From the NCBI RefSeq assembly GCF_009184865.1, contig NZ_CP045096.1:5642001-5706000 (forward strand): DNA of 64,000 bases. The letters run 5' to 3'. Within the stretch, counting starts at the first letter, position 1. Each line of letters begins with the position of its first letter. The notes under the pieces are model-generated. The model was not told the DNA's origin and made no database searches. It saw only the letters and a program-made list of their open reading frames with translations. Shown here piece after piece: positions 1 through 64,000 of the stretch. The stretch is from Streptomyces phaeolivaceus (lineage in GTDB: Bacteria > Actinomycetota > Actinomycetes > Streptomycetales > Streptomycetaceae). The position numbers were made by a program, and so were the translations under genes.

Positions 1-779
1 CGTCGAACACGGGCCCGCTGCTGGTCGTCTCCGCGATGTCCCTGCTGGCCGCCTCCGCGCTGACCATACGCCGCACCGCGCAGCGCGAGGTGACCGCTCA
101 GCAGACGGTGACCGAGCACGAGCGTTCCAAGCGGACCCTGCTGGAGGAGCGCACCACGATCGCCCGCGAGCTGCACGACGTGGTCGCCCACCACATGTCG
201 GTGGTCGCCATCCAGGCCGAGGCCGCGCCCTACCGCGTGGAGAACCCGCCGCCGGAGCTGGAGCAGGCCTTCGCCACGATCCGGGAGAACGCGGTGGCCG
301 CGCTCACCGAGCTGCGCCGCGTCCTCGGGGTGGTCCGCGCCGAGGACTACGAGGCCCCGGACGCCCCGCAGCCCACCCTCGCCGACCTCGACGGCCTGCT
401 CGCCAATGTGCGCGAGGCCGGCCTCACGGTCGACAAGGTGGTCACCGGCGCCGTCCGTGAACTCCCGCAGGGCGTGGAGCTGTCGGCGTACCGGATAGTG
501 CAGGAGGCCCTCAGCAACACCCTGCGGCACGCACCCGGCGCGACGGCCCGTGTGGAGATCGGCTACGTCCTGGGCGGGCTGGGCCTGCGCATAGTCAACG
601 ACCCGTCGCCGGAGGTGAGGCTGGTGAAGTCCACCCATGGCACGGGCCACGGCCTCACCGGGATGCGCGAGCGGGTCACCATGCTGAACGGCGAGATGAC
701 GACGGGCGACACGGAGGACGGAGGCTATGAGGTGACGGTGTTCCTGCCGGTGGTCGGCGCGAGCGAGGGCGACGCATGA
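1..779 (+). CDS. Sensor histidine kinase, NarL/DesK type (5' end outside window)
   Basis: The reading frame is open from the first bases of the window, so the N-terminus lies outside it. The first visible residues (about nt 3-70) are hydrophobic and look like the end of a membrane segment. The HisKA_3 phosphoacceptor box is visible as ELHDVVAHHMSVVAIQ (about nt 166-215), and the C-terminus has the HATPase pattern ending in GHGLTGMRERV. The stop overlaps the start of the response regulator gene (ATGA), so the two are probably co-translated. It should autophosphorylate on the His of the HDVVAHH box and pass the phosphate to the partner regulator. The signal is unknown because the sensor region is not in the window. 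Confidence 0.9.
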   Translation, partial: SNTGPLLVVSAMSLLAASALTIRRTAQREVTAQQTVTEHERSKRTLLEERTTIARELHDVVAHHMSVVAIQAEAAPYRVENPPPELEQAFATIRENAVAALTELRRVLGVVRAEDYEAPDAPQPTLADLDGLLANVREAGLTVDKVVTGAVRELPQGVELSAYRIVQEALSNTLRHAPGATARVEIGYVLGGLGLRIVNDPSPEVRLVKSTHGTGHGLTGMRERVTMLNGEMTTGDTEDGGYEVTVFLPVVGASEGDA

Positions 780-1441
780 CGATCCGTGTACTGATCGCCG
801 ACGACCAGATGATGGTCCGCGAGGGCTTCTCCGTGCTGCTCGGCGCGATGCCGGACATCGAGGTGGTCGGCGAGGCGGTGAACGGCCGGGACGCGGTCGA
901 CCGGGTCCGGGAGCTGTCGCCGGATGTCGTCCTGATGGACATCCGGATGCCCGAGCTGAACGGCATCGAGGCCACCCGGGAGATCGTGGCGTCGGGCGGC
1001 GGGGCGAAGGTGCTGGTGCTGACCACGTTCGACCTGGACGAGTACGTGTACCAGGCGCTGCGCGCGGGAGCGTCCGGCTTTCTCCTGAAGGACGCCTCCG
1101 CGCGGCAACTGGCCGACGGGGTACGGGTGGTGGCCGCCGGTGAGGCACTGCTCGCGCCGTCCGTCACCAAGCGTCTGATCACGGAGTTCTCCAAGCTGGC
1201 GCAGGCCCCCCGCCCGTCGGCGGCCACCCAGCTGGCGTACGGCGAACTCACCGACCGTGAGACCGAGGTCCTGGTGCTGATCGCCCAGGGACTGTCCAAC
1301 TCGGAGATAGCCGAGCGGCTGGTGGTCGCCGAGTCCACGATCAAGACCCATGTGAGCCGGATCCTGGTCAAGCTGGGCCTGCGGGACCGCACCCAGGCGG
1401 CGGTGTTCGCGTACGAGGCGAGACTGGTCACGCCCGCCTGA
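776..1441 (+). CDS. Response regulator, NarL/FixJ family (LuxR-type HTH)
   Basis: This 221-residue protein has a receiver domain (about residues 1-120) with phosphoacceptor Asp in VVLMDIRMPE, a Thr/Lys switch region (LTTF, LLKDAS) and a C-terminal GerE/LuxR helix-turn-helix (TDRETEVLVLIAQGLSNSEI and the following helix, about 155-210). The ATG overlaps the stop of the upstream kinase gene by 4 bp, so the kinase and regulator form one two-component unit. As a DNA-binding regulator its targets are unknown. The P450 gene 62 bp downstream on the same strand is a possible target by position only. Confidence 0.93.
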   Translation: MTIRVLIADDQMMVREGFSVLLGAMPDIEVVGEAVNGRDAVDRVRELSPDVVLMDIRMPELNGIEATREIVASGGGAKVLVLTTFDLDEYVYQALRAGASGFLLKDASARQLADGVRVVAAGEALLAPSVTKRLITEFSKLAQAPRPSAATQLAYGELTDRETEVLVLIAQGLSNSEIAERLVVAESTIKTHVSRILVKLGLRDRTQAAVFAYEARLVTPA

Positions 1442-1502
1442 GGGACCCCAGGCCGGCCGGACACCCCTGGTCAGAAAGGGGGAACCGGGCTAGCGTCGCC
1501 GC

Positions 1503-2720
1503 ATGGCAGCTGCTTCCGACCTCGCTTTCGACCCGTGGGACCCCGACTTCGTGGCCGACCCGTACCCGGCGTACGCGGAGCTGCGGGCAAGGGGCAGGGT
1601 GCGGTACTTCGAGCCCACGAACCAGTGGCTCGTCCCGCATCACGCCGATGTCTCGGCACTGCTGCGGGACCGGCGGCTCGGGCGGACGTATCAGCACCGG
1701 TTCACGCACGAGGACTTCGGGCGGACGGCGCCGCCGGCGGAGCACGAGCCGTTCCACACGCTGAACGACCACGGGATGCTCGACCTGGAGCCGCCGGACC
1801 ACACGCGGATCAGGCGGCTGGTGTCGAAGGCGTTCACCCCGCGCACGGTGGAGCGGCTGAAGCCGTATGTGGAGGAGCTGGCCGGTGAGCTGGTGGCCGG
1901 GCTGGTGGCGGCCGGCGGGGGCGACCTGCTGACGGATGTGGCGGAGCCGCTGCCGGTGGCGGTGATCGCGGAGATGCTCGGGATCCCGGAGTCGGACCGG
2001 GCGCAGCTGCGGCCCTGGTCGGCGGACATCTGCGGGATGTACGAGCTGAGCCCCTCGGAGGAGACGGCGAAGCGGGCGGTGCGGGCGTCGGTGGAGTTCT
2101 CGGAGTATCTCCGGGAGCTGATCGCGCACCGGCGGGCGGAGCCCGGCGAGGACCTGGTCTCGGGGCTGATCGCCGCGTACGACGAGGGCGAGCGGCTCAC
2201 CGAGCAGGAGATGATCTCGACCTGTGTGCTGCTGCTGAACGCGGGCCACGAGGCGACGGTGAACGCGACGGTGAACGGCTGGTGGGCGCTGTTCCGTAAC
2301 CCGGAGCAGTTGGCGGCCCTGCGCGCGGACCACTCGCTGGTGCCGGCGGCGGTGGAGGAGCTGATGCGGTACGACACCCCGCTCCAGCTGTTCGAGCGGT
2401 GGGTGCTGGACGACATCGAGATCGACGGGACGACGGTGCCCCGGGGCGCGGAGATCGCGATGCTGTTCGGCTCGGCCAACCATGACCCGGCGGTGTTCGC
2501 CGAGCCCGGGAAGCTGGACCTCACCCGCAAGGAGAACCCGCACATCTCGTTCAGCGCGGGCATCCACTACTGCATCGGCGCCCCGCTCGCCCGGATCGAA
2601 CTGGCGGCCTCGATGACGGCCCTCCTGGAGAAGGCCCCGACCCTCGCGCTCGCCACGGACCCGACCCGCAAGCCGAACTTCGTGATCCGGGGCCTGGACG
2701 GCCTATCCGTCGAGGTCTGA
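1503..2720 (+). CDS. Cytochrome P450
   Basis: This 405-residue soluble bacterial P450 has the expected landmarks in order: the I-helix oxygen-activation motif AGHEAT (about residue 247), the K-helix ExxR in EELMRYDTP, and the heme-ligand loop FSAGIHYCIGAPLARIE with Cys357 as the thiolate ligand. The length is typical of CYP105/CYP107-like Streptomyces enzymes. It should be a heme monooxygenase using a ferredoxin/reductase supplied from elsewhere, since no ferredoxin gene is adjacent. The substrate cannot be read from the sequence. ATG at 1503 fits the family N-terminus (FDPWDPDFVADPYPAYAELR). Confidence 0.95.
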   Translation: MAAASDLAFDPWDPDFVADPYPAYAELRARGRVRYFEPTNQWLVPHHADVSALLRDRRLGRTYQHRFTHEDFGRTAPPAEHEPFHTLNDHGMLDLEPPDHTRIRRLVSKAFTPRTVERLKPYVEELAGELVAGLVAAGGGDLLTDVAEPLPVAVIAEMLGIPESDRAQLRPWSADICGMYELSPSEETAKRAVRASVEFSEYLRELIAHRRAEPGEDLVSGLIAAYDEGERLTEQEMISTCVLLLNAGHEATVNATVNGWWALFRNPEQLAALRADHSLVPAAVEELMRYDTPLQLFERWVLDDIEIDGTTVPRGAEIAMLFGSANHDPAVFAEPGKLDLTRKENPHISFSAGIHYCIGAPLARIELAASMTALLEKAPTLALATDPTRKPNFVIRGLDGLSVEV

Positions 2721-2855
2721 GGAGCCCCCACCGCCCGCTCCCCGCCCCCTTCGCCGGGCCAGTACCAGCGCGATCGCCAGGCAGACGGCGGCCGGGAGGG
2801 CGGCCCCGGCGAGGACGACGAACGGAAGCTCCGTGGCGAGGACGGTGTAGTCCAT
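2703..2855 (-). CDS. Small single-span membrane protein, hypothetical
   Basis: A 50-residue product (from ATG at 2855) begins MDYTVLATELPF, has one hydrophobic helix (about residues 10-34) and ends in an Arg/Gly-rich tail. It overlaps the 3' end of the P450 gene tail-to-tail by 18 bp. A purine-rich stretch (GGGCGAGG) precedes the ATG. The longer frame running upstream is low-complexity and probably not translated. No function is recognised. It could equally be non-coding. Confidence 0.35.
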   Translation of the reverse strand: MDYTVLATELPFVVLAGAALPAAVCLAIALVLARRRGRGAGGGGSSDLDG

Positions 2856-3202
2856 GTCCTCGCCCTCGAAGCCGCCCCGGAGATGGCGTCGTGTGCGGTC
2901 CGAGGTACTCCAGGCGAGCGTCGCGGTCAACGCCCCCACCGCCGACAGCGCGCACCCACCACACCCCCACACACTCTGCCGCTCCGGCCGCCGACCCTCT
3001 GCCCCCCGACCCTCTGCCCCCCGGCCTTCTGACCCCTGACCCTCTCCCCCTCGGCCCTCCGCCCCTAAGCTCGCCAAGTCCCGGTCCCGGTCCCTGTCCC
3101 GGTCGTCTGCGCCTCGTCGGTCCATGACCGGAGGGACGCGTGGTGCCGGGCGGCGGTTCTTTCGGGCCCCGGCCTCGGCACCCGGCCTCGGCGCACTCGT
3201 CC
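2856..3202. other. Intergenic stretch without a recognisable gene
   Basis: About 350 bp of C-rich, low-complexity sequence (runs of CCCTCTGCCCC-type repeats around 2995-3060) lie between the small membrane ORF and the left flank of the IS701-family element. Overlapping frames in both directions are Pro/Arg-rich and show no family resemblance. No RNA gene or clear terminator was seen. Confidence 0.4.
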
Positions 3203-3239
3203 TCAGCTGCTCAGATCCCGCCGTCGCAGCCCGGCCTAG
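3203..3239 (-). pseudogene. C-terminal tail of the IS-interrupted ABC permease
   Basis: Read on the minus strand across the excised IS and one CTAG copy, the frame of the permease at 4627-5970 continues as AGLRRRDLSS followed by TGA (3203-3205). An Arg-rich tail after the last membrane helix is what the end of such a permease should look like. The CTAG target itself supplies an in-frame TAG, so the fragment is not translated with the rest in the present sequence. The assignment is inferred from frame continuity and composition. Confidence 0.5.
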
Positions 3240-4626
3240 TACTGCAACCGCATCTGCGGGTTGTGGCCTCGGCGTTTGTAGTGGGAGCGGCGGGCACGGG
3301 CCTGGCTGCGTCGTCGGAAGCGTGACCAGTGCAGATGATGGTCGTTGCTGTGGTGGCGGGGCGTGACGATGATGTGGCCGATCAGTCGGCGGATCTCCGG
3401 GACGCTGAGGGGTATGAGGTCTTGCTCGTCGTCCGCTCCGCCCCTTTTGCGGCTTCTGCGGCGCGGACGGCGGTCAGGTAGGCGAGGGCGGCCATGGCCA
3501 GGGTGATGTGGCGGTACCAGGCCCGGTAGAGCCTCACCTGGTAGTGGTCCAGGCCGCACTCGCCCTTGGCGGTCTGGAAGCACTCCTCCACCGCCCACCT
3601 CGCGGCGGCTACCTTGACCAGGTCTTTCAGCCGGGAGGCCACCGATCCGTAGCAGACGTAGTAGGCGATCTCGGTGGGGTCGCTGATGCTGCGGCGGGCC
3701 AGAACCCAGTGCCCGAAGCCGTTCTCCCAGTACGGGCGGATGGCGACGCGGGCCCAGTCGTAGATCCGTTCGCCGTGCGCGCCCTGGCCCCCGGAAACCC
3801 GCTTCCACGCTTGCCTGGGCAGGGCGGCGACCAACTGGTCCACCCTGGCGTCGCCGCCGTCCGCCGTGGTCACGGTGTCGTTGACCTTGGTGGCCAGTAC
3901 GTGCGCGATCCTGCGTTCCTCCAGCCATACCCGCAGGTGCTTGACCTGCCCGTATGCCTCGTCAGCGGTGACCCACGCGAACGGGATGCCTGCGTCGACG
4001 GCACGTTGCAGCATCCACTTGCAGTGCTCATTCTTGGTCGCGAAGGGGATCTCGTCGTCGATCCCGGCTGCGCGGCAGCGCTCACGGTCATCCGTCCAGG
4101 AAACGGGGATGTAGAGCTCACGGTCGATCAATGCCCGCCCCCTGGCGGAGGCGTAGGCCAGGAAGGTCCCGATCTGGCAGTTCTCCGTGCGGCCGGCGGT
4201 ACCTGTGTACTGCCGCTGGACTCCGGCGGACTTGGTGCCCTTCTTCAGGAAACCGGTGTCGTCGCAGATCAGGACCGCGTTCTTGGCTCCGATGGTCTCC
4301 ACGACGAAGTCGCGCACATCGTCGCGGACCGCGTTCTCGTCCCAGTCGGAGTGGTTGAGCAGGCGCTGGACGCCGTCCGGGCGGAGCTGCCCGACCTGCT
4401 CGGACAGCGTCCACCCGTTCTTCTTCTCCAGCGGCGCGACGAGTCCGTTCAGGTAGTCCAGCGCCCGCTCGCGGGGCTCCGACCTGCCGAAACGGTGGGC
4501 GAACCGGGCATGGAGCCCGGCCACCCCCTCGGACCACGACTCGACCTGCTCAACCGTCAGCGCATCAGCACACAGTCATACCAACGAGACCGCCGACCAT
4601 CCGTCACGCCAGATGCGGTTGCAGTA
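3240..4626 (-). mobile_element. IS701-family insertion sequence, 1387 bp
   Basis: The ends carry a perfect 17-bp inverted repeat: TACTGCAACCGCATCTG at 3240-3256 and its reverse complement at 4610-4626. Both ends are flanked by CTAG (3236-3239 and 4627-4630), which fits the 4-bp YTAR target duplication known for the IS701 family. One transposase gene fills the element on the minus strand. The perfect ends and intact transposase frame suggest a recent, possibly still active copy. It is inserted at the 3' end of an ABC permease gene. Confidence 0.9.
3382..4524 (-). CDS. IS701-family DDE transposase
   Basis: The 380-residue product starts at GTG (MAGLHARFAHRFGRSEPRER). Family landmarks are a first acidic motif LICDDTGFLKKG, a second motif WVTADEAYG and a third RWAVEECFQTAKGECGLDHY, giving the D, D and E of the catalytic triad. 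The length and the context inside a 17-bp inverted repeat agree with IS701. It catalyses cut-and-paste movement of the element. No frameshift or internal stop is seen. Confidence 0.93.
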   Translation of the reverse strand: MAGLHARFAHRFGRSEPRERALDYLNGLVAPLEKKNGWTLSEQVGQLRPDGVQRLLNHSDWDENAVRDDVRDFVVETIGAKNAVLICDDTGFLKKGTKSAGVQRQYTGTAGRTENCQIGTFLAYASARGRALIDRELYIPVSWTDDRERCRAAGIDDEIPFATKNEHCKWMLQRAVDAGIPFAWVTADEAYGQVKHLRVWLEERRIAHVLATKVNDTVTTADGGDARVDQLVAALPRQAWKRVSGGQGAHGERIYDWARVAIRPYWENGFGHWVLARRSISDPTEIAYYVCYGSVASRLKDLVKVAAARWAVEECFQTAKGECGLDHYQVRLYRAWYRHITLAMAALAYLTAVRAAEAAKGAERTTSKTSYPSASRRSAD

Positions 4627-5970
4627 CTAGCCCCCCGCCACCAGCGCCGCCGCGAGCGCGGTCAGTGTCAGGACCGGGGTCCAGTGCGTCTCGCCGCCCG
4701 GCAGCTTCGGAAGGTGGCCGAAGGGGGAGAGGTCGAGGACGAACTGAGGGGCGTCGAGCACGGGGCCGATCCAGCCGATGAGGAGGACAGCTCCGGCGAT
4801 GCCCCAGGCCGCCGGTGCCGCGCGGGGAGTGAGCCCGTGCAGCAGCACGGCCGCGCCGCCGACCACCCAGACCCCGGCGACCTGGACGAGGCAGGCGCCC
4901 AGGATCGGGCCGGCCTCCTTGCCGTAGCCGAGGACGAAGCCGAGACCGGCGAGGAACATGATCCACACGGTGCCGCCGAAGGCGACGGACAGATGCCCGG
5001 CGGCCCAGCGCAGCCGGCCCACCGCGCCCGCGAGCAGCGGTTCGGCGCGCCCCGAGGTCTCCTCGCCGTGCGGACGCAGCACGGAGCCGACGATGTAGAG
5101 CGCGGCGATCAGACCGAGCATGCCGATCGTCGCGGCGAGGAAGGCGTTGGTCAGACCGGACTGGCCGCCCATGCGTTCGAAGATCTCGCGGGCGCCCTCG
5201 TTGTCGCCGACGAAGTCGGCCGTGCCCTCGGTCAGCCCGCCGTAGACGACGCCGGTGAGGAAGAAGCCGATGCTCCAGCCGAGGACATTGCCGCGCTGGA
5301 GCCGCCAGGCCAGCGCGCCGGCCGTACCCAGCCGTCCGGCGGCCGGTCCCGGCCGGGTCGGCAGGAAGCTCATGCCGACGTCCCGGCGCCCGGCGAGCGC
5401 GTACGCCACCGCGCCCTGGATCGCCGTCGCGGCCACGAACAGCAGCAGCACCCACCAGCGCTCATCCGCGAACGAACGCTCGTTTTCGAGCCACCCCAGC
5501 GGCGACACCCACGTGAAGAAAGACGAACCTTCGTTCTCGGAAGCGTCGCCGGCCGCTCGCAGCGCGAACGCCGCGCCCAGCACCCCCGCCGTCAGCCCCC
5601 GCGCCAGCCGTGCGCTCTCCGTCAGCTGCGCCACCACCGCCGCCATCGTCGCGAACACCATCCCGACGCCCGCGATCCCCAGCCCGAAGGCCAGCGCGCC
5701 CGCCGCGCCCTGCCCGGCCAGCCCGAGAGTGACGAGGAGCGCCAGCCCGCCGTTGGCGACGGCCGCCGCGAGCAGGGCGGCGGTCAGGGGCGCCCGGCGC
5801 CCGACCATGCCCGAGGCGATCAGTTCCTGGCGTCCGCTCTCCTCCTCGTCGCGGGTGTGGCGGATGACGACGAGGAGGCTCATGACGGCGGCGAGGAGAC
5901 CGGCGTAGACGCCGACGCGCCAGGCGGCCAGGGCGCCGAGGGAGTCGTCGAAGACCGGGCCGACCAGGGC
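4627..5970 (-). pseudogene. ABC exporter permease, truncated at both ends
   Basis: The frame encodes about 448 residues of a 12-helix-type ABC permease of the kind annotated as an ABC-2-like or antibiotic exporter in actinomycetes. It includes VVIRHTRDEEESGRQELIAS, which looks characteristic of this family, and many hydrophobic segments. The N-terminal part is missing: homology-like sequence stops near 5970, where it runs directly into a plus-strand regulator fragment. The C-terminus is cut by the IS701 element. No ATP-binding subunit gene is present next to it, whereas such permeases normally have one. The gene is judged non-functional. Confidence 0.8.
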
Positions 5971-6303
5971 GAGCAGCTGAAGATCAGCCCCGCCGCCGTC
6001 TCCGGCGCGGTCCGCTATCTCGCCCAGGTGCACCTGGTGTCACGCGAGCGCGAACCGGGTTCGCGACGCGAGCGCTACCGCGTCCACAGCGACCAGTGGT
6101 ACGAGGCCCTCACCAACCGCGAGGCCATCATCAAGCGCTGGGAGGAGGCGCTGCGCGAGGGCGTCACCAGCCTGGGCGCCGACAGCCCGGCGGGCCGCCG
6201 GCTCTCCGAGACCCTCGCCTTCTTCGAGTTCGTCGAGACCGAGGTCGAGGAGATGATGGGCCGCTGGCGCGTACGCCGCGACGAGATGTTCGGCCGGGAC
6301 TAG
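5971..6303 (+). pseudogene. GbsR/MarR-type regulator, C-terminal fragment
   Basis: From nt 5971 the plus-strand frame reads EQLKISPAAVSGAVRYLAQV, which is the recognition-helix half of a winged helix. A wing (REREPGSRRERYRV) and a helical C-terminal part ending EMFGRD follow. This matches the C-terminal two thirds of GbsR/MarR-like regulators that are often encoded next to ABC exporters in Streptomyces. The N-terminal helices and start codon are missing, because the sequence immediately upstream belongs to the permease on the other strand. It is read as the other side of a deletion scar. Confidence 0.75.
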
Positions 6304-6425
6304 GCAGGCGGCCGGGACTGGACAGACGGCCGGAACCAGGCAGACGGCCGGGACTGGACAGACGGCCGGGACCGGACAGACGGCCGGAACCAGGCAGACG
6401 GCCGGGACTGGCGGACGGTCGGTAC
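6304..6425. repeat. Minisatellite, 17-18 bp units (GACGGCCGGGACTGGACA)
   Basis: Six to seven degenerate tandem copies of a unit close to CAGACGGCCGGGACTGGA (variants GGAACCAGG and GGGACCGGA) follow directly on the regulator-fragment stop codon and run into the 3' end of the next, convergent gene. The alternating variants suggest a higher-order unit of about 36 bp. No coding role is apparent. Confidence 0.8.
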
Positions 6426-6438
6426 TCGCCGGCGGGGG

Positions 6439-6891
6439 CTAAGTGTCCGTCTTCTCCGTGCGGTTCGTCAGGCGTTCGTGGCGCTGTCGTGCCGCCTGGG
6501 GGGTCTGGAGGCCGAGGCCGAACGCGATCTCCGGCCAGGTCATGCCACGGCCCCGGGCCATGTCGAGGAGGCCGACCTCCAGTTCGTCCATCTCGCCACG
6601 GGCGAGGGGGATCAGGGTCAGGGCGGCGGTGATGTCGGCGCGGTCGATCTCCGCCTCGCCGTCGTCGAGGAGGGCGGCGCCGCTGAGCAGGTACGAGACC
6701 AGCCGGATCGCCTCGTGCGGACCGAGGACATGCGGGTGGACCTGGCGATTCCGCCGCTCGGCCGTGTCCGCGTGCCGCTCGGCGATACGGAACAAGGACT
6801 TGTACACACGCTGGGCGCGCGCCTCGTCCGCGCTCGGGGGCGTGAAGGGATCGGTGGGCGGATCGGAGGGCGGCTCGCTGGACGAAGTCAT
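6439..6891 (-). CDS. Predicted HTH DNA-binding protein
   Basis: The 150-residue protein starts at ATG 6891 (MTSSSEPPSDPPTDPF); an upstream GTG at 6915 is also in frame. It has a disordered acidic/Pro-rich N-terminus, a helical middle, and a C-terminal segment RGRGMTWPEIAFGLGLQTPQ plus AARQRHERL that looks like a helix-turn-helix of the type found in small Streptomyces DNA-binding proteins. The short palindrome GTTGTCAAC and a 14-bp tandem repeat lie just upstream and could be its operator. The regulated genes are unknown. Confidence 0.7.
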   Translation of the reverse strand: MTSSSEPPSDPPTDPFTPPSADEARAQRVYKSLFRIAERHADTAERRNRQVHPHVLGPHEAIRLVSYLLSGAALLDDGEAEIDRADITAALTLIPLARGEMDELEVGLLDMARGRGMTWPEIAFGLGLQTPQAARQRHERLTNRTEKTDT

Positions 6892-6918
6892 GCGCCCATC
6901 GTGAGGCGCAAACACTTT

Positions 6919-6955
6919 GTTGTCAACGAACTATTTCCAGCGAACTATTTCCAGC
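6919..6955. repeat. Palindrome GTTGTCAAC plus tandem 14-mer
   Basis: GTTGTCAAC (6919-6927) is directly followed by two exact copies of GAACTATTTCCAGC (6928-6941 and 6942-6955). The segment is noticeably A+T-rich for this genome and lies immediately upstream of the HTH gene start, so it may be promoter or operator sequence. That role is inferred from position only. Confidence 0.6.
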
Positions 6956-6995
6956 GGGTCATGCCCAGCCGGCGGCTTCTCCCGGACGGTCCCTC

Positions 6996-7577
6996 TCACC
7001 GGCGTCCGCCGAACTCCCACTCCCGCACCTCGGCCTCGGCGTACCGTTCCCCGTCCAGTACGGCGCGCGCCGCGTCCCCGTCCGGGGCGCGGACCAGCGC
7101 CGCCGTCCCCAGCCAGGCCGTGCCGTCGTCCGACAGCAGCGGCCCGTACGCGATCAACTCGTCCCGCCACGCGGCCGGAACGGCGAGTTCGACGGCGTCC
7201 CCCGGGCCGGAGCCCGCGCCGGAGCCGAGGTCCGGTCCGAGGCCGAGCACCAGGTGGCGACGGCCGCCGCCGCGCCCGCCCGGGAACTCCCACATCGTGC
7301 GGCCCAGCAGATTCCGCCAGCGGCGCAGCAGCACGTCCCGGAACACACCGGCCTGCTGGTCGGGCTCGTCGAAGGCGAACGCCCGTGCCGCCGCGGCGTC
7401 CGGCAGGTCGACGATGTGCACACTCCCGGAGGGCGTCTCCCCGTCCTCCGCGAAGGTCGGACCCCGGGCGATCAGCTCCTTCGCGTACCCGTCCATGTAC
7501 GACCAGTGCGCCTCCACCAGCTCCTCGCGGAGGTCGAGAGTGCCGGCCCGGTCACGGTGGAAGCAGAAGAACTCCAT
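6996..7577 (-). CDS. YCII-related domain protein
   Basis: The 193-residue protein starts at ATG 7577 (MEFFCFHRDRAGT). It appears to be two tandem YCII-like (dimeric alpha/beta barrel) units. The first is MEFFCFHRD through FRDVLLRRW with the YAKELIARGPTF pattern. The second is ELIAYGPLLSDDGTAWLGTA through YAEAEVREWEF. A Gly-rich linker joins them. YCII domains are small ferredoxin-like folds of uncertain biochemical role. It is transcribed away from the GNAT gene with about 100 bp between the starts. Confidence 0.7.
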   Translation of the reverse strand: MEFFCFHRDRAGTLDLREELVEAHWSYMDGYAKELIARGPTFAEDGETPSGSVHIVDLPDAAAARAFAFDEPDQQAGVFRDVLLRRWRNLLGRTMWEFPGGRGGGRRHLVLGLGPDLGSGAGSGPGDAVELAVPAAWRDELIAYGPLLSDDGTAWLGTAALVRAPDGDAARAVLDGERYAEAEVREWEFGGRR

Positions 7578-7677
7578 GCCCCGCAGCCTCCCCGACCCTC
7601 CCCGAAGTCTCAACGGACTTACGGCGCGTGGACTTGGTCGGTGGACACGGCTCGACGTGGTGGCCGATGATCCCCGC

Positions 7678-8187
7678 ATGATCCGTACCGCCACCGTGCA
7701 CGACGTCGCGGAGATCATCGCGATGATCCGCGAACTGGCCGCCTACGAAAGGGCGGTCGAGCAGGCCCGAGCCACCGAGGAGCAGCTCCGCGAGGCGCTG
7801 TTCGGTGAGCACCCGGCGGCGTACGCGCTGATCGCGCAGGACGACGACACGGGTGAACCCGTGGGCTACGCCCTGTGGTTCCCGCTCTTCTCGACCTGGA
7901 CCGGTACGCGCGGGATGCACCTGGAGGACCTCTACGTACGTCCGGACGCCCGGGGCGGGGGACACGGCAAGGCCCTGCTCGCGGCCCTCGCCGCGCTCTG
8001 TGCACGGAGTGGCTACGAGCGCTTCGAATGGTGGGTGCTGGCCTGGAACGAGCCGACGATCGACTTCTACCGGTCGCTGGACGTCGAGTTCCTCGACGAA
8101 TGGAGGGTGTGCCGCCTCAGTGGCGAGCCCCTCAAGGCGCTCGCCGCCCGTGCCCCGGCCGTCGTGGACGGCACCTCCGACGCGTAG
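7678..8187 (+). CDS. GNAT-family N-acetyltransferase
   Basis: The 169-residue GNAT enzyme has MIRTATVHDVAEIIAMIREL at the N-terminus, the acetyl-CoA binding loop LYVRPDARGGGHGKALL (R/QxxGxG/A type, about residues 85-101) and a C-terminal motif B region WWVLAWNEPTIDFYRSL. The N-terminal AAYERA and LEDLYV patterns resemble the spermidine/diamine acetyltransferase branch. It probably transfers acetyl from acetyl-CoA to an amine. The substrate is uncertain. It ends ahead of a strong hairpin terminator. Confidence 0.88.
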   Translation: MIRTATVHDVAEIIAMIRELAAYERAVEQARATEEQLREALFGEHPAAYALIAQDDDTGEPVGYALWFPLFSTWTGTRGMHLEDLYVRPDARGGGHGKALLAALAALCARSGYERFEWWVLAWNEPTIDFYRSLDVEFLDEWRVCRLSGEPLKALAARAPAVVDGTSDA

Positions 8188-8261
8188 GGCCTGTCTCGGT
8201 CGGCGGCACGGGTGGGGGAATGGCGAGCTCGGGGCATCCCGAAGGGATACCTTCGTGCCGG

Positions 8262-8292
8262 AACCCCGGCTCGATTACGGCGAGCCGGGGTT
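8262..8292. terminator. Hairpin terminator, 12-bp perfect stem
   Basis: AACCCCGGCTCG (8262-8273) and CGAGCCGGGGTT (8281-8292) form a perfect 12-bp stem with a 7-nt loop. It lies between the 3' ends of the convergent GNAT and secreted-protein genes, so it probably terminates both. Confidence 0.8.
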
Positions 8293-8332
8293 TCCGATGG
8301 TGCGACGAGGCCTTCAGGCCTCGGTGGTCGGA

Positions 8333-8887
8333 TCAGTGGTGTCCGTTGTTGATCACACGGAAGCTGCCCACGACAACCAGGTCTTCGAGCTCCTGGTCGC
8401 CGGCGACCGCGTGGCTGGAGCTGCGCGGGCCGACCGTGGCGACGGGAGCGCCGTTGTCACAGGTGAGCCCGTTGTAGAACTCGACGGTCCGCTCGCTCTC
8501 GTTCCGGATGTTGAAGCTGGTGGTGTCGAACTGGTCGATGACGCTGTTCAGGTTGACCACGGCGATGCAGGAACCCGGGTCGGCGGAGTACGACCGCTCG
8601 TTGATGTAGATCCGGCCCTCGTCCCGGTTGTCACCCCGGTCGCCACGGCCCTCGCCGCGCTTGCCGTTCCAGTTCTCCTTCCCCCCGGAGTCGGACGCGG
8701 CGTTCGAGCCGGCCTCGGTGCCGGTGCCGTTGCCGCCGCGCGGAGCCGGGGCGGGGGCGGCGTCCTGGACGATCGAGGTGGACCGGGGAGCGGACTCCAG
8801 GGCGGAGCTGGCGTAGGTGACACCGGTGGCGGCCGCGACTGCCACGCCGACGGAGGCGGCGATCACTGTGACTTTACGAGTGCGCAA
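8333..8887 (-). CDS. Small secreted protein, hypothetical
   Basis: The 184-residue product probably starts at TTG 8887 (residues LRTRKVTVIAASVGVAVAAA), supported by GAAGGGG seven bases upstream. It has a Sec-type signal peptide, a disordered Gly/Asn/Pro-rich segment, then a compact C-terminal domain (about residues 95-180) with two Cys residues (DPGSCIAVVNL and GLTCDNGAP) likely to form a disulfide. It is predicted extracellular and the domain family was not recognised. A 13-bp inverted repeat lies just upstream of the ribosome-binding site. Confidence 0.7.
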   Translation of the reverse strand: MRTRKVTVIAASVGVAVAAATGVTYASSALESAPRSTSIVQDAAPAPAPRGGNGTGTEAGSNAASDSGGKENWNGKRGEGRGDRGDNRDEGRIYINERSYSADPGSCIAVVNLNSVIDQFDTTSFNIRNESERTVEFYNGLTCDNGAPVATVGPRSSSHAVAGDQELEDLVVVGSFRVINNGHH

Positions 8888-8903
8888 TGCACTTCCCCTT
8901 CTC

Positions 8904-8940
8904 TTCGTTCTCGTCGACAGGACCTGCCGACGAGAACGAA
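8904..8940. promoter_or_regulatory. 13-bp inverted repeat upstream of secreted-protein gene
   Basis: TTCGTTCTCGTCG (8904-8916) and CGACGAGAACGAA (8928-8940) are perfect inverted repeats with an 11-nt spacer. The element ends 16 bp upstream of the TTG start, right beside the Shine-Dalgarno. It could be an operator in DNA or a 5'-UTR hairpin in RNA, and the sequence alone does not distinguish these. Confidence 0.55.
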
Positions 8941-9347
8941 CGTAATGACGGCCGTTTCCGCTGTCATTTCGAGAAGGGCCGGAGAAGTGTGAAAACTGGG
9001 CTGAACGGTCGCATGATCCGTCGCCCCGGAGAGTGACGATCGGCGCGCCTGACGCCTCCTCAAAATATGGCAGTGAGCTGGTATTTTGATGTGCGGAGAG
9101 CGTCTGTTCGGAACTCGCTGACGCGTCGTCACCCTGTTGGACGTGCCGCGAGCGACCCCGGCTCTGAGAGTCCGTCAGGTCGCCCCGCGAAGCGCGCACC
9201 TGACGACTCCTCAAGAAGCCTCAGGGCGCGATGAATGAAGAATGCGTGCCGTGGTGTGAATTCCGTGCCGACGAGTGATCGGCGGCGGCGTGTCGCGCGC
9301 TTCCCGGGTTCCCCCGCGGCTATATTCCTCGGCATTTTTTTCAGCCC
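8941..9347. other. Intergenic region with a direct repeat and hairpin, no clear gene
   Basis: No convincing gene lies here. It contains two near-identical 16-mers (CCTGACGCCTCCTCAA at 9048-9063 and CCTGACGACTCCTCAA at 9199-9214). A hairpin GTCAGGT (9174-9180)/ACCTGAC (9198-9204) could end transcription of the diacylglycerol-kinase gene coming from the right. An A+T-rich patch (AAAATATGG) at 9062-9070 could be promoter sequence for the secreted protein. Confidence 0.4.
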
Positions 9348-10304
9348 TCACACCGGCAGCGTCAGTCCCCAGGCGCTCTCCCGTACCGTCCACGTCCGGG
9401 TGCGTACGGGTCCGGCGACCAGGGAGTCCGCCCGGTAGCGGAAATCCGCGCCGGAGACGGTGACCCGGTGGCCGGTGGCGCGCAGCGAGGCCGTCTCGGT
9501 GCCCATCGACACCGGCCGGATCTCGACGTCGGCGCCACCGTCGGCACCGGGCGCGATCGACACCGCCTCCACGGGCTGGTCGAGGTCGACGAGCGTCACC
9601 CCGTCCACCTCCACCCGCAGCCGCGCGGGCCCGGCACCGCCCCCGGCGGAGACCCGTATGCGCGAGGGTCGCAGCGGACGGGACATCCGGGCGGGCCGCA
9701 CCGGCCGCGTCGACAGCGTACGGGCGAGGGACTGCGGCCAGGCGCGCAGCCAGGAGTGGTGGCCGGGCGGCGGGCCGTGGCCGTCCGAGGGGCCCCCGGC
9801 CCGTCCCGGACCCGTGCCGTGGGCCGTCCCCGGGCCCGCTCCCCTGCCCGAGCCGTCCGGTGGGGGTGTGCCCGGCAGGACCGGGATGCGGAGGGTGCCC
9901 AGCACCACCCCGTCGCTGTCGTCGACGAGCAGATCGAGCCGGCGCTCGACGCCGTCGAGGGCGGCGCGGGCCGCCGCGACCGCGCCCGTGGGCACGCCGA
10001 GGGAGTGGGCGAGGCCCAGGGCGGCGCCCACGGGGACCAGGGAGAGGGCGCACGCCTCCAGCTCCCGCCGCCGATGCAGAAGAGCCACCGTCCGCAGCAG
10101 CGCGCGGTCGTCGCCGACCACCACCGGGCGCCGAGAACCACGTCGTGCGAGTGCCCGCGCGAATTCCTCGGGCCCCTCCGGAAGACACACCTTCGTGCTC
10201 GCCGCACCCGCGCTGAGCACGTCTTTCGCGATCCGTACGGCCTCGCCGTCCGTGCGACGGGCGAGGGGGTCGATGACCACGAGGAGCTGGTCGTCAGTCG
10301 CCAC
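9348..10304 (-). CDS. Diacylglycerol kinase-like catalytic domain protein
   Basis: The 318-residue product from GTG 10304 begins [17 protein letters not shown], with AGGA just upstream. The N-terminal half follows the DAGK/NAD-kinase fold pattern ([14 protein letters not shown], then [13 protein letters not shown]) and a later [18 protein letters not shown] segment corresponds to the GTGNDFA region. The canonical Gly-rich catalytic residues are weakly conserved, so activity as a lipid kinase is uncertain. The C-terminal half is beta-rich. It is divergent from purA, about 200 bp away, an arrangement I recall as common in Streptomyces. Confidence 0.75.
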
Positions 10305-10345
10305 CTCGGTCCTGCCTCGCTTCCTCGGGTAGCATCTTTGTGCAA

Positions 10346-10375
10346 GAGCCCCTTGCGCTATTGCGCCAGGGGCTT
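10346..10375. promoter_or_regulatory. Long hairpin in the purA/DAGK divergent region
   Basis: GAGCCCCTTGCGC (10346-10358) and GCGCCAGGGGCTT (10363-10375) form a 13-pair stem with one T/C mismatch and a TATT loop. It lies between the divergent DAGK-like gene and purA, so it is not an ordinary end-of-gene terminator. It could be a purA leader attenuator or a bidirectional insulator. Confidence 0.55.
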
Positions 10376-10501
10376 CGTCTATTCCGGGGCATCCGGGTCC
10401 TTCAGGTGCGACCAACGGCGGTCGCGGTGCACGCGGCGGTAATGAGCCACCGCGTACGCCCCCGACCTTGGACATGCCCCGCCCGGAAGGGGTGTACGCG
10501 C

Positions 10502-11785
<1,284 letters not shown>

Positions 11786-11895
11786 TCCGCGCCCCCGCGC
11801 GAGGCGGCCGACCCGGTGACGGTGTCGGCCGTCGCCGCGTACCCGGGACGGCGGCCGGATGGTCTGACTAGTCTGTCCGCCATGAAGGAGACGGG

Positions 11896-13173
11896 ATGCT
11901 GCTGAGATTCAGGGTGGCGAATGTCAGATCCCTACGTGACGAGCAGGAACTGTCCTTCGTCGCACCGGAGGGATCCGAAGGGGACCACGCAGCGGCACGT
12001 GAGGTGACGCTCTCCGACGGCCGGCACCTGCCGGTCCATACCGTCCTCGGCGTCTTCGGCGCCAACGCGTCCGGCAAATCCAATGTCATCACCGCGTTGA
12101 AGAACATGCGCGACGCGGTACTGCGTTCCTACGCCGAGTGGATCGCCCACGACGGCATCCCCCGTGACCAGTTCGCCCTGGACCCGAAGGCGGCGGCCGA
12201 GACCACGCTGTACGAGGCGGACTTTCTGCTCGACCGCAACGTCCGTTGGACCTACGGTTTCGAGCTGGGACCTCAACAGGTCGAGGCGGAGTGGCTCTAC
12301 GGCTATCCCAAGGGCCGACGCCAGGTGTGGTTCGAGCGTGACGCCACACGGGAGAAGGAATTCGAGTTCCCGGCCGACCGATTGCAGGACCGTGCGCACC
12401 TGGCCCGCACCACCCGACGGGACGCCCTGCTGCTCACCCGTGCCGCCAATGACGGACATGAACAGCTCACCCCTGTCTTCGACTGGTTCAAGAGCAATCT
12501 CTGGGACGTGACCCCCGAGACCGAACGTGCCCAGCGCGAGGACTACACGGCGACGCGGCTGCTGGAGAGCGAGGACTTCCGACGGCGGACCGAGGAACTG
12601 CTGCGTGTCGCCGATCTCGGCATCACCGGGGTCGAGGTCGAGCAGTCGTCGTCCGGGCGGCCGACGGTACGTCTCGTGCACATGGGCAGCGGTGAGCGAT
12701 CGACCCTGGAGTGGGCTTCGGAGTCGTGGGGAACCCGCTCGTGGTTCGCGCTGATCGGCCCGCTCCTGCTGGCCCTGGACACCGGGGCGGTCCTGCTGAT
12801 CGACGAACTCGACGCCAGCCTGCACTCCCGGTTCGCGGCGGAGGTCGTACGCCTCTTCCAGGCCCCCTGGGTGAATCCGAAGGGTGCGCAGCTGGTGTTC
12901 ACCGGGCACGATCCCTCCCTGCTGCAGACACCGAGTGGCGGCAGGCTGCTGCACCCGGGGCAGATCTGGCTCACGGAGAAGGACGAGCGGGGCGCCACCG
13001 AACTGTCGTCCGTCGCCGAATGGGAACCGACGGCGGAAGAGGACCTCATGGCCGCTTATCTGGCGGGGTCCTTCGGCGCGGTGCCCAAGGTCTCCGAGGG
13101 ACAGGTCGGACGACGGCTGCTGCGCGCGGACAGGACGGCACAGGCGGAGCGGACGGGGGCGGAGGGGGCCTGA
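11896..13173 (+). CDS. RloA-like AAA/ABC-type ATPase (AAA_21)
   Basis: The 425-residue protein starts at ATG 11896 behind AAGGAG. Its N-terminus MLLRFRVANVRSLRDEQELS is typical of SMC/ABC-like AAA_15/AAA_21 ATPases. The Walker A motif GANASGKSN is near residue 55 and the Walker B VLLIDELDASLH near 297-308, with a following FTGHDPSLL H-loop. It is related by pattern to RloA, to the ATPase of OLD-type pairs and to PARIS AriA. It overlaps the next gene by TGATG, so the two are translationally coupled. Its likely role is an ATP-dependent sensor or activator of the downstream TOPRIM protein in phage defence (inference). Confidence 0.85.
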   Translation: MLLRFRVANVRSLRDEQELSFVAPEGSEGDHAAAREVTLSDGRHLPVHTVLGVFGANASGKSNVITALKNMRDAVLRSYAEWIAHDGIPRDQFALDPKAAAETTLYEADFLLDRNVRWTYGFELGPQQVEAEWLYGYPKGRRQVWFERDATREKEFEFPADRLQDRAHLARTTRRDALLLTRAANDGHEQLTPVFDWFKSNLWDVTPETERAQREDYTATRLLESEDFRRRTEELLRVADLGITGVEVEQSSSGRPTVRLVHMGSGERSTLEWASESWGTRSWFALIGPLLLALDTGAVLLIDELDASLHSRFAAEVVRLFQAPWVNPKGAQLVFTGHDPSLLQTPSGGRLLHPGQIWLTEKDERGATELSSVAEWEPTAEEDLMAAYLAGSFGAVPKVSEGQVGRRLLRADRTAQAERTGAEGA

Positions 13174-13937
13174 TGGCCAGGTCGAGGGGCGGGGACAGAA
13201 TCACCCCCAAGAAGGGCGGTGCGAGGGGCCGAGCCACTCGGGACCGCCAGGTGTACATCTACACCGAGGGCGAGGTCACCGAGCCCGAGTACATCGACAT
13301 CATCGTCAGGAAGGGCGTCTGGGGGAGGCCCGATCGCAAGGTCCAGCACCACATCTCGAACGAGAACGCGGAAAGCAAGTACCGCAAGCCGTACCGGATG
13401 GTGCAGGAAGCGGTCCGTACGCGGATCAAGGCCGAACGAGAGGCCAGGAGCGCGGGCCTGAGGCCGTACGAGGTTCTTCCGGACGGGACCGAGGAGGGGG
13501 ACTGGAACTGGCCGCAGGTATGGGTGGTCTTCGACCGGGACGATCACCTGAGCATCCCCGAGGCGATGAGCCTCGCAGACGACGAGGGGATCCACGTCGC
13601 CTACTCCCACCCCTGCTTCGAGCTGTGGCGGCTCCTGCACTACACCAACTACACCAGTACGTTCGGCGGGGTCTGCGGCGATGCCAACAGCCGCCTGCGA
13701 TCGCGTCCCGGCTTCGCGGCGACGTACGGGCCGGGTGTCCAACGTGTCTCGGAGCAGGAGTCCAAGCATCTGCGTGAGGACCAGGTGCTGAGCGAGGACG
13801 GCCACCGCTACGAGTCGGCCAGGAAATACGCGAAGAAGATCAACGAGTATCACTCCTCGCGCAACCCCAACGCCTGGGACCCCTACACGAATGTCTGGTG
13901 CCTCGTGGAGCAGGGACTGCTCCTCGGCGGCTACTAG
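13173..13937 (+). CDS. RloB-like TOPRIM-fold protein
   Basis: The 254-residue protein starts MARSRGGDRITPKKGG. TOPRIM-type acidic motifs are visible: IYTEGEVTEPEYIDII (about residues 29-44) with the conserved Glu, and VWVVFDRDDHLS (about 116-127) with DxD. These are characteristic of RloB (PF13707). A basic N-terminus and aromatic-rich C-terminal half (PCFELWRLLHY) follow. TOPRIM proteins in ATPase pairs usually act as nucleases, so this is the probable effector of the RloA/RloB pair. The molecular target is not known from the sequence. Confidence 0.85.
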   Translation: MARSRGGDRITPKKGGARGRATRDRQVYIYTEGEVTEPEYIDIIVRKGVWGRPDRKVQHHISNENAESKYRKPYRMVQEAVRTRIKAEREARSAGLRPYEVLPDGTEEGDWNWPQVWVVFDRDDHLSIPEAMSLADDEGIHVAYSHPCFELWRLLHYTNYTSTFGGVCGDANSRLRSRPGFAATYGPGVQRVSEQESKHLREDQVLSEDGHRYESARKYAKKINEYHSSRNPNAWDPYTNVWCLVEQGLLLGGY

Positions 13938-13997
13938 CGCGCGCGGTCCCTCCCGCCCCAGTCGTCAGCATCGGATCACCCACCGAGGAGTTCTTCC

Positions 13998-16900
13998 GTG
14001 GCCAGACTCACGCTCGCCCAACTGGAGCGCCACCTCTTCGCCGCGGCGGACATCCTGCGCGGCGCCATGGACGTCGCCGAGTACCGCGACCTCCTGTCGG
14101 CGCTGCTCTTCCTGAAGTGGGCGAACGACGAGTTCGAGGCGACGCGTGAGCGGATCCTCGACGAGCGGCTCGCGTCCGGCGCCACACGTGGGGAAGCCGA
14201 GAAGGAGGCCGACGCGCCCGCCCGATACCTCGACCGCGGGGTCGTGTACGTGCCCGAGGCGGCTCGCTGGGAGCGGTTGGCCGGAGCTGTCGACGCTGTG
14301 GCGGGTGACCGTCTGCGGTCCGCGCTGCGCGCTGTGGAGACCCAGGAGGGGAACGAGCGGCTGCGCGGCCTGTTCGAGCACATCGACTTCGGCCGGGTCG
14401 GTGGTCACGGCCCCTTGGCTGGCAAGGCGGCCGACAAGCGGCTCTCCGCGCTCATCGACCACTTCGGCAGTCTGGAACTGAGCGCCGAGGACCTCGAATT
14501 CCCCGACGCCGTCGGTGCCGCGTACGAGTACCTCGCGAAGGCGTTCGCCGACTCGGCGGGTGCCAAGGGCGGCGAGTTCTACACACCGCGCACGGTGGCG
14601 CGCATGATGGTGGAGCTCGCACGCCCTCAGGAGGGGCAGAGCGTGTACGACCCGTGCGTGGGCACCGGCGGAATGCTGATCCACGCCAAGAGGTACGTCG
14701 AGGAGCACGGCGGCAACGCCGAGAGCCTCACCCTGTCCGGTCAGGACGCCAACCACGGCTCGTGGGTCATGGCCACGACCAACATGCTGTTCCACGGCGT
14801 CGACGCGTTCGACCTGGAGATCGGCGACACGCTCACGACGCCGCTTCACCTGGACAAGTCGTACGACCTGGTGCTGAGCAACCCGCCGTTCTCGATGGAC
14901 TACAGGGCCGCGGACATCAGGGACCTCGAAGCGCGTATGCCGTACGGCCGGACGCCCGAGAGGGGCAAGGCCGACCTCATGTTCCTCCAGCACATGCTGT
15001 ACATGGCGGCACGACAGGGCGGTTCGGTCTTCACCGTCATGCCGCACGGTGTGCTGTTCCGAGGAGGTGAGGAGGGCAGGATCCGGGCCCGGCTGATCGA
15101 GGCCGACCTGCTGGAAGCGGTGATCGGCCTGCCGCCGAACCTCTTCCACGGCACCGGAATCCCGGCATGTGTGCTGGTGCTTCGCGCACCGGGCAGAAAG
15201 GAGCCGGCACGGTGCGGCAGGGTTCTCTTCATCAACGCGGACCGTGAGTTCCACCCCGAGCGTGCGCAGAACGTGCTGTTGCCGGAACACATCGAGAAGA
15301 TCGTTTCGGTCTTCCACGACTTCTCCGAGATCGAGTCCTTCTCGCGCGTCGTGAGCCACGAGGAGTTGGAGGCGAACGGCCACAACCTCAACATCCGTAA
15401 TTATGTGGACAACACACCCTCGCCCGAGCCGCAGGACATCCGGGCCTATCTGCAGGGTGGTGTGCCGGTTGCGGAGATCGAGGCGGCCGGTTCCCTGCTG
15501 GGCGCGTACGCCCTCGAAGTGGGTGACCTCTTCGCCGTAAGGACCGACGACCACGCCTACGTCGACTTCCCGCCGCGGAGCGAACGGGCGGGCGGAGCCG
15601 GACTCACTGAGCGTATGGACGGGCAGGAGGCGGAGCTGTGGGCCGTCTTCGAGGACTGGTGGGCATCCCAGGCGGACCGGATCGTGGAACTGGAACCGCG
15701 TGCGAGTGGCGGCGGCACGGAGCGTGAACGCAGGGTCCGACTCGCCCGCTGTCGTGCTGATCTGACCGACTCGTTCCTTGACCGGCTGCTCACTGTCGGC
15801 CTGCTGCCCCGGCACGCGCTGGCCGGCGCCGTGTCCCACTGGTGGCATGAGGCGGCGAGCGACCTCCAGCCTCTGTCGATCCTCGGTTTCGGCGGGGTCG
15901 TGGACGGCTGGGTGACGGACGTCGGCGCGGGGCTCGCCCCGGACCCCGCCCTGTCGGCGCGCGGGGCACAGGGACCGACGGCGGAGCGGCGGGCGTCCGC
16001 CTATGGACACAAGGCTGTCGCGGCCATGCTCCCGGACTTCCTGGACGAGCTGACGTCCGCGACGGACTCGGCCGCCGAACTGGAAGCGGAGTCGCGGAAG
16101 GCCCGCGCGGCACTGGCACAGGCGCAAGCGGACGCCGAAGCGGCGGCGGAAGCCGCAGAGCAGGGCGCCGCATCCGGCCGGTCGGATTCCCCACAGGCCG
16201 CAGTGGACGCCGCCGAGGACGAGCTGCGTTCGCTCAAGCGGCGACGGACCACGCTCCAGAGAACGATCAAGCTCCTGGACCAGGGCTTCCCGGCTCGGCT
16301 GGAACGGGCGCGTGGCGCCCTTGCCGAGGCAGCGGGGGAGCGGGTTCTCGTGCTCGACGTTCTGCGGAACGAACTGGCGACCGGACTGGAGCGCCTGGTC
16401 GTCGGAAGACGGCGCGAACTGGTCCAGGTGTACGAGCGGTGGGAGGAGAAGTACCGGCTCTCCTTCCGCGAGATAGAGCAGCAGCTCTACGGCACGTCTG
16501 CGGGCATGGCGCGGAACAACCCCTGGTCCCAGGGGCGGGCTTGGGACTTCACGGCGGACAGTCTGCGGACCGCCTCCGGCCAGCAGCAGCTCGTCACCGC
16601 CGTCCACGAGCTGATCGACGCCGAGAAGAAGGCGGAAGCGGAACTGGCCAAGCTGGAGTTCGACGGACTGGCCGCAACGCTGGCGTTGCTGGGACCTGGA
16701 GCGGCGGGAGAAGGCCGAGTGAAACGGCTGCCTCTGCGTGACGTCCTGGTATCGGCGCGAACGGGGCTGCCGCCACGTGCCGGCGGGAGCGCCGACGGAA
16801 TCCCGGTGATTCGTCCGGCCAATCTGACGGTGGCGGGGCTCGATCTCGACCCGTCCCGGATCCAGCGCCGCGACGCCGGGGCGAGCGTCGGTGCACTGCT

Positions 16901-17297
16901 GGAAGAAGGAGACGTCCTGCTCTCCGCGCCGGCTGCGGACAAGGTCTTTCGCGCCGCGGTGTGGCAGGGGCAACTGGCGCGCGCCATGTTCGGGTCACTT
17001 GTCATCTGCCTTCGGCCCCGCGCGAATCTGTTGTCCCCCCACTATCTGACCGCATGGTTGCGATTGCCTCACGCCCAGGGCCGGCTGTACGACGTGGGCC
17101 GGTCGTTGCTGCGCGGCGTCACGGTCCTCAACGCCGGTCGTCTGCTCGATGTGGAGATGGAGCTGCCGGGGCTCACGGAGCAGGAGGAACTCGGTCGCGG
17201 ATTGGCGGAACTGCAGGAAAAGGTGGCCGTACGGCACCGCCAGGTCGCGAAGCTACGGCTGATCAGGAGGGCGTTGAGAGATGTCCTCACCGGCTGA
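13998..17297 (+). CDS. Fused type I HsdM-HsdS methyltransferase/specificity protein
   Basis: The 1099-residue protein starts at GTG 13998 behind GAGGAG. Residues 1-500 are HsdM-like: an N-terminal helical domain (DILRGAMDVAEYRDLLSALL), GGEFYTPRTVARMMVELARP, SAM motif I DPCVGTGGM (about 218) and N6-adenine motif IV NPPF (about 294). The middle contains a long coiled coil (about 690-770). The last 190 residues (RLPLRDVLVSARTGLPPRAG to the end) resemble one HsdS target-recognition domain plus a helical spacer. No HsdR is encoded nearby. It should methylate adenine in a specific site, perhaps as a dimer with two half-specificities. It sits 61 bp after rloB-like, probably in the same operon. Confidence 0.85.
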   Translation: MARLTLAQLERHLFAAADILRGAMDVAEYRDLLSALLFLKWANDEFEATRERILDERLASGATRGEAEKEADAPARYLDRGVVYVPEAARWERLAGAVDAVAGDRLRSALRAVETQEGNERLRGLFEHIDFGRVGGHGPLAGKAADKRLSALIDHFGSLELSAEDLEFPDAVGAAYEYLAKAFADSAGAKGGEFYTPRTVARMMVELARPQEGQSVYDPCVGTGGMLIHAKRYVEEHGGNAESLTLSGQDANHGSWVMATTNMLFHGVDAFDLEIGDTLTTPLHLDKSYDLVLSNPPFSMDYRAADIRDLEARMPYGRTPERGKADLMFLQHMLYMAARQGGSVFTVMPHGVLFRGGEEGRIRARLIEADLLEAVIGLPPNLFHGTGIPACVLVLRAPGRKEPARCGRVLFINADREFHPERAQNVLLPEHIEKIVSVFHDFSEIESFSRVVSHEELEANGHNLNIRNYVDNTPSPEPQDIRAYLQGGVPVAEIEAAGSLLGAYALEVGDLFAVRTDDHAYVDFPPRSERAGGAGLTERMDGQEAELWAVFEDWWASQADRIVELEPRASGGGTERERRVRLARCRADLTDSFLDRLLTVGLLPRHALAGAVSHWWHEAASDLQPLSILGFGGVVDGWVTDVGAGLAPDPALSARGAQGPTAERRASAYGHKAVAAMLPDFLDELTSATDSAAELEAESRKARAALAQAQADAEAAAEAAEQGAASGRSDSPQAAVDAAEDELRSLKRRRTTLQRTIKLLDQGFPARLERARGALAEAAGERVLVLDVLRNELATGLERLVVGRRRELVQVYERWEEKYRLSFREIEQQLYGTSAGMARNNPWSQGRAWDFTADSLRTASGQQQLVTAVHELIDAEKKAEAELAKLEFDGLAATLALLGPGAAGEGRVKRLPLRDVLVSARTGLPPRAGGSADGIPVIRPANLTVAGLDLDPSRIQRRDAGASVGALLEEGDVLLSAPAADKVFRAAVWQGQLARAMFGSLVICLRPRANLLSPHYLTAWLRLPHAQGRLYDVGRSLLRGVTVLNAGRLLDVEMELPGLTEQEELGRGLAELQEKVAVRHRQVAKLRLIRRALRDVLTG

Positions 17298-17362
17298 CCG
17301 CGTCATTGAACAGTGTCTCGGAGGGAACGGTCCAAGAGTGAACGGCGGAGAGGGGAAGCCTG

Positions 17363-18214
17363 ATGGCGGCCAGGAAGCCTCCGACTGAGCGGCAGCAGCG
17401 GTTGGGCGCGGAGCTGCGCAAGATGCGTGAGCACGTCGGGCTGTCACTGACCGAGGCCGCTGAACTGCATCGTGTCGACAAGGCCACGCTCAGCAACACG
17501 GAGTCTGCCCGGTATGGCGTGAGTTCGGACCGCGTACGGGTATGGGCTGCCAACTACTCCTGCCCGGATCACAAGTATGTCGACGCGCTCGCCGAGATGG
17601 CCCGGGAGCGCGGTGCGAACTGGTGGGACGCGTACCGTGGCCTGGTTCCGGCGGTTCTTCTGGATCTGGCAGAGTTGGAGCGCCATGCGGTCGCGCTCCG
17701 CACCGCGCAGCTCACACACATGCCGGGGCTCCTCCAGCACGAGGACTACGTACGTGCAGTCATCGGAGAGGCTGTCCCTGAGCTCGCTCCTGAGGACTTT
17801 GACCGTAAGGTCGAGTTCCGTATCAGGCGAAGCGCTGTATTTGACCTGGAGGAGCCGCCTTTGTGCACGTTCCTCATTCACGAGGCCGCGTTGCGCATGT
17901 TGTTCGGTGGAGCGCGGGTGGCCAAGCGCCAACTGGCGTACCTGCTGGAGCAGGCCGACCGGGAGAACGTGACTGTGCGGATCCTCCCGTTCGCGGCTGG
18001 TGGATTCCCCAGCGCTGGAAGCTCGACCATGTACACCTACGGCCCTGTCGCACAACTCGATACGGTGCAGTCGGATACGCGTCAGGGTTCAAGGTTCCTC
18101 CATGCTGAGACGCACCTCTCGAACTACCGCATGGTTTTGGACCGTATGGAGGAGCGGTCCCTAAACGTCGACCGTTCGCGGGAGTTCATCCGTGAAGTCG
18201 CACAGCAACTCTGA
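17363..18214 (+). CDS. Scr1-family XRE regulator (HTH + DUF5753)
   Basis: The 283-residue protein starts at ATG 17363 behind GGGGAAG. It has an N-terminal XRE helix-turn-helix (LRKMREHVGLSLTEAAELHR, about residues 15-70) and the DUF5753 body characteristic of Streptomyces regulators paired with DUF397 proteins, including LTHMPGLLQHEDYVRAV, RVAKRQLAYLLEQADRENVT and the ILPFAAGGFPSAGSS loop. These pairs have been compared with toxin-antitoxin modules and act in development or antibiotic control. The DUF397 gene overlaps its 3' end. Confidence 0.9.
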   Translation: MAARKPPTERQQRLGAELRKMREHVGLSLTEAAELHRVDKATLSNTESARYGVSSDRVRVWAANYSCPDHKYVDALAEMARERGANWWDAYRGLVPAVLLDLAELERHAVALRTAQLTHMPGLLQHEDYVRAVIGEAVPELAPEDFDRKVEFRIRRSAVFDLEEPPLCTFLIHEAALRMLFGGARVAKRQLAYLLEQADRENVTVRILPFAAGGFPSAGSSTMYTYGPVAQLDTVQSDTRQGSRFLHAETHLSNYRMVLDRMEERSLNVDRSREFIREVAQQL

Positions 18215-18419
18215 AGGCGTGAGAAGAGTGGGCGTCCAGTGGCGTAAGTCCTCGTTCTCCGAGGACTCCGATGGCAACTGCATTGAAGTTGGCCTGAGTG
18301 GCGATGGCGTGCTGATACGTGAGAGCGACGAGCCGGGCACGGTCGTGACGACAGCCTCGGACGGGCTCCGCGTGTTCCTGGCCGACATCAAGGCGGGCGC
18401 GGCGGACCGCTTGGTGTAG
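18192..18419 (+). CDS. DUF397 domain protein
   Basis: The 75-residue product contains the DUF397 signature VQWRKSSFSEDSDGNCIEVG followed by VLIRESDEPGTVV and VFLADIKAG. GTG 18192, with GGGAG seven bases upstream, overlaps the regulator stop by 23 bp; GTG 18219 or 18228 would also give the full domain. DUF397 proteins are small partners of Scr1-type XRE regulators and are thought to form antitoxin/toxin-like or anti-regulator pairs. Confidence 0.88.
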   Translation: MKSHSNSEGVRRVGVQWRKSSFSEDSDGNCIEVGLSGDGVLIRESDEPGTVVTTASDGLRVFLADIKAGAADRLV

Positions 18420-18432
18420 GCGCTTCTCGGTC

Positions 18433-18465
18433 GGCAGGCCCCACCTGGCTCTGGTGGGGCCTGCC
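18433..18465 (+). terminator. Hairpin terminator, 13-bp perfect stem
   Basis: GGCAGGCCCCACC (18433-18445) pairs perfectly with GGTGGGGCCTGCC (18453-18465) around a 7-nt loop and is followed by GTTGTTC. It lies 13 bp after the DUF397 stop codon, so it ends the XRE/DUF397 transcript. Confidence 0.88.
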
Positions 18466-18492
18466 GTTGTTCGGCATATGCCAAGTTTCGCA

Positions 18493-18539
18493 TTGAGGAA
18501 GCCTCAATATTGAGATGTCGCGTATTTTGTAGCTAGAGT
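18493..18539 (+). promoter_or_regulatory. Promoter overlapped by nested palindromes
   Basis: A -35-like TTGAGA (18510-18515) and a -10-like TAGAGT (18534-18539) are separated by 18 bp. The -35 lies in a set of nested inverted repeats: TTGAGGAAGCCTCAA (18493-18507) and CTCAATATTGAG (18503-18514), which share half-sites. The segment is A+T-rich compared with its surroundings. It likely drives the genes from 18640 and could be an operator, for example for the neighbouring XRE protein (inference). Confidence 0.55.
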
Positions 18540-18639
18540 CTCAGCTACGCACCGTGACTCGACGGTTGCAGAGACATCAGAAACCCCGGCGGTGTGCGAC
18601 CACCCCGGGGCATGGCCAACGCTGCAAAGGAGCGCCAGC

Positions 18640-19032
18640 ATGCTCAAGCCTATCCGGCTTGCACTGCAACGAACGCTTGTCCTCATCCTCTCCCTCCTCA
18701 TTCCGGCCAGCGGCAGCCGTCGTCGGCGCGGTCTTCCGAGAGTCGCCCCTGTGTCCCCGCGCACTTTCTCCGGCCTGAGGCTGCTCATCCGGCGTGCTGC
18801 CCCGCCCGAACTCCTTACTGCCTCCAGGCCCCGGGCCGGCTCCCACCCTCTCCTCGACGACACCAGCCCCCTCGTACGCCCCTACCTCATCGTCCATGAA
18901 CAGCATCAGCGGCAGCAGGAACGCCGGGCCGCGCTCGTGCTCGCGCTCGACGGCATCGACGTAGGGCCCTGGGTGATCCACGGCCACCACATCGGCACCC
19001 CGGTGGGCGCCCTGGCGGGGGTGGCTGTCTGA
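18640..19032 (+). CDS. Hypothetical protein with basic N-terminus
   Basis: The 130-residue product starts at ATG 18640 with an ideal AAAGGAG seven bases upstream. The N-terminus MLKPIRLALQRTLVLILSLL is amphipathic/hydrophobic, followed by an Arg-rich stretch. The C-terminal half (SPLVRPYLIVHEQHQRQQER then VLALDGIDVGPWVIHG) looks like a folded domain. It is not recognised. It overlaps the next gene by TGATG, so the two are a coupled pair inside the purA islet. Confidence 0.65.
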   Translation: MLKPIRLALQRTLVLILSLLIPASGSRRRRGLPRVAPVSPRTFSGLRLLIRRAAPPELLTASRPRAGSHPLLDDTSPLVRPYLIVHEQHQRQQERRAALVLALDGIDVGPWVIHGHHIGTPVGALAGVAV

Positions 19033-19316
19033 TGAGCACGGCACGAAGCGCCCAGCCGAACGCCCGGGTCCAGGTCAGCCGAGTACCCGGCAAGCCCGTG
19101 CGGAAGGAGGACGACGGGGCCATCTCCATCGACCTCTGGTTGCGCCGTGACGGGGCCTTCGACTCCGACGTGGCGCTGCGTCTCACAGCTGCCGAGGCCG
19201 AAGTGCTGCACGCCCAGCTCTGCTACGCGCTCGACGACGAGGCCGTCGCCGTGATCGTCCCGGAATCCAGCCTTCCCGACTGCCGGAAGAGTGCCCGGAC
19301 GAAACGACGCCGCTGA
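19032..19316 (+). CDS. Hypothetical protein
   Basis: The 94-residue product starts at ATG 19032, overlapping the previous stop by one base. It contains a predicted beta segment ISIDLWLRRDGAFDSDVALR followed by a helix LTAAEAEVLHAQLCYALDD and ends in a very basic tail (CRKSARTKRRR). The arrangement suggests a small nucleic-acid-binding or partner protein, but no family is recognised. Confidence 0.6.
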   Translation: MSTARSAQPNARVQVSRVPGKPVRKEDDGAISIDLWLRRDGAFDSDVALRLTAAEAEVLHAQLCYALDDEAVAVIVPESSLPDCRKSARTKRRR

Positions 19317-19519
19317 TGTGCGCCTGAGGTGCGCTGGCATCGGCTCCCGGGGCAGCACAGGTATGAGGTGTGACATGTCCAGGGGGTCGATGCCGTTCCT
19401 GGGTGAACAGTCGGAACCGAACAGAAGGCAGAGGCTTGCGCGCGTTACAGTCCACTTACGCCTTGCCGACCTCTCACCACCGAGGTCATCCGAGCCGCCG
19501 GACACAAGGAGATGGCAGT

Positions 19520-19879
19520 GTGAGTGCCCAGTACGCCGAATCTGGCGACGCCCCCGTGATTCCGCGCCCGGAGCGTACTCCGGCGGCCTTGCGTGCGGCG
19601 TGCGCCATTGTCGCCTCTCACCTCCTCCCCGCCTACGACCAGGCCAAGGACCAGGCCCTCGCCGTAGCGCTGGAGCACGACTCGGTGAAGCCTGTCCACG
19701 CCTACCTCGCGCATTGGGCTGCCCTGATCGAGATCGAGCGGTATCCCGAAACCGCGAAGGCATACCGTCGCGCGGAGTACCTCGCCCGGATCGCTACCAC
19801 GCCGGGCGAGGCGCGCAACCATCTCGCTACCGCGAGCGGTATCTACCGTGATGCGGCCGAGGCGGTGCGCGGCGCGTGA
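19520..19879 (+). CDS. Small helical protein, possible antitoxin (DUF6247-like)
   Basis: The 119-residue product starts at GTG 19520 with AAGGAG eight bases upstream (MSAQYAESGDAPVIPRPERT). The middle (ALEHDSVKPVHAYLAHWAAL then IEIERYPETAKAYRRAEYLA) resembles the small helical proteins grouped as DUF6247. It overlaps the following small gene by GTGA. The size, order and coupling fit an antitoxin-first toxin-antitoxin module, but this is an inference from context. Confidence 0.6.
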   Translation: MSAQYAESGDAPVIPRPERTPAALRAACAIVASHLLPAYDQAKDQALAVALEHDSVKPVHAYLAHWAALIEIERYPETAKAYRRAEYLARIATTPGEARNHLATASGIYRDAAEAVRGA

Positions 19880-20142
19880 GCTGGCAGTGGGAGTACGTCC
19901 CGGACGAGGACACGGTGGCGGCCGGTGCGCCACCCATGTTCCTTGCGGAGGTCGAGAAGAAGGCCGACGAACTCGTCAGGGCCGCCGAAGCCCTGTATCT
20001 GCACGGGGCCGGGTACCAGGACACGGACGAGGGGGCGAAGCACGCGTTCGTGAACGGAGGCTTCTTCGTCTACATGATCACGCCACGCTCGGAACTCGTC
20101 TCCATCTGGCAGATCACACTCGATCCCGATCCGGGTGTCTGA
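19876..20142 (+). CDS. Small protein, possible RelE/ParE-fold toxin
   Basis: The 88-residue product starts at GTG 19876, overlapping the upstream gene by 4 bp. It has an N-terminal helix region (MFLAEVEKKADELVRAAEAL) and C-terminal beta strands (GGFFVYMITPRSELVSIWQI) in the order seen in RelE/ParE mRNA-interferase or gyrase-poison toxins. The sequence is too divergent to assign catalytic residues. With the preceding gene it makes a candidate addiction module on the purA islet. Confidence 0.6.
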   Translation: MSWQWEYVPDEDTVAAGAPPMFLAEVEKKADELVRAAEALYLHGAGYQDTDEGAKHAFVNGGFFVYMITPRSELVSIWQITLDPDPGV

Positions 20143-20188
20143 CCTCCTGTCCCTTCCGCCTTCACAGGCCCCTGGAATCCATCGTCGT

Positions 20189-20233
20189 GGCCCCGGCCGC
20201 GATGAGACGATCGAGATCAACTCGTTCATCTAG
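20189..20233 (+). repeat. att-like direct repeat, right copy
   Basis: These 45 nt duplicate the purA 3' end at 44 positions, including the TAG stop, with no purA gene attached. This is the distal boundary of the islet. The sequence resumes with a strong terminator hairpin and a conserved gene. Confidence 0.85.
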
Positions 20234-20265
20234 GACCTCGTCCGGCTTCACCCCGCCTCCTCACA

Positions 20266-20297
20266 CCGGCCGGGCACGCGCAGGCGTGTCCGGCCGG
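20266..20297 (+). terminator. Hairpin terminator, probably the native purA terminator
   Basis: CCGGCCGGGCACGC (20266-20279) pairs with GCGTGTCCGGCCGG (20284-20297), with one G-T wobble and a GCAG loop. It starts 32 bp after the right-hand copy of the purA 3' end, the spacing expected for a purA terminator before the islet was inserted. Confidence 0.75.
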
Positions 20298-20356
20298 GCC
20301 TATGCTGGAAAGTGCGCGAACTTGCGCATATCGGGCGACCGGAGGAAGTGAGTGCG

Positions 20357-20650
20357 ATGCGTGTGATGCTCAGGGCGCGTCTCGACACGGAGAAGTCGAA
20401 CGAGGCCATTCGCAACGGCACGCTGGGGAAGCTGATGCAGGCCTCCATGGAGCAGGTCAAGCCGGAGGCGGCCTACTTCACCGCCGACGAGGGACACCGC
20501 ACCTGCTTCATGGTCTTCGACATGCAGGACAGCTCCCAGATGCCGGCGATCGCCGAGCCGTTCTTCCTCGAACTGGGCGCGGATGTCACGTACACCCCGG
20601 TCATGAACCCGGAGGACATGCAGAAGGGCCTCGCCGCACTGGGGCGCTGA
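20357..20650 (+). CDS. Conserved hypothetical protein (ferredoxin-like fold expected)
   Basis: The 97-residue product starts at ATG 20357 behind GGAGGAAG. The pattern MRVMLRARLDTEKSNEAIRN, YFTADEGHRTCFMVFDMQD, IAEPFFLELGADVTYTPVMN alternates strands and helices in a beta-alpha-beta order compatible with a small dimeric alpha/beta barrel. The function is not known. It is probably the native downstream neighbour of purA. Confidence 0.75.
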   Translation: MRVMLRARLDTEKSNEAIRNGTLGKLMQASMEQVKPEAAYFTADEGHRTCFMVFDMQDSSQMPAIAEPFFLELGADVTYTPVMNPEDMQKGLAALGR

Positions 20651-20678
20651 GTATCGGGCGCTGTCCGGTGTCCCGGTC

Positions 20679-21329
20679 TCAGCTGAAGACGATCATCGAT
20701 CCCTGGGCCAGGCTGCGGGTCGCCGCCGCGTGCAGGCCCAGCCAGACGTGCCGTTCGCGGGCGAACGGGCTGGGGTCGTAGGGCGGCGGGACGGCCGGCT
20801 CCTCCAACTCCGTGGGCGCGAGCGGCGCTTCGGGAGGCGACGGAGGGTTCGCCGGATCGATGCCGATGGCCGCCGCCACGAACTCCAGTTCCCTCAGCAG
20901 GCCCTGGGAGGAGCCCAGCGGGCCGCCCCCGGCGAGGAGTTCGTCGCTGGACAGCGGCTGCGGGAAGTCGACGGGGACATAGGCGCCCGCGTGGTCGTAG
21001 TGCCAGACCAGATGCGACTGCTGGGCCGTGCCCTCGAACATCTCCAGCAGCTGCTCGTAGTCCCCGCCGAGCGCGTCCACGGGGGTCACCGCGAGGCCGC
21101 AGACCTGGAGCAGATAGGCCCGGCGCAGGAAGTGCAGCGCGTCGTAGTCGAAGCCCGCGACCGGGGCGACCTCGCCGGTCAGACCCGGCATGTACTGGTA
21201 CACCGGGACCGGTGGCAGTCCGGCCTCACCCAGCAGCTTGTTGTAGAGCGCGAGTTCGTCGGCGAAGGGGTTGTCGGGCGTGTGGCACAGCACGTCGACG
21301 AGCGGGACCAGCCAGAGGTCACAGGCCAA
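20679..21329 (-). CDS. Conserved hypothetical protein
   Basis: The 216-residue product probably starts at TTG 21329 (MACDLWLVPLVDVLCHTPDN) because GAGGAG lies seven bases upstream. It has a soluble, acidic composition with a YEQLLEMFEGTAQQSHLVWH helix and a Pro-rich segment. The domain is not recognised. It is convergent with the gene at 20357. Confidence 0.7.
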   Translation of the reverse strand: MACDLWLVPLVDVLCHTPDNPFADELALYNKLLGEAGLPPVPVYQYMPGLTGEVAPVAGFDYDALHFLRRAYLLQVCGLAVTPVDALGGDYEQLLEMFEGTAQQSHLVWHYDHAGAYVPVDFPQPLSSDELLAGGGPLGSSQGLLRELEFVAAAIGIDPANPPSPPEAPLAPTELEEPAVPPPYDPSPFARERHVWLGLHAAATRSLAQGSMIVFS

Positions 21330-21427
21330 AGGAGAACTCCTCGGTCATCCGGCACGCACACGGACGGTAGGGTTACGTTCGCGTACGGCACACAGTGGTC
21401 AGGGAAGCGTAGTCGCTGAACGCGCCT

Positions 21428-23896
21428 TCAGCCCCCTTCGTGCAGATCCCATACCCACACACCGCCCACCCATTTACCGGGTCGCCCGACCAGCTTCTCC
21501 ACGGCCTCCCGCAGCTGCTCCTCGTACGGCTGCGGGCGCAGGACCAGGGCGCCCGCGTGCCAGTACGCGAAGTCCTTCTGCGCCTGCGTCTGCCAGTTCA
21601 CGCCGATCACGGGGACCTTGCCGGTGTAGCGGACGTCACGCAGCAGGTTGGAGGTGTGGCGGGGGACGGCGCCGTAGATGCCGACGCGGTCCTCGCCGAA
21701 CGGGCCGTTGAAATAGCCGCCGGGCATCCTGAACCCGAAGTCCGCCGTGGACTGCCAGCGCAGGGCCTCCGCGTTGCCCGGGTCCGGCAGCGGCACCGGC
21801 ACCAGGGTCTCGCCGGCCCCGGTGTCGACGTACGACTTCCAGGTGCCGTCCGCGATGAACGCCGGGACCTCCGCGCGCTCCACGGACCTCAGCGGGGCCG
21901 GGACGACGGGGAGGAGGGCGAGGGTGATCGCCATGAAGCCGAGGTAGCGGGTGCCGAGGCCGGGGGCCGCCGCGAGGCGGGCGCAGGCGATCGCCAGCAG
22001 CATGCCGAGGACCGGGGCGCAGATCATCGCCACCCGGCCCTCGATGACGGACTCGAACAGCGGTTTCTCGGCGAGCAGCGCCCACGGGCCGGGCAGCACG
22101 AGGTCCGTCCGCGGGAGGCGGAACTCGGGGCCGAGGGAGAGGACGGCCGCCGCGACGGCCGTGAAGGCCAGCGCCTTCACCAGGGCGTGTTCCCACAGGC
22201 GTACGACGATGCCGAGGGCCAGGAGGACCAGGGGCCAGCCGTAGAAGGCGTTCTGTTCGGTGATGTTGAGGGAGAGGGCGTCCGCGCGGGCGCGGTCGCC
22301 CGCGAGGAGGGAGCGTTCGGCGAAGGAGAGCAGGGCGAGCGGGCTGTTGCCGGAGTTGGAGCCGTGCGCGATGTTGCCGTAGCTCTGCGGGCCGAAGAAC
22401 TGCCAGGTGAGGGGGAAGGTGACGAGAGGGAGGACGACGAGGACCGCGATGCCGAGGCCTTTGAGGAGCGGGCGCCAGGTCTCGCGGGCCACGTCCGGGC
22501 GGACGACGCCGTACGCGGCGGCGAACAGCAGCATGCCCATCGCGGCGAGGAGGAGGGGTTCCTCGCCGAGGAAGATCTGGTAGGTCGCCATCAGGCCGAG
22601 GACGATGCCGTCCCGGCGGGTGCGGGCGCCCGTGCACAGGCGCAGCGCACGGTCCACGATCGGCGGGATCATGAACAGGACGACGAAGTTCGGGTGCGCG
22701 TTGGCGTGGCTGACCATCGGTGGCGCGAAGGCGGCGAGGGCCGCTCCGGCGAAGGCCGCGCCCCGGTGCCGTACGACGTGTTTGACGATCAGCCAGTACC
22801 AGGCGGCGGCCGTGGCGGCGAGGCCGAGGGTCATCACCAGGGCGAGGGTGACGGCCGGGCCCAGGAGGAGCGTGACCGGGGCGAAGGGGACGGACAGGCC
22901 CAGCATGACCGTGTTGGCCATCAGGTTCACGCCGTCGGGAAAGCCCTGGAAGGTGGTGAAGAGCGGGTTGCGGAAGTGGACGAGGTTGTCGGCCGTGACC
23001 GCGAAGAACCACTCCCACTGGTTCTGGTCCTGGAGCGAGTCCGGGAGATAGCGGCCGTTCGGATCGAGCCAGCGGCCGATGTACAGGGTCACCGCCATCA
23101 GGAGGAAGCCCAGGACCGCGAGGACGTCGGCGCGGCGGACCGAACGGGCCCGCAGGACGGCGAGTTCACCGAGGACCCGGGCGTAGTCGCGGGGCCGGAT
23201 CTTCGAACCGGGCTGGTGGGACCAGCGGACGGGGACCTCGACGACGGGCCAGCCGCTGCGGCGGAAGAACCGCAGGATCTCCACGTCGATACCGAACCCG
23301 TCGAGCCGGGAGGCGGCGAAGGCCTCACGGGCGCGGTCGCCGTCGAACAGCTTGAAACCGCACTGGGTGTCGCGGATGCCGGGCACCGCGACCCCGCGTA
23401 TCAGCAGGTTCCCGACCCGGCCCAGCGTCTCGCGCAGCCGGTGCTGATGGCGTTCGATGCTCGCGCCGGGCGCCTCGCGGGAGCCGATCGCGGCCGTGTG
23501 CCCGTCGGAGAGCGCCTTGTCGAGACGCTCCAACTCGTCGATGGGCGCGGAGAGATCGGCGTCCGTGAGCAGCACCCGGCGGCCGTGCGAGGCGAGGACA
23601 CCGAGCCGCAGGGCGTGGCCCTTGCCCCGGTTGCGGGGCCCGCCGGAGACGAGCTGGACGCGGGCGTCGCGGGCGGTGACGGCGGCCACGACCTCGGCCG
23701 TGCCGTCCGTCGACCCGTCGTCGACGACGATGATCTCCCAGCGGGCGGCGGCCTCGGTCGCCGTGAGGTGGGCGATGATCGCGTCCAGCGAGGGGGCGAG
23801 GCGGGCCTCCTCGTTGTACGCGGGCACCACGACGGAGAGATCGACGCTCAGGTGCCCGCCGGCCGCCTTGGGGACCGTGGTCGCGGTCGTGCTCAT
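21428..23896 (-). CDS. Glycosyltransferase family 2 fused to a polytopic membrane domain
   Basis: The 822-residue protein starts at ATG 23896 (MSTTATTVPKAAGGHLSVDL), overlapping the upstream GntR-family gene by ATGA. Residues 17-260 form a dolichyl-phosphate-glucose-synthase-like GT2 domain: VVVPAYNEEARL, IVVDDGSTDGT and LLTDADLSAP (the DxD motif). The remaining 550 residues contain about 11 hydrophobic segments and a large loop, like GT-C or YfhO-type proteins. It is predicted to make a polyprenyl-phosphate sugar and transfer it to an extracytoplasmic acceptor in one polypeptide. The substrates are unknown. Confidence 0.85.
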   Translation of the reverse strand: MSTTATTVPKAAGGHLSVDLSVVVPAYNEEARLAPSLDAIIAHLTATEAAARWEIIVVDDGSTDGTAEVVAAVTARDARVQLVSGGPRNRGKGHALRLGVLASHGRRVLLTDADLSAPIDELERLDKALSDGHTAAIGSREAPGASIERHQHRLRETLGRVGNLLIRGVAVPGIRDTQCGFKLFDGDRAREAFAASRLDGFGIDVEILRFFRRSGWPVVEVPVRWSHQPGSKIRPRDYARVLGELAVLRARSVRRADVLAVLGFLLMAVTLYIGRWLDPNGRYLPDSLQDQNQWEWFFAVTADNLVHFRNPLFTTFQGFPDGVNLMANTVMLGLSVPFAPVTLLLGPAVTLALVMTLGLAATAAAWYWLIVKHVVRHRGAAFAGAALAAFAPPMVSHANAHPNFVVLFMIPPIVDRALRLCTGARTRRDGIVLGLMATYQIFLGEEPLLLAAMGMLLFAAAYGVVRPDVARETWRPLLKGLGIAVLVVLPLVTFPLTWQFFGPQSYGNIAHGSNSGNSPLALLSFAERSLLAGDRARADALSLNITEQNAFYGWPLVLLALGIVVRLWEHALVKALAFTAVAAAVLSLGPEFRLPRTDLVLPGPWALLAEKPLFESVIEGRVAMICAPVLGMLLAIACARLAAAPGLGTRYLGFMAITLALLPVVPAPLRSVERAEVPAFIADGTWKSYVDTGAGETLVPVPLPDPGNAEALRWQSTADFGFRMPGGYFNGPFGEDRVGIYGAVPRHTSNLLRDVRYTGKVPVIGVNWQTQAQKDFAYWHAGALVLRPQPYEEQLREAVEKLVGRPGKWVGGVWVWDLHEGG

Positions 23897-24618
23897 CCGT
23901 CCGCCAGGCGTTCCACCAGGGTCAGGGACTGCTCGTCGTACCCGGCGATGATCTCCTGCGCGGTCTGCGCGTCCCGGCGGGTGAGCGCGTCGACGAGGTC
24001 GGTGTGGTCGGCCCACAGCCGTCCCTTGAGATCGTCCGCCCCCGTCGTCGCGGTCGCCCCGGCCGTCCAGTCCTCGCCCTGCCGCAGATGCTGCACCGCG
24101 CACACCCAGGCCTGGACGCGCAGCCGGTGCAGGAAGTCGGTGAGATACGGATTGCCGAACAGGGCGCTCAGCTCGCGCCAGAACCGCAGGTCGTAGCCGA
24201 TCAGGATGTCCAGGTCCCCGGCGGTCGCGGCCCGCCGCGCCTCCTCGCCGCGCCGCCGCACCCCGGCGAGCGCGGCGGCCGTACGCGGATCGACCTTGCG
24301 GTCGCCGAGCCGCCGGAACATGCCGTCGGTGACCAGGATGCGGGCCTCGACCATGTTCCGGTAGTCGGCCACCGAGTACGCGTGGACCTCGAAACCCCGG
24401 TGCTGCACGGCGTCCAGCAGCCCCTGCGCGGACAGGTCCACCAGGGCCTCGCGCACGGGTGTCGCCGAGACGCCGTACTGCTCGGCGATCTCCTTGACCG
24501 TGAACTCCTGCCCCGGCTTCAGCCGGCCGGCCAGCACCTCGTCACGGAGCGCGTCCGCGAGCTGCTGCCGCAGGGTGCTACGGGTCACGGCGCCATTGCC
24601 GCCGCCGGTGCCGGGCAT
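23893..24618 (-). CDS. GntR-family regulator (FCD domain)
   Basis: The 241-residue regulator starts at ATG 24618 (MPGTGGGNGAVTRSTLRQQL). The N-terminal winged helix shows EIAEQYGVSATPVREALVDL, the GntR recognition helix, and the C-terminal part is an all-helical FCD effector-binding domain with DLDILIGYDLRFWRELSALF. It sits upstream of, and overlaps, the glycosyltransferase gene. A longer in-frame start at 24690 is possible. FCD regulators usually sense small carboxylates or amino acids. The neighbouring aminotransferase could be a target (inference). Confidence 0.88.
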   Translation of the reverse strand: MPGTGGGNGAVTRSTLRQQLADALRDEVLAGRLKPGQEFTVKEIAEQYGVSATPVREALVDLSAQGLLDAVQHRGFEVHAYSVADYRNMVEARILVTDGMFRRLGDRKVDPRTAAALAGVRRRGEEARRAATAGDLDILIGYDLRFWRELSALFGNPYLTDFLHRLRVQAWVCAVQHLRQGEDWTAGATATTGADDLKGRLWADHTDLVDALTRRDAQTAQEIIAGYDEQSLTLVERLADG

Positions 24619-24773
24619 CGTGGTCTGGGTCCCCCATCCGCGTAACGCGTACGCATCCTGTGCGTGCTCTCTGAGTTCTCTTACGAGCACGTCACCTTAC
24701 GCGTTCGGGTTCCGGGGAGGAGTTTTCGCCCTCCTCGCGAATCAGGTCTCGCGGAGCGGGGCGAAGGAGCGCG

Positions 24774-26153
24774 TCACACCGTGTGCGCGTCGGTGTGTTC
24801 GTCCGCCACGGACAGGGCCGCGTCCAGGGCGGCGAGGCCCTCCTTGGCCTCGGCCTCGGTGATGTTGCACGGCGGGACGACATGGGTGCGGTTCATGTTG
24901 ATGAAGGGCCACAGACCGCCCGCCTTGGCGGCGGCGCCGAAGGCGAGCATGGGGGCGTTGGCCTCGCCGGTCGCGTTGTAGGGGACGAGGGGTTCGCGGG
25001 TCTCCTTGTTCCGCACCAGCTCCAGCGCCCAGAACATGCCGGTGCCGCGCACCTCGCCCACCGAGGGGTGGCGGTCGGCGAGTTCGCGCAGCGCCGGGCC
25101 GATCAGGGTGGCGCCGAGCGTGGCGGCGTTGGTGACGACCCCCTCCTCCGCCATCACGTCGATCGTCGCGACGGCGGCGGCGCAGGCCAGGGGGTGGCCG
25201 GAGTAGGTGAGACCGCCGGGGTAGGGGCGGCGGGCGAAGGTCTCCGCGATCGCGGCGGAGATGGCGACGCCGCCGAGGGGGACATAGCCGGAGTTCACGC
25301 CCTTGGCGAAGGTCATCAGGTCCGGTACGACGTCGAAGAGGTCGGCGGCGAACCAGGTGCCCGTCCGGCCGAAGCCCGCCATCACCTCGTCCAGGACGAA
25401 CACGATCCCGTACTTGTCGCACAGCTCCCGGACCCCGGCCAGATAGCCCGGCGGCGGGACCATGATCCCGGCGGTGCCCGGGACGGTCTCCAGGATGATC
25501 GCGGCGATCGTCGACGGACCCTCGAAGACGATCGTCGTCTCCAGGTGCTCCAGCGCGCGGGCGCACTCCTGCTCCTCCGTCTCCGCGTGGAAGCGGGTGC
25601 GGTAGAGGAACGGCGCCCAGAAGTGCACGACCCCCGCCGTGCCGGTGTCGGAGGCCCAGCGGCGCGGGTCGCCCGTGAGGTTCACGGCCTGCTGGGTGCC
25701 GCCGTGGTACGAGCGGTACGCGGCGAGGACCTTGGGGCGGCCGGTGTGCAGGCGGGCCATGCGGGTGGCGTGCTCGACGGCGTCGGCGCCGCCGTTGGTG
25801 AAGAAGATCTTGTCCAGGTCGCCGGGGGTGCGTTCGGCGATGAGGCGGGCGGCTTCCGAGCGGGCCTCGATCGCGAACGCCGGGGCGAACGTCGTCAGCG
25901 TGGCGGCCTGCTGCTGGATGGCGGCGACGACCTTCGGGTGCTGGTAGCCGATGTTCGTGTAGACGAGGCCGCTGGTGAAGTCGAGGTAGCGGTTGCCGTC
26001 GTAGTCCCAGAAGTAGGAACCCTCCGCGCCGGCGACGGGGAGGGGGTCGATGAGGTCCTGCGCGGACCAGGAGTGGAAGACGTGGGCGCGGTCGGTCGCC
26101 TTCACGGTGGGGCCGGGGAGGGGGCTGGAGTGCGGGGGCGCGGGAGGGGTCAT
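24774..26153 (-). CDS. Class III aminotransferase (PLP-dependent)
   Basis: The 459-residue enzyme has the class III pattern FDYDGNRYLDFTSGL-like (WDYDGNRYLDFTSGLVYTNI), FFTNGGADAVEHATRMAR, YRSYHGGT, FVLDEVMAGFGRTG (PLP-binding Asp) and the Schiff-base Lys in DLMTFAKGVNSGYVPLGG. The family includes taurine-pyruvate and omega-amino-acid aminotransferases. The specific amine donor is not readable. It is divergent from the DJ-1/PfpI gene. Confidence 0.92.
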   Translation of the reverse strand: MTPPAPPHSSPLPGPTVKATDRAHVFHSWSAQDLIDPLPVAGAEGSYFWDYDGNRYLDFTSGLVYTNIGYQHPKVVAAIQQQAATLTTFAPAFAIEARSEAARLIAERTPGDLDKIFFTNGGADAVEHATRMARLHTGRPKVLAAYRSYHGGTQQAVNLTGDPRRWASDTGTAGVVHFWAPFLYRTRFHAETEEQECARALEHLETTIVFEGPSTIAAIILETVPGTAGIMVPPPGYLAGVRELCDKYGIVFVLDEVMAGFGRTGTWFAADLFDVVPDLMTFAKGVNSGYVPLGGVAISAAIAETFARRPYPGGLTYSGHPLACAAAVATIDVMAEEGVVTNAATLGATLIGPALRELADRHPSVGEVRGTGMFWALELVRNKETREPLVPYNATGEANAPMLAFGAAAKAGGLWPFINMNRTHVVPPCNITEAEAKEGLAALDAALSVADEHTDAHTV

Positions 26154-26258
26154 GGGGTGAGGTTAGGGGTGGGGGGCGGGGGGTGGACATCGGCGGTTTG
26201 TAAGTGTGCGGCTGCTCGGGCGCGACAGTGTGTCGCCCCCGAAGGCATGGGCCCCCTA

Positions 26259-26295
26259 TTGACAGCAAGCTGCCTAAATGACAGTCTGCTGTCAT
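26259..26295 (+). promoter_or_regulatory. Leaderless promoter with overlapping operator-like palindrome
   Basis: TTGACA (26259-26264) is a consensus -35. A weak -10 (CAGTCT, 26282-26287) follows after 17 bp and would place transcription start at the A of ATG 26294. No Shine-Dalgarno precedes that ATG, consistent with a leaderless mRNA. ATGACAG (26278-26284) and CTGTCAT (26289-26295) are perfect inverted repeats with a 4-bp spacer covering the -10 and start. The MarR protein encoded in this operon is the obvious candidate ligand (inference). Confidence 0.6.
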
Positions 26296-26905
26296 GAGCG
26301 ATCACAAGCCTGTGCATCTCGCCGTGTACGACACCTACGCCGACTGGGAGACGGGCCACACCACCGCGTGGCTGGCCAGGGGCGGCTACGAGATCCGCAC
26401 GGTCGGGGCCGGACCGGGGACCGTACGGACCGTCGCCGGGGTGCGGATCCAGCCGGACGAGGACCTGGAGGCGCTGCGACCGGAGGACAGCTCCCTGCTC
26501 GTCCTCACCGGGGCGGACCTGTGGGACACCGGTGACGACCTCGCGCCGTTCGCCCGGAAGGCACGGGAGTTCCTCGACGCCGGCGTGCCCGTCGCCGCGA
26601 TCTGCGGGGCGACCGCCGGGCTCGCCAGGGAAGGGCTGCTGGACGACCGGGAGCACACCGGCGCCGCCCCCTTCTCTCTCGCGGCCATCGGATACGCGGG
26701 CGGTGAGCGGTACATGGACGCGGACGCCGTCACCGACGGCTCCGGGCTGCTCGTCACCGCCGGACCCACCGAACCCGTCGCCTTCGCCCGGGAGGTCTTC
26801 CGGCTGCTCGGTGTGTACGAGGGGGAGGTCCTCGACGCCTGGTACCGGCTCTTCCACGACTCGGACGCGGAGGCGTACGCCGTACTGGAGGCGGCGGGAC
26901 GGTGA
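26294..26905 (+). CDS. DJ-1/PfpI family (class I glutamine amidotransferase-like) protein
   Basis: The 203-residue protein starts at ATG 26294 (MSDHKPVHLAVYDTYADWET). The nucleophile-elbow Cys is in VPVAAICGATAGLAREGLLD (about residue 103). The fold pattern matches bacterial DJ-1/PfpI proteins annotated as glutamine amidotransferases. It could be a deglycase, hydratase or stress protein. The exact reaction is unknown. It overlaps the downstream MarR gene (GTGA), forming a two-gene operon with its regulator. Confidence 0.88.
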   Translation: MSDHKPVHLAVYDTYADWETGHTTAWLARGGYEIRTVGAGPGTVRTVAGVRIQPDEDLEALRPEDSSLLVLTGADLWDTGDDLAPFARKAREFLDAGVPVAAICGATAGLAREGLLDDREHTGAAPFSLAAIGYAGGERYMDADAVTDGSGLLVTAGPTEPVAFAREVFRLLGVYEGEVLDAWYRLFHDSDAEAYAVLEAAGR

Positions 26906-27441
26906 GCCGGGAGCGGGCGGAGCGGGCGGAGCGGACAGAGCAGATGGGGCAGATGGAGCAGACAGAGCGGCAGGATCTCCTCAGCCGTGCCGCGCTCGGG
27001 GTGTTCCGGCTGAACGGGCAGTTCCTGTCCGTGGCCGACGAGTTGGCGCGTCCGGCGGGACTGACCGCCGCCTGGTGGCAGGTGCTGGGCGCGGTGCTGC
27101 CCGAGCCGCTGCCCGTCGCCGGGGTCGCCCGGGTCATGGGCATCACCCGGCAGAGCGTCCAGCGGGTCGCGGATCTCCTCGTCGGCAAGGGGCTCGCCGA
27201 GTATGTGCCGAACCCGGCCCACCGCCGGGCCAAGCTTCTCGCCCCGACCTCCGCCGGCCGCGCCGCGATCGCGCGGATCGAGCCCGGTCACGCCACTCTG
27301 GCCGCCGGTCTCGCGGAGGCGCTGGGGGAGGAGGGGTTCGCCGAGACCGTACGGGTGCTCGAACGGCTGTCGGAGGCCCTGGACGGCCTCGCGGCGGCGT
27401 CGGGGGCCGACGAGGAGGCCGCCGCTGTTACGGAACCGTAG
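26902..27441 (+). CDS. MarR-family transcriptional regulator
   Basis: The 179-residue regulator starts at GTG 26902, overlapping the DJ-1/PfpI stop. A charged N-terminal extension rich in Glu/Arg precedes a winged helix (VAGVARVMGITRQSVQRVAD recognition segment, then LVGKGLAEYVPNPAHRRAKL wing). It is likely an autorepressor of the DJ-1/PfpI-MarR operon through the ATGACAG/CTGTCAT palindrome. The ligand is unknown. Confidence 0.9.
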   Translation: MSRERAERAERTEQMGQMEQTERQDLLSRAALGVFRLNGQFLSVADELARPAGLTAAWWQVLGAVLPEPLPVAGVARVMGITRQSVQRVADLLVGKGLAEYVPNPAHRRAKLLAPTSAGRAAIARIEPGHATLAAGLAEALGEEGFAETVRVLERLSEALDGLAAASGADEEAAAVTEP

Positions 27442-27599
27442 ACACCGGTCCATCCGACTCCCCCGGGGGCCGCACTACGATCGGTCCGTTGCGCACGTAC
27501 GCGACGTACCCGTACGTATGACGTGGGCGGTCGTATGTAGGCGTATGTGGGCGTGCGCATTCGCAGGGGACGGCACGGGGGAAGACGGGGGCGGTGGCC

Positions 27600-29927
27600 A
27601 TGGAGAAACTCGGGGCCGGGGATCCGCAGAGGATCGGGGCGTACCGGCTGCTCGCACGGCTGGGGGCCGGCGGGATGGGGAACGTGTATCTGGCCCGCTC
27701 CGAGCGCGGCCGTACCGTCGCCGTGAAGCTGGTCCGGCAGGAGCTGGCGGAGAAGGAGGAGTTCCGGGCCCGGTTCCGGCAGGAGGTGCGGGCCGCGCGG
27801 CAGGTGGGCGGGTACTGGACCGCGCCGGTGCTGGACGCGGACACCGGGGCGGTGATCCCCTGGGTCGCCACCGGGTATGTCGCAGGACCCTCCCTCCAGG
27901 CCGTCGTCGGCCGGGACCACGGGGCGCTGCCCGAGCGGTCCGTACGGATCCTCGCGGCGGGCCTCGCGCACGCGCTGGAGGACATCCACGCGGCCGGACT
28001 CATCCACCGGGACCTCAAGCCGTCCAATGTGCTGGTGACCCTCGACGGGCCGCGCGTCATCGACTTCGGGATCGCGCGGGCGCTGGAGACCGTCACGGAC
28101 GGCGGGCTCACCCGCACCGGCGCGCTCGTCGGTTCGCCGGGCTTCATGGCCCCCGAGCAGGTGCGCGGCGACCGGATCACCCCCGCCTGCGACGTCTTCT
28201 GCCTCGGCTCGGTCCTCTCCTACGCCGCCACCGGCAACCTCCCCTTCGGCGCCGCCAACTCCGGTGTCCACGCCCTGATGTTCCGCATCGCCGAGGAGGA
28301 ACCGGATCTGGAGGGGCTGCCGGAGGGGCTGTACGACATCGTCCGCGACTGTCTGCGCAAGGACCCCGCCGCGCGTCCCACGCTCGCCCAGATCCTCCAG
28401 CGCACCGGCGCCGAGGACACGGTCTTCGCGGGCCGGTCGCGGGACCCCTGGCTGCCGAGCGCCCTGGTGGCCCAACTGGGGCGGCACGCCGTGCAGTTGC
28501 TGGAGAGGGAGGATCCGGAGGAGGTTGCGGAGTCCGGGGAGTCCGGGGAGTCGGGGCGGCCGGGAGGGCCGGGGGTGGGGGCCGCGGGTGGGTCGGGGGC
28601 CGCCGGTGGTCTTGGTGGGGCGGTGGCTTCGGGTCTCGGCGGGCAGACGCCCGCGACGGCACCGGCCGCCCCGGCGGCACCGTCCGCCGCGCCTTCGGTC
28701 CCCGGGAACCCCGCCGGATCCGCCCCCGGCACCCCGTCGTCAGTGTCACCACCGTCGTCACCACCGTCGTCACCACCGCCGTCACCACCACCACCACCAC
28801 CACCGTCGGCTCCGCCCGTGTATCCGTTGGGGGATCCGCACTCTCCGTACGGTGGTTCGGGGGCTCCGGCCGGTGCTCCCGGGTCTCCTCAACCGGCTGG
28901 GGCGGCTGCCTCTGCCGGTGGGCCCGCGTCGCCGCCCGAGCACCCGGCCGCCACGCCCGAGGGGGCACCCGGGGGCGAGTCGCCGGACCGGACGCCGACG
29001 CGGATCATGGGTGCGGAGGGGGCCCAGCCGCCTCCGCCGACCGCCCCACCGGGACCCCCGCCCGCCGGGTACGGCTTCCCCCAGCCGCGCACCCAGCAGC
29101 CCGCCGGTGGGTACGGGCAGCAGCCCGGCACCGCTCCCACCCCCTACCCGTCGTACTCCGGCGGCACCGCCCCCGGCTACGGCTACCCGCAGAGCGCACC
29201 GCAGCCGTCGTACGGGGCGCAGGGGGCGTACGGGCAGGGCGCGACGCCGCCGTACGGGCCCGAACCCGTGTACGGAACCGATCCCCACTACGGAACCGAT
29301 CCCCACTACGGACCCGGCCCCGGGGCGGGCCCCGAACCCGCGCGTGGGAACCGGCGGTCCTCCGTGCTGCTCGTCGTCGTCGCGCTGGTGGTCGCGCTCG
29401 GCGCGGGCGGCTCGGTGTACGCGTTGATGAAGAAGGGGGACGACGGGGGTGACGAGGACGACGCGAAGGGCGGGACGTCGACGAGCGCGCCGCGGACCCT
29501 GGAGCCGACGACCGGGGAGCCGACGGACCCGGCCACCTCGCCGGACCCCACCACCGAGTCGCCCGACGCCGGTACGATCCCGGCGGACTTCCTGGGCACC
29601 TGGAACGCCACCCTGGACGGCTCGAGCGGCTCGGACACCCGTCAACTCGTCATCCAGCAGGGCGAGGTGGGCGACACCGTGCTCTCCCTCACGGCGGACG
29701 GCCCGCTCGAAGGCGGCGGCACGTACCACTGTGTGTTCGAGGCGGAGTTGGCGGAGGGACCGGCCGACGGCGGCCCTCTGGAGATCGGCCCCTCGACCGT
29801 CACCACAGGCGAGCCCGCGACGTCCTGTTCCCCGGGTGCCGCCACCACCGTCACCCTCCTGCCCGACGGACAACTGAGGCGCGTCGACACGGCGGGGAAG
29901 TCGGTGACGTACTCGAAGTCCGGCTGA
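27600..29927 (+). CDS. Membrane Ser/Thr protein kinase (PknB-like catalytic domain)
   Basis: The protein has 775 residues from ATG 27600 (an in-frame GTG lies at 27594). The kinase domain (about 13-270) contains GAGGMGNVYLA, Lys43 in VAVKLV, catalytic Asp138 in HRDLKPSN, DFG Asp155 and GSPGFMAPEQ. About 300 residues of Pro/Ala/Gly/Ser low-complexity linker follow, with a CCACCGTCGT-type triplet repeat around 28740-28810. One membrane helix (about 585-608, VLLVVVALVVALGAGG) leads to an extracytoplasmic domain of about 120 residues with two Cys. There are no PASTA repeats. It phosphorylates Ser/Thr in response to an external signal that is unknown. Confidence 0.92.
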   Translation: MEKLGAGDPQRIGAYRLLARLGAGGMGNVYLARSERGRTVAVKLVRQELAEKEEFRARFRQEVRAARQVGGYWTAPVLDADTGAVIPWVATGYVAGPSLQAVVGRDHGALPERSVRILAAGLAHALEDIHAAGLIHRDLKPSNVLVTLDGPRVIDFGIARALETVTDGGLTRTGALVGSPGFMAPEQVRGDRITPACDVFCLGSVLSYAATGNLPFGAANSGVHALMFRIAEEEPDLEGLPEGLYDIVRDCLRKDPAARPTLAQILQRTGAEDTVFAGRSRDPWLPSALVAQLGRHAVQLLEREDPEEVAESGESGESGRPGGPGVGAAGGSGAAGGLGGAVASGLGGQTPATAPAAPAAPSAAPSVPGNPAGSAPGTPSSVSPPSSPPSSPPPSPPPPPPPSAPPVYPLGDPHSPYGGSGAPAGAPGSPQPAGAAASAGGPASPPEHPAATPEGAPGGESPDRTPTRIMGAEGAQPPPPTAPPGPPPAGYGFPQPRTQQPAGGYGQQPGTAPTPYPSYSGGTAPGYGYPQSAPQPSYGAQGAYGQGATPPYGPEPVYGTDPHYGTDPHYGPGPGAGPEPARGNRRSSVLLVVVALVVALGAGGSVYALMKKGDDGGDEDDAKGGTSTSAPRTLEPTTGEPTDPATSPDPTTESPDAGTIPADFLGTWNATLDGSSGSDTRQLVIQQGEVGDTVLSLTADGPLEGGGTYHCVFEAELAEGPADGGPLEIGPSTVTTGEPATSCSPGAATTVTLLPDGQLRRVDTAGKSVTYSKSG

Positions 29928-30101
29928 GCCGATCACCGGGCCGACCGCCGAGCCGGGGCGCCGAGCCGGGGCGCCGAGCCGCGCGGCGAACTTCCGTTGA
30001 ACTTCCGGCGCCGCACCCGGAATGTCCACGCGTCGCCCGCCGCCCGCGCCGTACCGTGTCCCGCTTGACTGCGGAGCGTGAGGCTCGGGGGAGTGGCTCG
30101 G

Positions 30102-30233
30102 ATGCAGGAGTGGCTGAGCGCGGAGAACGTGGTGGCGGTGGCGACCGCCGTGGCCGGTGTCGTGGCGTCGGCGGTGATGGTCTGGTACGAGCGCCGGGTG
30201 CCGAGGCGCTGGGGGCGCCTCCCGCGCCCTTAA
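30102..30233 (+). pseudogene. Truncated N-terminus of a kinase-linked membrane protein
   Basis: An in-frame product of 43 residues starts MQEWLSAENVVAVATAVAGV, continues as one membrane helix and WYERRVPRR, then stops after WGRLPRP. In Streptomyces, proteins beginning this way next to Ser/Thr kinases are normally several hundred residues long with a cytosolic domain after RRVPRR (from memory). The gene seems to be cut here by sequence brought in before or with the adjacent IS elements. It could still make a single-span micro-protein. Confidence 0.5.
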
Positions 30234-30402
30234 GGGGTCCTTGCAGAAAGATCGTGTTGTGGCACGGTGGATGTGTACGTGATCCCGTGTTTTGTGGGGT
30301 GTGATCATGACGTGACCCTCGCCCGCAAACACCCAGCATTCTGAAAGCGCCCCTAAAGGATTCAGGCCCCTGCGGGCCTGAAAAACATGGGGCGCGGCCC
30401 CT
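30234..30402. other. Unassigned low-G+C remnant upstream of IS4 copy
   Basis: The segment 30234-30310 is A+T-richer than its surroundings and begins AAGGGGTCCTTGCAGAAAGA, which looks like an IS terminus, though no transposase belongs to it. It is followed by TTCAGGCCCCTGCGGGCCTGAA (a hairpin at about 30361-30382) and the left half of the G+C-rich palindrome that the IS4 element interrupts. It is probably debris of an earlier insertion. Confidence 0.4.
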
Positions 30403-30412
30403 GCTTTTCAGG

Positions 30413-31925
30413 CAAGGCCGTGAAGTTATGGGCTGATCGTCGGCGTCAAGATGTTGATGCTGAGGGTGGCTGTGTAGGTGCGTCGGTCGATATTGAGGCT
30501 TTTGTAGGCGTATCGGGACAGGGGTCGTTTCACTGCGCGGGGGCTGATGCGGAGGCGGCGGGCGGGCATGAGGTGTTCCAGGACGGTTCGGCCGATCGTC
30601 CCGACGAGGTCGATCGTGGTGCCGGCGATGATGCCCGCGGCCTGGACGATCTGGTCGCGGGCGCATCGCAGGGCAACGCTGAAGCTGGCCCGGTCCGGGT
30701 CTGTTCCGGGTGTGGCCCCGGTGGCGTCGGCGATAGCGATCCGCAGGGCCTGGTAGGCGCTCAGCAGGGCGTAGACCTCCTGGGCGATGCCGGGCGGAGT
30801 GGTGGAGCGCAGGACCCGCCGGCCCAGCATCGTTTTCTTGATCGCGAAGTAGGCGGACTCCACTTCCCACCGCTCGTGATACAGACTGACCAGGTCGGAT
30901 GCCGGGTAGCGGTGGTGGTCCAGGAGGTTGGTGGCCAGCCGGTAGAGCCCGGTGCGGCGGCCCTGGCTGGTGGTGACGGTGATCTCGCATTCGATGATGC
31001 GGACCTCGAGGGCGCCGAAGCGGGAGAGGTGGGAGCCGTCGCCGAAGCGGGCCAGGACGGGAGGTTTGCGGGTGGCAGTGATGCGTGCGAGGAAGGAGGC
31101 TTCGGTGGCGGCGACGGCTGTCAGGAACGCGTTGCCCGAAAAGCCCCGGTCCAGCAGGACGATCATTCCGGCGTGCAGGGAGCGCATGAGCCGCCTGCCG
31201 TGTCCGGTCTCTCCCTGGGAGCGCGGTCCGAAGGCGGCATCCAGGATCGCCCGGGTGCCACAGGCCACCAGCGCGGTCAGGCAGATCTGCGGGTAGCCGG
31301 CAGTTCCGAACCGGTTGGACCCCTTGCCCAGACGGGCCCGGTGCGGCGGGCTGTCGGGAACGTCGAGGTAGGTGCCGTCGATCGCAACGGCCAGCAGGCC
31401 CTTGAAGCGGGCGCCGCGGGTGCGGATCACCGTGGCCGGCCCGCGCAGCAGATCGAACAGGGCCCGCATGGGCCGCACGCCCAGACGCCTGCGGGCGTCC
31501 CAGAGCCCCGCGCCGGTGATCTTCACGACCGGTATCGTCTCCAGCGCGGCGGTGAGCCTGCGCCAGACGGCCAGGTAGCCGCAGTCCTCGAACAGGGCCG
31601 CGGCCAGCAGCAGGTAGACCACCACCCGGGCGGGAATCTTCCGCAGCCGTTGCTGGACAGCACCGGTCTCGGCAAGGACCGCATCGACCATCTCGAACGG
31701 GATGATCCGGGTGAGTTCCCCCAGATGCCCCGGGGCGAACACGCCCTTGGCTACCGTGATTTCCCGCGTGATGACACACTGATCGGACAGCGGAGCCTCC
31801 GGTCCTGTGAACGGCTGTCTTGGTCGACTGCCAGTTCTACCGGGGCTCCGCTTCCCACGTTCCAAGAAGCCATAGAACCAGAGCGCACTTGCCAACGCTC
31901 CCAAAGCCCTAACTTCACGGCCTTG
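30413..31925 (-). mobile_element. IS4-family insertion sequence, about 1513 bp
   Basis: The terminal inverted repeat CAAGGCCGTGAAGTTA starts at 30413 and its complement ends at 31925. Both ends are flanked by an exact 10-bp direct repeat GCTTTTCAGG (30403-30412 and 31926-31935), the duplication length usual for IS4-family elements. One full-length transposase gene lies on the minus strand. The pre-insertion target is a Streptomyces G+C-rich palindrome (CCCCTGCTTTTCAGGGG). Confidence 0.88.
30426..31790 (-). CDS. IS4-family transposase
   Basis: The DDE transposase shows VAIDGTYLDVPDS (first Asp), MIVLLDRGFSGNAF (second Asp) and the YREK signature in YHERWEVESAYFAIKKTM (Y-x2-R-x3-E-x6-K), diagnostic of IS4. 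The frame is open further upstream. No ATG or GTG suits the usual N-terminus VITREITVAKGVF, and CTG at 31790 with GGAGG five bases before it is the best-placed start, giving 454 residues. There are no internal stops, so it is potentially active. Confidence 0.88.
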   Translation of the reverse strand: MSDQCVITREITVAKGVFAPGHLGELTRIIPFEMVDAVLAETGAVQQRLRKIPARVVVYLLLAAALFEDCGYLAVWRRLTAALETIPVVKITGAGLWDARRRLGVRPMRALFDLLRGPATVIRTRGARFKGLLAVAIDGTYLDVPDSPPHRARLGKGSNRFGTAGYPQICLTALVACGTRAILDAAFGPRSQGETGHGRRLMRSLHAGMIVLLDRGFSGNAFLTAVAATEASFLARITATRKPPVLARFGDGSHLSRFGALEVRIIECEITVTTSQGRRTGLYRLATNLLDHHRYPASDLVSLYHERWEVESAYFAIKKTMLGRRVLRSTTPPGIAQEVYALLSAYQALRIAIADATGATPGTDPDRASFSVALRCARDQIVQAAGIIAGTTIDLVGTIGRTVLEHLMPARRLRISPRAVKRPLSRYAYKSLNIDRRTYTATLSINILTPTISP

Positions 31926-31990
31926 GCTTTTCAGGGGCGCGGGGAACTGCGCGACCAGCCCCCACCGAACCCGCACCCACCCTCACGAAC
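31926..31990. repeat. G+C-rich Streptomyces intergenic repeat (split by IS4 element)
   Basis: After the target duplication the sequence runs GGGGCGCGGGGAACTGCGCG followed by ACCAGCCCCCACCG and two CACGAACCCGCACCCACC-like copies. It is the right half of a repeat also seen at 48066-48165, 54386-54495 and 58474-58510. The left half lies at about 30385-30412. These hairpin elements sit at gene ends and probably act as terminators. Confidence 0.75.
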
Positions 31991-32016
31991 CCGCACCCAC
32001 CCCCACGGCCCCCCGC

Positions 32017-32784
32017 CTACCGAGCCTCCGGCGGTCGCTGTCGGGGCATGTTCGGCCGAGCCCCCGGAGGGAGTGCCATCCGCCCGTTCGCCCCCACCTC
32101 GGGCCGAGCGCCCCCACCCCCCGCATGCAGCCCCACCGGCGCGGCCCCCGTCCGGAACTCCACCATCCAGTCGGCCGTCTCCGCCCGCACCAGCTCCGTC
32201 ACGTCCTCGGAGAACCTCCGCAGCACCCCGAGACACCGCTCGGCCGCCTCCCCGGCCGTCCCCTCCGCCGGCCCCAACACCTCCCGCGCGCTCTCGGACG
32301 CCCAGTCGAACCGCAGCACCTGAAGCCGCCGCTGCACCGCCTGCGCCGTGGCCACGTCCCGCATCCACCCGGACGTGATCCCGAAGAACCGATCCACCGC
32401 GACGCACGCCACACAGGACAGCAGCGCCAGATACCCCCAGGGCGCCACATCGCCCACCGCCCCGGTGAGATCGAGCAACGGCAGCGCCGCCCCGGCGATC
32501 GCCCCCGCCGCCGCCCCGATCCGCAGCACCCGCGCCACCGTCCGTTTCCACACCCGGTCCGCGAGATACCACGCGGCGGTCTCCAGGGCCGCCCGCTCGA
32601 CCCAGTGGTACAGCTCCTCCAGCCGTTCGGCCGGCGCCCCCCAGTCCCCCTGCGGAAACGGCCGCCCGGCCGGATCCCCCACCCAAGGCCCGGTCCTCGA
32701 CGACCAGGGCTCCGCCCACAGCCCGGACCCCTCACCCCGCCCGTCCTGGGGTCCCCCCTCGGGCTGCATCTCCGGCTGGCTCAC
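32017..32784 (-). CDS. SLATT-domain membrane protein
   Basis: The 255-residue protein starts MSQPEMQPEGGPQDGRGEGS. After a disordered Gly/Pro-rich N-terminus, the segment LEELYHWVERAALETAAWYL plus two hydrophobic helices (AAAGAIAGAALPLLDLTGAV and WGYLALLSCVACVAVDRFFG) and a long amphipathic helix match the SLATT two-helix fold. SLATT domains are predicted pore-forming effectors linked to SMODS/SLOG nucleotide-signalling conflict systems. No cyclase or SLOG gene is adjacent, so the role here is uncertain. The gene is divergent from YbaB-RecR. Confidence 0.75.
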   Translation of the reverse strand: MSQPEMQPEGGPQDGRGEGSGLWAEPWSSRTGPWVGDPAGRPFPQGDWGAPAERLEELYHWVERAALETAAWYLADRVWKRTVARVLRIGAAAGAIAGAALPLLDLTGAVGDVAPWGYLALLSCVACVAVDRFFGITSGWMRDVATAQAVQRRLQVLRFDWASESAREVLGPAEGTAGEAAERCLGVLRRFSEDVTELVRAETADWMVEFRTGAAPVGLHAGGGGARPEVGANGRMALPPGARPNMPRQRPPEAR

Positions 32785-33072
32785 CCGGCACTCCCTACGT
32801 ACGTACGGCGCTCACGCACCACCCTGACGCGGCCGGACCCTTCCTACCGCCCAATGGGTGGCGAAGATGGTGTTTTCACCGCTTTTCCCCTGGAAGATGC
32901 CCTTGATCAGGTATACGAATCCCCGGCCGACTCACTCGAAAGAGTGGCCCGGCACAGGCGGGGCCGACCACGTAGGCTCGTGGCGACCGCAAAACGTCCA
33001 GGGGGCGTCCACAGAACCGTCCCCACGGGCGTCCGCACGTACTCGTGACGTACTCGTGAGAGGGAGCTGAAC
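32785..33072. other. Divergent intergenic region upstream of YbaB-RecR
   Basis: This 288-bp gap separates the SLATT gene start from the YbaB start. A TAGGCT -10-like hexamer at about 32971-32976 in the sequence CCACGTAGGCTCGTGG (itself near-palindromic) could be the main promoter of the ybaB-recR operon. No gene was supported in the region. Confidence 0.4.
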
Positions 33073-33417
33073 GTGATCCCCGGTGGTGGCCAGCCCAACA
33101 TGCAGCAGCTGCTCCAGCAGGCCCAGAAGATGCAGCAGGACCTGGCCAGGGCGCAGGAGGAGCTCGCGCGGACGGAGGTCGACGGTCAGGCGGGCGGCGG
33201 TCTGGTGAAGGCCACCGTCAACGGCTCCGGCGAACTGCGCGGCCTGAAGATCGACCCCAAGGCGGTGGACCCGGAGGACACCGAGACCCTCGCCGACCTG
33301 ATCGTCGCGGCCGTCCAGGCGGCCAACGAGAACGCCCAGGCACTCCAGCAGCAGAAGCTGGGCCCCCTCGCCCAGGGTCTCGGTGGCGGCGCGGGCATTC
33401 CCGGTCTGCCCTTCTGA
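33073..33417 (+). CDS. YbaB/EbfC-family nucleoid-associated protein
   Basis: The 114-residue protein starts at GTG 33073 behind GAGAGGGAG. The pattern [40 protein letters not shown] and [17 protein letters not shown] is the YbaB fold (helix, beta hairpin, helix). The C-terminus is Gly-rich. YbaB dimers bind DNA. The gene is conserved immediately upstream of recR in many bacteria, as here. Confidence 0.95.
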
Positions 33418-33528
33418 GCGACCGGGCGACCCCTCTTTCGACCCCATCCGTGCCCCGTACCGCCTTCCTCGGAGCGGCGGCGGCCGACTACGGTACGTAC
33501 GGAAAGACACCAGGAAGGACGGCAGTCC

Positions 33529-34128
33529 GTGTACGAAGGCGTGGTCCAGGACCTCATCGACGAGTTGGGGCGGCTGCCCGGCGTCGGTCCCAAGAGCGCG
33601 CAGCGGATCGCCTTCCACATCCTGCAGGCGGAGCCGACGGACGTACGGCGCCTCGCGCACGCCCTCCTCGAAGTGAAGGCGAAGGTCCGTTTCTGCGCCA
33701 CCTGCGGCAATGTCGCGCAGGAGGAGCTGTGCGGTATCTGCCGTGACCCGCGCCGCGACCCCACGGTCATCTGTGTGGTGGAGGAGCCGAAGGACGTCGT
33801 CGCGATCGAACGCACGCGCGAATTCCGGGGCAAGTACCACGTGCTCGGCGGCGCGATCAGCCCGATCGAGGGCGTCGGCCCGGACGACCTGCGCATACGG
33901 GAACTGCTGACCCGCCTGGCCGACGGCACGGTCACCGAGCTGATCCTCGCCACGGACCCCAATCTGGAAGGCGAGGCCACGGCCACGTACCTCGCCCGCA
34001 TGATCAAACCCATGGGCCTCAAGGTCACCCGCCTGGCCAGCGGCCTCCCGGTGGGTGGCGACCTGGAATACGCGGACGAGGTGACCCTCGGGCGCGCCTT
34101 CGAGGGGAGACGATTGCTGGATGTCTGA
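33529..34128 (+). CDS. recR: Recombination mediator RecR
   Basis: The 199-residue protein starts at GTG 33529 ([20 protein letters not shown]). It has the N-terminal helix-hairpin-helix ([16 protein letters not shown]), a C4 zinc finger [16 protein letters not shown] (about 57-72) and a TOPRIM domain ([38 protein letters not shown]). It works with RecF/RecO to load RecA in single-strand gap repair. It overlaps the next gene by 8 bp. Confidence 0.98.
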
Positions 34129-34786
34129 CGCCACACTGCACGCGACGGACCTGAACCCGGACGACTTCGCGGTCCAGATCGCGGATCAGATCGAGAGCTT
34201 CCTGGTCGCCGTCACCGAGGTGGCCAAGGGCGACGAGCCGGACTCGGCCGTGCCCTTCCTCCTCCTGGAGGTGTCCCAGCTGCTCCTGGCCGGCGGGCGC
34301 CTCGGCGCGCACGAGGACATCGTGCCGGACGAGCGCTACGAGCCCGACCCCGGCCCCGAGCCGGACGTCGACGAGCTGCGCGAACGCCTGGCCCTGATGC
34401 TCGAACCGGTCGACGTCTACTCCGAGGTCTTCGACCCCTACGAGCCCCGCAAGGCGCCGGTCCCGGCCCGGATCTCCGACGACCTCGCCGACGTCATCGC
34501 CGACCTCCGCCACGGCATGGCCCACTACCGCGCGGGCCGCACCACCGAGGCCCTGTGGTGGTGGCAGTTCTCCTACTTCTCCAACTGGGGCTCCACGGCC
34601 TCCGCCACCCTCCGCGCCCTCCAGTCCCTGGTCGCGCACGTCCGCCTCAACCAGCCCCTCGCCGAACTGGACGGCCTCGACACCGACCAGGAACTCATGG
34701 GCGACGAAACCCTGGAGTTCGAGGCGGGCCAGGTCATGGCGGAGGAGATCGCGGGCCCGCTGGGGCTCGGCAGGAAGGTCAAGTAG
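34121..34786 (+). CDS. DUF5063 domain protein
   Basis: The 221-residue acidic, mostly helical protein starts [20 protein letters not shown] inside the 3' end of recR. It matches the DUF5063 family often found directly after recR in actinomycetes, with [20 protein letters not shown] near residue 145. The function is not known. Coupling to recR suggests a link to DNA maintenance (inference). Confidence 0.88.
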
Positions 34787-34906
34787 CCGGCCACCCTCCG
34801 GCGAGGGAGCAGGTCCCGCGGCGGGAGCCGGGCCCGACATGAGTACGGTGCCCAACTCCCGCCGTACGCATGACGATTTCCGCCACGGGCGGTCATCATG
34901 TGACGT

Positions 34907-37519
34907 ATGAGCGATACGTTCGACCGCCGCCCAGTCGACGACCCGTCCGTCACGGCCTCCGGAGCGGGGTCCGTCGCGGCGCGCGGGGACGTCGGCCTCG
35001 CGCAGACCGGGGCGGGGTCGTTCGGTGTGCACATCGACAACGCCACGCTGCTGTCGGCGGAGAGCTTTCCCGCCGCGGCTTCCGTCCACTGCCCGCAGGG
35101 TCTCGGCAACCTTCCGTCCCGCGCGCCTCTCTTCGTCGGCAGGGACCACGAACTCGGCCTCCTGGACCAGGCGTTGGTCAATCCCGGGGAGGCGGTGGTG
35201 CATGCGGTGCACGGCCTCGGCGGTATCGGCAAGTCGATGCTCGCCGCCCGCTGGGCGACCCTTCGCGGGGCGGAGTACGCGCCGGTCTGGTGGATCACCG
35301 CGGACAGCCGTGCCGCGCTCGACGCGGGCCTGGCGGCCCTGGCCGCGGCGCTCCAGCCCACGCTGGTCACACTGCTCCCGCAGGAACAACTCGGCGAGTG
35401 GGCCCGGCAGTGGCTGGCTTCCCACACCGGCTGGCTGATCGTCCTCGACAACGTCTCCGATCCGGCCGATGTCGAGCACCTCCTCGCCCGTGCGACCTCG
35501 GGCCGGTTCCTGATCACGAGCCGACGGTCGACCGGCTGGCGGAGCATGGCGCGGGAGGTGCCGCTCGATGTGCTGTCCGAAGAGGAGGCGGTCGACCTCT
35601 TCACCCGGATCAGGGGCATGGATCCGGACACGGCCGCACTCTGCGAGGAACTGGGACATCTCCCGCTGGCGGTCGCCCAGGCGGCGGCTTACTGCGTGGA
35701 AACCGGCTGCGCCGTACGCGAGTACCTGGACGACCTCGCCGCCTATCCGGCCGAGATGTACGAGGCCACGGACGAGGGCGGTGACCATCAGCGCGCCGTG
35801 GCCCGTGTCTGGCACATCACCCTGGACCGCCTCGCGGACGACCCGCTCGCGGTACGGATCCTGTTGATGCTCGCCTGGTACGCGTCCGAGGGGATTCCCC
35901 GCTCCCTGCTCGCCGCGCTCGGGACACCCCCGGCCGTACGCCGGGCCCTGCGCCGCCTCGCGGCACACAGCATGATCACGCTGCACGACGACACCGTTTC
36001 CGTGCACCGGCTGGTGCAGGCCGTCTCGCGTACGCCGGGGCAGGACGATCGTCACCGTCATGCCGACGCGATCACGGCGGCGCGGGGGGACGCGATCGCG
36101 GCACTGGCGGGGCTGATCCCCCAGGACGCCGATGCTCCGGAGGCCTGGCGGGCCGTACGGGCGGTGCTGCCGCACGTCGAGGCCCTGGCCGGGCACGGGC
36201 TGCCGGGAGCCGGTGCGGGGACGGCCGGGAGCGGTACGGAGACGGCCGGGACCGGTGCGGAGGCCGATCTGTACGTCGACACCGCCCGTCAGCTGGCGTT
36301 CTCCGGCACCCGTGCGGCGGCGCGGGCAGTCGTGTTGCTGGAGCGGGCGGAGGAGATACACACGCGAAGTGCCGGTGCCGAGGCTTCTCGGACGCTGGAG
36401 ACACGGATCGACCTCGTCCATGCCCGGAAACGGTCCGGCGACCTCGAACAGTCCGTTCCTCGCGCGGAGGCGGTGCTGGCCGACTGCGTGCGGGTGTTGG
36501 GCGAGCGACACCCCGTGACGCTGACGGCGCTCATGCGGCTGGCCAAGTCGGTCGGTTTCAGGGGGGACTCCGGGCGTGCCAAGGAACTCCTGGAGGAGGT
36601 GGTCGCGGGCCGGAGATCGGAATTCGGAGACCGGCATCCCCGGACCCTGGAGGCACGGGGCTTTCTCGCCATGGAGTTCCGGGACCACGGCGACCTCGTG
36701 TCGGTCCGCCCGAGGCTGCAACAGGTGTACGACGACTGCGTCGAGTACCTGGGCGCGGAACATCCGGTCACGCTGTCGATCCAGGGCGACCTCCTGGTGA
36801 TGTCGCCGGGATCGCGCATGCTGGAAGGGCCGCTGGGCGAGGCGCTGGTGTCCGCCTCGCTGACCGACCCCGGCCTCGACTTCGCCGATCTGATGAGCCG
36901 ATTCGACTCGGTGACCCGGTCCACCGGACTTCAGGGGCTCAAGACGGCGCTGGGATCGGAGGGGGACGTGCGGGCCGCCAAGGAGTACGTCGCCACCCAC
37001 GAGCGGGTGTACGGCAGCGACCATCCGAAGACCCTGACCGCGAGGATGTCCCTGGTCCAGGCGTACGCCTCCACCAGGGACGTCGGCCGGGTCTCCGCGG
37101 TTCTGGAGCAACTGGTGTCGGACGCCACCCAGGTGTTCGGCGGGGACGACGTCTTCGTCACCGGTGTGAACGCCATCAGAAGCATCGTCGACGCGGTCCT
37201 GTCCGAGGGCCTGGTGGACAGCGGCGAGGCCGACGATCCGGGCGCCGGAGGAGCGGAGCGCGAGGAGCTTCACCAGGGCTCCGGGGCCGAGCGCGGGCGG
37301 GACCCCGAGACCCTGGCCCGGCTGGGCGATCTGTACGGTTCGGTGCGCGAGAGCCTCGCCTCCGGCAAGTGGGACGTCGTCAGCTTCGCCGAAGCGGCGG
37401 TCGGCATGCTGAGAGTGGCGGGCGGGGCCGGTACGGCGACGGACACGGCCGGTACGGCGACGGGCGGGGCGGATGAGACGGACGGGACCGCCGACACCCG
37501 TACATCGGAAGAGAGTTGA
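34907..37519 (+). CDS. STAND NTPase: N-terminal motif, NB-ARC, TPR repeats
   Basis: The 870-residue protein starts at ATG 34907. Residues 15-35 contain VTASGAGSVAARGDVGLAQT, a short Gly/Ala motif shared with the next two genes. The NB-ARC-like NTPase (about 80-330) has P-loop GLGGIGKSMLA with Lys109, Walker B WLIVLDNVSD, sensor FLITSRR and GHLPLAVAQAAAYC (GLPL). The winged-helix region ends VHRLVQAVSR. The C-terminal 450 residues are TPR-like (SGDLEQSVPRAEAVLADCVR, GERHPVTLTAL, RHPRTLEARGFLAMEF). The architecture is that of bacterial NLR-like sensors. It probably oligomerises on ligand binding and signals through its N-terminal motif. Confidence 0.85.
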   Translation: MSDTFDRRPVDDPSVTASGAGSVAARGDVGLAQTGAGSFGVHIDNATLLSAESFPAAASVHCPQGLGNLPSRAPLFVGRDHELGLLDQALVNPGEAVVHAVHGLGGIGKSMLAARWATLRGAEYAPVWWITADSRAALDAGLAALAAALQPTLVTLLPQEQLGEWARQWLASHTGWLIVLDNVSDPADVEHLLARATSGRFLITSRRSTGWRSMAREVPLDVLSEEEAVDLFTRIRGMDPDTAALCEELGHLPLAVAQAAAYCVETGCAVREYLDDLAAYPAEMYEATDEGGDHQRAVARVWHITLDRLADDPLAVRILLMLAWYASEGIPRSLLAALGTPPAVRRALRRLAAHSMITLHDDTVSVHRLVQAVSRTPGQDDRHRHADAITAARGDAIAALAGLIPQDADAPEAWRAVRAVLPHVEALAGHGLPGAGAGTAGSGTETAGTGAEADLYVDTARQLAFSGTRAAARAVVLLERAEEIHTRSAGAEASRTLETRIDLVHARKRSGDLEQSVPRAEAVLADCVRVLGERHPVTLTALMRLAKSVGFRGDSGRAKELLEEVVAGRRSEFGDRHPRTLEARGFLAMEFRDHGDLVSVRPRLQQVYDDCVEYLGAEHPVTLSIQGDLLVMSPGSRMLEGPLGEALVSASLTDPGLDFADLMSRFDSVTRSTGLQGLKTALGSEGDVRAAKEYVATHERVYGSDHPKTLTARMSLVQAYASTRDVGRVSAVLEQLVSDATQVFGGDDVFVTGVNAIRSIVDAVLSEGLVDSGEADDPGAGGAEREELHQGSGAERGRDPETLARLGDLYGSVRESLASGKWDVVSFAEAAVGMLRVAGGAGTATDTAGTATGGADETDGTADTRTSEES

Positions 37520-37561
37520 CCGTACGTCAGTGATCGGCTCTTATCGGACGAAACTCTCCAC

Positions 37562-38056
37562 GTGAGCCTGCGCGACCGCCACAATGTCCTCATGACACTG
37601 AAGCCATGGGCGTGGGCCGGTCTCGCGACCGCCGGGGTGGGCACGGCCACGTTGGTCGGGTTCGCCTTCGTCGATCTGGGCTCGGCGGATCAGATGGCCA
37701 GTGTGGTGGGCGGATCCGCAGGGGTCATCGGGCTTGTTCTTGCCGCGATCGCGCAGTTCGGCGGATCGTCCGCCCCTCCGGCCCCTCCGGCCCCGACCCC
37801 GGCGTCGGCCCCGACCCCGGCCCCGGCCACGCCCCCGAATGTCGACGCGTCCGGCACCGGCGCGATCGCGGCCGGCGGCAACATCGGCTCGGCCTCGACC
37901 GGGGGTACGACACCACCGCCCGCGCCCGCGCCCTCGCCGACCCCGCCCGCCACCACCCCGCCCGTCGCCCCCGGCCCGAACGCGAACGTGAGCGCCTCCG
38001 GACCCGGCTCCATCGCGGCGGGCGGTGACATCGGCTCGGCGTCCACGGGAATCTGA
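37562..38056 (+). CDS. Two-helix membrane protein with duplicated signalling-like motif
   Basis: The protein has 164 residues from GTG 37562 (ATG 37592 is an alternative). Two hydrophobic helices (AWAGLATAGVGTATLVGFAF and MASVVGGSAGVIGLVLAAIA) are followed by Pro/Ala-rich spacers holding two copies of one motif: VDASGTGAIAAGGNIGSAST (about 93-112) and VSASGPGSIAAGGDIGSAST at the C-terminus. The same motif is near the N-termini of the flanking STAND proteins. The start and stop codons of this gene and the next adjoin (38056), so they are coupled. It is likely a membrane effector or anchor recruited by the STAND proteins (inference). Confidence 0.75.
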   Translation: MSLRDRHNVLMTLKPWAWAGLATAGVGTATLVGFAFVDLGSADQMASVVGGSAGVIGLVLAAIAQFGGSSAPPAPPAPTPASAPTPAPATPPNVDASGTGAIAAGGNIGSASTGGTTPPPAPAPSPTPPATTPPVAPGPNANVSASGPGSIAAGGDIGSASTGI

Positions 38057-39312
38057 TGTCTGATGGAGGCCGAGCCGGAGGGGGAGACGGGGCAAGGGCG
38101 TCGGGTGAGAGGTCGATCGCGGCGGGCGGGTCGACCGGCATGGCCTTCACCGGGGACCACGCGGCTCCGAGGTTCGCCGTCCGGGTCACGCCCCCGCTGC
38201 CCGCGGAGGCGTACGAGCTGCCCGAGCGCCCGGCCCGGACGGTCAACCTCCCGGAGAGGGTACGGCCGTTCGTGGGCAGAGAGCGTGAACTCGCCGCTCT
38301 GGACGCCACGTTCACGAACGGCGAAGGAGCGGTCGTCCGGACGGTGCACGGCTTGGGTGCCGTCGGTTGGTCGGCCCTGGCCGCCCACTGGGCCGCGGAG
38401 CGGGCGGACGCGTACAACCCCGTCTGGTGGATCACGGCGGAGACCGAAGCGGACCTGGACACGGGCCTGGCCGACCTGACGGTCGCGCTCCAGCCCGCGC
38501 TGGGCGACCTGCTGTCCCGGAAGGCGCTGCGTGACCTGGCCGTACGGTGGTTGTCCACGCACGAGCGCTGGCTCCTCGTCCTGGACAACGTCTCCGACCC
38601 GGCTCCCGTGAAGGCGCTTCTCGGCCGCGTCCCGGGCGGCCGGTTCCTGATCACGACCCGCCAGGCAGCCGGATGGGAGGAAGCCGGGGAGACGGTCCCG
38701 CTGGACGTGCCGGACCTCCCGGAAGCGGTGGAGATCTTCGAGAGCGTCCATGGCGACCCCGCCGACAGCGGATCGGCGGCCGAGACCGACGCACTCTGCC
38801 GCGAACTGGGATGTCTTCCGCCGGCCGTGCGCCAGGCGGCGGCGTACTGCCGGGAGGCGGGCATCACTCCAGGGCGGTATCGGGAGCAACTCGCCTCCCA
38901 CCCCGCGCAGTATCCGACCCAGGCGTCGGAGGGCGGACGCGCCCTCGCGAAGGTGTGGCGGGTGACCCTGGACCGGCTGGCCGGCACACCGCTCGCGGGG
39001 GAGATCTTCCGCGTGATCGCCTGGTGGGCGTCCGACGGAATCCACCGGTCGTACCTGGAGCCGCTCGGCAGCCCACCGGAAGTGACCGAGGCGATACGCC
39101 GACTGGCCGCGTACAGCATGATCACGCTGCGCGGGGACGAGATCTCGGTGCACCGACTGGTGCAGGCGGTGGCGAGAACAGCGGATCCGGCGGATCCGCA
39201 CAGGCGACCCGAAGCGCTGGCGCCGCGAAAGCGCGGCGGCGGTGCTGAGCGCCCGAGCCAACGACAAGATGTCGTCGCCGAACGAGACCCCGAGAAGCGG
39301 GAAAGGCGGTGA
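38056..39312 (+). CDS. STAND NTPase lacking the P-loop lysine and TPR region
   Basis: The 418-residue protein carries ASGERSIAAGGSTGMAFTGD near the N-terminus (the shared motif) and an NB-ARC-like region closely resembling the 34907 protein (LLVLDNVSDP, GGRFLITTRQ, GCLPPAVRQAAAYC). Its P-loop reads GLGAVGWSALA, with Trp105 in place of the catalytic Lys, so ATP binding is doubtful. After VHRLVQAVAR the sequence turns into an unrelated Arg/Glu-rich tail and stops, with no TPR domain. It may be a decayed paralogue or a regulatory pseudo-NTPase. Confidence 0.75.
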   Translation: MSDGGRAGGGDGARASGERSIAAGGSTGMAFTGDHAAPRFAVRVTPPLPAEAYELPERPARTVNLPERVRPFVGRERELAALDATFTNGEGAVVRTVHGLGAVGWSALAAHWAAERADAYNPVWWITAETEADLDTGLADLTVALQPALGDLLSRKALRDLAVRWLSTHERWLLVLDNVSDPAPVKALLGRVPGGRFLITTRQAAGWEEAGETVPLDVPDLPEAVEIFESVHGDPADSGSAAETDALCRELGCLPPAVRQAAAYCREAGITPGRYREQLASHPAQYPTQASEGGRALAKVWRVTLDRLAGTPLAGEIFRVIAWWASDGIHRSYLEPLGSPPEVTEAIRRLAAYSMITLRGDEISVHRLVQAVARTADPADPHRRPEALAPRKRGGGAERPSQRQDVVAERDPEKRERR

Positions 39313-39427
39313 ATCCTACGAGTACAGCCCCGCTCAGCTCCTGGCCTTGCACTTGGTGGGGCTCCATCTCCTCACCGGGGATCTCCGGCAAGCCCTGCGC
39401 ATGAACCAGATGTTCGCCGACGACTGA
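39269..39427 (+). CDS. Small ORF, possible TPR remnant
   Basis: A 52-residue frame from ATG 39269 (MSSPNETPRSGKGG) overlaps the end of the truncated STAND gene in another frame. Its second half, SPAQLLALHLVGLHLLTGDL then RQALRMNQMFADD, looks like one or two TPR helices. It may be the frame-shifted end of the STAND gene or an independent small protein. The evidence is weak. Confidence 0.35.
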   Translation: MSSPNETPRSGKGGESYEYSPAQLLALHLVGLHLLTGDLRQALRMNQMFADD

Positions 39428-39624
39428 TTGAGTGAGCTGCTCCGCACACCGGATCAGTGATGCCTCCCTCACGGATCGCCTTCGCTGCTGGCATCCGCCC
39501 TGTTCCCGGGTAGCGTGTCCTCGCGGCTGCTCGGACGCGGCCGCAAACACATACGCACGTCAGTCACACGCAACGCTCTGCCCGCCCCCGCCCCCGCCCC
39601 CGACCAGGAACCGGACCCAGTGAC

Positions 39625-40560
39625 GTGACCGTTCTCCTGCTCCTTCTCGTCGCCGTGGCGCTGACCGCCGCGGTGCTGGGCCCCCGTGCGCTGCTGAAGG
39701 CGGTGTGGCCCGAGCGGGAACCCGTGGTCGCGCTGTGGGTGTGGCAGTGCCTGGTGGCGGCGGCGCTGCTGAGCTGTCTCGCGGCGCTGGTGCTGGGCGC
39801 GGCGGCGGTGTTCGAGACGGTGCGTACGCACGCCTTCGCGCCCGCGCCCCCGGCCGTGACCGCCGCGTACGACCTCACGGCCGCGCCGCCCTGGACGGCC
39901 GTACTGACGCTGGCGCTGGCCCTGGGGGCGGCGTGGAGCGGGGCGATGCTGGCCCGGGAACTGGTCGAGGCGCGGCGCCGGCGGCAGCTGCGCCGTGCGC
40001 ATCTGCGGGAGCGCGCCCCCGACCTCCCGGCGGGCCTGCCGCAGGCGAAGGGGCCGCTGCTGGTGCTGGAGGACGAGTACCCCGACGCGTGGCTGATGCC
40101 GGGCGCTCCGCCCCGACTGGTCGTCACCACGGGCGCGTTGGGCAAGCTGAGTGACCGTCAGCTGGATGCCGTGCTCGCCCATGAACTTGGCCACGCCCGT
40201 GCCCGCCACGACTGGCTGCTCCACCTCTCCACCGCCCTCGCCACGGGTTTCCCGCGCATCCCCCTCTTCGCCCACTTCGCCGACCAGACCCACCGCCTGG
40301 TCGAACTCGCCGCCGACGACACGGCCTCGCGCCGCTGCGGCCACCTCACCACGGCGCTCGCCCTCATCGAGCTCAATCAGCACCGGGGCGTGCTGAGCTG
40401 CTCCAACACCCGCCGTCTGCTGGGCGACCGGGTGGAACGGCTGCTGGAACCGCCGCCCCGCCTGGACCGCACCCACCGCGCGGCCACCACGACCGCCGCC
40501 GCGCTCCTGGCCCTCCTCCCGCTGCTGATCGCGTTCGCCCCGGCGCTGGGGACGCTCTAG
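39625..40560 (+). CDS. M56-family (BlaR1-like) membrane metallopeptidase
   Basis: The 311-residue protein starts at GTG 39625. It has N-terminal hydrophobic helices, a cytosolic zincin domain with HELGH (His186, Glu187, His190) and the third ligand region VELAADDTASRRCG, then a C-terminal helix. This fits the M56 family, common beside BlaI-type regulators in Streptomyces, but no BlaI gene is adjacent here. It shares its stop with the convergent hydrolase gene in the palindrome CTAG. Confidence 0.88.
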   Translation: MTVLLLLLVAVALTAAVLGPRALLKAVWPEREPVVALWVWQCLVAAALLSCLAALVLGAAAVFETVRTHAFAPAPPAVTAAYDLTAAPPWTAVLTLALALGAAWSGAMLARELVEARRRRQLRRAHLRERAPDLPAGLPQAKGPLLVLEDEYPDAWLMPGAPPRLVVTTGALGKLSDRQLDAVLAHELGHARARHDWLLHLSTALATGFPRIPLFAHFADQTHRLVELAADDTASRRCGHLTTALALIELNQHRGVLSCSNTRRLLGDRVERLLEPPPRLDRTHRAATTTAAALLALLPLLIAFAPALGTL

Positions 40561-41363
40561 GCGACGCCGCCGAGGAACTCCAGCAGGGCGCCCGTCAGTT
40601 CGGCGGGCGCGTCCTCCTGGACGAGGTGTCCCGCCCCGGCGATCGGGACGAACCGCGCCCCCGGAATCCGGTCGGCCAGCTCCCGCCCCTTGGCGATCGG
40701 GATCCAGCCGTCCGCCTCGCCCCAGCACACCAGCACCGGAATGCCGATCTCCCCGTAGCGTTCCTGGATCTCGTCCGTGTGGGCCTGGTCCGCCTGGGCG
40801 ATCTGCCGGTAGAAGGCGGGCTGACCGTCCTCGCCGAGCCATGGCTCCACGAGCCGGTCGAGAACGGCCGGGTGCAGACCGGGACCACTCGCGGAACTCA
40901 CGTACTCCCTCGCCAGGGCCCGGTGCAGCGCGGGCGGCAGCTGTTCGAAGACCTCGGCGTGGCGGCCGAGCAGCCGGAAGGAAGGGGAGCCCCAGGGGGC
41001 GAGTGCCACGGGGTCGACGAGGGCGAGGGCGCGGTAGCGGGCCCCGTGCAGCAGACGCGCCCGCAGCGACACGGCTCCACCGAAGTCATGGGCCACCACC
41101 AGCGGCTCGTCCAGCCCCCAGTGCGCCAGCAGCTCGGTGAAGACCCGCCCCTGCGCGGCCAGGGACACGTCCTGCCCGGCTGCCTTCTCCGACGCCCCGT
41201 ACCCGGGCATGTCCCACACGAACACCCGGTACCGGCCGGTCCCGGCCAGCCCGCGCGCCACGCCCCGCCAGACGTACGACGAGAAGGGCGTGCCGTGCAG
41301 CAGGACGACCGGCTCCCGGCCGGGTTCCCCGACCACACCCCACCGCACGTCCCCGGACGACAT
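40557..41363 (-). CDS. Alpha/beta-fold hydrolase
   Basis: The 268-residue protein starts at ATG 41363 (MSSGDVRWGVVGEPGREPVV). It has the oxyanion region VVLLHGTPFSS, a DFGGAVS segment at the nucleophile elbow (VVAHDFGGAVSLRARLLHG) where Asp replaces Ser as in dehalogenase/epoxide-hydrolase relatives, and a late CWGEADGWIP acid plus GAGHLVQEDAP His. It is likely a haloalkane-dehalogenase- or epoxide-hydrolase-like enzyme. Its start codon lies exactly where a STAND-gene fragment on the other strand begins, so its original upstream region may be lost. Confidence 0.88.
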   Translation of the reverse strand: MSSGDVRWGVVGEPGREPVVLLHGTPFSSYVWRGVARGLAGTGRYRVFVWDMPGYGASEKAAGQDVSLAAQGRVFTELLAHWGLDEPLVVAHDFGGAVSLRARLLHGARYRALALVDPVALAPWGSPSFRLLGRHAEVFEQLPPALHRALAREYVSSASGPGLHPAVLDRLVEPWLGEDGQPAFYRQIAQADQAHTDEIQERYGEIGIPVLVCWGEADGWIPIAKGRELADRIPGARFVPIAGAGHLVQEDAPAELTGALLEFLGGVA

Positions 41364-42465
41364 CCCCAGGGCGTATCTGACGGGGATCGGCGGCGAGTTG
41401 GAGGTGACCGAGGCCGTACGGCGGCTGGCGGCGCACAGCATGATCACGGTGCGCGGGGAGCTGCTGTCGGTGCATCGGCTGGTGCAGGCCGTGAGCCGGG
41501 CGGGGGAGCCTCAGGAGGTGATCGCCCGCCGGGACCATGCCGTGGCGATGCTGGTCCGACACCAACCGGATGCCCTCGTCGACATCGACGAGGGACGGCT
41601 GTGGGCGATCCATGTCGAAGCCCTCGGCGAGTGTGTAGAAGAGGAGTCCGACACCGAAGCCCTCACGTCGCTCTTCGCCCAGGCGGCAGCGCTTCTCGCG
41701 CACGGATACTCCCGGAGGAGCGTCGCGCTGGCCGACCGGTTCGGGCGAGCCGTCGCGAGCCATCCGGAATGGGAGGCCGGGGACCTGGTGCGCCGTACTC
41801 TGCTCCCCGTCTACACCCTCAATGGTGAACCGAGCCGAGCGGTCCCTCTGGCCGAGTACCAGCTGGGCTTGAGGAAGGCGACGCTGGGTGAGGGGCACCC
41901 GAAGACGATCGAGGCGCTCATCTCGCTCGCGAAGGTCGTGCGGTACGCCGGCTCCGAACGCGCTCGGAGCGTGGCCGAGCAGGCGGTCGAGACCGCGACC
42001 GGCGCCCTGGGGCCGGATCACCTGCTCACGTTCAAGGCCGAGTCGACTCTTCGAGACATCACCGAGCAACGATTGGATGTGCCCGCCCTTGAGACCCTGC
42101 TCAAGAGGGCGACCCGGCTGTTCGGTGCGGACCACATTGTGAGCACAGAGCTGCGGTACGAACTTGTCGTCGCGTTGGCCGGTGCGGGAGAACCGGGCCG
42201 AGCGGCAGCGCTGGCGGAGATGGCCGCTCGGCGTTGCGGAGCGGTCCTCGGAGCCGCCGATCTGCGGACACTGTCCTTCCGGGTGATACATCTCAGCCTG
42301 GTGGCGCAGACGGGCGACATCGCCCGTGCCCGTGAGCTGCTACCTCAGATCGTTGCCGACTTCAAAGGGCATTTCGTTCAGGAACCGGACGATCGTGGCC
42401 TGCTCGGTCGAATCACCCTCATGTTCGACGAGTTGGTGGACCTGATATCCGGCTTCCCAGCGTGA
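41356..42465 (+). pseudogene. STAND NTPase remnant: winged-helix/TPR part only
   Basis: From about 41356 the frame reads DDIPRAYL, then VTEAVRRLAAHSMITVRGEL and SVHRLVQAVSR, matching the region after the NTPase domain in the two upstream STAND genes. About 330 residues of TPR-like helices follow (GEPSRAVPLAEYQLGLRKAT, LGEGHPKTIEALISLAKVV). The NTPase domain and start codon are missing. In-frame GTG 41404 or ATG 41440 could allow translation of the fragment. It appears to be a tandem paralogue whose 5' half was deleted. Confidence 0.75.
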
Positions 42466-42616
42466 TCGAGCCCTTGCTCAGCGTATTTGTACGACCCCTG
42501 CCTCCCCGCTGTACGTCCCCTGCACAGCCCCTAACCGGCGTCACGCGAATCTTGAGTCACTTCCACCGCACAGGACGCGGAGGGAGTGACACCCCCACGC
42601 CGCACGGGAGATCGCG

Positions 42617-43117
42617 ATGACCAGGAAGAACCGCATACGCGCCGCCATCGTCACGGCCGCCGCAGTCGTCACCGCAGGTACGGTCACCGCCGGTGTCAGC
42701 ACGGCCGGGGCCGAGGCCGCGCCGAAGAAGCCCTCCAAGAAGGAGATCGCGGCCCTCTTCGACGGCTGGAACAAGACGCTGCAGACCGGCAGTTCGAAGA
42801 AGGTGGCGGACCGCTACGCGAAGGACGCGGTGCTCCTGCCGACCGTCTCCAACAAGATCCGCACCGACCGCGCCGGCATCGTCGACTACTTCGGCCACTT
42901 CCTGGAGAACAAGCCGGTCGGCAAGAAGACCAAGACGATCATCAACGTCCTGGACAGCAACTCCGCCATCGACGCCGGCTCGTACTACTTCATCCTCACC
43001 GACCCGAAGACCGGCGAGAAGAAGCGGGTCGACGCCCGCTACACCTACGAGTACGAGAAGCGGAACGGCGTGTGGAAGATCGTGAACCACCACTCGTCGG
43101 CGATGCCCGAGGGCTGA
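42617..43117 (+). CDS. Exported SnoaL/CaMKII-association-like protein
   Basis: The 166-residue protein starts MTRKNRIRAAIVTAAAVVTA, a signal peptide with cleavage near AGAEA. The mature domain (ALFDGWNKTLQTGSSKKVAD, VLLPTVSNKIRTDRAGIVDY, WKIVNHHSSAMPEG) matches the NTF2/SnoaL-like fold of SgcJ/EcaC and CaMKII-association-domain families. An extracytoplasmic binding or enzymatic role is possible. The ligand is unknown. It converges on the histidine kinase gene. Confidence 0.85.
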   Translation: MTRKNRIRAAIVTAAAVVTAGTVTAGVSTAGAEAAPKKPSKKEIAALFDGWNKTLQTGSSKKVADRYAKDAVLLPTVSNKIRTDRAGIVDYFGHFLENKPVGKKTKTIINVLDSNSAIDAGSYYFILTDPKTGEKKRVDARYTYEYEKRNGVWKIVNHHSSAMPEG

Positions 43118-43151
43118 ACCCCCAGATCGTGGCTGAGCCACACCCCCCGGC

Positions 43152-44522
43152 TCAGCCACCCCCCTGTCGCGCCGCACGCAACGTGAGCGCGACGCACAAC
43201 CCGCCCCCGGGCGCGTCCTTGAGGGCCACGGTCCCGTTGTCGTCGGTGACGAGTTGCTTGACGACGGCGAGACCGAGGCCCGAACCGGACCTCCCGGTGA
43301 GGCCCTGACCGCGCCAGAAGCGGTCGAAGGCGCGGGACTTCTCGGCGTCCGACATCCCGGGCCCCTCGTCCAGCACCGACAGCACCACCTCGTCGCCCCG
43401 GGTCTCCATCGAGACCGTGATCGTCGCACCGTCCGGTGAGACCTCCAGGGCGTTCGACAGCACGTTGTCCAGGACCTGTTCCAGATGACCGGGACTGGCC
43501 AGCACAAGCGGCCGGCCGTCGGCACTCCCCCTGAGCGTGATGGTGACTCCGCGCTCGTCGGCGGCCGGTCTCCACACGTCGAGACGTTCCCCGATGACCT
43601 CCCGCAGGGACAGCGGTTCCGCCGCCGTCACCTTCGCCTCGGCCCGCGCCAGCACCAGCAGGCCGTTGACCAGGCGGCTCATCCGGACCACCTCGGCGGT
43701 GGCCTGCTCCACGTCCTCCCGTACGAACTCGTCGTCCGTGCCGTCCGCGATGTTGTCCAGGGACAGCCGCAACGCCGTGAGGGGCGTGCGGAGTTGGTGG
43801 GAGGCGTCGGCGACGAAGATCCGCTGCGAGGCGATCAGCGTGTCCAGGCGTTCGCCCGCCTGGTTCAGCGTGCGCGCCAGGGTCTGGGTCTCCTGCGGGC
43901 CGGTGACGGGGGAGCGCGCGGTCAGATCGCCGTCGCTGAGCTTGCTCGCCATCTCGTTGAGCTGGAGCAGGGGCCGGGTCAGCCGGCGGGCCACGAAGAC
44001 ACCGATGATCGCCGCGGCCACCAGGACCAGCACGGCCAGCCCCGCCCGGAATCCCCAGATCTGCCAGAGGCGGGACGTGAGGTGGTCGGTGGAGAACACG
44101 ATGCGTACGGCGCCGACGACCTCGTCCGTGCCGGCGTCGCGCGCGGGGGCGGTGACCACCAGGTTCTTGCCCCAGATGAAGTCCGAACCCCAGTCCTCGG
44201 TGGTCCTGCCGTGCCGCAACGCGCTGGTCAGCGCGGTGTCGCGGGTGGGCGCGGCCAGGCCCTTCGGCAGGCACCCGTTGGTGGAGGCCACCTGGACCCT
44301 GACCTCGGTGGGCTCGTACGCCTTCGCCAGCCGTTGCAGCGCCTCGCAGGAGGCGTTGTCGCCGTTGCCCAGGAGCCGTGCCATGGTCTGGGCCTCGCGC
44401 TCGACGGAGCCGATGGTGTCGCCCCGCAACTGCGCGGTGAGGGTGAAGGCCACCGGCACGGTGAACAAGGCGATCGCGACGGCGACGAGCAGGACGTAAC
44501 TGCGGAGCAGTTGGCGGATCAT
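43152..44522 (-). CDS. Sensor histidine kinase (HAMP, HisKA, HATPase)
   Basis: The 456-residue protein has a first membrane helix (VLLVAVAIALFTVPVAFTLT), an extracytoplasmic domain of about 140 residues, a second helix (AVLVLVAAAIIGVFVARRL), HAMP (RPLLQLNEMASKLSDGDLTA), HisKA with phospho-His in ADASHQLRTPLTALRLS, and HATPase motifs (VLDNVLSNALEVSPDG, DEGPGM, GSGLGLAVVKQL). Its ATG overlaps the stop of the response-regulator gene, so both are translated together. The stimulus is unknown. Confidence 0.95.
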   Translation of the reverse strand: MIRQLLRSYVLLVAVAIALFTVPVAFTLTAQLRGDTIGSVEREAQTMARLLGNGDNASCEALQRLAKAYEPTEVRVQVASTNGCLPKGLAAPTRDTALTSALRHGRTTEDWGSDFIWGKNLVVTAPARDAGTDEVVGAVRIVFSTDHLTSRLWQIWGFRAGLAVLVLVAAAIIGVFVARRLTRPLLQLNEMASKLSDGDLTARSPVTGPQETQTLARTLNQAGERLDTLIASQRIFVADASHQLRTPLTALRLSLDNIADGTDDEFVREDVEQATAEVVRMSRLVNGLLVLARAEAKVTAAEPLSLREVIGERLDVWRPAADERGVTITLRGSADGRPLVLASPGHLEQVLDNVLSNALEVSPDGATITVSMETRGDEVVLSVLDEGPGMSDAEKSRAFDRFWRGQGLTGRSGSGLGLAVVKQLVTDDNGTVALKDAPGGGLCVALTLRAARQGGG

Positions 44523-45232
44523 GAGGTGCCGGAGCCTTCACTGCCCTCGGTGGCCTCGCCCTCGTTCACCATCAGCCGGAACCCGACCCCCCGCACCGCC
44601 TCGATGGTGATCGCCCCGGCGAGTTTGCGCCGCAGGGCCGCCACATGGACGTCGAGCGTCTTCGTCGGGCCGAACCAGTTCGCGTCCCAGACCGCCTCCA
44701 TGATCTGTTCGCGCGACATCAGCGCGCCCGGCTCCTCGGTGAGGAAGGCGAGCAGGTCGTACTCCTTCGGCGCGAGGGCCACCTCCACGCCGTCCAGCCG
44801 CACGCGCGCGGCCTTGCGGTCGACGGTGAGGCGGGGGCCGTAGCGGTCGGGGCCGGCCGGTGGCGCGTCGGCGGCGGGCGGCTGCACGCGGCGCATCACC
44901 GCCCTTATCCGGGCGATGACCTCACGCACACCGAACGGCTTGGAGACGTAGTCGTCCGCGCCCAGCTCCAGCCCGACCACGCGGTCCGTCTCGTCGCTGC
45001 GGGCGCTGATCACGATGATCGGCACCTGGCTGCGGCCCCTCAGCGCCTTGCACACGTCGAGACCGTCGGTGTCGGGCAGGCCCAGATCGAGGAGGACGAC
45101 ATCGTACGGGCCGTCGTACGACAGTGCCGCCCCGCCCGTGTTGACCCACTCCACCTCGAAGCCGTATCGCAGGAGTCCTCGTCGCAGGGACTCGGCGACC
45201 GGCTCGTCGTCTTCCACCAGAAGTACGCGCAC
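44519..45232 (-). CDS. OmpR-family response regulator
   Basis: The 237-residue protein has a receiver domain with acidic pocket MRVLLVEDDEPV, phospho-Asp in VVLLDLGLPDTDG and Lys in ADDYVSKPFG. The C-terminal winged helix shows LTEEPGALMSREQIMEAVWD, TLDVHVAALRRKL and VRGVGFRLM. It is the first gene of the RR-HK pair. Targets are unknown. The Cys-containing loop of the kinase sensor domain suggests an envelope signal. Confidence 0.95.
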   Translation of the reverse strand: MRVLLVEDDEPVAESLRRGLLRYGFEVEWVNTGGAALSYDGPYDVVLLDLGLPDTDGLDVCKALRGRSQVPIIVISARSDETDRVVGLELGADDYVSKPFGVREVIARIRAVMRRVQPPAADAPPAGPDRYGPRLTVDRKAARVRLDGVEVALAPKEYDLLAFLTEEPGALMSREQIMEAVWDANWFGPTKTLDVHVAALRRKLAGAITIEAVRGVGFRLMVNEGEATEGSEGSGTS

Positions 45233-45571
45233 GCCATGACCCTAGTGCTTGAAAGTTGGCGTTCCGCCGCCGCGGGGCGTCCTGGGGGGCCCAGGTGTGA
45301 CGCCGGGCACTTTTCCGGGTGCTCGCCGACTGTTCGGCGACGGCCTGGGCAGAGACGTTCCCGGAGCGGTCGAAGGTCCGGGCGAGAAGCCGGGTGAAAC
45401 CGGTGGTACGTCCGCAGAAAACCCAGGCGATCAAAGGGTGAGCGGGACATCTCACCATGCGATACCAGGGAAGGGATATTCGGCCGCTCGTTAGACTGAG
45501 CCGACCGCCGCGGCACGCCCGAGTGTGTGTGTATGAGCGGATAAGGGACTGAAACGGAGCGAGGAGCGCAC
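45233..45571. other. Divergent control region between the response regulator and lysC
   Basis: This 339-bp region has no supported gene. A bulged hairpin GGCGTCCTGGG/CCCAGG..GACGCC lies at 45276-45304 near the regulator start. A TTAGACT -10-like motif at about 45493 precedes lysC. The middle (45340-45470) has conserved-looking unpaired motifs (GGGTGAAAC, CAGAAAACCC) but did not match a riboswitch class I could recognise. Confidence 0.35.
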
Positions 45572-46852
45572 GTGGGCCTTGTCGTGCAGAAGTACGGAGG
45601 CTCCTCCGTAGCCGATGCCGAGGGCATCAAGCGCGTCGCCAAGCGGATCGTGGAAGCGAAGAAGAACGGCCACCAAGTGGTCGTCGTCGTTTCCGCGATG
45701 GGCGACACGACGGACGAGCTGATCGATCTCGCCGAGCAGGTGTCACCGATGCCTGCCGGGCGTGAGTTCGACATGCTGCTGACCGCCGGAGAGCGGATCT
45801 CCATGGCGCTGCTGGCCATGGCGATCAAGAACCTGGGCCACGAGGCCCAGTCGTTCACCGGCAGCCAGGCAGGCGTCATCACCGACTCGGTCCACAACAA
45901 AGCCCGGATCATCGACGTCACACCCGGCCGCATCCGGACCGCGCTGGACGAGGGCAACATCGCCATCGTCGCCGGTTTCCAGGGTGTCAGCGCGGACAAG
46001 AAGGACATCACCACCCTCGGGCGCGGCGGGTCGGACACGACCGCCGTCGCGCTGGCCGCCGCGCTGGAGGCCGAGGTCTGTGAGATCTACACCGACGTCG
46101 ACGGAGTCTTCACCGCCGACCCGCGGGTCGTGAAGAAGGCCCGGAAGATCGACTGGATCTCCTCCGAGGACATGCTCGAACTGGCCGCGTCCGGTTCGAA
46201 GGTGCTGCTCCACCGCTGTGTGGAGTACGCCCGCCGCTACGACATCCCGATCCACGTCCGCTCGTCCTTCTCCGGACTGCCGGGCACCTGGGTCAGCAAC
46301 GAGAAGCCCGAGTCGCAAGGGGACCACAAGGTGGAGCACGCCATCATCTCCGGAGTCGCCCACGACGTCTCCGAGGCCAAGGTCACGGTCGTCGGCGTCC
46401 CGGACAAGCCGGGCGAGGCCGCCGCGATCTTCCGCGCCATCGCGGACGCCGAGGTCAACATCGACATGGTGGTGCAGAACGTCTCCGCCGTGACGACCGG
46501 GCTGACGGACATCTCCTTCACCCTCCCCAAGACCGAGGGCCGCAAGGCCATCGACGCCCTGGAGAAGAACAAGGCCGGCATCGGCTTCGACTCCCTGCGC
46601 TACGACGACCAGATCGGCAAGATCTCCCTGGTCGGCGCGGGGATGAAGACCAACCCGGGCGTCACCGCCTCCTTCTTCGAGGCCCTGTCCGACGCGGGCG
46701 TGAACATCGAGCTGATCTCGACCTCCGAGATCCGAATCTCGGTCGTCACCCGCGCCGACGACGTCCCCGAGGCCGTGCGTGCCGTGCACTCCGCCTTCGG
46801 ACTCGACTCCGACAGCGACGAGGCCGTCGTCTACGGGGGTACCGGTCGATGA
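45572..46852 (+). CDS. lysC: Aspartokinase
   Basis: The 426-residue enzyme starts at GTG 45572 behind GAGGAG ([20 protein letters not shown]). The kinase domain has [41 protein letters not shown] and [15 protein letters not shown]. The C-terminal regulatory part has two ACT domains ([20 protein letters not shown] and the [19 protein letters not shown] segment). It phosphorylates aspartate, the first step to lysine, threonine, methionine and diaminopimelate, and is normally feedback-inhibited by Lys and Thr. It lies 114 bp upstream of asd, the next enzyme in the pathway. Confidence 0.97.
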
Positions 46853-46885
46853 TCCTCCGCTCGTACGGTCCGTACGACGACGGAG

Positions 46886-46970
46886 GTGACGGTCGCTGAT
46901 GGCCGTCAGGCACATGGCCGTGGCCGTCGGGCACATGGCCGTCAGGCACGAAGGCGACGGCCGCTGATGG
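46886..46970 (+). repeat. Short duplicated block upstream of asd
   Basis: GACGGTCGCTGATGGCCGTC (46886-46905) recurs as GACGGCCGCTGATGGCCGTC at about 46956, with intervening GGCACATGGCCGTC copies. Each copy contains a possible start (GCTGATGGCC). Only the second is in frame with the recognisable enzyme, so the duplication has created a decoy start. Confidence 0.6.
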
Positions 46971-48034
46971 CCGTCGACGCCGGGCGCACCGGCAGGCCGA
47001 CGCTCGCGGTCGTGGGCGCCACCGGTGCCGTCGGCACGGTCATGCTCCAGATCCTGTCCCACCGGGCGGACATCTGGGGCGAGATCCGTCTGCTCGCCTC
47101 CCCGCGCTCGGCCGGCCGCAAGCTGGCCGTGCGCGGGGAACAGGTCGAGGTCACGGCCCTGTCGGAGGAATCCTTCGACGGGGTCGACGTCGCCATGTTC
47201 GACGTACCGGACGAGGTCGCGGAGCGCTGGGCACCGGTCGCCGCGGCCAAGGGCGCGGTCGTGGTGGACAACTCGGGCGCCTTCCGGATGGACCCGGAGG
47301 TGCCCCTCGTCGTCCCCGAGGTCAATCCGCACGCCGCCCGGAACCGGCCGCGCGGGATCGTCGCCAACCCCAACTGCACGACCCTCTCCATGATCGTCGC
47401 GCTCGGCGCGCTGCACGCCGAGTTCGGGCTGCGCGAGCTGGTGGCCTCCTCGTACCAGGCGGTCAGCGGCGCGGGACGGGCCGGCGTGGAGACCCTGCGG
47501 CAGCAGATCGCGCTGGTCGCCGGTACGGAGCTGGGGACCACCCCCGGTGACGTACGGCGGGCCGTGGGCGACAACACCGGGCCGTTCCCGGAGCCGGTGG
47601 CGCTGAACGTGGTGCCGTGGGCCGGGTCGCTCCGCGCGGACGGCTGGTCCTCGGAGGAGATGAAGGTCCGCGACGAGACCCGCAAGATCCTCGGGCTGCC
47701 GAAGCTGCCGGTCGCCGTGACCTGCGTACGGGTGCCGGTGGTCACCGCGCACTCCCTCACGCTGCACGCCCGCTTCGAGGGCGAGGTCACGGTCGCCAAG
47801 GCGCGCGAGATCATCGCGACCGCGCCGGGTGTCGTGCTCTTCGACGACCCGGGTGCGGGGGAGTTCCCCACGCCCGCGGACGTGGTGGGTACCGATCCGA
47901 CCTGGGTGGGGCGGGTGCGGCGGGCGCTGGACGATCCGACGGCGCTGGAGCTGTTCGTGTGCGGGGACAACCTTCGCAAGGGGGCCGCGTTGAATGCGGC
48001 GCAGATCGCGGAACTGGTGGTGGCGGGCGCCTGA
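46967..48034 (+). CDS. asd: Aspartate-semialdehyde dehydrogenase
   Basis: The 355-residue enzyme starts at ATG 46967 ([20 protein letters not shown]). It has the NADP-binding loop [16 protein letters not shown], the catalytic Cys137 in [12 protein letters not shown], the [11 protein letters not shown] segment and the [13 protein letters not shown] region with the active-site His. It reduces aspartyl phosphate to aspartate semialdehyde. The frame is open further upstream, but that extension is repeat-derived and basic. Confidence 0.96.
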
Positions 48035-48065
48035 TCGCCTGGGGTTCTGGTTCGTCGGCGGGTGC

Positions 48066-48165
48066 GGGTCCGTCGTGGCCGCTCGCGCGGTTCCCCGCGC
48101 CCCTGCTTTTCAGGCGCGCGGGGAACCGCGCGAGAAGCCCCCACCGGGCCGTACCCGCCGACGCG
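48066..48165. repeat. G+C-rich intergenic palindrome with 19-bp perfect arms
   Basis: CTCGCGCGGTTCCCCGCGC (48082-48100) and GCGCGGGGAACCGCGCGAG (48116-48134) are perfect inverted repeats around CCCTGCTTTTCAGG. AAGCCCCCACCGGGCC follows. It is the most complete copy in the window of a repeat family also at 30385/31926, 54386 and 58474. It lies after asd and probably terminates transcription. Confidence 0.85.
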
Positions 48166-48314
48166 CAGGCACCCCCGAGCTCCCATGCGTGGGCCCCTGT
48201 CGGCGTCGGCGTGTAAGTTCTTCGAGTCGGCGGTTCGGCGGACGGAGGATTTCCGTCCGTGCCGCCGCCGGATCCCCGGGTTGATTCAGGCCTCCCGGTG
48301 ATCGAGGATTTTTC

Positions 48315-48349
48315 CTCCCCGTCCACCGCAACCGCGCGCGGACGGGGAG
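48315..48349 (+). terminator. Hairpin, 10-bp perfect stem
   Basis: CTCCCCGTCC (48315-48324) pairs with GGACGGGGAG (48340-48349), followed by CGTCTTTC. It lies in the 570-bp gap between asd and the sigma-factor gene. It may be a second terminator of the lysC-asd unit or a leader structure of the sigma gene. Confidence 0.5.
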
Positions 48350-48601
48350 CGTCTTTCACGGGCGCCCTTCGGCGGGGCTGGGCGCCAACACTTGGGGCAT
48401 AGGGGAAGAGCTGGTACGCATGAGGGCGTTCGACGCGCTGTCCGGTGTTCGGCGGGCCGTACCGACAGCTGTACGCAGCGTGCCGTCGGGCGCGGCTGCC
48501 GCACCGGCCGGCGGATGTGTCATCCGGACACGCGTGCGATCTGACGCAAAACAGTTGCCTGTCGCGTACAACCCCGACGGGGGGACGCGGGTCCAACAGG
48601 C

Positions 48602-49279
48602 GTGGCAGAGGTACTCGATTTCACCGCGGTACAGACGAGGGGCACCGCCCTTCGTCCACCCCGCCGTCCCCGCTTGCCCGGTTCGGCCGGCGGCATGCCG
48701 GTGATCGCGCCGATGCCCGCGGCGCGGCCGACCCGCATACCCAACCAGCGCGACGGCGCGGACGACACGTCGACGGTGCCGGCCTCCGGTACGACGGTCG
48801 ACCATCTCACCGAGACCTACCGCGCCCACTACCGCTCGCTGCTAGGCCTCGCGGCACTCCTCCTCGACGACACCGCCTCCTGCGAGGACGTCGTCCAGGA
48901 GGCGTTCATCCGCGTGCACTCGGCACGCAAGCGCGTCCGGGACCCGGAGAAGACGCTCGCCTATCTGCGCCAGACGGTCGTGAATCTCTCGCGCTCGGCC
49001 CTGCGCCGCCGCATCCTCGGTCTGAAGCTGCTCTCGAAGCCGATGCCCGACATGGCGAGCGCGGAGGAGGGCGCCTACGACCAGCTGGAACGCGACTCCC
49101 TCATCAAGGCGATGAAGGGGCTCCAGCGCCGCCAGCGCGAGGTCCTCGTGCTGCGCTACTTCGCCGACATGACCGAGGCCCAGGTCGCCGAGACGCTCGG
49201 GATATCGCTGGGTTCGGTGAAGGCGTACGGCTCCCGGGGCATCGCGGCACTGCGGGTCGCCATGGAGGCGCCGGCATGA
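48602..49279 (+). CDS. SigE-family (sigma-70-like ECF) sigma factor
   Basis: The 225-residue protein starts at GTG 48602 after a weak ribosome-binding site. An extension of about 60 disordered residues precedes region 2 (LTETYRAHYRSLLGLAALLL, DTASCEDVVQEAFIRVHS) and region 4 (LQRRQREVLVLRYFADMTEA, ETLGISLGSVKAYGSRG). The layout is of the SigE-family ECF factors common in Streptomyces. It overlaps the next gene (ATGA), whose membrane protein may be its regulator or main target. Confidence 0.9.
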   Translation: MAEVLDFTAVQTRGTALRPPRRPRLPGSAGGMPVIAPMPAARPTRIPNQRDGADDTSTVPASGTTVDHLTETYRAHYRSLLGLAALLLDDTASCEDVVQEAFIRVHSARKRVRDPEKTLAYLRQTVVNLSRSALRRRILGLKLLSKPMPDMASAEEGAYDQLERDSLIKAMKGLQRRQREVLVLRYFADMTEAQVAETLGISLGSVKAYGSRGIAALRVAMEAPA

Positions 49280-50943
49280 GCAGGCACGACAGGGACGGAC
49301 TCGGCGCCCGGAGGCGTGCCTCCTGGGGACGCCGGGACGACGACGAGCAGCAGGAACAGCAGGAACAGCAGAAACAGCAGAAACAGCAGGAACAGCAGGA
49401 ACAGCAAGAACAGCAGGAACAGCAGGAACAGCAAGAACAGCAAGAACAGCATGGGCAGGACGGGAACGCCGGGGGGCGCGGGCCCGAAGAGCACGAAGAA
49501 ACGCCATCGCACGCTGGGAACGGAACTGTGAATCACGGCCCCGAAGAACAAGGCCCCCACCCCCAGGGCCAGGATCTCGAAGGCCGCGCCCCGGACGACT
49601 CCCGACCGGACGCCTCGGATGCGGACGGCGACGACGCGCGATCCGCCGACCTGAATTCGGCTGACCCGGGTACGGACGACACCGGTTCGGATGACGCCGG
49701 TGTGGACGATGCCGGGGCGGACGACGCCGGTGAGGGCCCCGCGAGTGCGGCCGAGCCGGTCGGCGAGGGCCCGCGTCTCGGCGCGCTGACGTCGGCAGGT
49801 CTCAACGGGTCGCGCTCGAACGGCTCGGGTTCGAACGGGTCGCGCTCGAACGGCTCGGGTTCGAACGGATCGCGACCGAACGGCTCGGGTTCGAACGGCT
49901 CGGGGCCCGGCGCCGGTGGTTCCGGGGCGGACGGCATCGGCGGCTTCGGGTCGGACGAGCTGGTGCTGCGCAATCTGCTGCAACAGGCGGTCTCGGACAT
50001 CGAGCCCAGGGACGGCACGCTGGAGCATCTGCGGCGGGCGGTACCGGCACGGCGGGCCCGCAAGCGGCAGGCCGTCGTCGGTATGGCCGCCGCCGCGCTC
50101 TTCATCGGCACGGCGATCCCGGCCCTCGTCCACGTCTCCAACTCCACCGGCTCCGACGTCAACCCCTCCATCATGGGCAACGGCTCCCACACGCAGGGGT
50201 CCGCCGGCGAGTCCAAGGGGCAGACCGGCGGGGACGGTTCCTCGGGCGGCTCCACCGGCGGCTCCAAGGAGTCCGGCAAGGACACCGGCAAGGACAAGGA
50301 CGACAAGGGCAAGGGCGAGAGCAACGGCTCCACGGGCGGCGCCCAGGCGACGCCCACGACCGCGGCCTCCGCCCTGTGCACGGCGTCCCAGCTCGGCGGC
50401 GGCGGCAGTGTGGGCGCACCGGACTCCAGCGGCGCCGTCTACGGCACGTTCCGCGTCTCCAACATCTCCGGCACGAGCTGTACGGTCACCGGCGCGGGCG
50501 GGGTCAGCATCACCCCGCAGGGTGCCGCGGACGGGTCGAAGATCAGCGTGGTGAACCATGTCGCGGGCGACGTGGCGGCCGGGCTGCCCGATCCGTCGCT
50601 GTCCCTGACCCAGCTGATGCTGGTGCCGGGGGCGGCGTACGAGGTGCAGTTCGCCTGGGTGCCGTCGGAGCCCTGCCCCACCACCAGCGGCGGTACGACC
50701 GACGGCGGCACCGGTGGCACGGACCCGTCACCGGACCCGACGCCGACGGGGGAGGCGACCCCCGGCACCACCACCGACGGCTCCAACTCCGTCTCCACCC
50801 AGCTCTTCACCGAGGACGGCGTCGTCGACGGCGGTGTCCTCGTCTCCCACACCACCGAGGGCGGCGTCGCCACCTTCACGACGGCCGTCAGCAACGCCTG
50901 CGCGGGTGTCGTCTACCGCACGGGCCTGATGGCGGGCGCCTGA
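49276..50943 (+). CDS. Repeat-rich single-span membrane protein coupled to sigma factor
   Basis: The 555-residue product from ATG 49276 overlaps the sigma gene. Near the N-terminus is a run of EQQ/KQQ triplets (DNA 49349-49450, 9-bp units), then an acidic DDA/GTDD stretch and NGSRSNGSGS repeats (DNA about 49800-49900). A short helix region before the membrane span (LRNLLQQAVSDIEPRDGTLE) resembles an anti-sigma-like or sigma-binding segment. One membrane helix (MAAAALFIGTAIPALV) is followed by a Gly/Ser linker and a DUF4232-like extracytoplasmic domain with Cys pairs. It is probably the signal-sensing partner of the sigma factor (inference). Confidence 0.75.
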   Translation: MSRHDRDGLGARRRASWGRRDDDEQQEQQEQQKQQKQQEQQEQQEQQEQQEQQEQQEQHGQDGNAGGRGPEEHEETPSHAGNGTVNHGPEEQGPHPQGQDLEGRAPDDSRPDASDADGDDARSADLNSADPGTDDTGSDDAGVDDAGADDAGEGPASAAEPVGEGPRLGALTSAGLNGSRSNGSGSNGSRSNGSGSNGSRPNGSGSNGSGPGAGGSGADGIGGFGSDELVLRNLLQQAVSDIEPRDGTLEHLRRAVPARRARKRQAVVGMAAAALFIGTAIPALVHVSNSTGSDVNPSIMGNGSHTQGSAGESKGQTGGDGSSGGSTGGSKESGKDTGKDKDDKGKGESNGSTGGAQATPTTAASALCTASQLGGGGSVGAPDSSGAVYGTFRVSNISGTSCTVTGAGGVSITPQGAADGSKISVVNHVAGDVAAGLPDPSLSLTQLMLVPGAAYEVQFAWVPSEPCPTTSGGTTDGGTGGTDPSPDPTPTGEATPGTTTDGSNSVSTQLFTEDGVVDGGVLVSHTTEGGVATFTTAVSNACAGVVYRTGLMAGA

Positions 50944-51014
50944 CCGACCGACCACCGACCGGGGAGCACCGCCGGTCCTGCACCCACCCAACCAACCGGG
51001 GGGCACCGCCGGTC

Positions 51015-51866
51015 CTACTGGGCCGGCTCGGCTTCCCGGGAGTGGGGCTCGGCGGAGTGATCCGCCGGGTGGTCCTCGGCCGGAAGACTCCTGTCCGGGA
51101 GGTTCTCGTCCGGGACGATGCCCAGCTCCGTGTCGCGGATGAACTCCACCTCGCGGCGGACGAGCCGGAACCACATGAAGACGACGAAGCCGGCGAAGAC
51201 GAACCACTCGCCGGTGTAGCCGAGGTTCTGGAAGGCCTTGAGGTCGAGCCCGGTGTCCTGCGGGGTGGTCGCGGGCACGGCCTTCATGCCCGAGTCGGCC
51301 TTGTCGAGCGTGATCCAGGCGTCGTACAGATCGTCCGGCACCAGATTCACCAGCGCCGCCGCACTGATCGCCGAGGTCTGCCCGGCCGGCAGCCCGCCCT
51401 GGACGGGCACGCCGTTCGACCCCGGGGTCTCGGACGCCTGGAGCGAACCGGTCACGGTGACCTCGCCGGAGGGCGCCGCCGGGGCACGGTCGGCGTCCGC
51501 CGCGCCGGGCACCCAGCCCCGTACGACCGGCAGGGACTTGCCCCCGTCGGTGCGCAGCAGCGTCAGTACGTAGAAGCCGTTCCTGCCGTCCACCTCGCGG
51601 TTGGGCACGAGGAGTTGCTCGCCGTACCGTCCGGTCGCCGTGGCCGGTTCGCCCGAGGTCTCCTTGTCCACCGGCAGCAGCTCGGCCAGCGGGCGCGCCG
51701 GGGACCGGTCCGCCGGGTCGATCCGCTCGGTCGCCGCGCGATGGTCCTGCATCCGGTCCTCGAACCGGCTCAGCTGCCAGGACCCCATGAACACACAGAA
51801 GGGGATGGCGAGCAGCACGAAGACGTTGATCCCCCACCATCGGGGCGTCAGCAGAAACCGGTACAC
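51015..51866 (-). CDS. SURF1-family cytochrome oxidase assembly protein
   Basis: The 283-residue protein starts at GTG 51866 (MYRFLLTPRWWGINVFVLLA). Two terminal membrane helices flank the SURF1 body: GSWQLSRFEDRM, PATATGRYGEQLLVPNREVD, GFYVLTLLRTDGGKSLPVVR, GWVPGA, and the C-terminal FQNLGYTGEWFVFAGFVVF. SURF1 helps insert heme a into cytochrome c oxidase subunit I. The C-terminal tail is acidic and variable. Confidence 0.92.
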   Translation of the reverse strand: MYRFLLTPRWWGINVFVLLAIPFCVFMGSWQLSRFEDRMQDHRAATERIDPADRSPARPLAELLPVDKETSGEPATATGRYGEQLLVPNREVDGRNGFYVLTLLRTDGGKSLPVVRGWVPGAADADRAPAAPSGEVTVTGSLQASETPGSNGVPVQGGLPAGQTSAISAAALVNLVPDDLYDAWITLDKADSGMKAVPATTPQDTGLDLKAFQNLGYTGEWFVFAGFVVFMWFRLVRREVEFIRDTELGIVPDENLPDRSLPAEDHPADHSAEPHSREAEPAQ

Positions 51867-51985
51867 GCCGTCCACCGTACGGTGCCCGCGCCGGGCGCCC
51901 GGTCGCGGGGTCGGTCCCCACGGCCCCGCCGGCCCACCGCCGGGCACCGCCCGCCACCGGTCGGCACCGCTCGGCACCGCTCGGT

Positions 51986-52426
51986 TCAGTACCGCTCGAC
52001 GAGGTGCTCCCGCCCGGCCGGCGGCTCGTACGGCTCCGGCCAGAAGTCCACGACCCCGGCTATCCGGCCGTCCCCGTCCCCTGTGAAGAAGGAGATCGCG
52101 TACATCTCCTCCAGCCCCACGGTGACGTGTGTCCAGGTGACCACCTGCCCCGGCTGCCCGGACTCCCCTCCCTGCCCCGGCTCGGCGACGATCCGCTCGA
52201 TCCGGGCGTGCCAGTCGCCCGGATACTCCCGGTTGAACTCCACATACCGCTCCCGGCCGCGGATCCGCTCCCGGGTCTGCGGCAACTCGTACACGACGTC
52301 CGCCGCGAGGGTCTCGGCGAACGCGGCCCAGTCCCGGCCCTCGGCGGCGGCCCAGAAGCTCTCGACGGTCTTGCGCAAACTCTCGACGGTCTTGCGCAGA
52401 TCGGTCCCAGAGGTCGTTGAGGTCAT
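51986..52426 (-). CDS. NTF2/SnoaL-like protein
   Basis: The 146-residue protein starts at ATG 52426. The NTF2-like cone fold is indicated by FWAAAEGRDWAAFAETLAAD, VVYELPQTRERIRGRERYVE and the C-terminal FFTGDGDGRIAGVVDFW. It is a likely small-molecule-binding or isomerase-type protein with unknown ligand. Near the N-terminus a 21-bp tandem duplication yields RKTVESLRKTVES. Confidence 0.82.
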   Translation of the reverse strand: MTSTTSGTDLRKTVESLRKTVESFWAAAEGRDWAAFAETLAADVVYELPQTRERIRGRERYVEFNREYPGDWHARIERIVAEPGQGGESGQPGQVVTWTHVTVGLEEMYAISFFTGDGDGRIAGVVDFWPEPYEPPAGREHLVERY

Positions 52427-52545
52427 GGAGCGAGTCTGCACCCGACCACTGACAACGGCCCGGACGGAACCCGCCGCGGGCGAAGTTGTCCACAGGCTGG
52501 GGACCTCGGCGGCACATTGTCGTGCGGGCGGGGCAGTATGGGGCC

Positions 52546-54378
52546 ATGACTGAGAGCAACGGGTCCACCCCGCAGGAGCAGAGCGGGTCCATGCCCGACT
52601 GGGAGAAGAGGTTCCGGGCGCCGAGGGTGTCCCTGCCGGACTGGGCGGAGGACGCGCCGCACCGCTCGCTGTTCGTCTCCAACGCCACGGGCACCTACGA
52701 GTTGTACGCGTGGGACCGTGCCACCGGCGAGCAGCGCCAGGCCACGAACCGGGCCAACGGCACCACGGACGGTGTGCTCTCGCCCGACGGCGAGTGGATC
52801 TGGTGGTTCGACGACAAGGACGGCGACGAGTTCGGCGTCTGGCGCCGCCAGTCGTTCCACGGCGGCCCGGACACGGAGGCGGCCCCGGGCCTCGACCCGT
52901 CGTACCCGGCGGGCCTGGCCATCGGCCGTGACGGCCGTACGGCGATCGTGGGCCGTTCCACCGACGAGGACGGCTCGACCATCCATCTGTCCCGGCAGGG
53001 CGAGGCCCCCGTCGAGATCTACCGCCATCGTGAGTCGGCCGGCGTCGGCGATCTCGCGCACGACGGCTCGCTGATCGCGATCGAGCACACCGAGCACGGC
53101 GACGCGATGCACTCGGCGCTGCGCGTGGTCCGGCCGGACGGCACGACGGTCGCCGAGCTGGACGACACCAAGGGCGGCACGATCGAGCTGGGCCTGGAGG
53201 TGCTGGGCTTCGCGCCCGTCGACGGCGACACCCGGCTGCTCATCGGCCACCAGCGGGGCGGCCGTTGGGAGCCGCTCGTCTGGGACGTGGCCTCCGGCGA
53301 GGAGACCGACCTCGGGCTCGCCGGGCGGCTGGAGGGCGATCTGAGCGCCGAGTGGTATCCGGACGGCTCGGCGCTGCTCGTCGCCCACAGCTTCGAGGCC
53401 CGCAGCGAGCTGTTCCGCTACGACCTGGCGACCCGCGGCCTGGAGCGCGTCGACACCCCGCGGGGCACCGTCTCCGGGGCCACGGCCCGCCCCGACGGCA
53501 GCATCGAGTACCTGTGGTCCTCCGCCGCCGAGCCGCCGGTCGTCCGCTCCACCACGGGCGAGGTGGTCCTCGACCCGCCGGGTCTGAAGTCGCCCGGCTC
53601 GGTGCCGGTGGAGGACGTCTGGGTGGACACCCCCGGTGGCCGCGTCCACGCCCTCGTCCAGCGCCCGGCGGGCGTCAGCGGGCCGTACCCCACCGTCTTC
53701 GACATCCACGGCGGCCCGACCTGGCACGACAGCGACGCCTTCGCGGCGGGCCCGGCCGCCTGGCTGGACCACGGGTACGCGGTGATCCGCATCAACTACC
53801 GGGGCTCCACCGGGTACGGCCGCGCCTGGACCGACGCGCTCAAGCACCGGGTCGGTCTGATCGAGCTGGAGGACATCGCGGCGGTCCGGGAGTGGGCCGT
53901 GACCTCCGGTTTCGCCGACCCCGGGCGGCTGATCCTGACCGGCGGCTCCTGGGGCGGGTACCTCACCCTCCTCGGCCTCGGCACCGATCCGGACGCGTGG
54001 ACGCTCGGTATCGCCGCGGTGCCCGTCGCCGACTACGTCACCGCGTACCACGACGAGATGGAGGCGCTGAAGGCGATGGACCGCACCCTCCTCGGCGGCA
54101 CGCCCGAGGAGGTCCCCGAGCGCTTCGAGGCCTCGTCGCCGCTGACCTACGTCGACGCGGTGAAGGCCCCCGTCTACATCTCCGCGGGCGTCAACGACCC
54201 CCGCTGCCCCATCCGCCAGATCGACAACTACGTCGACCGCCTCGCCACCCGCTCCGCCGTCCACGAGGTCTACCGCTACGACGCCGGCCACGGCTCCCTG
54301 GTCGTCGACGAACGCATCAAACAACTCCGCCTGGAACTGGACTTCGCGGAGCGCCACCTGAGCCGACCGACGACCTGA
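52546..54378 (+). CDS. S9-family prolyl oligopeptidase-like peptidase
   Basis: The 610-residue protein starts at ATG 52546 (MTESNGSTPQEQSGSMPDWE). The N-terminal two thirds form a beta-propeller with TolB/WD-like blades. The C-terminal alpha/beta-hydrolase domain has GGSWGGY with Ser468, Asp551 in SAGVNDPRCP and His582 in YDAGHGSLV, the S9 catalytic triad. There is no signal peptide, so it is probably a cytosolic acylaminoacyl- or oligopeptidase. A G+C-rich terminator hairpin follows 7 bp after the stop. Confidence 0.93.
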   Translation: MTESNGSTPQEQSGSMPDWEKRFRAPRVSLPDWAEDAPHRSLFVSNATGTYELYAWDRATGEQRQATNRANGTTDGVLSPDGEWIWWFDDKDGDEFGVWRRQSFHGGPDTEAAPGLDPSYPAGLAIGRDGRTAIVGRSTDEDGSTIHLSRQGEAPVEIYRHRESAGVGDLAHDGSLIAIEHTEHGDAMHSALRVVRPDGTTVAELDDTKGGTIELGLEVLGFAPVDGDTRLLIGHQRGGRWEPLVWDVASGEETDLGLAGRLEGDLSAEWYPDGSALLVAHSFEARSELFRYDLATRGLERVDTPRGTVSGATARPDGSIEYLWSSAAEPPVVRSTTGEVVLDPPGLKSPGSVPVEDVWVDTPGGRVHALVQRPAGVSGPYPTVFDIHGGPTWHDSDAFAAGPAAWLDHGYAVIRINYRGSTGYGRAWTDALKHRVGLIELEDIAAVREWAVTSGFADPGRLILTGGSWGGYLTLLGLGTDPDAWTLGIAAVPVADYVTAYHDEMEALKAMDRTLLGGTPEEVPERFEASSPLTYVDAVKAPVYISAGVNDPRCPIRQIDNYVDRLATRSAVHEVYRYDAGHGSLVVDERIKQLRLELDFAERHLSRPTT

Positions 54379-54385
54379 CATGACA

Positions 54386-54495
54386 CCCCGCGCCCCTGGA
54401 ACAGGGGCGCGGGGAACCTTCTCCGGGAAGGCCGCAGGCCTCCCAAGGGGCGCGGGGAACTGCGCGCCCAGCCCCCACCGAACCCGCGCATGCCC
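54386..54495. terminator. G+C-rich palindromic repeat/terminator after the S9 peptidase
   Basis: CCCCGCGCCCCT (54386-54397) pairs perfectly with AGGGGCGCGGGG (54403-54414). A second copy of the motif GGGGCGCGGGGAACTGCGCG is at about 54458-54477 and is followed by CCAGCCCCCACCGAACC. It belongs to the dispersed intergenic repeat family and lies between convergent genes. Confidence 0.8.
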
Positions 54496-54591
54496 ATCCA
54501 CCCCCGCGCGGAGCGCGAAAGGGGGTCGAAGGGGCGGAGCCCCTGGGGGATGGGACGGGTAGGGGCGGCGGGGGCGAGAAAAGCCACCCCC

Positions 54592-55218
54592 TCACGCGGC
54601 AGCCAACACCTCACCCTCCCGAACCCCCTCCTCCGCCGCGGCCAGCAACCGCACGAGCGTGCCCCGAGCCCGAGCCACACGCGACCGCACGGTTCCGACG
54701 GGGCACCCCGTCAGTTCCGCCACGTCCTCGTAGGACAGCCCGCGCAGCTGCGTGAGCACGAACGCCTCACGCCGTTCCCCGGGCAGCGCGCCCAGCAGAT
54801 CGGCGAGCGCGACACCGTCGTCGAAGCCGGGCAGCCCGCGCGGCTGCGCGTGCTCGACGGCCAGCCGCCAGTCCGGTACGTCGGACAGCCGGGGCCGGGC
54901 CGCCGCGTACCGGAAGCTGTCGGTCACCGCCCGCCGGGCGATGGACAGCAGCCACGTACGGGCCGAGCAGCGCCCCTCGAACCGGTGCAGGCTGCCCAGC
55001 GCCCGCAGGAACGTGTCCTGGGCGAGGTCGTCCACCGTCTGTGGATCCGCGCCGAGGTGGGCGACGAACCGCTGGACGTCACGGTGCAGCGCGCCGACGA
55101 ACCGTTCGACGGCCTCGGGGTCCCCACCGCGGGCGGCGAGCGCCCAGGCGGTTATGGACTCGTCGGTCATGGACCGGGTCTGCGGGATCGACGCGGGCAG
55201 GGGAGGAGGAGTGATCAC
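54592..55218 (-). CDS. ECF sigma factor
   Basis: The 208-residue factor starts at GTG 55218 with GAAGGA six bases upstream. Region 2: VERFVGALHRDVQRFVAHLG, DDLAQDTFLRALGSLHRFEG, TWLLSIARRAVTDSFRY. Region 4: LPGERREAFVLTQLRGLSYE, ELTGCPVGTVRSRVARARG. No anti-sigma gene is recognised by its zinc motif. A Met/His-rich membrane protein gene lies upstream on the same strand, 249 bp away, and may be functionally linked. Confidence 0.92.
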   Translation of the reverse strand: MITPPPLPASIPQTRSMTDESITAWALAARGGDPEAVERFVGALHRDVQRFVAHLGADPQTVDDLAQDTFLRALGSLHRFEGRCSARTWLLSIARRAVTDSFRYAAARPRLSDVPDWRLAVEHAQPRGLPGFDDGVALADLLGALPGERREAFVLTQLRGLSYEDVAELTGCPVGTVRSRVARARGTLVRLLAAAEEGVREGEVLAAA

Positions 55219-55467
55219 TTGGTGTCCTTCTCGGGTCATCCGGGATCCGGAGCACCGACACGGGCCCCCGGGCGACGGACGCACACAGTGCCACGGCACC
55301 GCCGTACCGGTCGTACGGGGAGGTGGGTGTGCGCGGGCGTCCGTACGCGGGGACGCGTACGGCGGTCCGGTGAGGAAGGGAGGCCGGCCGTACGGCACGC
55401 GCGGGGGCGGCGTACGGCCGAGCCCGGGGCGCGAGCGGTGGTGGCTGCCCCGGGTCACCGGCTGTCG

Positions 55468-56208
55468 TCAGATGACAGCGGTCCCGGCGGGGGGACCCCG
55501 AGAGGTGATCGCATGGACGAGAAGGAGCCGGCGCGGCGAACGGTCCGAACGGCCGCGGCGCACCCGGGGGCGGGGCCGCTCCGCCGCGACGGGCAGCGCG
55601 AGCGACAGCCGCAGCGGTGCGGCCAGCCAGCCGGCCACGGCCCGCAACAGCCCGAAGGCGGCGCGCTCGCCGTACGCCAGCCACAGACCGCACAGCAGCG
55701 CGGCCAGCAGATGCGCGGCGAACATGCCCGACGAGGACGCGTACATCGACGCGAGCGAGGACAGGAGCGACGAGGAGGACGCGGACGAGCCGTCCAGGAG
55801 GTACCCGGTGTGGTCCACATGGTCCATGGGACCGGCCCCAGCCGTGGGGACCGTGTGAACCATGTGGGCGGAACCCATGTCCATGAGTCCCGCCGAGTCC
55901 GCCGAGTCCGGCGAACTCATGGCGCCCATAAGGCTGTTGTGGGCCGTGTGGGTCGTCGACTGTGCCAGTTCGAAGCCCGAGTGCAGGGCGGTCTGGGCGG
56001 CCACCACGACGGATGTGATCAGCGGGACGCCGCGCTCACGCCCGGCCAGGCACCAGCCGACCGCGCCGACCGCGACACCCCCGGCGGCCATCGCCCACCA
56101 GGGGACATGCCGACCGGACATCATCACGTGGCCCAGGGCGGCGAGCAGCACACAGACGGCCGCGAACATCGCGGCGCGTGTCGTGCGCGAACCCCACCCT
56201 GTGGTCAT
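55468..56208 (-). CDS. Polytopic membrane protein with Met/His-rich loop
   Basis: The 246-residue protein starts at ATG 56208 (MTTGWGSRTTRAAMFAAVCV). It has four or five hydrophobic helices and a loop rich in Met and His (LMDMGSAHMVHTVPTAGAGP, then MDHVDHTG). Such loops often bind copper or another soft metal. The ECF sigma gene lies downstream on the same strand. The family was not recognised with certainty (DUF5134-like by overall shape). Confidence 0.6.
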   Translation of the reverse strand: MTTGWGSRTTRAAMFAAVCVLLAALGHVMMSGRHVPWWAMAAGGVAVGAVGWCLAGRERGVPLITSVVVAAQTALHSGFELAQSTTHTAHNSLMGAMSSPDSADSAGLMDMGSAHMVHTVPTAGAGPMDHVDHTGYLLDGSSASSSSLLSSLASMYASSSGMFAAHLLAALLCGLWLAYGERAAFGLLRAVAGWLAAPLRLSLALPVAAERPRPRVRRGRSDRSPRRLLLVHAITSRGPPAGTAVI

Positions 56209-56350
56209 GGCGCCCCATCCTCGCATCCGGACACCGCCGTCACCCCGTCCCCTTTGAGTACGGATTTCCACCCGGCGTCGCACTCACACCGCCGACTGTG
56301 ATCCGGATCACGAAGGAACCGGTCCCGTCGATGGGGCAGTCTTCTGCTTT

Positions 56351-58405
56351 GTGGGGACCCCGTCGCAGCACAACAGCCGTATCGGACCGGGCCGACAGGC
56401 GGGTCCGCCCGACCCGTCCGGCCCGTCCGCCGCCCGGCAGCCCGCCCCGGCCGGGCGGAGCAGACCGGACGCCGACTCCGGCGCGCACATGGTCGTCTGC
56501 GGGGACGACGGGCTGGCGCACCGGCTCGCCGCCGAACTGCGGACCGTGTACCGGGAGCGGGTGACCCTCGTCGTGCCGCCCACGGCACGGATCGCGCAAC
56601 GGCCGGTCGTCGGACGGGCCCGGACCGCCGCCGCGCTCCTCGACCGGGTGACGGCGGTGGTCAACCGGGCCGCGGGCAACGGCGACCCCACGACCGGCGA
56701 GCCGAACACCCGCGACGGGGGTGAACGCGGCGAACGGGTCCTGGAGGCGGGCGAGGCCACCGAGGCCGTACTCGCCGAGGCCGGCGTGGAACGCGCCGCC
56801 GCGCTGGCACTCGTCTACGACGACGACGAGACCAACATCCGCGCGGCCCTCACCGCCCGCCGCCTCAACCCCCGCCTGCGGCTCGTCCTGCGGCTCTACA
56901 ACCGCCGGTTGGGCCAGCACATCGAGGAACTGCTCGACCAGGCCTCGGCGTTGGCGACGGGCGGCACCGCCACCGACGGGGTCGACGGGTTCGGCGCCTC
57001 CACGACCGTCCTGTCCGACGCCGACACGGCCGCGCCCGCGCTGGCCGCGACCGCCGTCGCCGGCACCACCAAGGTCGTGCAGACCGACGGGCTGATGCTG
57101 CGGGCCGTGGAACGCCCGCCGGGTCGCGGCGGCCAGAACCAGGGCGGCCAGAGCCCGGGTGGCGGCCTGTGCACGCTCGCGCTCCTGTCGGCCACCACCA
57201 ACGACCCCGCCGGGACCGAGGGTTCCGAGGGCAGCGGGGAGCGCGGCCCCCAACTCCTGCCCGACGAACGGGCGGTGGCCGAGGCCACCGGACGCGGCAC
57301 CGTCGTCCTCGACACCGTGCGCTACGCCGGACCCGCGCTGCCGCCCGGCCGGACGGGCGGCGGATCGCTCGGCGCCTTCGGGGCGTACGGGTCGCTGCTG
57401 TCACGGCGGCTGCGATGGTCCCTCGCGGGGATGATCGGATGCGTGTTCGCCCTCGCCGTCGCCCAGATGGTGATCACCGGGGAGCACCCGCTCCAGGCGA
57501 CGTACGCGACCCTCCTGGACCTCTTCGGGATCGCCGACCCGGCCACCGACCAGAGCGACTCCCGCCAGATCCTCCAACTCCTGTCGGGTCTCATGGGCTT
57601 ACTCCTGCTGCCGGTGCTCCTGGCCGCCGTGCTGGAGGCCCTCGGCACGTTCCGCGGCGGCACCGCCCTGCGCAGGCCGCCGCGCGGCCTGTCCGGGCAC
57701 GTCGTCCTCCTCGGCCTCGGCAAGATCGGGACCCGGGTGCTGGCCCGGCTGCGCGAACTCCACATCCCCGTCGTCTGCGTCGAGGAGGACCCCGAGGCGC
57801 GCGGACTCGCCGAGGCCCGTCGGCTGCGGGTGCCGGTCATCCTCGGCGACGTGACCCAGGAGGGCGTCCTGGAGGCCGCCAAGATCCACCGCGCCCACGC
57901 CCTCCTCGCCGTCACCAGCTCCGACACGACCAACCTCGAAGCCGGCCTGTACGCCCGTTCCGTACACCCCGACCTGCGCGTCGTCTTCCGCCTGTACGAC
58001 GACGACTTCGCCACCGCCGTCTACCGCACCCTGCGCGCCGCGCACCCCGGTGCGCTGACCCGCAGCCGCAGCGTCACCCATCTCGCCGCGCCCGCGTTCG
58101 CCGGAGCGATGATGGGCCGCCAGATCCTGGGCGCGATCCCCGTCGAACGCCGCGTTCTGCTCTTCGCCGCCGTCGAGGTGCGCGGCCACCCCCGTCTGGA
58201 GGGGCGCACGCTCGCCGAGGCCTTCCGTCCCGGGGCCTGGCGGGTGCTGGCCCTCGACACGGCCGTCCCCGGGGAGCCGGGCCCGCCGTCCGGCCTCGTC
58301 TGGGACCTCCCGCCGACGTATGTGCTCCGCGCCGAGGACCGTGTGGTGCTGGCCGCGACGAGGCGGGGGCTGGCGGAGCTGTTGGGGCGGCGGGTGGGGG
58401 CGTAG
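56351..58405 (+). CDS. TrkA-N/RCK-type NAD-binding membrane protein
   Basis: The 684-residue protein starts at GTG 56351. It holds two nucleotide-binding Rossmann units: an N-terminal one (MVVCGDDGLAHRLAAELRTV) with a long insert, and a C-terminal one (GHVVLLGLGKIGTRVLARLR, VCVEEDPEARGLAEARRLRV, GDVTQEGVLEAAKIHRAHAL). Between them are two membrane helices (SLAGMIGCVFALAVAQMVIT and LLSGLMGLLLLPVLLAAVLE) with a pore-like region. This matches CASTOR/DMI1-type ion-channel relatives in actinomycetes, probably an NAD-regulated cation channel. The specificity is unknown. Confidence 0.85.
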   Translation: MGTPSQHNSRIGPGRQAGPPDPSGPSAARQPAPAGRSRPDADSGAHMVVCGDDGLAHRLAAELRTVYRERVTLVVPPTARIAQRPVVGRARTAAALLDRVTAVVNRAAGNGDPTTGEPNTRDGGERGERVLEAGEATEAVLAEAGVERAAALALVYDDDETNIRAALTARRLNPRLRLVLRLYNRRLGQHIEELLDQASALATGGTATDGVDGFGASTTVLSDADTAAPALAATAVAGTTKVVQTDGLMLRAVERPPGRGGQNQGGQSPGGGLCTLALLSATTNDPAGTEGSEGSGERGPQLLPDERAVAEATGRGTVVLDTVRYAGPALPPGRTGGGSLGAFGAYGSLLSRRLRWSLAGMIGCVFALAVAQMVITGEHPLQATYATLLDLFGIADPATDQSDSRQILQLLSGLMGLLLLPVLLAAVLEALGTFRGGTALRRPPRGLSGHVVLLGLGKIGTRVLARLRELHIPVVCVEEDPEARGLAEARRLRVPVILGDVTQEGVLEAAKIHRAHALLAVTSSDTTNLEAGLYARSVHPDLRVVFRLYDDDFATAVYRTLRAAHPGALTRSRSVTHLAAPAFAGAMMGRQILGAIPVERRVLLFAAVEVRGHPRLEGRTLAEAFRPGAWRVLALDTAVPGEPGPPSGLVWDLPPTYVLRAEDRVVLAATRRGLAELLGRRVGA

Positions 58406-58529
58406 GTTTCGGGCCGTCGCTCGGGTGCGGGTGCGGGTGCGGGTGCGGGTGCGGGCGCGGGTGCGGGCGCGTGGGGCTTCTCGCGCAGTTCCCCGCGCCC
58501 CTGAAAGACCACGGCCCGGCCAGCCCCAC
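58406..58529. repeat. GGTGCG hexanucleotide run and inverted G+C-rich repeat
   Basis: A GGTGCG-type tandem run (58426-58470, about eight units) is followed by GGGGCTTCTCGCGCAGTTCC and CCGCGCCCCTGAAAG, the reverse orientation of the dispersed Streptomyces repeat. It lies between convergent genes and probably acts as a bidirectional terminator. Confidence 0.7.
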
Positions 58530-59687
58530 TCACCCGCAGACGACCCCGTGCGCGTCCCACGCCGGAAACGGATCCCGATCCTCAAGGGCCGCCGGAGAGT
58601 CAACCTCCCCCTCCCTCACCAGACACCCCACCAGCGCCGCCCGCAACGCGTCCCCCCGCAACCCCGTCCCGATGAACACCAACTCCTGCGCGTACGCCCC
58701 CTCTTCCGCACCCACCCCGGCCGGCTCGAACCGCGCGACCGCCCCCGCCTGCGACCACAGCCCCACGACCCCCGGCCGGCCGGCGAGCGTGAAGAACCCC
58801 TTGGACCGCAGCACCTGCCCGAAGGCGCCGCTGTCGAGCGCCTCGGTCACAAAGGTCCACAACCGCTCGGGATGGAAAGGCAGTTCCGCCCGGAAGACCG
58901 TCGACGAGATGCCGTACTCCTCGGTCTCCGGCACATGCTCCCCGTTCAGCTCCCGCACCCACCCCGGCGCCCCCTGGGCCCGTTCGAGATCGAACGCCCC
59001 CGTGCCGAGCACCTCGGCCACCGGCACCCGCCCATGGCTCACCGGCACGATCCGCGCCGCCGGATTGAGCCGCGCCAGCGCCGCCGCGAGTCGCTCGGCG
59101 GTCGCCGTGTCCACCAGGTCGAGCTTGTTCAGCACGATCACATCGGCGAACTCCACCTGGTCCATCAGCAGATCGCTGACCGTGCGCTCGTCGTCCTCGT
59201 ACTGGTCGAGGCCCCGCGCCGCCAGCTCGTCCCCGCCCGCCAGCTCCGGCAGGAAGTTCACCGCGTCGACCACCGTCACCATGGTGTCGAGCCGCGCGAG
59301 ATCCCCGAGCGTGGCCCCGTCGTCCCGCGCGAACGCGAAGGTCGCGGCGACCGGCATGGGTTCGGAGATCCCGGAGCTCTCGATCAGCAGATAGTCGAAA
59401 CGGCCCTCCCTCGCCAGCCGGTCCACCTCCTCCAGCAGATCGTCGCGCAGGGTGCAGCAGATGCACCCGTTGGTCATCTCGACGAGCCGTTCCTCGGTGC
59501 GCGACAGCGCCGCCTCACCGCCCCGCACGAGCGCGGCGTCGATGTTGATCTCGCTCATGTCGTTGACGATCACCGCCACCCGCAACCCCTCGCGGCCCGC
59601 GAGGACATGGTTGAGCAGGGTGGTCTTGCCCGCGCCGAGGAACCCGGACAGGACGGTGACGGGCAGCCGTTCGTACGCCGTGGTCAC
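58530..59687 (-). CDS. CobW/COG0523-family metallochaperone GTPase
   Basis: The 385-residue protein starts [20 protein letters not shown]. It has P-loop [12 protein letters not shown] (about 15-26), the metal-binding CxCC motif [15 protein letters not shown] (about 73-87), the SSGISEP switch and the NKLDL guanine-specificity motif, then a CobW C-terminal domain ([17 protein letters not shown]). In the presence of a cysteine-free L32 gene directly upstream on the same strand it is best read as a zinc-limitation COG0523 protein that delivers zinc. Confidence 0.92.
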
Positions 59688-59690
59688 GCC

Positions 59691-59861
59691 TCAGCCCTCG
59701 GGGTGGAGCAGCCCGCGCTCGTACGCCTTGAGCAGCCGCTGCGGTACGAGATACATGGTGCCGTCCACCGTGAACGGCACCAGCTGCGGCGTGCTCGCCT
59801 TCCACTGGGCGCGACGGTGACGGGTGTTGCTGCGGGACATCTTCCGCTTGGGTACGGCCAT
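59691..59861 (-). CDS. rpmF: Ribosomal protein L32, cysteine-free (zinc-independent) paralogue
   Basis: The 56-residue protein is [20 protein letters not shown] followed by a segment ending [12 protein letters not shown]. It has the L32 N-terminus but none of the four zinc-ribbon cysteines found in zinc-binding L32. Such C-minus paralogues replace the zinc form when zinc is scarce and are typically repressed by Zur. It lies 3 bp upstream of the CobW gene in one operon, with a Zur-box-like palindrome 60 bp before its start. Confidence 0.92.
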
Positions 59862-59919
59862 GGGGTCCTCCTCCACCGGTCCACGGGTGCGGGACCGGAC
59901 TGATGGACCGGACGCTACA

Positions 59920-59940
59920 TGAAAATGGATCCCATTACTA
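59920..59940. promoter_or_regulatory. Zur-box-like palindrome
   Basis: TGAAAATGGATCCCATTACTA has arms TGAAAATGG and CCATTACTA around ATC (seven of nine positions complementary), close to the actinobacterial Zur consensus with its TGAAAATG half-sites. It lies between the divergent rpmF-cobW operon and the permease gene, so one site could repress both under zinc sufficiency. Confidence 0.65.
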
Positions 59941-60049
59941 AAAGAGCTTCTCGGTGGCCGTGAGCAACCCCGCCACGCGCGCCGTATGGGAGGAAAGGGT
60001 CGAACGGGCCCGCTCAGCACAGCCGTTTCCGACGGAGGTACCGTCCCCC

Positions 60050-61036
60050 GTGGCCACAACCAAGGAAGAAGCGCCCCAGCAGCGCGGTCGGCACCTCGAC
60101 CCGCCCCTCATCCTCACCATGCTGCTCGTCCTGGCGGTCGTGGCACAGGCGCCTCTGCGCGGTCTGCTGTCCGCGCCCGTGACGCAGAGCTGGATGACGG
60201 TGTTCGTGGCCGTGGTCGTCCAGGCCCTGCCCTTCCTGGTCATCGGGGTGCTGCTGTCGGCGGCGATCGCGGTGTTCGTGCCGGCGTCGTTGTTCGCCCG
60301 CGCCCTGCCGAAGCGGCCCGCGCTGGCGGTACCGGCGGCGGGCATGGCCGGGGTGGTGCTGCCGGGCTGCGAGTGCGCCTCGGTGCCGGTCGCGGGCGCC
60401 CTCGTACGCCGGGGCGTGAACCCCGCGGCGGCGCTCGCCTTCCTGCTCTCCGCCCCCGCGATCAACCCGATCGTCCTGACGGCGACCGCCGTGGCCTTCC
60501 CCGGAAACCCCGAAATGGTGCTGGCCCGCCTCGTGGCCAGCCTGCTCGTGGCCTGCGCGATGGGCTGGCTCTGGCAGGGACTGGGGCGCGGCGAGTGGAT
60601 GCGCCCTCCCGAGCGCCCCTCCTACGAGGGTCAGGGCAAGGGCGCCGCCTTCTGGGGCTCGGTGCGGCACGACGTGATGCACGCGGGCGGCTTCCTGGTC
60701 GTCGGCGCGATGGCGGCGGCCACGCTCAAGGCGGTCGTCCCGGCCACCTGGCTGAACGCCGCCGCCGACAACCCCGTCATCGCCGTCCTCGCCCTCGCCG
60801 TCCTGGCCGTGCTCCTGTCGATCTGCTCGGAGGCGGACGCGTTCGTGGCCGCCTCGCTCACCCAGTTCTCCCTGACCTCCCGGCTGGCCTTCCTGGTCGT
60901 CGGCCCGATGATCGACCTGAAACTCTTCGCCATGCAGACCGCCACCTTCGGCCGCGCCTTCGCCCTCCGCTTCGCCCCCACCACCTTCGCCCTGGCGATC
61001 CTGGTGTCGGCCCTGGTCGGGGCGGTGCTCCTGTGA
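60050..61036 (+). CDS. YraQ/ArsP-type permease (DUF318)
   Basis: The protein is taken from GTG 60050 (328 residues). The frame is open to GTG 59954, giving 360 residues, and the choice is uncertain because GGAGG is 11 bases before 60050 and a weak AAGAG precedes 59954. About eight membrane helices are visible. The conserved [19 protein letters not shown] motif of this permease family includes paired Cys, and [15 protein letters not shown] follows. The next gene, overlapping by GTGA, is the usual TIGR03943 partner. The Zur-like box upstream suggests a role in zinc or another metal supply. Confidence 0.85.
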
Positions 61037-61758
61037 ACCGCCAGGCCCAGACCGTCATCCTCTTCCTCACCGGCGGCGCCCTCCTGCACGCGGGCTTCAC
61101 CGACCTCTACCTCCGCTACGTCAAGGCGGGCCTGCGCCCCCTCCTCATCGGCGCGGGCCTCGTCCTCATAGCCGCCGCCGTCGCCACACTCTGGTACGAA
61201 CGCCGGGCACGACGCCAAGAGCCCCGGGACGACGAGCCGCAGACCCATCACGAACCTCGGGTCTCCTGGCTCCTCGTCCTCCCCCTCCTCGCCCTCGTCC
61301 TGGTCGCCCCGCCCGCCGCCGGTTCCTACACCGCGATGCGCACCGGCACGGCACTCCAGGAACAGCCCTGGGGCTACCCGACCCTCCCCGCCGACGGCCC
61401 GCTCCGGCTGAGCGTCGCCGACTACGCCGGCCGCGCGGTCTACGACAAGGGCCGCGCCCTCGCCGGACGCCAACTCAAGGTCACCGGGTTCCTCGCGTTC
61501 GACGGCTCCGGCACCCCGTACCTCGTCCGCATGGCCCTCAACTGCTGTGCCGCCGACGCCCAGCCCGTGAAGATCGCCCTCACCGGCGAACTCCCGGCCG
61601 TCCTCCAGCCCGACACCTGGATCGAGGTCACCGGCACCTACACCCCCAAGCGGACGAAGGACCCCCTCAACGGCACCGCCGTCCCCTACCTCCACGTCAC
61701 CACCACCAGGCCGGTCAAGGCCCCCCAGGATCCGTACGACGAGGCCTGGAACGGCTGA
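61033..61758 (+). CDS. TIGR03943-family membrane protein
   Basis: The 241-residue protein starts at GTG 61033 inside the stop of the permease gene. Two or three N-terminal helices (VILFLTGGALLHAGFTDLYL, LLVLPLLALVLVAPPAAG) precede an extracytoplasmic domain with RQLKVTGFLAFDG and the Cys-Cys motif MALNCCAADAQPVKIAL. This YcgQ-like protein is the constant partner of YraQ/YcgR permeases. The pair is presumably a metal-related transport unit. Confidence 0.88.
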   Translation: MNRQAQTVILFLTGGALLHAGFTDLYLRYVKAGLRPLLIGAGLVLIAAAVATLWYERRARRQEPRDDEPQTHHEPRVSWLLVLPLLALVLVAPPAAGSYTAMRTGTALQEQPWGYPTLPADGPLRLSVADYAGRAVYDKGRALAGRQLKVTGFLAFDGSGTPYLVRMALNCCAADAQPVKIALTGELPAVLQPDTWIEVTGTYTPKRTKDPLNGTAVPYLHVTTTRPVKAPQDPYDEAWNG

Positions 61759-61779
61759 GCACGCATCCGCCCTGGATAG

Positions 61780-61794
61780 CTGACGGTCCGTCAG
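61780..61794. promoter_or_regulatory. 15-bp perfect palindrome (TetR-type operator candidate)
   Basis: CTGACGGTCCGTCAG is a perfect odd-length palindrome, 21 bp after the TIGR03943 stop and 113 bp before the next start. Palindromes with TGACGG..CCGTCA arms are typical of TetR-family operators in Streptomyces. No TetR gene is in the window, so the binding protein would act from elsewhere. Confidence 0.5.
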
Positions 61795-61829
61795 TTATGG
61801 TCGCCGCACAGCCGTATCCGGGGTCCGAG

Positions 61830-61900
61830 GCCCGAAGGTCCGGAGTTCGAAGGTCCGGAGTCCGAAGGTCCGGAGTCCGAAAGCCCCGAGGTCCGAAGGG
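61830..61900. repeat. 15-bp tandem repeat (AAGGTCCGGAGTCCG)
   Basis: Four to five copies of a unit near GAAGGTCCGGAGTCC run directly up to the ribosome-binding site of the next gene. The last unit provides the purine-rich GAAGGG used as Shine-Dalgarno for ATG 61908. Copy-number change here would alter leader length. Confidence 0.75.
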
Positions 61901-61907
61901 ATGAGCG

Positions 61908-62414
61908 ATGAGCCCCGTGCAGACACGTCCCGAGAGCCCGCAGCCGCCCGGCGTCCCGCGCTGGGTCGCGATGTTCTACGAACCCGCCTCGGCCTCCTGG
62001 CGGGTGGGCGCGGAGTCGCCGTACCGCTTCCCCGTGGCCTACGCGATGGGGGAGATGACCCAGACCCTGCGGGCCCGCGACGCCGATCCGGTCGTCACAC
62101 TGTGGGGTCCCAAGGGCGGGGAGTGGGAGCGCCACGATCCGCCGGCCGCCGCCCCGCCGACCCCGCCGCCTCCACCGGCCGGGGAGGCCGGGGCGCCCGG
62201 CGGTGCACCCAGCAGGTTCGAGGAGCGGCTGACCGACCGCCGACAACAGGTGCTGATGGCCGGCCTGGGCAAGGCGGGGCTCTACGACCTGGCGCCGGAC
62301 GATCTCGCCGCCGTCCAGGCCGTCGTGGACGGACTCGACGAGACGGCGGTCCGCAGGATCGCCCACTGGCTCACGGTGGCGGGCGGTGACCGGGCGGGGG
62401 CGTCGCAGGCATGA
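61908..62414 (+). CDS. Hypothetical protein
   Basis: The 168-residue product starts at ATG 61908 with GAAGGG seven bases upstream. It has an N-terminal domain (MFYEPASASWRVGAESPYRF, PVVTLWGPKGGEWERHD), a Pro-rich linker, and a helical C-terminal part (FEERLTDRRQQVLMAGLGKA, DLAAVQAVVDGLDETAVRR). No recognised family. It converges on the WD40 gene with the CCAAACGTTTG array in between. Confidence 0.65.
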   Translation: MSPVQTRPESPQPPGVPRWVAMFYEPASASWRVGAESPYRFPVAYAMGEMTQTLRARDADPVVTLWGPKGGEWERHDPPAAAPPTPPPPPAGEAGAPGGAPSRFEERLTDRRQQVLMAGLGKAGLYDLAPDDLAAVQAVVDGLDETAVRRIAHWLTVAGGDRAGASQA

Positions 62415-62554
62415 AAGGGCCCGGTCGCTGGCGACGGGGGATGCACCAGCGACCGGGCTATGGCCAAGGCTAACAAGGCTGCTGGCAGGACGGGAGCCGA
62501 CTGCTCGACTGCGTTGACGAGTTGTGATCGGGATCACGTGGGGTGGGCGATCGC

Positions 62555-62717
62555 CCAAACGTTTGTTAGATGGCGTCCAAACGTTTGTTAGGTCACGTCC
62601 AAACGTTTGTCAGGCGCCGCCCAAACGTTTGTCAGGCAGCCCAAACGTTAGTTAGGCAGCCCAAACGTTAGTTAGGCGACCCAAACGTTTGTTAGGCGCC
62701 GCCCAAACGTTTGTCAG
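62555..62717. repeat. Array of eight CCAAACGTTTGTTAGG-type palindromic repeats
   Basis: Copies start at 62555, 62577, 62599, 62621, 62641, 62661, 62681 and 62703, so the spacing is 22, 22, 22, 20, 20, 20 and 22 bp. The core is CCAAACGTTTGTTAGG, with variants GTCAGG (four copies end so) and two copies with CCAAACGTTAGTTAGG. The perfect self-complementary core is CAAACGTTTG. The array fills the gap before the WD40 gene stop (2 bp away) and is unlike the rest of the window in composition. Confidence 0.9.
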
Positions 62718-62718
62718 G

Positions 62719-64000
62719 TCAGCCCCCCGCGCACGGCGGCTCGTACGACAGCCGAGGCAGGTACTCCTCCCACTTGTCCCGGGTGAGAACCCCGCGTGTC
62801 GTCGAGCAGATCCGCCGTACGGCGTCGTCCACGTCCAGATTCCACAGCCGTACGGTGTCGGCGCCGCTGGACACCCCGAGCATGTGGCTGTCGGGGCTGA
62901 AGGACAGGAACTGGCCGGTCTTGGCGTTGGGGCTCATCGCCTGGCCGATGGGGGAGGCGTCGGCGGGGCGGGCGACGTCCCAGAGGTGGACGGTGCTGTC
63001 GTTGCCGCCGCTGGCCAGGGTCCGGCCGTCCGGGCTGAAGGTCAGCGACACGACCGCCTCGGTGTGGCCGACGAGCGGGGAGCCCAGCCGGGTCGCCGCG
63101 CCGGGGTCGGAGACGTCCCAGAGCCGTACGGTGTCGTCGCCGCCCCCGCTGGCCAGGGTCTCGCCGTCGGGGCTGTAGACGAGGTCGCTGACCGCGCCCC
63201 GGTGCGCGGTGAGGGGCTTGCCGAGCCGGGTGGACCGGGCCGGGTCGGCCACGTTCCACAGCCGGATCGTGCCGTCCGCGCTGCCGCTGGCGAGCGTACG
63301 GCCGTCGGGACCGAACGCCAGGGCGAGGATGTAGCCCTTGTGGCCGGTGAGGCGCTTGCCGAGCGGGACGACGCGGGACGGGTCGCGGACGTCCCACAGC
63401 TGGACGTCGTGGTCGCCGTAGGAGGTGGCGAGGACCCGCCCGTCGGGGCTGTAGGCCTGCGCGTCGGTGTATCGGATCCGCAGCGCCAGGGGCGATCCCC
63501 GCAGGACCGGGCGGGCCGGGTCGCTGACGTCCCACATGTACAGCGCCCGGTTTCCGGCCACGATCGAGAGCGTGCGGCCGTCGGGTGAGAACGACAGGGA
63601 GCGATTGCCGCCGTCCATGAGCGTGAACGCCTTGCCCAGCAGCACCGGACGGCCGGGCTCCGCCACGTTCCACAGCCGGATCCGGCCGTCGCGCCCGGCC
63701 GTGGCCAGCACCCGCCCGTCCGGCCGGAACACGCCGTTCCTGCCGACCATGTCCGAGGTCGGCACCGACCACAGCCGGACCTTGCTGTCCCCGCTCCCGG
63801 TGGCGAGGTTCCGGCCGTCCGGGCTGAAACCCAGGGCGAACATCTCCCCGCTGGCCCCGGAGAGAGGCTCACCGACCTGCGACGGATACGCCGGGTCGTC
63901 GACGTTCCACAGACTCGCCGTGCTGTCCGCGCTGGCGGCGGCGAGCAGCTTCCCGTCGGGGCTGAACGCCACGGACCAGATGGGGCCGGTGTGCCCGGTG
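62719..64000 (-). CDS. WD40-repeat protein, C-terminal part (5' end outside window)
   Basis: The visible 427 residues contain about nine WD40 blades, with LASGG.D.TVRLWDV endings. The tail after the last blade, RRICSTTRGVLTRDKWEEYL then PRLSYEPPCAGG, is typical of Streptomyces nSTAND1 NTPase-WD40 or kinase-WD40 proteins. The upstream signalling domain lies outside the window. Such proteins are sensor-type scaffolds, and some take part in programmed-cell-death-like defence. The stop is 2 bp from the repeat array. Confidence 0.88.
   Translation of the reverse strand, partial: TGHTGPIWSVAFSPDGKLLAAASADSTASLWNVDDPAYPSQVGEPLSGASGEMFALGFSPDGRNLATGSGDSKVRLWSVPTSDMVGRNGVFRPDGRVLATAGRDGRIRLWNVAEPGRPVLLGKAFTLMDGGNRSLSFSPDGRTLSIVAGNRALYMWDVSDPARPVLRGSPLALRIRYTDAQAYSPDGRVLATSYGDHDVQLWDVRDPSRVVPLGKRLTGHKGYILALAFGPDGRTLASGSADGTIRLWNVADPARSTRLGKPLTAHRGAVSDLVYSPDGETLASGGGDDTVRLWDVSDPGAATRLGSPLVGHTEAVVSLTFSPDGRTLASGGNDSTVHLWDVARPADASPIGQAMSPNAKTGQFLSFSPDSHMLGVSSGADTVRLWNLDVDDAVRRICSTTRGVLTRDKWEEYLPRLSYEPPCAGG

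Follow-up and report, generated by a model that had tools for sequence, protein, structure and literature searches.

The question raised by this locus is what connects three adjacent genes of Streptomyces phaeolivaceus, two for STAND-type proteins and one for a small membrane protein encoded between them, whose products carry copies of the same short motif. The locus lies in a 64,000-nucleotide stretch, hereafter the window, of contig NZ_CP045096.1 (positions 5,642,001 to 5,706,000). Since sensor and membrane protein with the shared tag are paired again in dozens of related genomes, our analysis suggests that the sensors may switch the membrane protein on via this tag, by a route like that of fungal prion-like immune signaling.

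The cassette and its shared motif

The initial annotation recognized an 870-residue protein, a 418-residue protein and the small membrane protein between them, and the coordinates of all three agree with the ORF list; these and all features given below are on the forward strand. The first protein (STAND 1, 34907-37519, 870 aa) consists of a motif leader, an NB-ARC NTPase with Walker A sequence GLGGIGKS (35213-35236) and TPR repeats. With Pfam matches to NB-ARC (23.7 bits, cutoff 23.5) and TPR_12 (52.5 bits), it combines an NB-ARC NTPase domain with Walker A and a repeat sensor, as expected of a STAND/NLR protein. Its best NCBIfam match was NF040586 (FxSxx_TPR), which would make it the TPR protein of an FxSxx-COOH (RiPP-type) system. 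However, the score of 291.2 bits falls short of the 300 bits that the curated cutoff requires (153.1 bits for the 418-residue protein), and membership in this system was rejected as highly improbable.

The membrane protein (37592-38056), which we refer to as the two-helix effector, has 154 aa counted from an in-frame ATG at 37592, or 164 aa from an alternative GTG start at 37562 (37562-38056), and contains Pro-rich linkers and two C-terminal motif copies. Its stop codon shares one base with the start codon of STAND 2 (TGATG; 38056-39312, 418 aa). The latter protein showed no NB-ARC or TPR match in the Pfam search and no repeats, and thus lacks the STAND/NLR combination. Its Walker A (38350-38373) is degenerate, GLGAVGWS, and because Lys is replaced by Trp, STAND 2 is probably not an active NTPase. 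Aligned over 387 columns, it shares 57% identity with the downstream STAND of another locus (L022), in which Walker A is intact. We regard STAND 2 as a probable degenerate copy that would modulate at most. None of the three cassette proteins (effector included), nor a TPR fragment, matched a family among the PADLOC 2023 models at E≤0.1.

The motif V.ASG.GSIAAGGDIG.A.TG had been noticed near the N-termini of both STANDs and twice in the effector tail, and these four copies turned out to be the only matches at E≤0.05 in the host genome. Written out in order, they are SVTASGAGSVAARGDVGLAQTGA, NVDASGTGAIAAGGNIGSASTGG, NVSASGPGSIAAGGDIGSASTGI and GARASGERSIAAGGSTGMAFTGD. By profile match, the first is located in STAND 1 (34946-35014) and the last in STAND 2 (38089-38157), whereas the effector copies cover 37838-37903 (NVDASGTGAIAAGGNIGSASTG) and 37985-38050 (NVSASGPGSIAAGGDIGSASTG), the second ending one residue short of the stop. 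A 23-column profile searched against the 10.2-Mb genome at E≤0.05 hit exactly these four places, the weakest with E=2.6e-8, although this search is partly circular, as the 15 training rows included the window's copies. A non-circular profile, made from 66 copies in two-helix effectors of other genomes, gave 30.5 bits for the STAND 2 copy and 22.7 bits for the STAND 1 copy, versus 4.4 bits for the best other ORF in the window (629 stop-to-stop ORFs of at least 50 aa scored). With the same profile, 5000 shuffles of each of three segments (15,000 in all) reached at most 8.0 bits for the N-terminus of the 870-residue protein, 10.4 bits for that of the 418-residue protein and 10.2 bits for the effector tail. 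Chance or low complexity as the origin of the motif was ruled out by the non-circular profile, the shuffles and the composition of the set of motif ORFs described below.

Distribution, gene neighborhood and constraint

Of 392 genomes of the same genus, at least 58 contained the motif at E≤0.001, own genome counted; 22 candidates were scored per genome, and the weakest matches among these were neither itemized nor taken into the locus set. This set comprised 80 fetched stretches and the window, and since loci were chosen by motif, the effector sample depends on the motif. Here, 107 ORFs of at least 50 aa carried the motif with scores of at least 20 bits: 43 NB-ARC STANDs, 39 two-helix effectors and 5 helical effectors (effectors being classed by a sequence-pattern rule), 14 other ORFs classed by a Walker A pattern as P-loop proteins, and 6 small remnants or related two-helix ORFs. 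Seven of the P-loop-pattern ORFs were also compared with Pfam, where support was mixed, with NACHT clear in L132, NPHP3_N weak in L150, weak NACHT, NB-ARC or nSTAND3 matches in L023, L131, L134 and L028, and TPR or Sel1 repeats at best in L139, L146, L147, L149 and L151. L153, in which the motif is at residue 725, was considered as an exception and dismissed, as the motif there sits directly ahead of the P-loop. Occurrence in unrelated low-complexity proteins without a STAND, named in the initial annotation as an argument against signaling, was not seen; the 107 ORFs resemble P-loop NTPases, small effectors and remnants.

Several loci lie outside these 107. Motif matches inside a small membrane protein (L071 and L074), in L073 and in a piece of a helical effector (L070) scored below 20 bits, the apparently broken effector of L102 was left unclassed, and 16 further named loci are outside every count. 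In distant genera (G063, G066, G080, G089 and others), weak and mostly partial motif matches of about 17-21 bits were observed.

Motif NTPases were located within 4 kb of 30 of the 41 two-helix effectors, on the same strand in all 30 cases, and 6 of the 41 had two such NTPases, as in the window. The remaining 11 effectors failed this strict rule. By inspection, six of them (L021, L121, L023, L126, L024 and L133) have an adjoining NTPase, NTPase piece or motif remnant, with NTPase and effector on opposite strands in L024. The 4-kb range yielded no motif NTPase in L027, L103, L122, L127 and L136; in L127 one is about 5.4 kb away. L114, a helical-effector locus with a remnant only, was scored as a miss. 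Conversely, many motif NTPases (L138, L139 and L143-L152 among others) came from fetched stretches that lacked an effector with the motif, and in one genome (G267) four ORFs with the motif (718-940 aa) lay apart from its sole listed effector locus. Two-helix effectors also adjoin other NTPase classes: NACHT in L024, nSTAND5 in L133 and, weakly, NB-ARC in L131 and L134. When eight proteins from other loci were compared with PADLOC models, that of L023 matched STAND_TPR strongly, three matched weakly and four not at all.

The chromosomal setting might instead indicate a developmental or metabolic regulator, with the STAND relaying a growth or sporulation cue. Genes for recR, DUF5063 or aspartate kinase are present in the fetched stretch of 30 of the 41 two-helix loci, in line with a fixed chromosomal site; an SsgA-family gene was found by sequence string in 3 of 41 stretches (one confirmed by Pfam, 95.1 bits); and the NB-ARC region is weakly similar to AfsR (38.8 bits, cutoff 1430). 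However, the cassette is patchily present, as the genome count above indicates, STANDs are absent or decayed at the same site (L021, L103, L121, L122 and STAND 2 of the window), and NTPase classes are exchanged between loci. This pattern is typical of conflict systems and unlike that of core regulators, and we regard a regulatory role as improbable.

Copy number distinguishes the two sides of the cassette. Two-helix effectors carry two motif copies in 37 cases, three in 3 and one in 1, whereas 66 of the 67 motif ORFs of at least 470 aa have a single copy, whose end lies a median of 64 aa ahead of Walker A (51 measured). Calculated from copies with a length of 23 residues only (31 effectors and 43 NTPases), pN/pS was 0.39 for the last effector copy, 0.45 for the first, 0.57 for the NTPase copy and 0.69 for the helix hairpin. 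By this measure, constraint is strongest on the motif, which is under purifying selection. Comparative genomics strongly supports the signaling logic originally proposed, namely a one-copy sensor and a two-copy effector encoded by adjacent genes; the second STAND, proposed as a further partner, looks degenerate in this genome.

Two types of effector

AlphaFold2 modeled the window effector as a two-helix hairpin followed by a tail (pTM 0.31). The predicted membrane helices, which coincide with hydropathy peaks, comprise residues 5-27 (37604-37672) and 34-60 (37691-37771), and an alignment of 37 effectors and their charge pattern agree with the hairpin. Net charge of two-helix effectors is +1.7 at the N-terminus and -1.8 in the loop between the helices, and therefore both ends of the effector, including the tail, should face the cytosol. 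The window effector matched no Pfam family at E≤1, SLATT models included, on which ground SLATT membership was rejected; the one NCBIfam match was weak (GltJ, 13.2 bits, cutoff 450), and a fold search returned no PDB match at E≤10.

Related motifs were found at other loci on a second, helical type of effector, with a single copy in 8 of 8. These proteins look like Bell by its published description and are candidates for that identity. A fold search, in which a HeLo or MLKL-type bundle was sought, gave nothing significant, and a second look gave generic bundles only.

Helical-effector tails are more similar to the leaders of their own NTPases than to those of others. Among 17 pairs gathered by rule (28 helical-effector ORFs minus 2 duplicates and 9 without a rule-found NTPase; the pair in G071:C407 was missed), the own-pair score was 57.7 versus 41.2 for other pairings, a difference reached in 0 of 20,000 permutations. 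In only 3 rows and 6 columns out of 17 each did the own partner score best, and five pairs (L060, L154, L210, L218 and L219) fell below the row median. Ten pairs picked earlier by hand had given 65.5 versus 40.5 (0 of 20,000), with the readable L118, L123, L140, L154 and L210 omitted. For two-helix effectors the signal was weaker (33 pairs from 27 loci, identity 0.63 versus 0.60, permutation p=0.012; partial Mantel r=0.25, p=0.006); as this test was limited to 23-residue copies, the copy compared was other than the last for a few loci. The permutation tests leave shared ancestry in, for hand-picked, rule-gathered and two-helix pairs alike.

It is possible, though unlikely, that the motif acts as a homotypic clasp of a non-amyloid kind (e.g., a trimer or small beta-roll like those of YadA-type heads) which tethers the STAND to the membrane, with the two-helix protein as an anchor or scaffold and the STAND or another partner doing the work. 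The motif is rich in Gly, Ala and Ser, the YadA-head domain PF05658 is precomputed on 2 of at least 78 homologous protein clusters (7998 candidates scored), and the three short beta strands predicted by AlphaFold2 in each effector motif copy are equally compatible with amyloid and other beta assembly. On the other hand, replacement of the two-helix effector by a helical one bearing a motif of the same kind is more in line with effector exchange than with anchoring, and tandem copies, found almost solely on the side of the two-helix effectors, fit templating, although the helical effectors are single-copy.

A possible mechanism and its relation to known systems

The explanation that we consider probable is that the cassette is an NLR-type immune signalosome of the amyloid type, with a two-helix membrane effector in place of the published Bell domain. 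Several observations support it: the motif is shared and nearly restricted to NTPases and small effectors, the genes are adjacent, copies are tandem on effectors and single on sensors, the motif is under purifying selection, its variants co-vary within pairs, and a hairpin is predicted. We infer amyloid templating, the order of oligomerization, membrane damage, cell death, a role in defense and a phage or non-self trigger. According to this model, the TPR region of STAND 1 would sense a trigger, and its NB-ARC NTPase would oligomerize the protein, thereby clustering the single N-terminal motifs. The clustered motifs may then nucleate a beta-arch (amyloid-like) fiber that templates the two copies on the cytosolic tail of the effector. 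Packing of the tails would draw hairpins together in the membrane, which might be depolarized or opened, and this damage would stop or kill the infected hyphal compartment.

For a broader proposal we see the chances as evenly balanced: that of a modular actinobacterial death-signaling network in which only the beta-arch motif superfamily is fixed, while several classes of sensor NTPases (NB-ARC-TPR, NACHT-HEAT and others) and two effectors (a holin-like two-helix hairpin and a helical Bell-like bundle) plug in, in some cases with multiple dispersed sensors and a single effector locus in a genome. The two-helix hairpin would then represent a new class of effector in amyloid NLR signalosomes; a literature search, which did not extend to Dyrka et al. 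2020, found no earlier description of a two-helix effector with this motif. If our reading of the cassette is true, bacterial amyloid immunity would extend beyond Bell-domain effectors and include a minimal two-helix membrane effector, and matched and mismatched motif pairs would provide a natural series for tests of specificity and cross-talk.

Phage holins are two-helix hairpins with a short loop, which the window effector resembles by prediction; however, neither it nor the effector of L106 matched a PHROG at E≤0.1, and a two-helix relative, L133, matched a holin PHROG weakly (E=0.026). SLATT proteins are small, two-TM, predicted pore-forming effectors of NTP-dependent conflict systems and are predicted to respond to nucleotide signals (PMC7159879). 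The window effector is likewise a small two-helix membrane protein, but its cassette has a shared motif where nucleotide signals are predicted for SLATT.

Dyrka et al. reportedly described, in 2020, BASS/Bell amyloid signalosomes of Actinobacteria and Cyanobacteria, with classes BASS1-10.

In these systems, a short motif with many Gly, Ala, Ser, Val and Ile residues is shared by the NLR N-terminus and the effector C-terminus, the genes adjoin or overlap, and the hosts include multicellular actinobacteria (PMC7889193, PMC8086366, PMC9815663, PMC12261475). CHAT and TIR effectors have been recorded for BASS as well (PMC7889193), so that Bell is the common effector but not the sole one. The cassette in the window has the same arrangement, with one motif at the NLR N-terminus and at the C-terminus of an adjacent small protein, adjacent and overlapping genes, a multicellular actinobacterial host and a motif of similar composition. 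It differs in that its effector is a predicted two-helix hairpin, whereas Bell, compared by description only, is an alpha-helical bundle, and in the tandem motif copies present in 40 of 41 two-helix effectors.

In Podospora anserina, the membrane-active effector HET-s carries a HeLo domain and two motif repeats, r1 and r2, and the neighboring NLR, NWD2, has r0 at its N-terminus. The names r0, r1 and r2 are those used in PMC8086366. No sequence relation between the HET-s/NWD2 and window motifs was found; the likeness lies in two motif copies on the effector and one N-terminal copy on the adjacent NLR-type STAND, and the difference in the HeLo domain there versus the predicted two-helix hairpin here. 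If our reading is correct, a bacterial genus amenable to genetics would offer, in this cassette, a case close to fungal HET-s logic, in which the effector has two repeats and the receptor one.

Cassette and shared motif

The cassette lies 3' of recR and DUF5063 genes and consists of three genes, all in the same direction. STAND 1 is an NB-ARC-TPR protein of 870 residues (34907-37519, + strand; ORF and Pfam), followed by a small membrane protein, the effector (37592-38056 from ATG, or from GTG at 37562; + strand), and STAND 2 of 418 residues (38056-39312, + strand), whose start codon overlaps the effector stop. Each STAND carries one copy of the motif V.ASG.GS[IV]AAGGDIG.A.TG close to its start, and the tail of the membrane protein carries two. 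A profile search of the genome at E ≤ 0.05 gave four matches only, all in the cassette. A held-out profile, trained on 66 copies from effectors of other genomes, recovered the same four places, with at most 4.4 bits in the rest of the window and at most 10.4 bits in shuffles. These searches confirm the initial annotation of a motif shared by two STANDs and a membrane protein.

An aspartate kinase gene (45572-46852) is located about 6 kb beyond the cassette. The intervening genes include an M48-type peptidase (39625-40560, + strand) and an alpha/beta hydrolase (40557-41447, - strand), both between STAND 2 and an orphan STAND fragment (41137-42465, + strand). The latter, a 442-residue ORF with winged helix and TPR and without an NTPase domain, is the C-terminal half of a third STAND, more distant than the other two; over 386 columns it shares 34% identity with the corresponding half of a STAND in L022, a locus of another genome. 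A hydrolase ORF that looks related to that of the window was also seen about 1 kb from the effector in locus L127.

In STAND 1 the Walker A is intact and TPRs are present. The Walker A of STAND 2 reads GLGAVGWS rather than GLGGIGKS, and its C-terminal part lacks TPRs; among the relatives examined, the closest intact one was the downstream STAND of L022 (57% identity, 387 alignment columns). Given these defects and the intact STAND 1, the working unit here is probably STAND 1 plus effector, and STAND 2 is probably a relic or a dominant-negative modulator.

AlphaFold2 predicted two helices in the effector (5-27 and 34-60) and three short strands per motif copy (mean pLDDT 72, pTM 0.31); because of this pTM, local elements alone were taken from the model. 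The mean net charge over 41 relatives, with the window, was +1.7 for the segment preceding helix 1 and -1.8 for the loop, a pattern that places both termini, and hence the motif tail, on the predicted cytosolic side. Pro, Ala, Ser, Thr and Gly together make up 85% of the linkers. No family was matched in Pfam at E ≤ 1 or in PADLOC, and NCBIfam gave GltJ alone, weakly (13.2 bits, cutoff 450). Homologues were found in at least 78 protein clusters (7998 candidates scored), where the names shown were mostly hypothetical protein, from Streptomyces and Kitasatospora; two clusters carried a YadA-head domain. One effector relative (L133) had a weak holin match (E 0.026).

Recurrence, copy number and sensors

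With 22 candidates scored per genome, the motif was detected at E ≤ 0.001 in at least 58 of 392 same-genus genomes, including the window's own. Surroundings were fetched for every cluster listed in this survey (55 stretches, plus 25 earlier). Together with the window they contained 107 motif ORFs (≥50 residues, ≥20 bits). NB-ARC STANDs akin to the window's own made up 43 of these and two-helix effectors 39; a further 5 were helical effectors, 14 were other ORFs in which a P-loop pattern was recognised, and the last 6 were short remnants or two-helix ORFs of a related type. Given this make-up, general low complexity does not explain the motif, and the signalling reading withstood the check for motifs in low-complexity proteins with no STAND linkage. 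The motif observation thus generalises well beyond the window.

A motif NTPase was present within 4 kb of 30 of the 41 two-helix effectors (window included), on the same strand in 30/30, and six effectors had two of them, which is also the arrangement in the window. Among the remaining 11, inspection revealed an NTPase, piece or remnant in six; in the other five, no motif NTPase was found within 4 kb. Two loci of this kind, L103 and L122, keep the effector at its usual site, and this persistence suggests that an unactivated two-helix effector is not harmful. In L107 a 90-residue ORF (7808-8077) that adjoins an intact effector looks like a decayed second effector, with one helix and one motif copy.

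For 30/41 two-helix effectors, recR, DUF5063 or aspartate kinase genes were in the same stretch. The DUF5063 gene occurred in 54 of 61 relatives tested; conservation of this neighbor is therefore wide, and the distribution of the cassette patchy. An SsgA-family sporulation/cell-division gene adjoins the cassette in L021 (6054-6467), L022 and L115 (by sequence string), with Pfam confirmation in L021 (95.1 bits).

Of the two-helix effectors, 37 had two motif copies, 3 had three and 1 had one; a single copy was also found in helical effectors (8/8) and in 66 of 67 motif ORFs of at least 470 residues. In fungal HET-s, two copies (r1, r2) are on the effector and one (r0) on the receptor, the same arrangement as in two-helix cassettes. 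The pN/pS ratio rose from 0.39 in the last effector copy through 0.45 in the first copy and 0.57 in the NTPase copy to 0.69 in the helix hairpin. This ranking indicates that the tag is under more constraint than the membrane part.

Other NTPases were found beside two-helix effectors. In L024 a NACHT-HEAT protein is encoded on the opposite strand, in L133 the neighbor is an nSTAND5-TPR protein with a leader that is no more than motif-like, and in L131 and L134 the neighboring TPR proteins score weakly for NB-ARC; the L023 neighbor, of 1447 residues, has a NACHT score below threshold. Downstream of a more remote two-helix relative (L026) there is likewise a NACHT-HEAT protein. Some genomes had one effector locus among the matches listed and several scattered motif NTPases, e.g., motif ORFs of 940, 718, 731 and 739 residues away from the effector locus in genome G267; one effector may therefore serve several sensors. 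A related tag (GERSVGAAGDVKAAATGDNS, GERSVGAGGNVGAAATGD) is present at the N-terminus of the NACHT-HEAT proteins of L066 and L132 (L067 by resemblance), and no motif-bearing effector was seen in these three fetched stretches. Beside NB-ARC STAND homologues in L064 (5996-6322), L137 and L140 (16212-17582), a two-helix protein of another type carries variant motifs (GDNSGVIITGD, GDNTGTVSTGD) and may represent an additional class of effector.

Helical effectors and motif matching

A second effector family has about 105 helical residues (five helices predicted), related motifs at the C-terminus, and an adjacent motif NTPase in 7 of 8 cases. It resembles the Bell domain by published description alone (PMC7889193, as far as its available text goes), and its assignment as Bell is a lead. 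When the helical domain alone was the query, it was present in 19 of 100 relatives, with divergent tails.

In a first test, ten hand-picked pairs scored 65.5 with their own partner versus 40.5 with others. For 17 tail/NTPase-leader pairs gathered by rule, the mean score of a tail with its own leader was 57.7, versus 41.2 for other pairings, and the own value was reached in 0 of 20,000 permutations; the own partner was best in 3/17 rows and 6/17 columns only, and five pairs fell below their own row's median. For example, APITTGDHSPI is common to effector tail and NTPase leader in G071, and the G070 pair is GILSTGDNATNV/GILSSGDNATNV. Two-helix cassettes showed a weak own-pair effect. In L200, from another genus-level lineage, the helical effector ends GERVAVIGSNTGVVQQGDNS and the following NTPase leader is GERAAIIGENRGITQQGDNA; judged from these two segments, a motif variant that is clearly distinct follows the pairing logic too.

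Comparison with amyloid signalling systems

Paired adjacent motif genes, the copy numbers and the recurrence in related genomes support the architecture part of the signalling interpretation. Sensor activation would be the first step, after which the NTPase would drive clustering of single motifs, and a beta-arch polymer would nucleate from them. The polymer would template the tandem effector tails, the membrane hairpins would be gathered together and, as the last step, membrane integrity would be lost. The genomes document the sequence-level steps, and those only; fungal HET-s and bacterial BASS systems are the analogues from which we infer a polymer, a membrane effect and a biological trigger.

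According to the available text of the published studies, comparison of Bell and NLR neighbors yielded ten families of bacterial amyloid signalling motifs, with Bell as a helical bundle and CHAT and TIR effectors in the minority (PMC7889193, PMC9815663). This search, as described there, began at Bell neighbors, and two-helix effectors would therefore have been outside its target. For BASS4, repeats on the Bell side are said to be comparatively frequent, and the motif grammars given have symbols for Gly, Ala (sometimes with Ser) and Val/Ile, a composition that fits the window motif (PMC8086366, available text). ASMscan is a later detector (PMC12261475), and other conflict systems are known to use two-helix effectors of the SLATT type (PMC7159879), as those sources state in their available text. 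A two-helix effector with such a motif was not found in the literature searched by title and abstract opening, and the available text of PMC8195603, PMC7885112 and PMC10907252 held nothing further on it. The cassette would work like a BASS signalosome but, by predicted structure, lacks the Bell feature, and can be regarded as a putative BASS-like signalosome variant.
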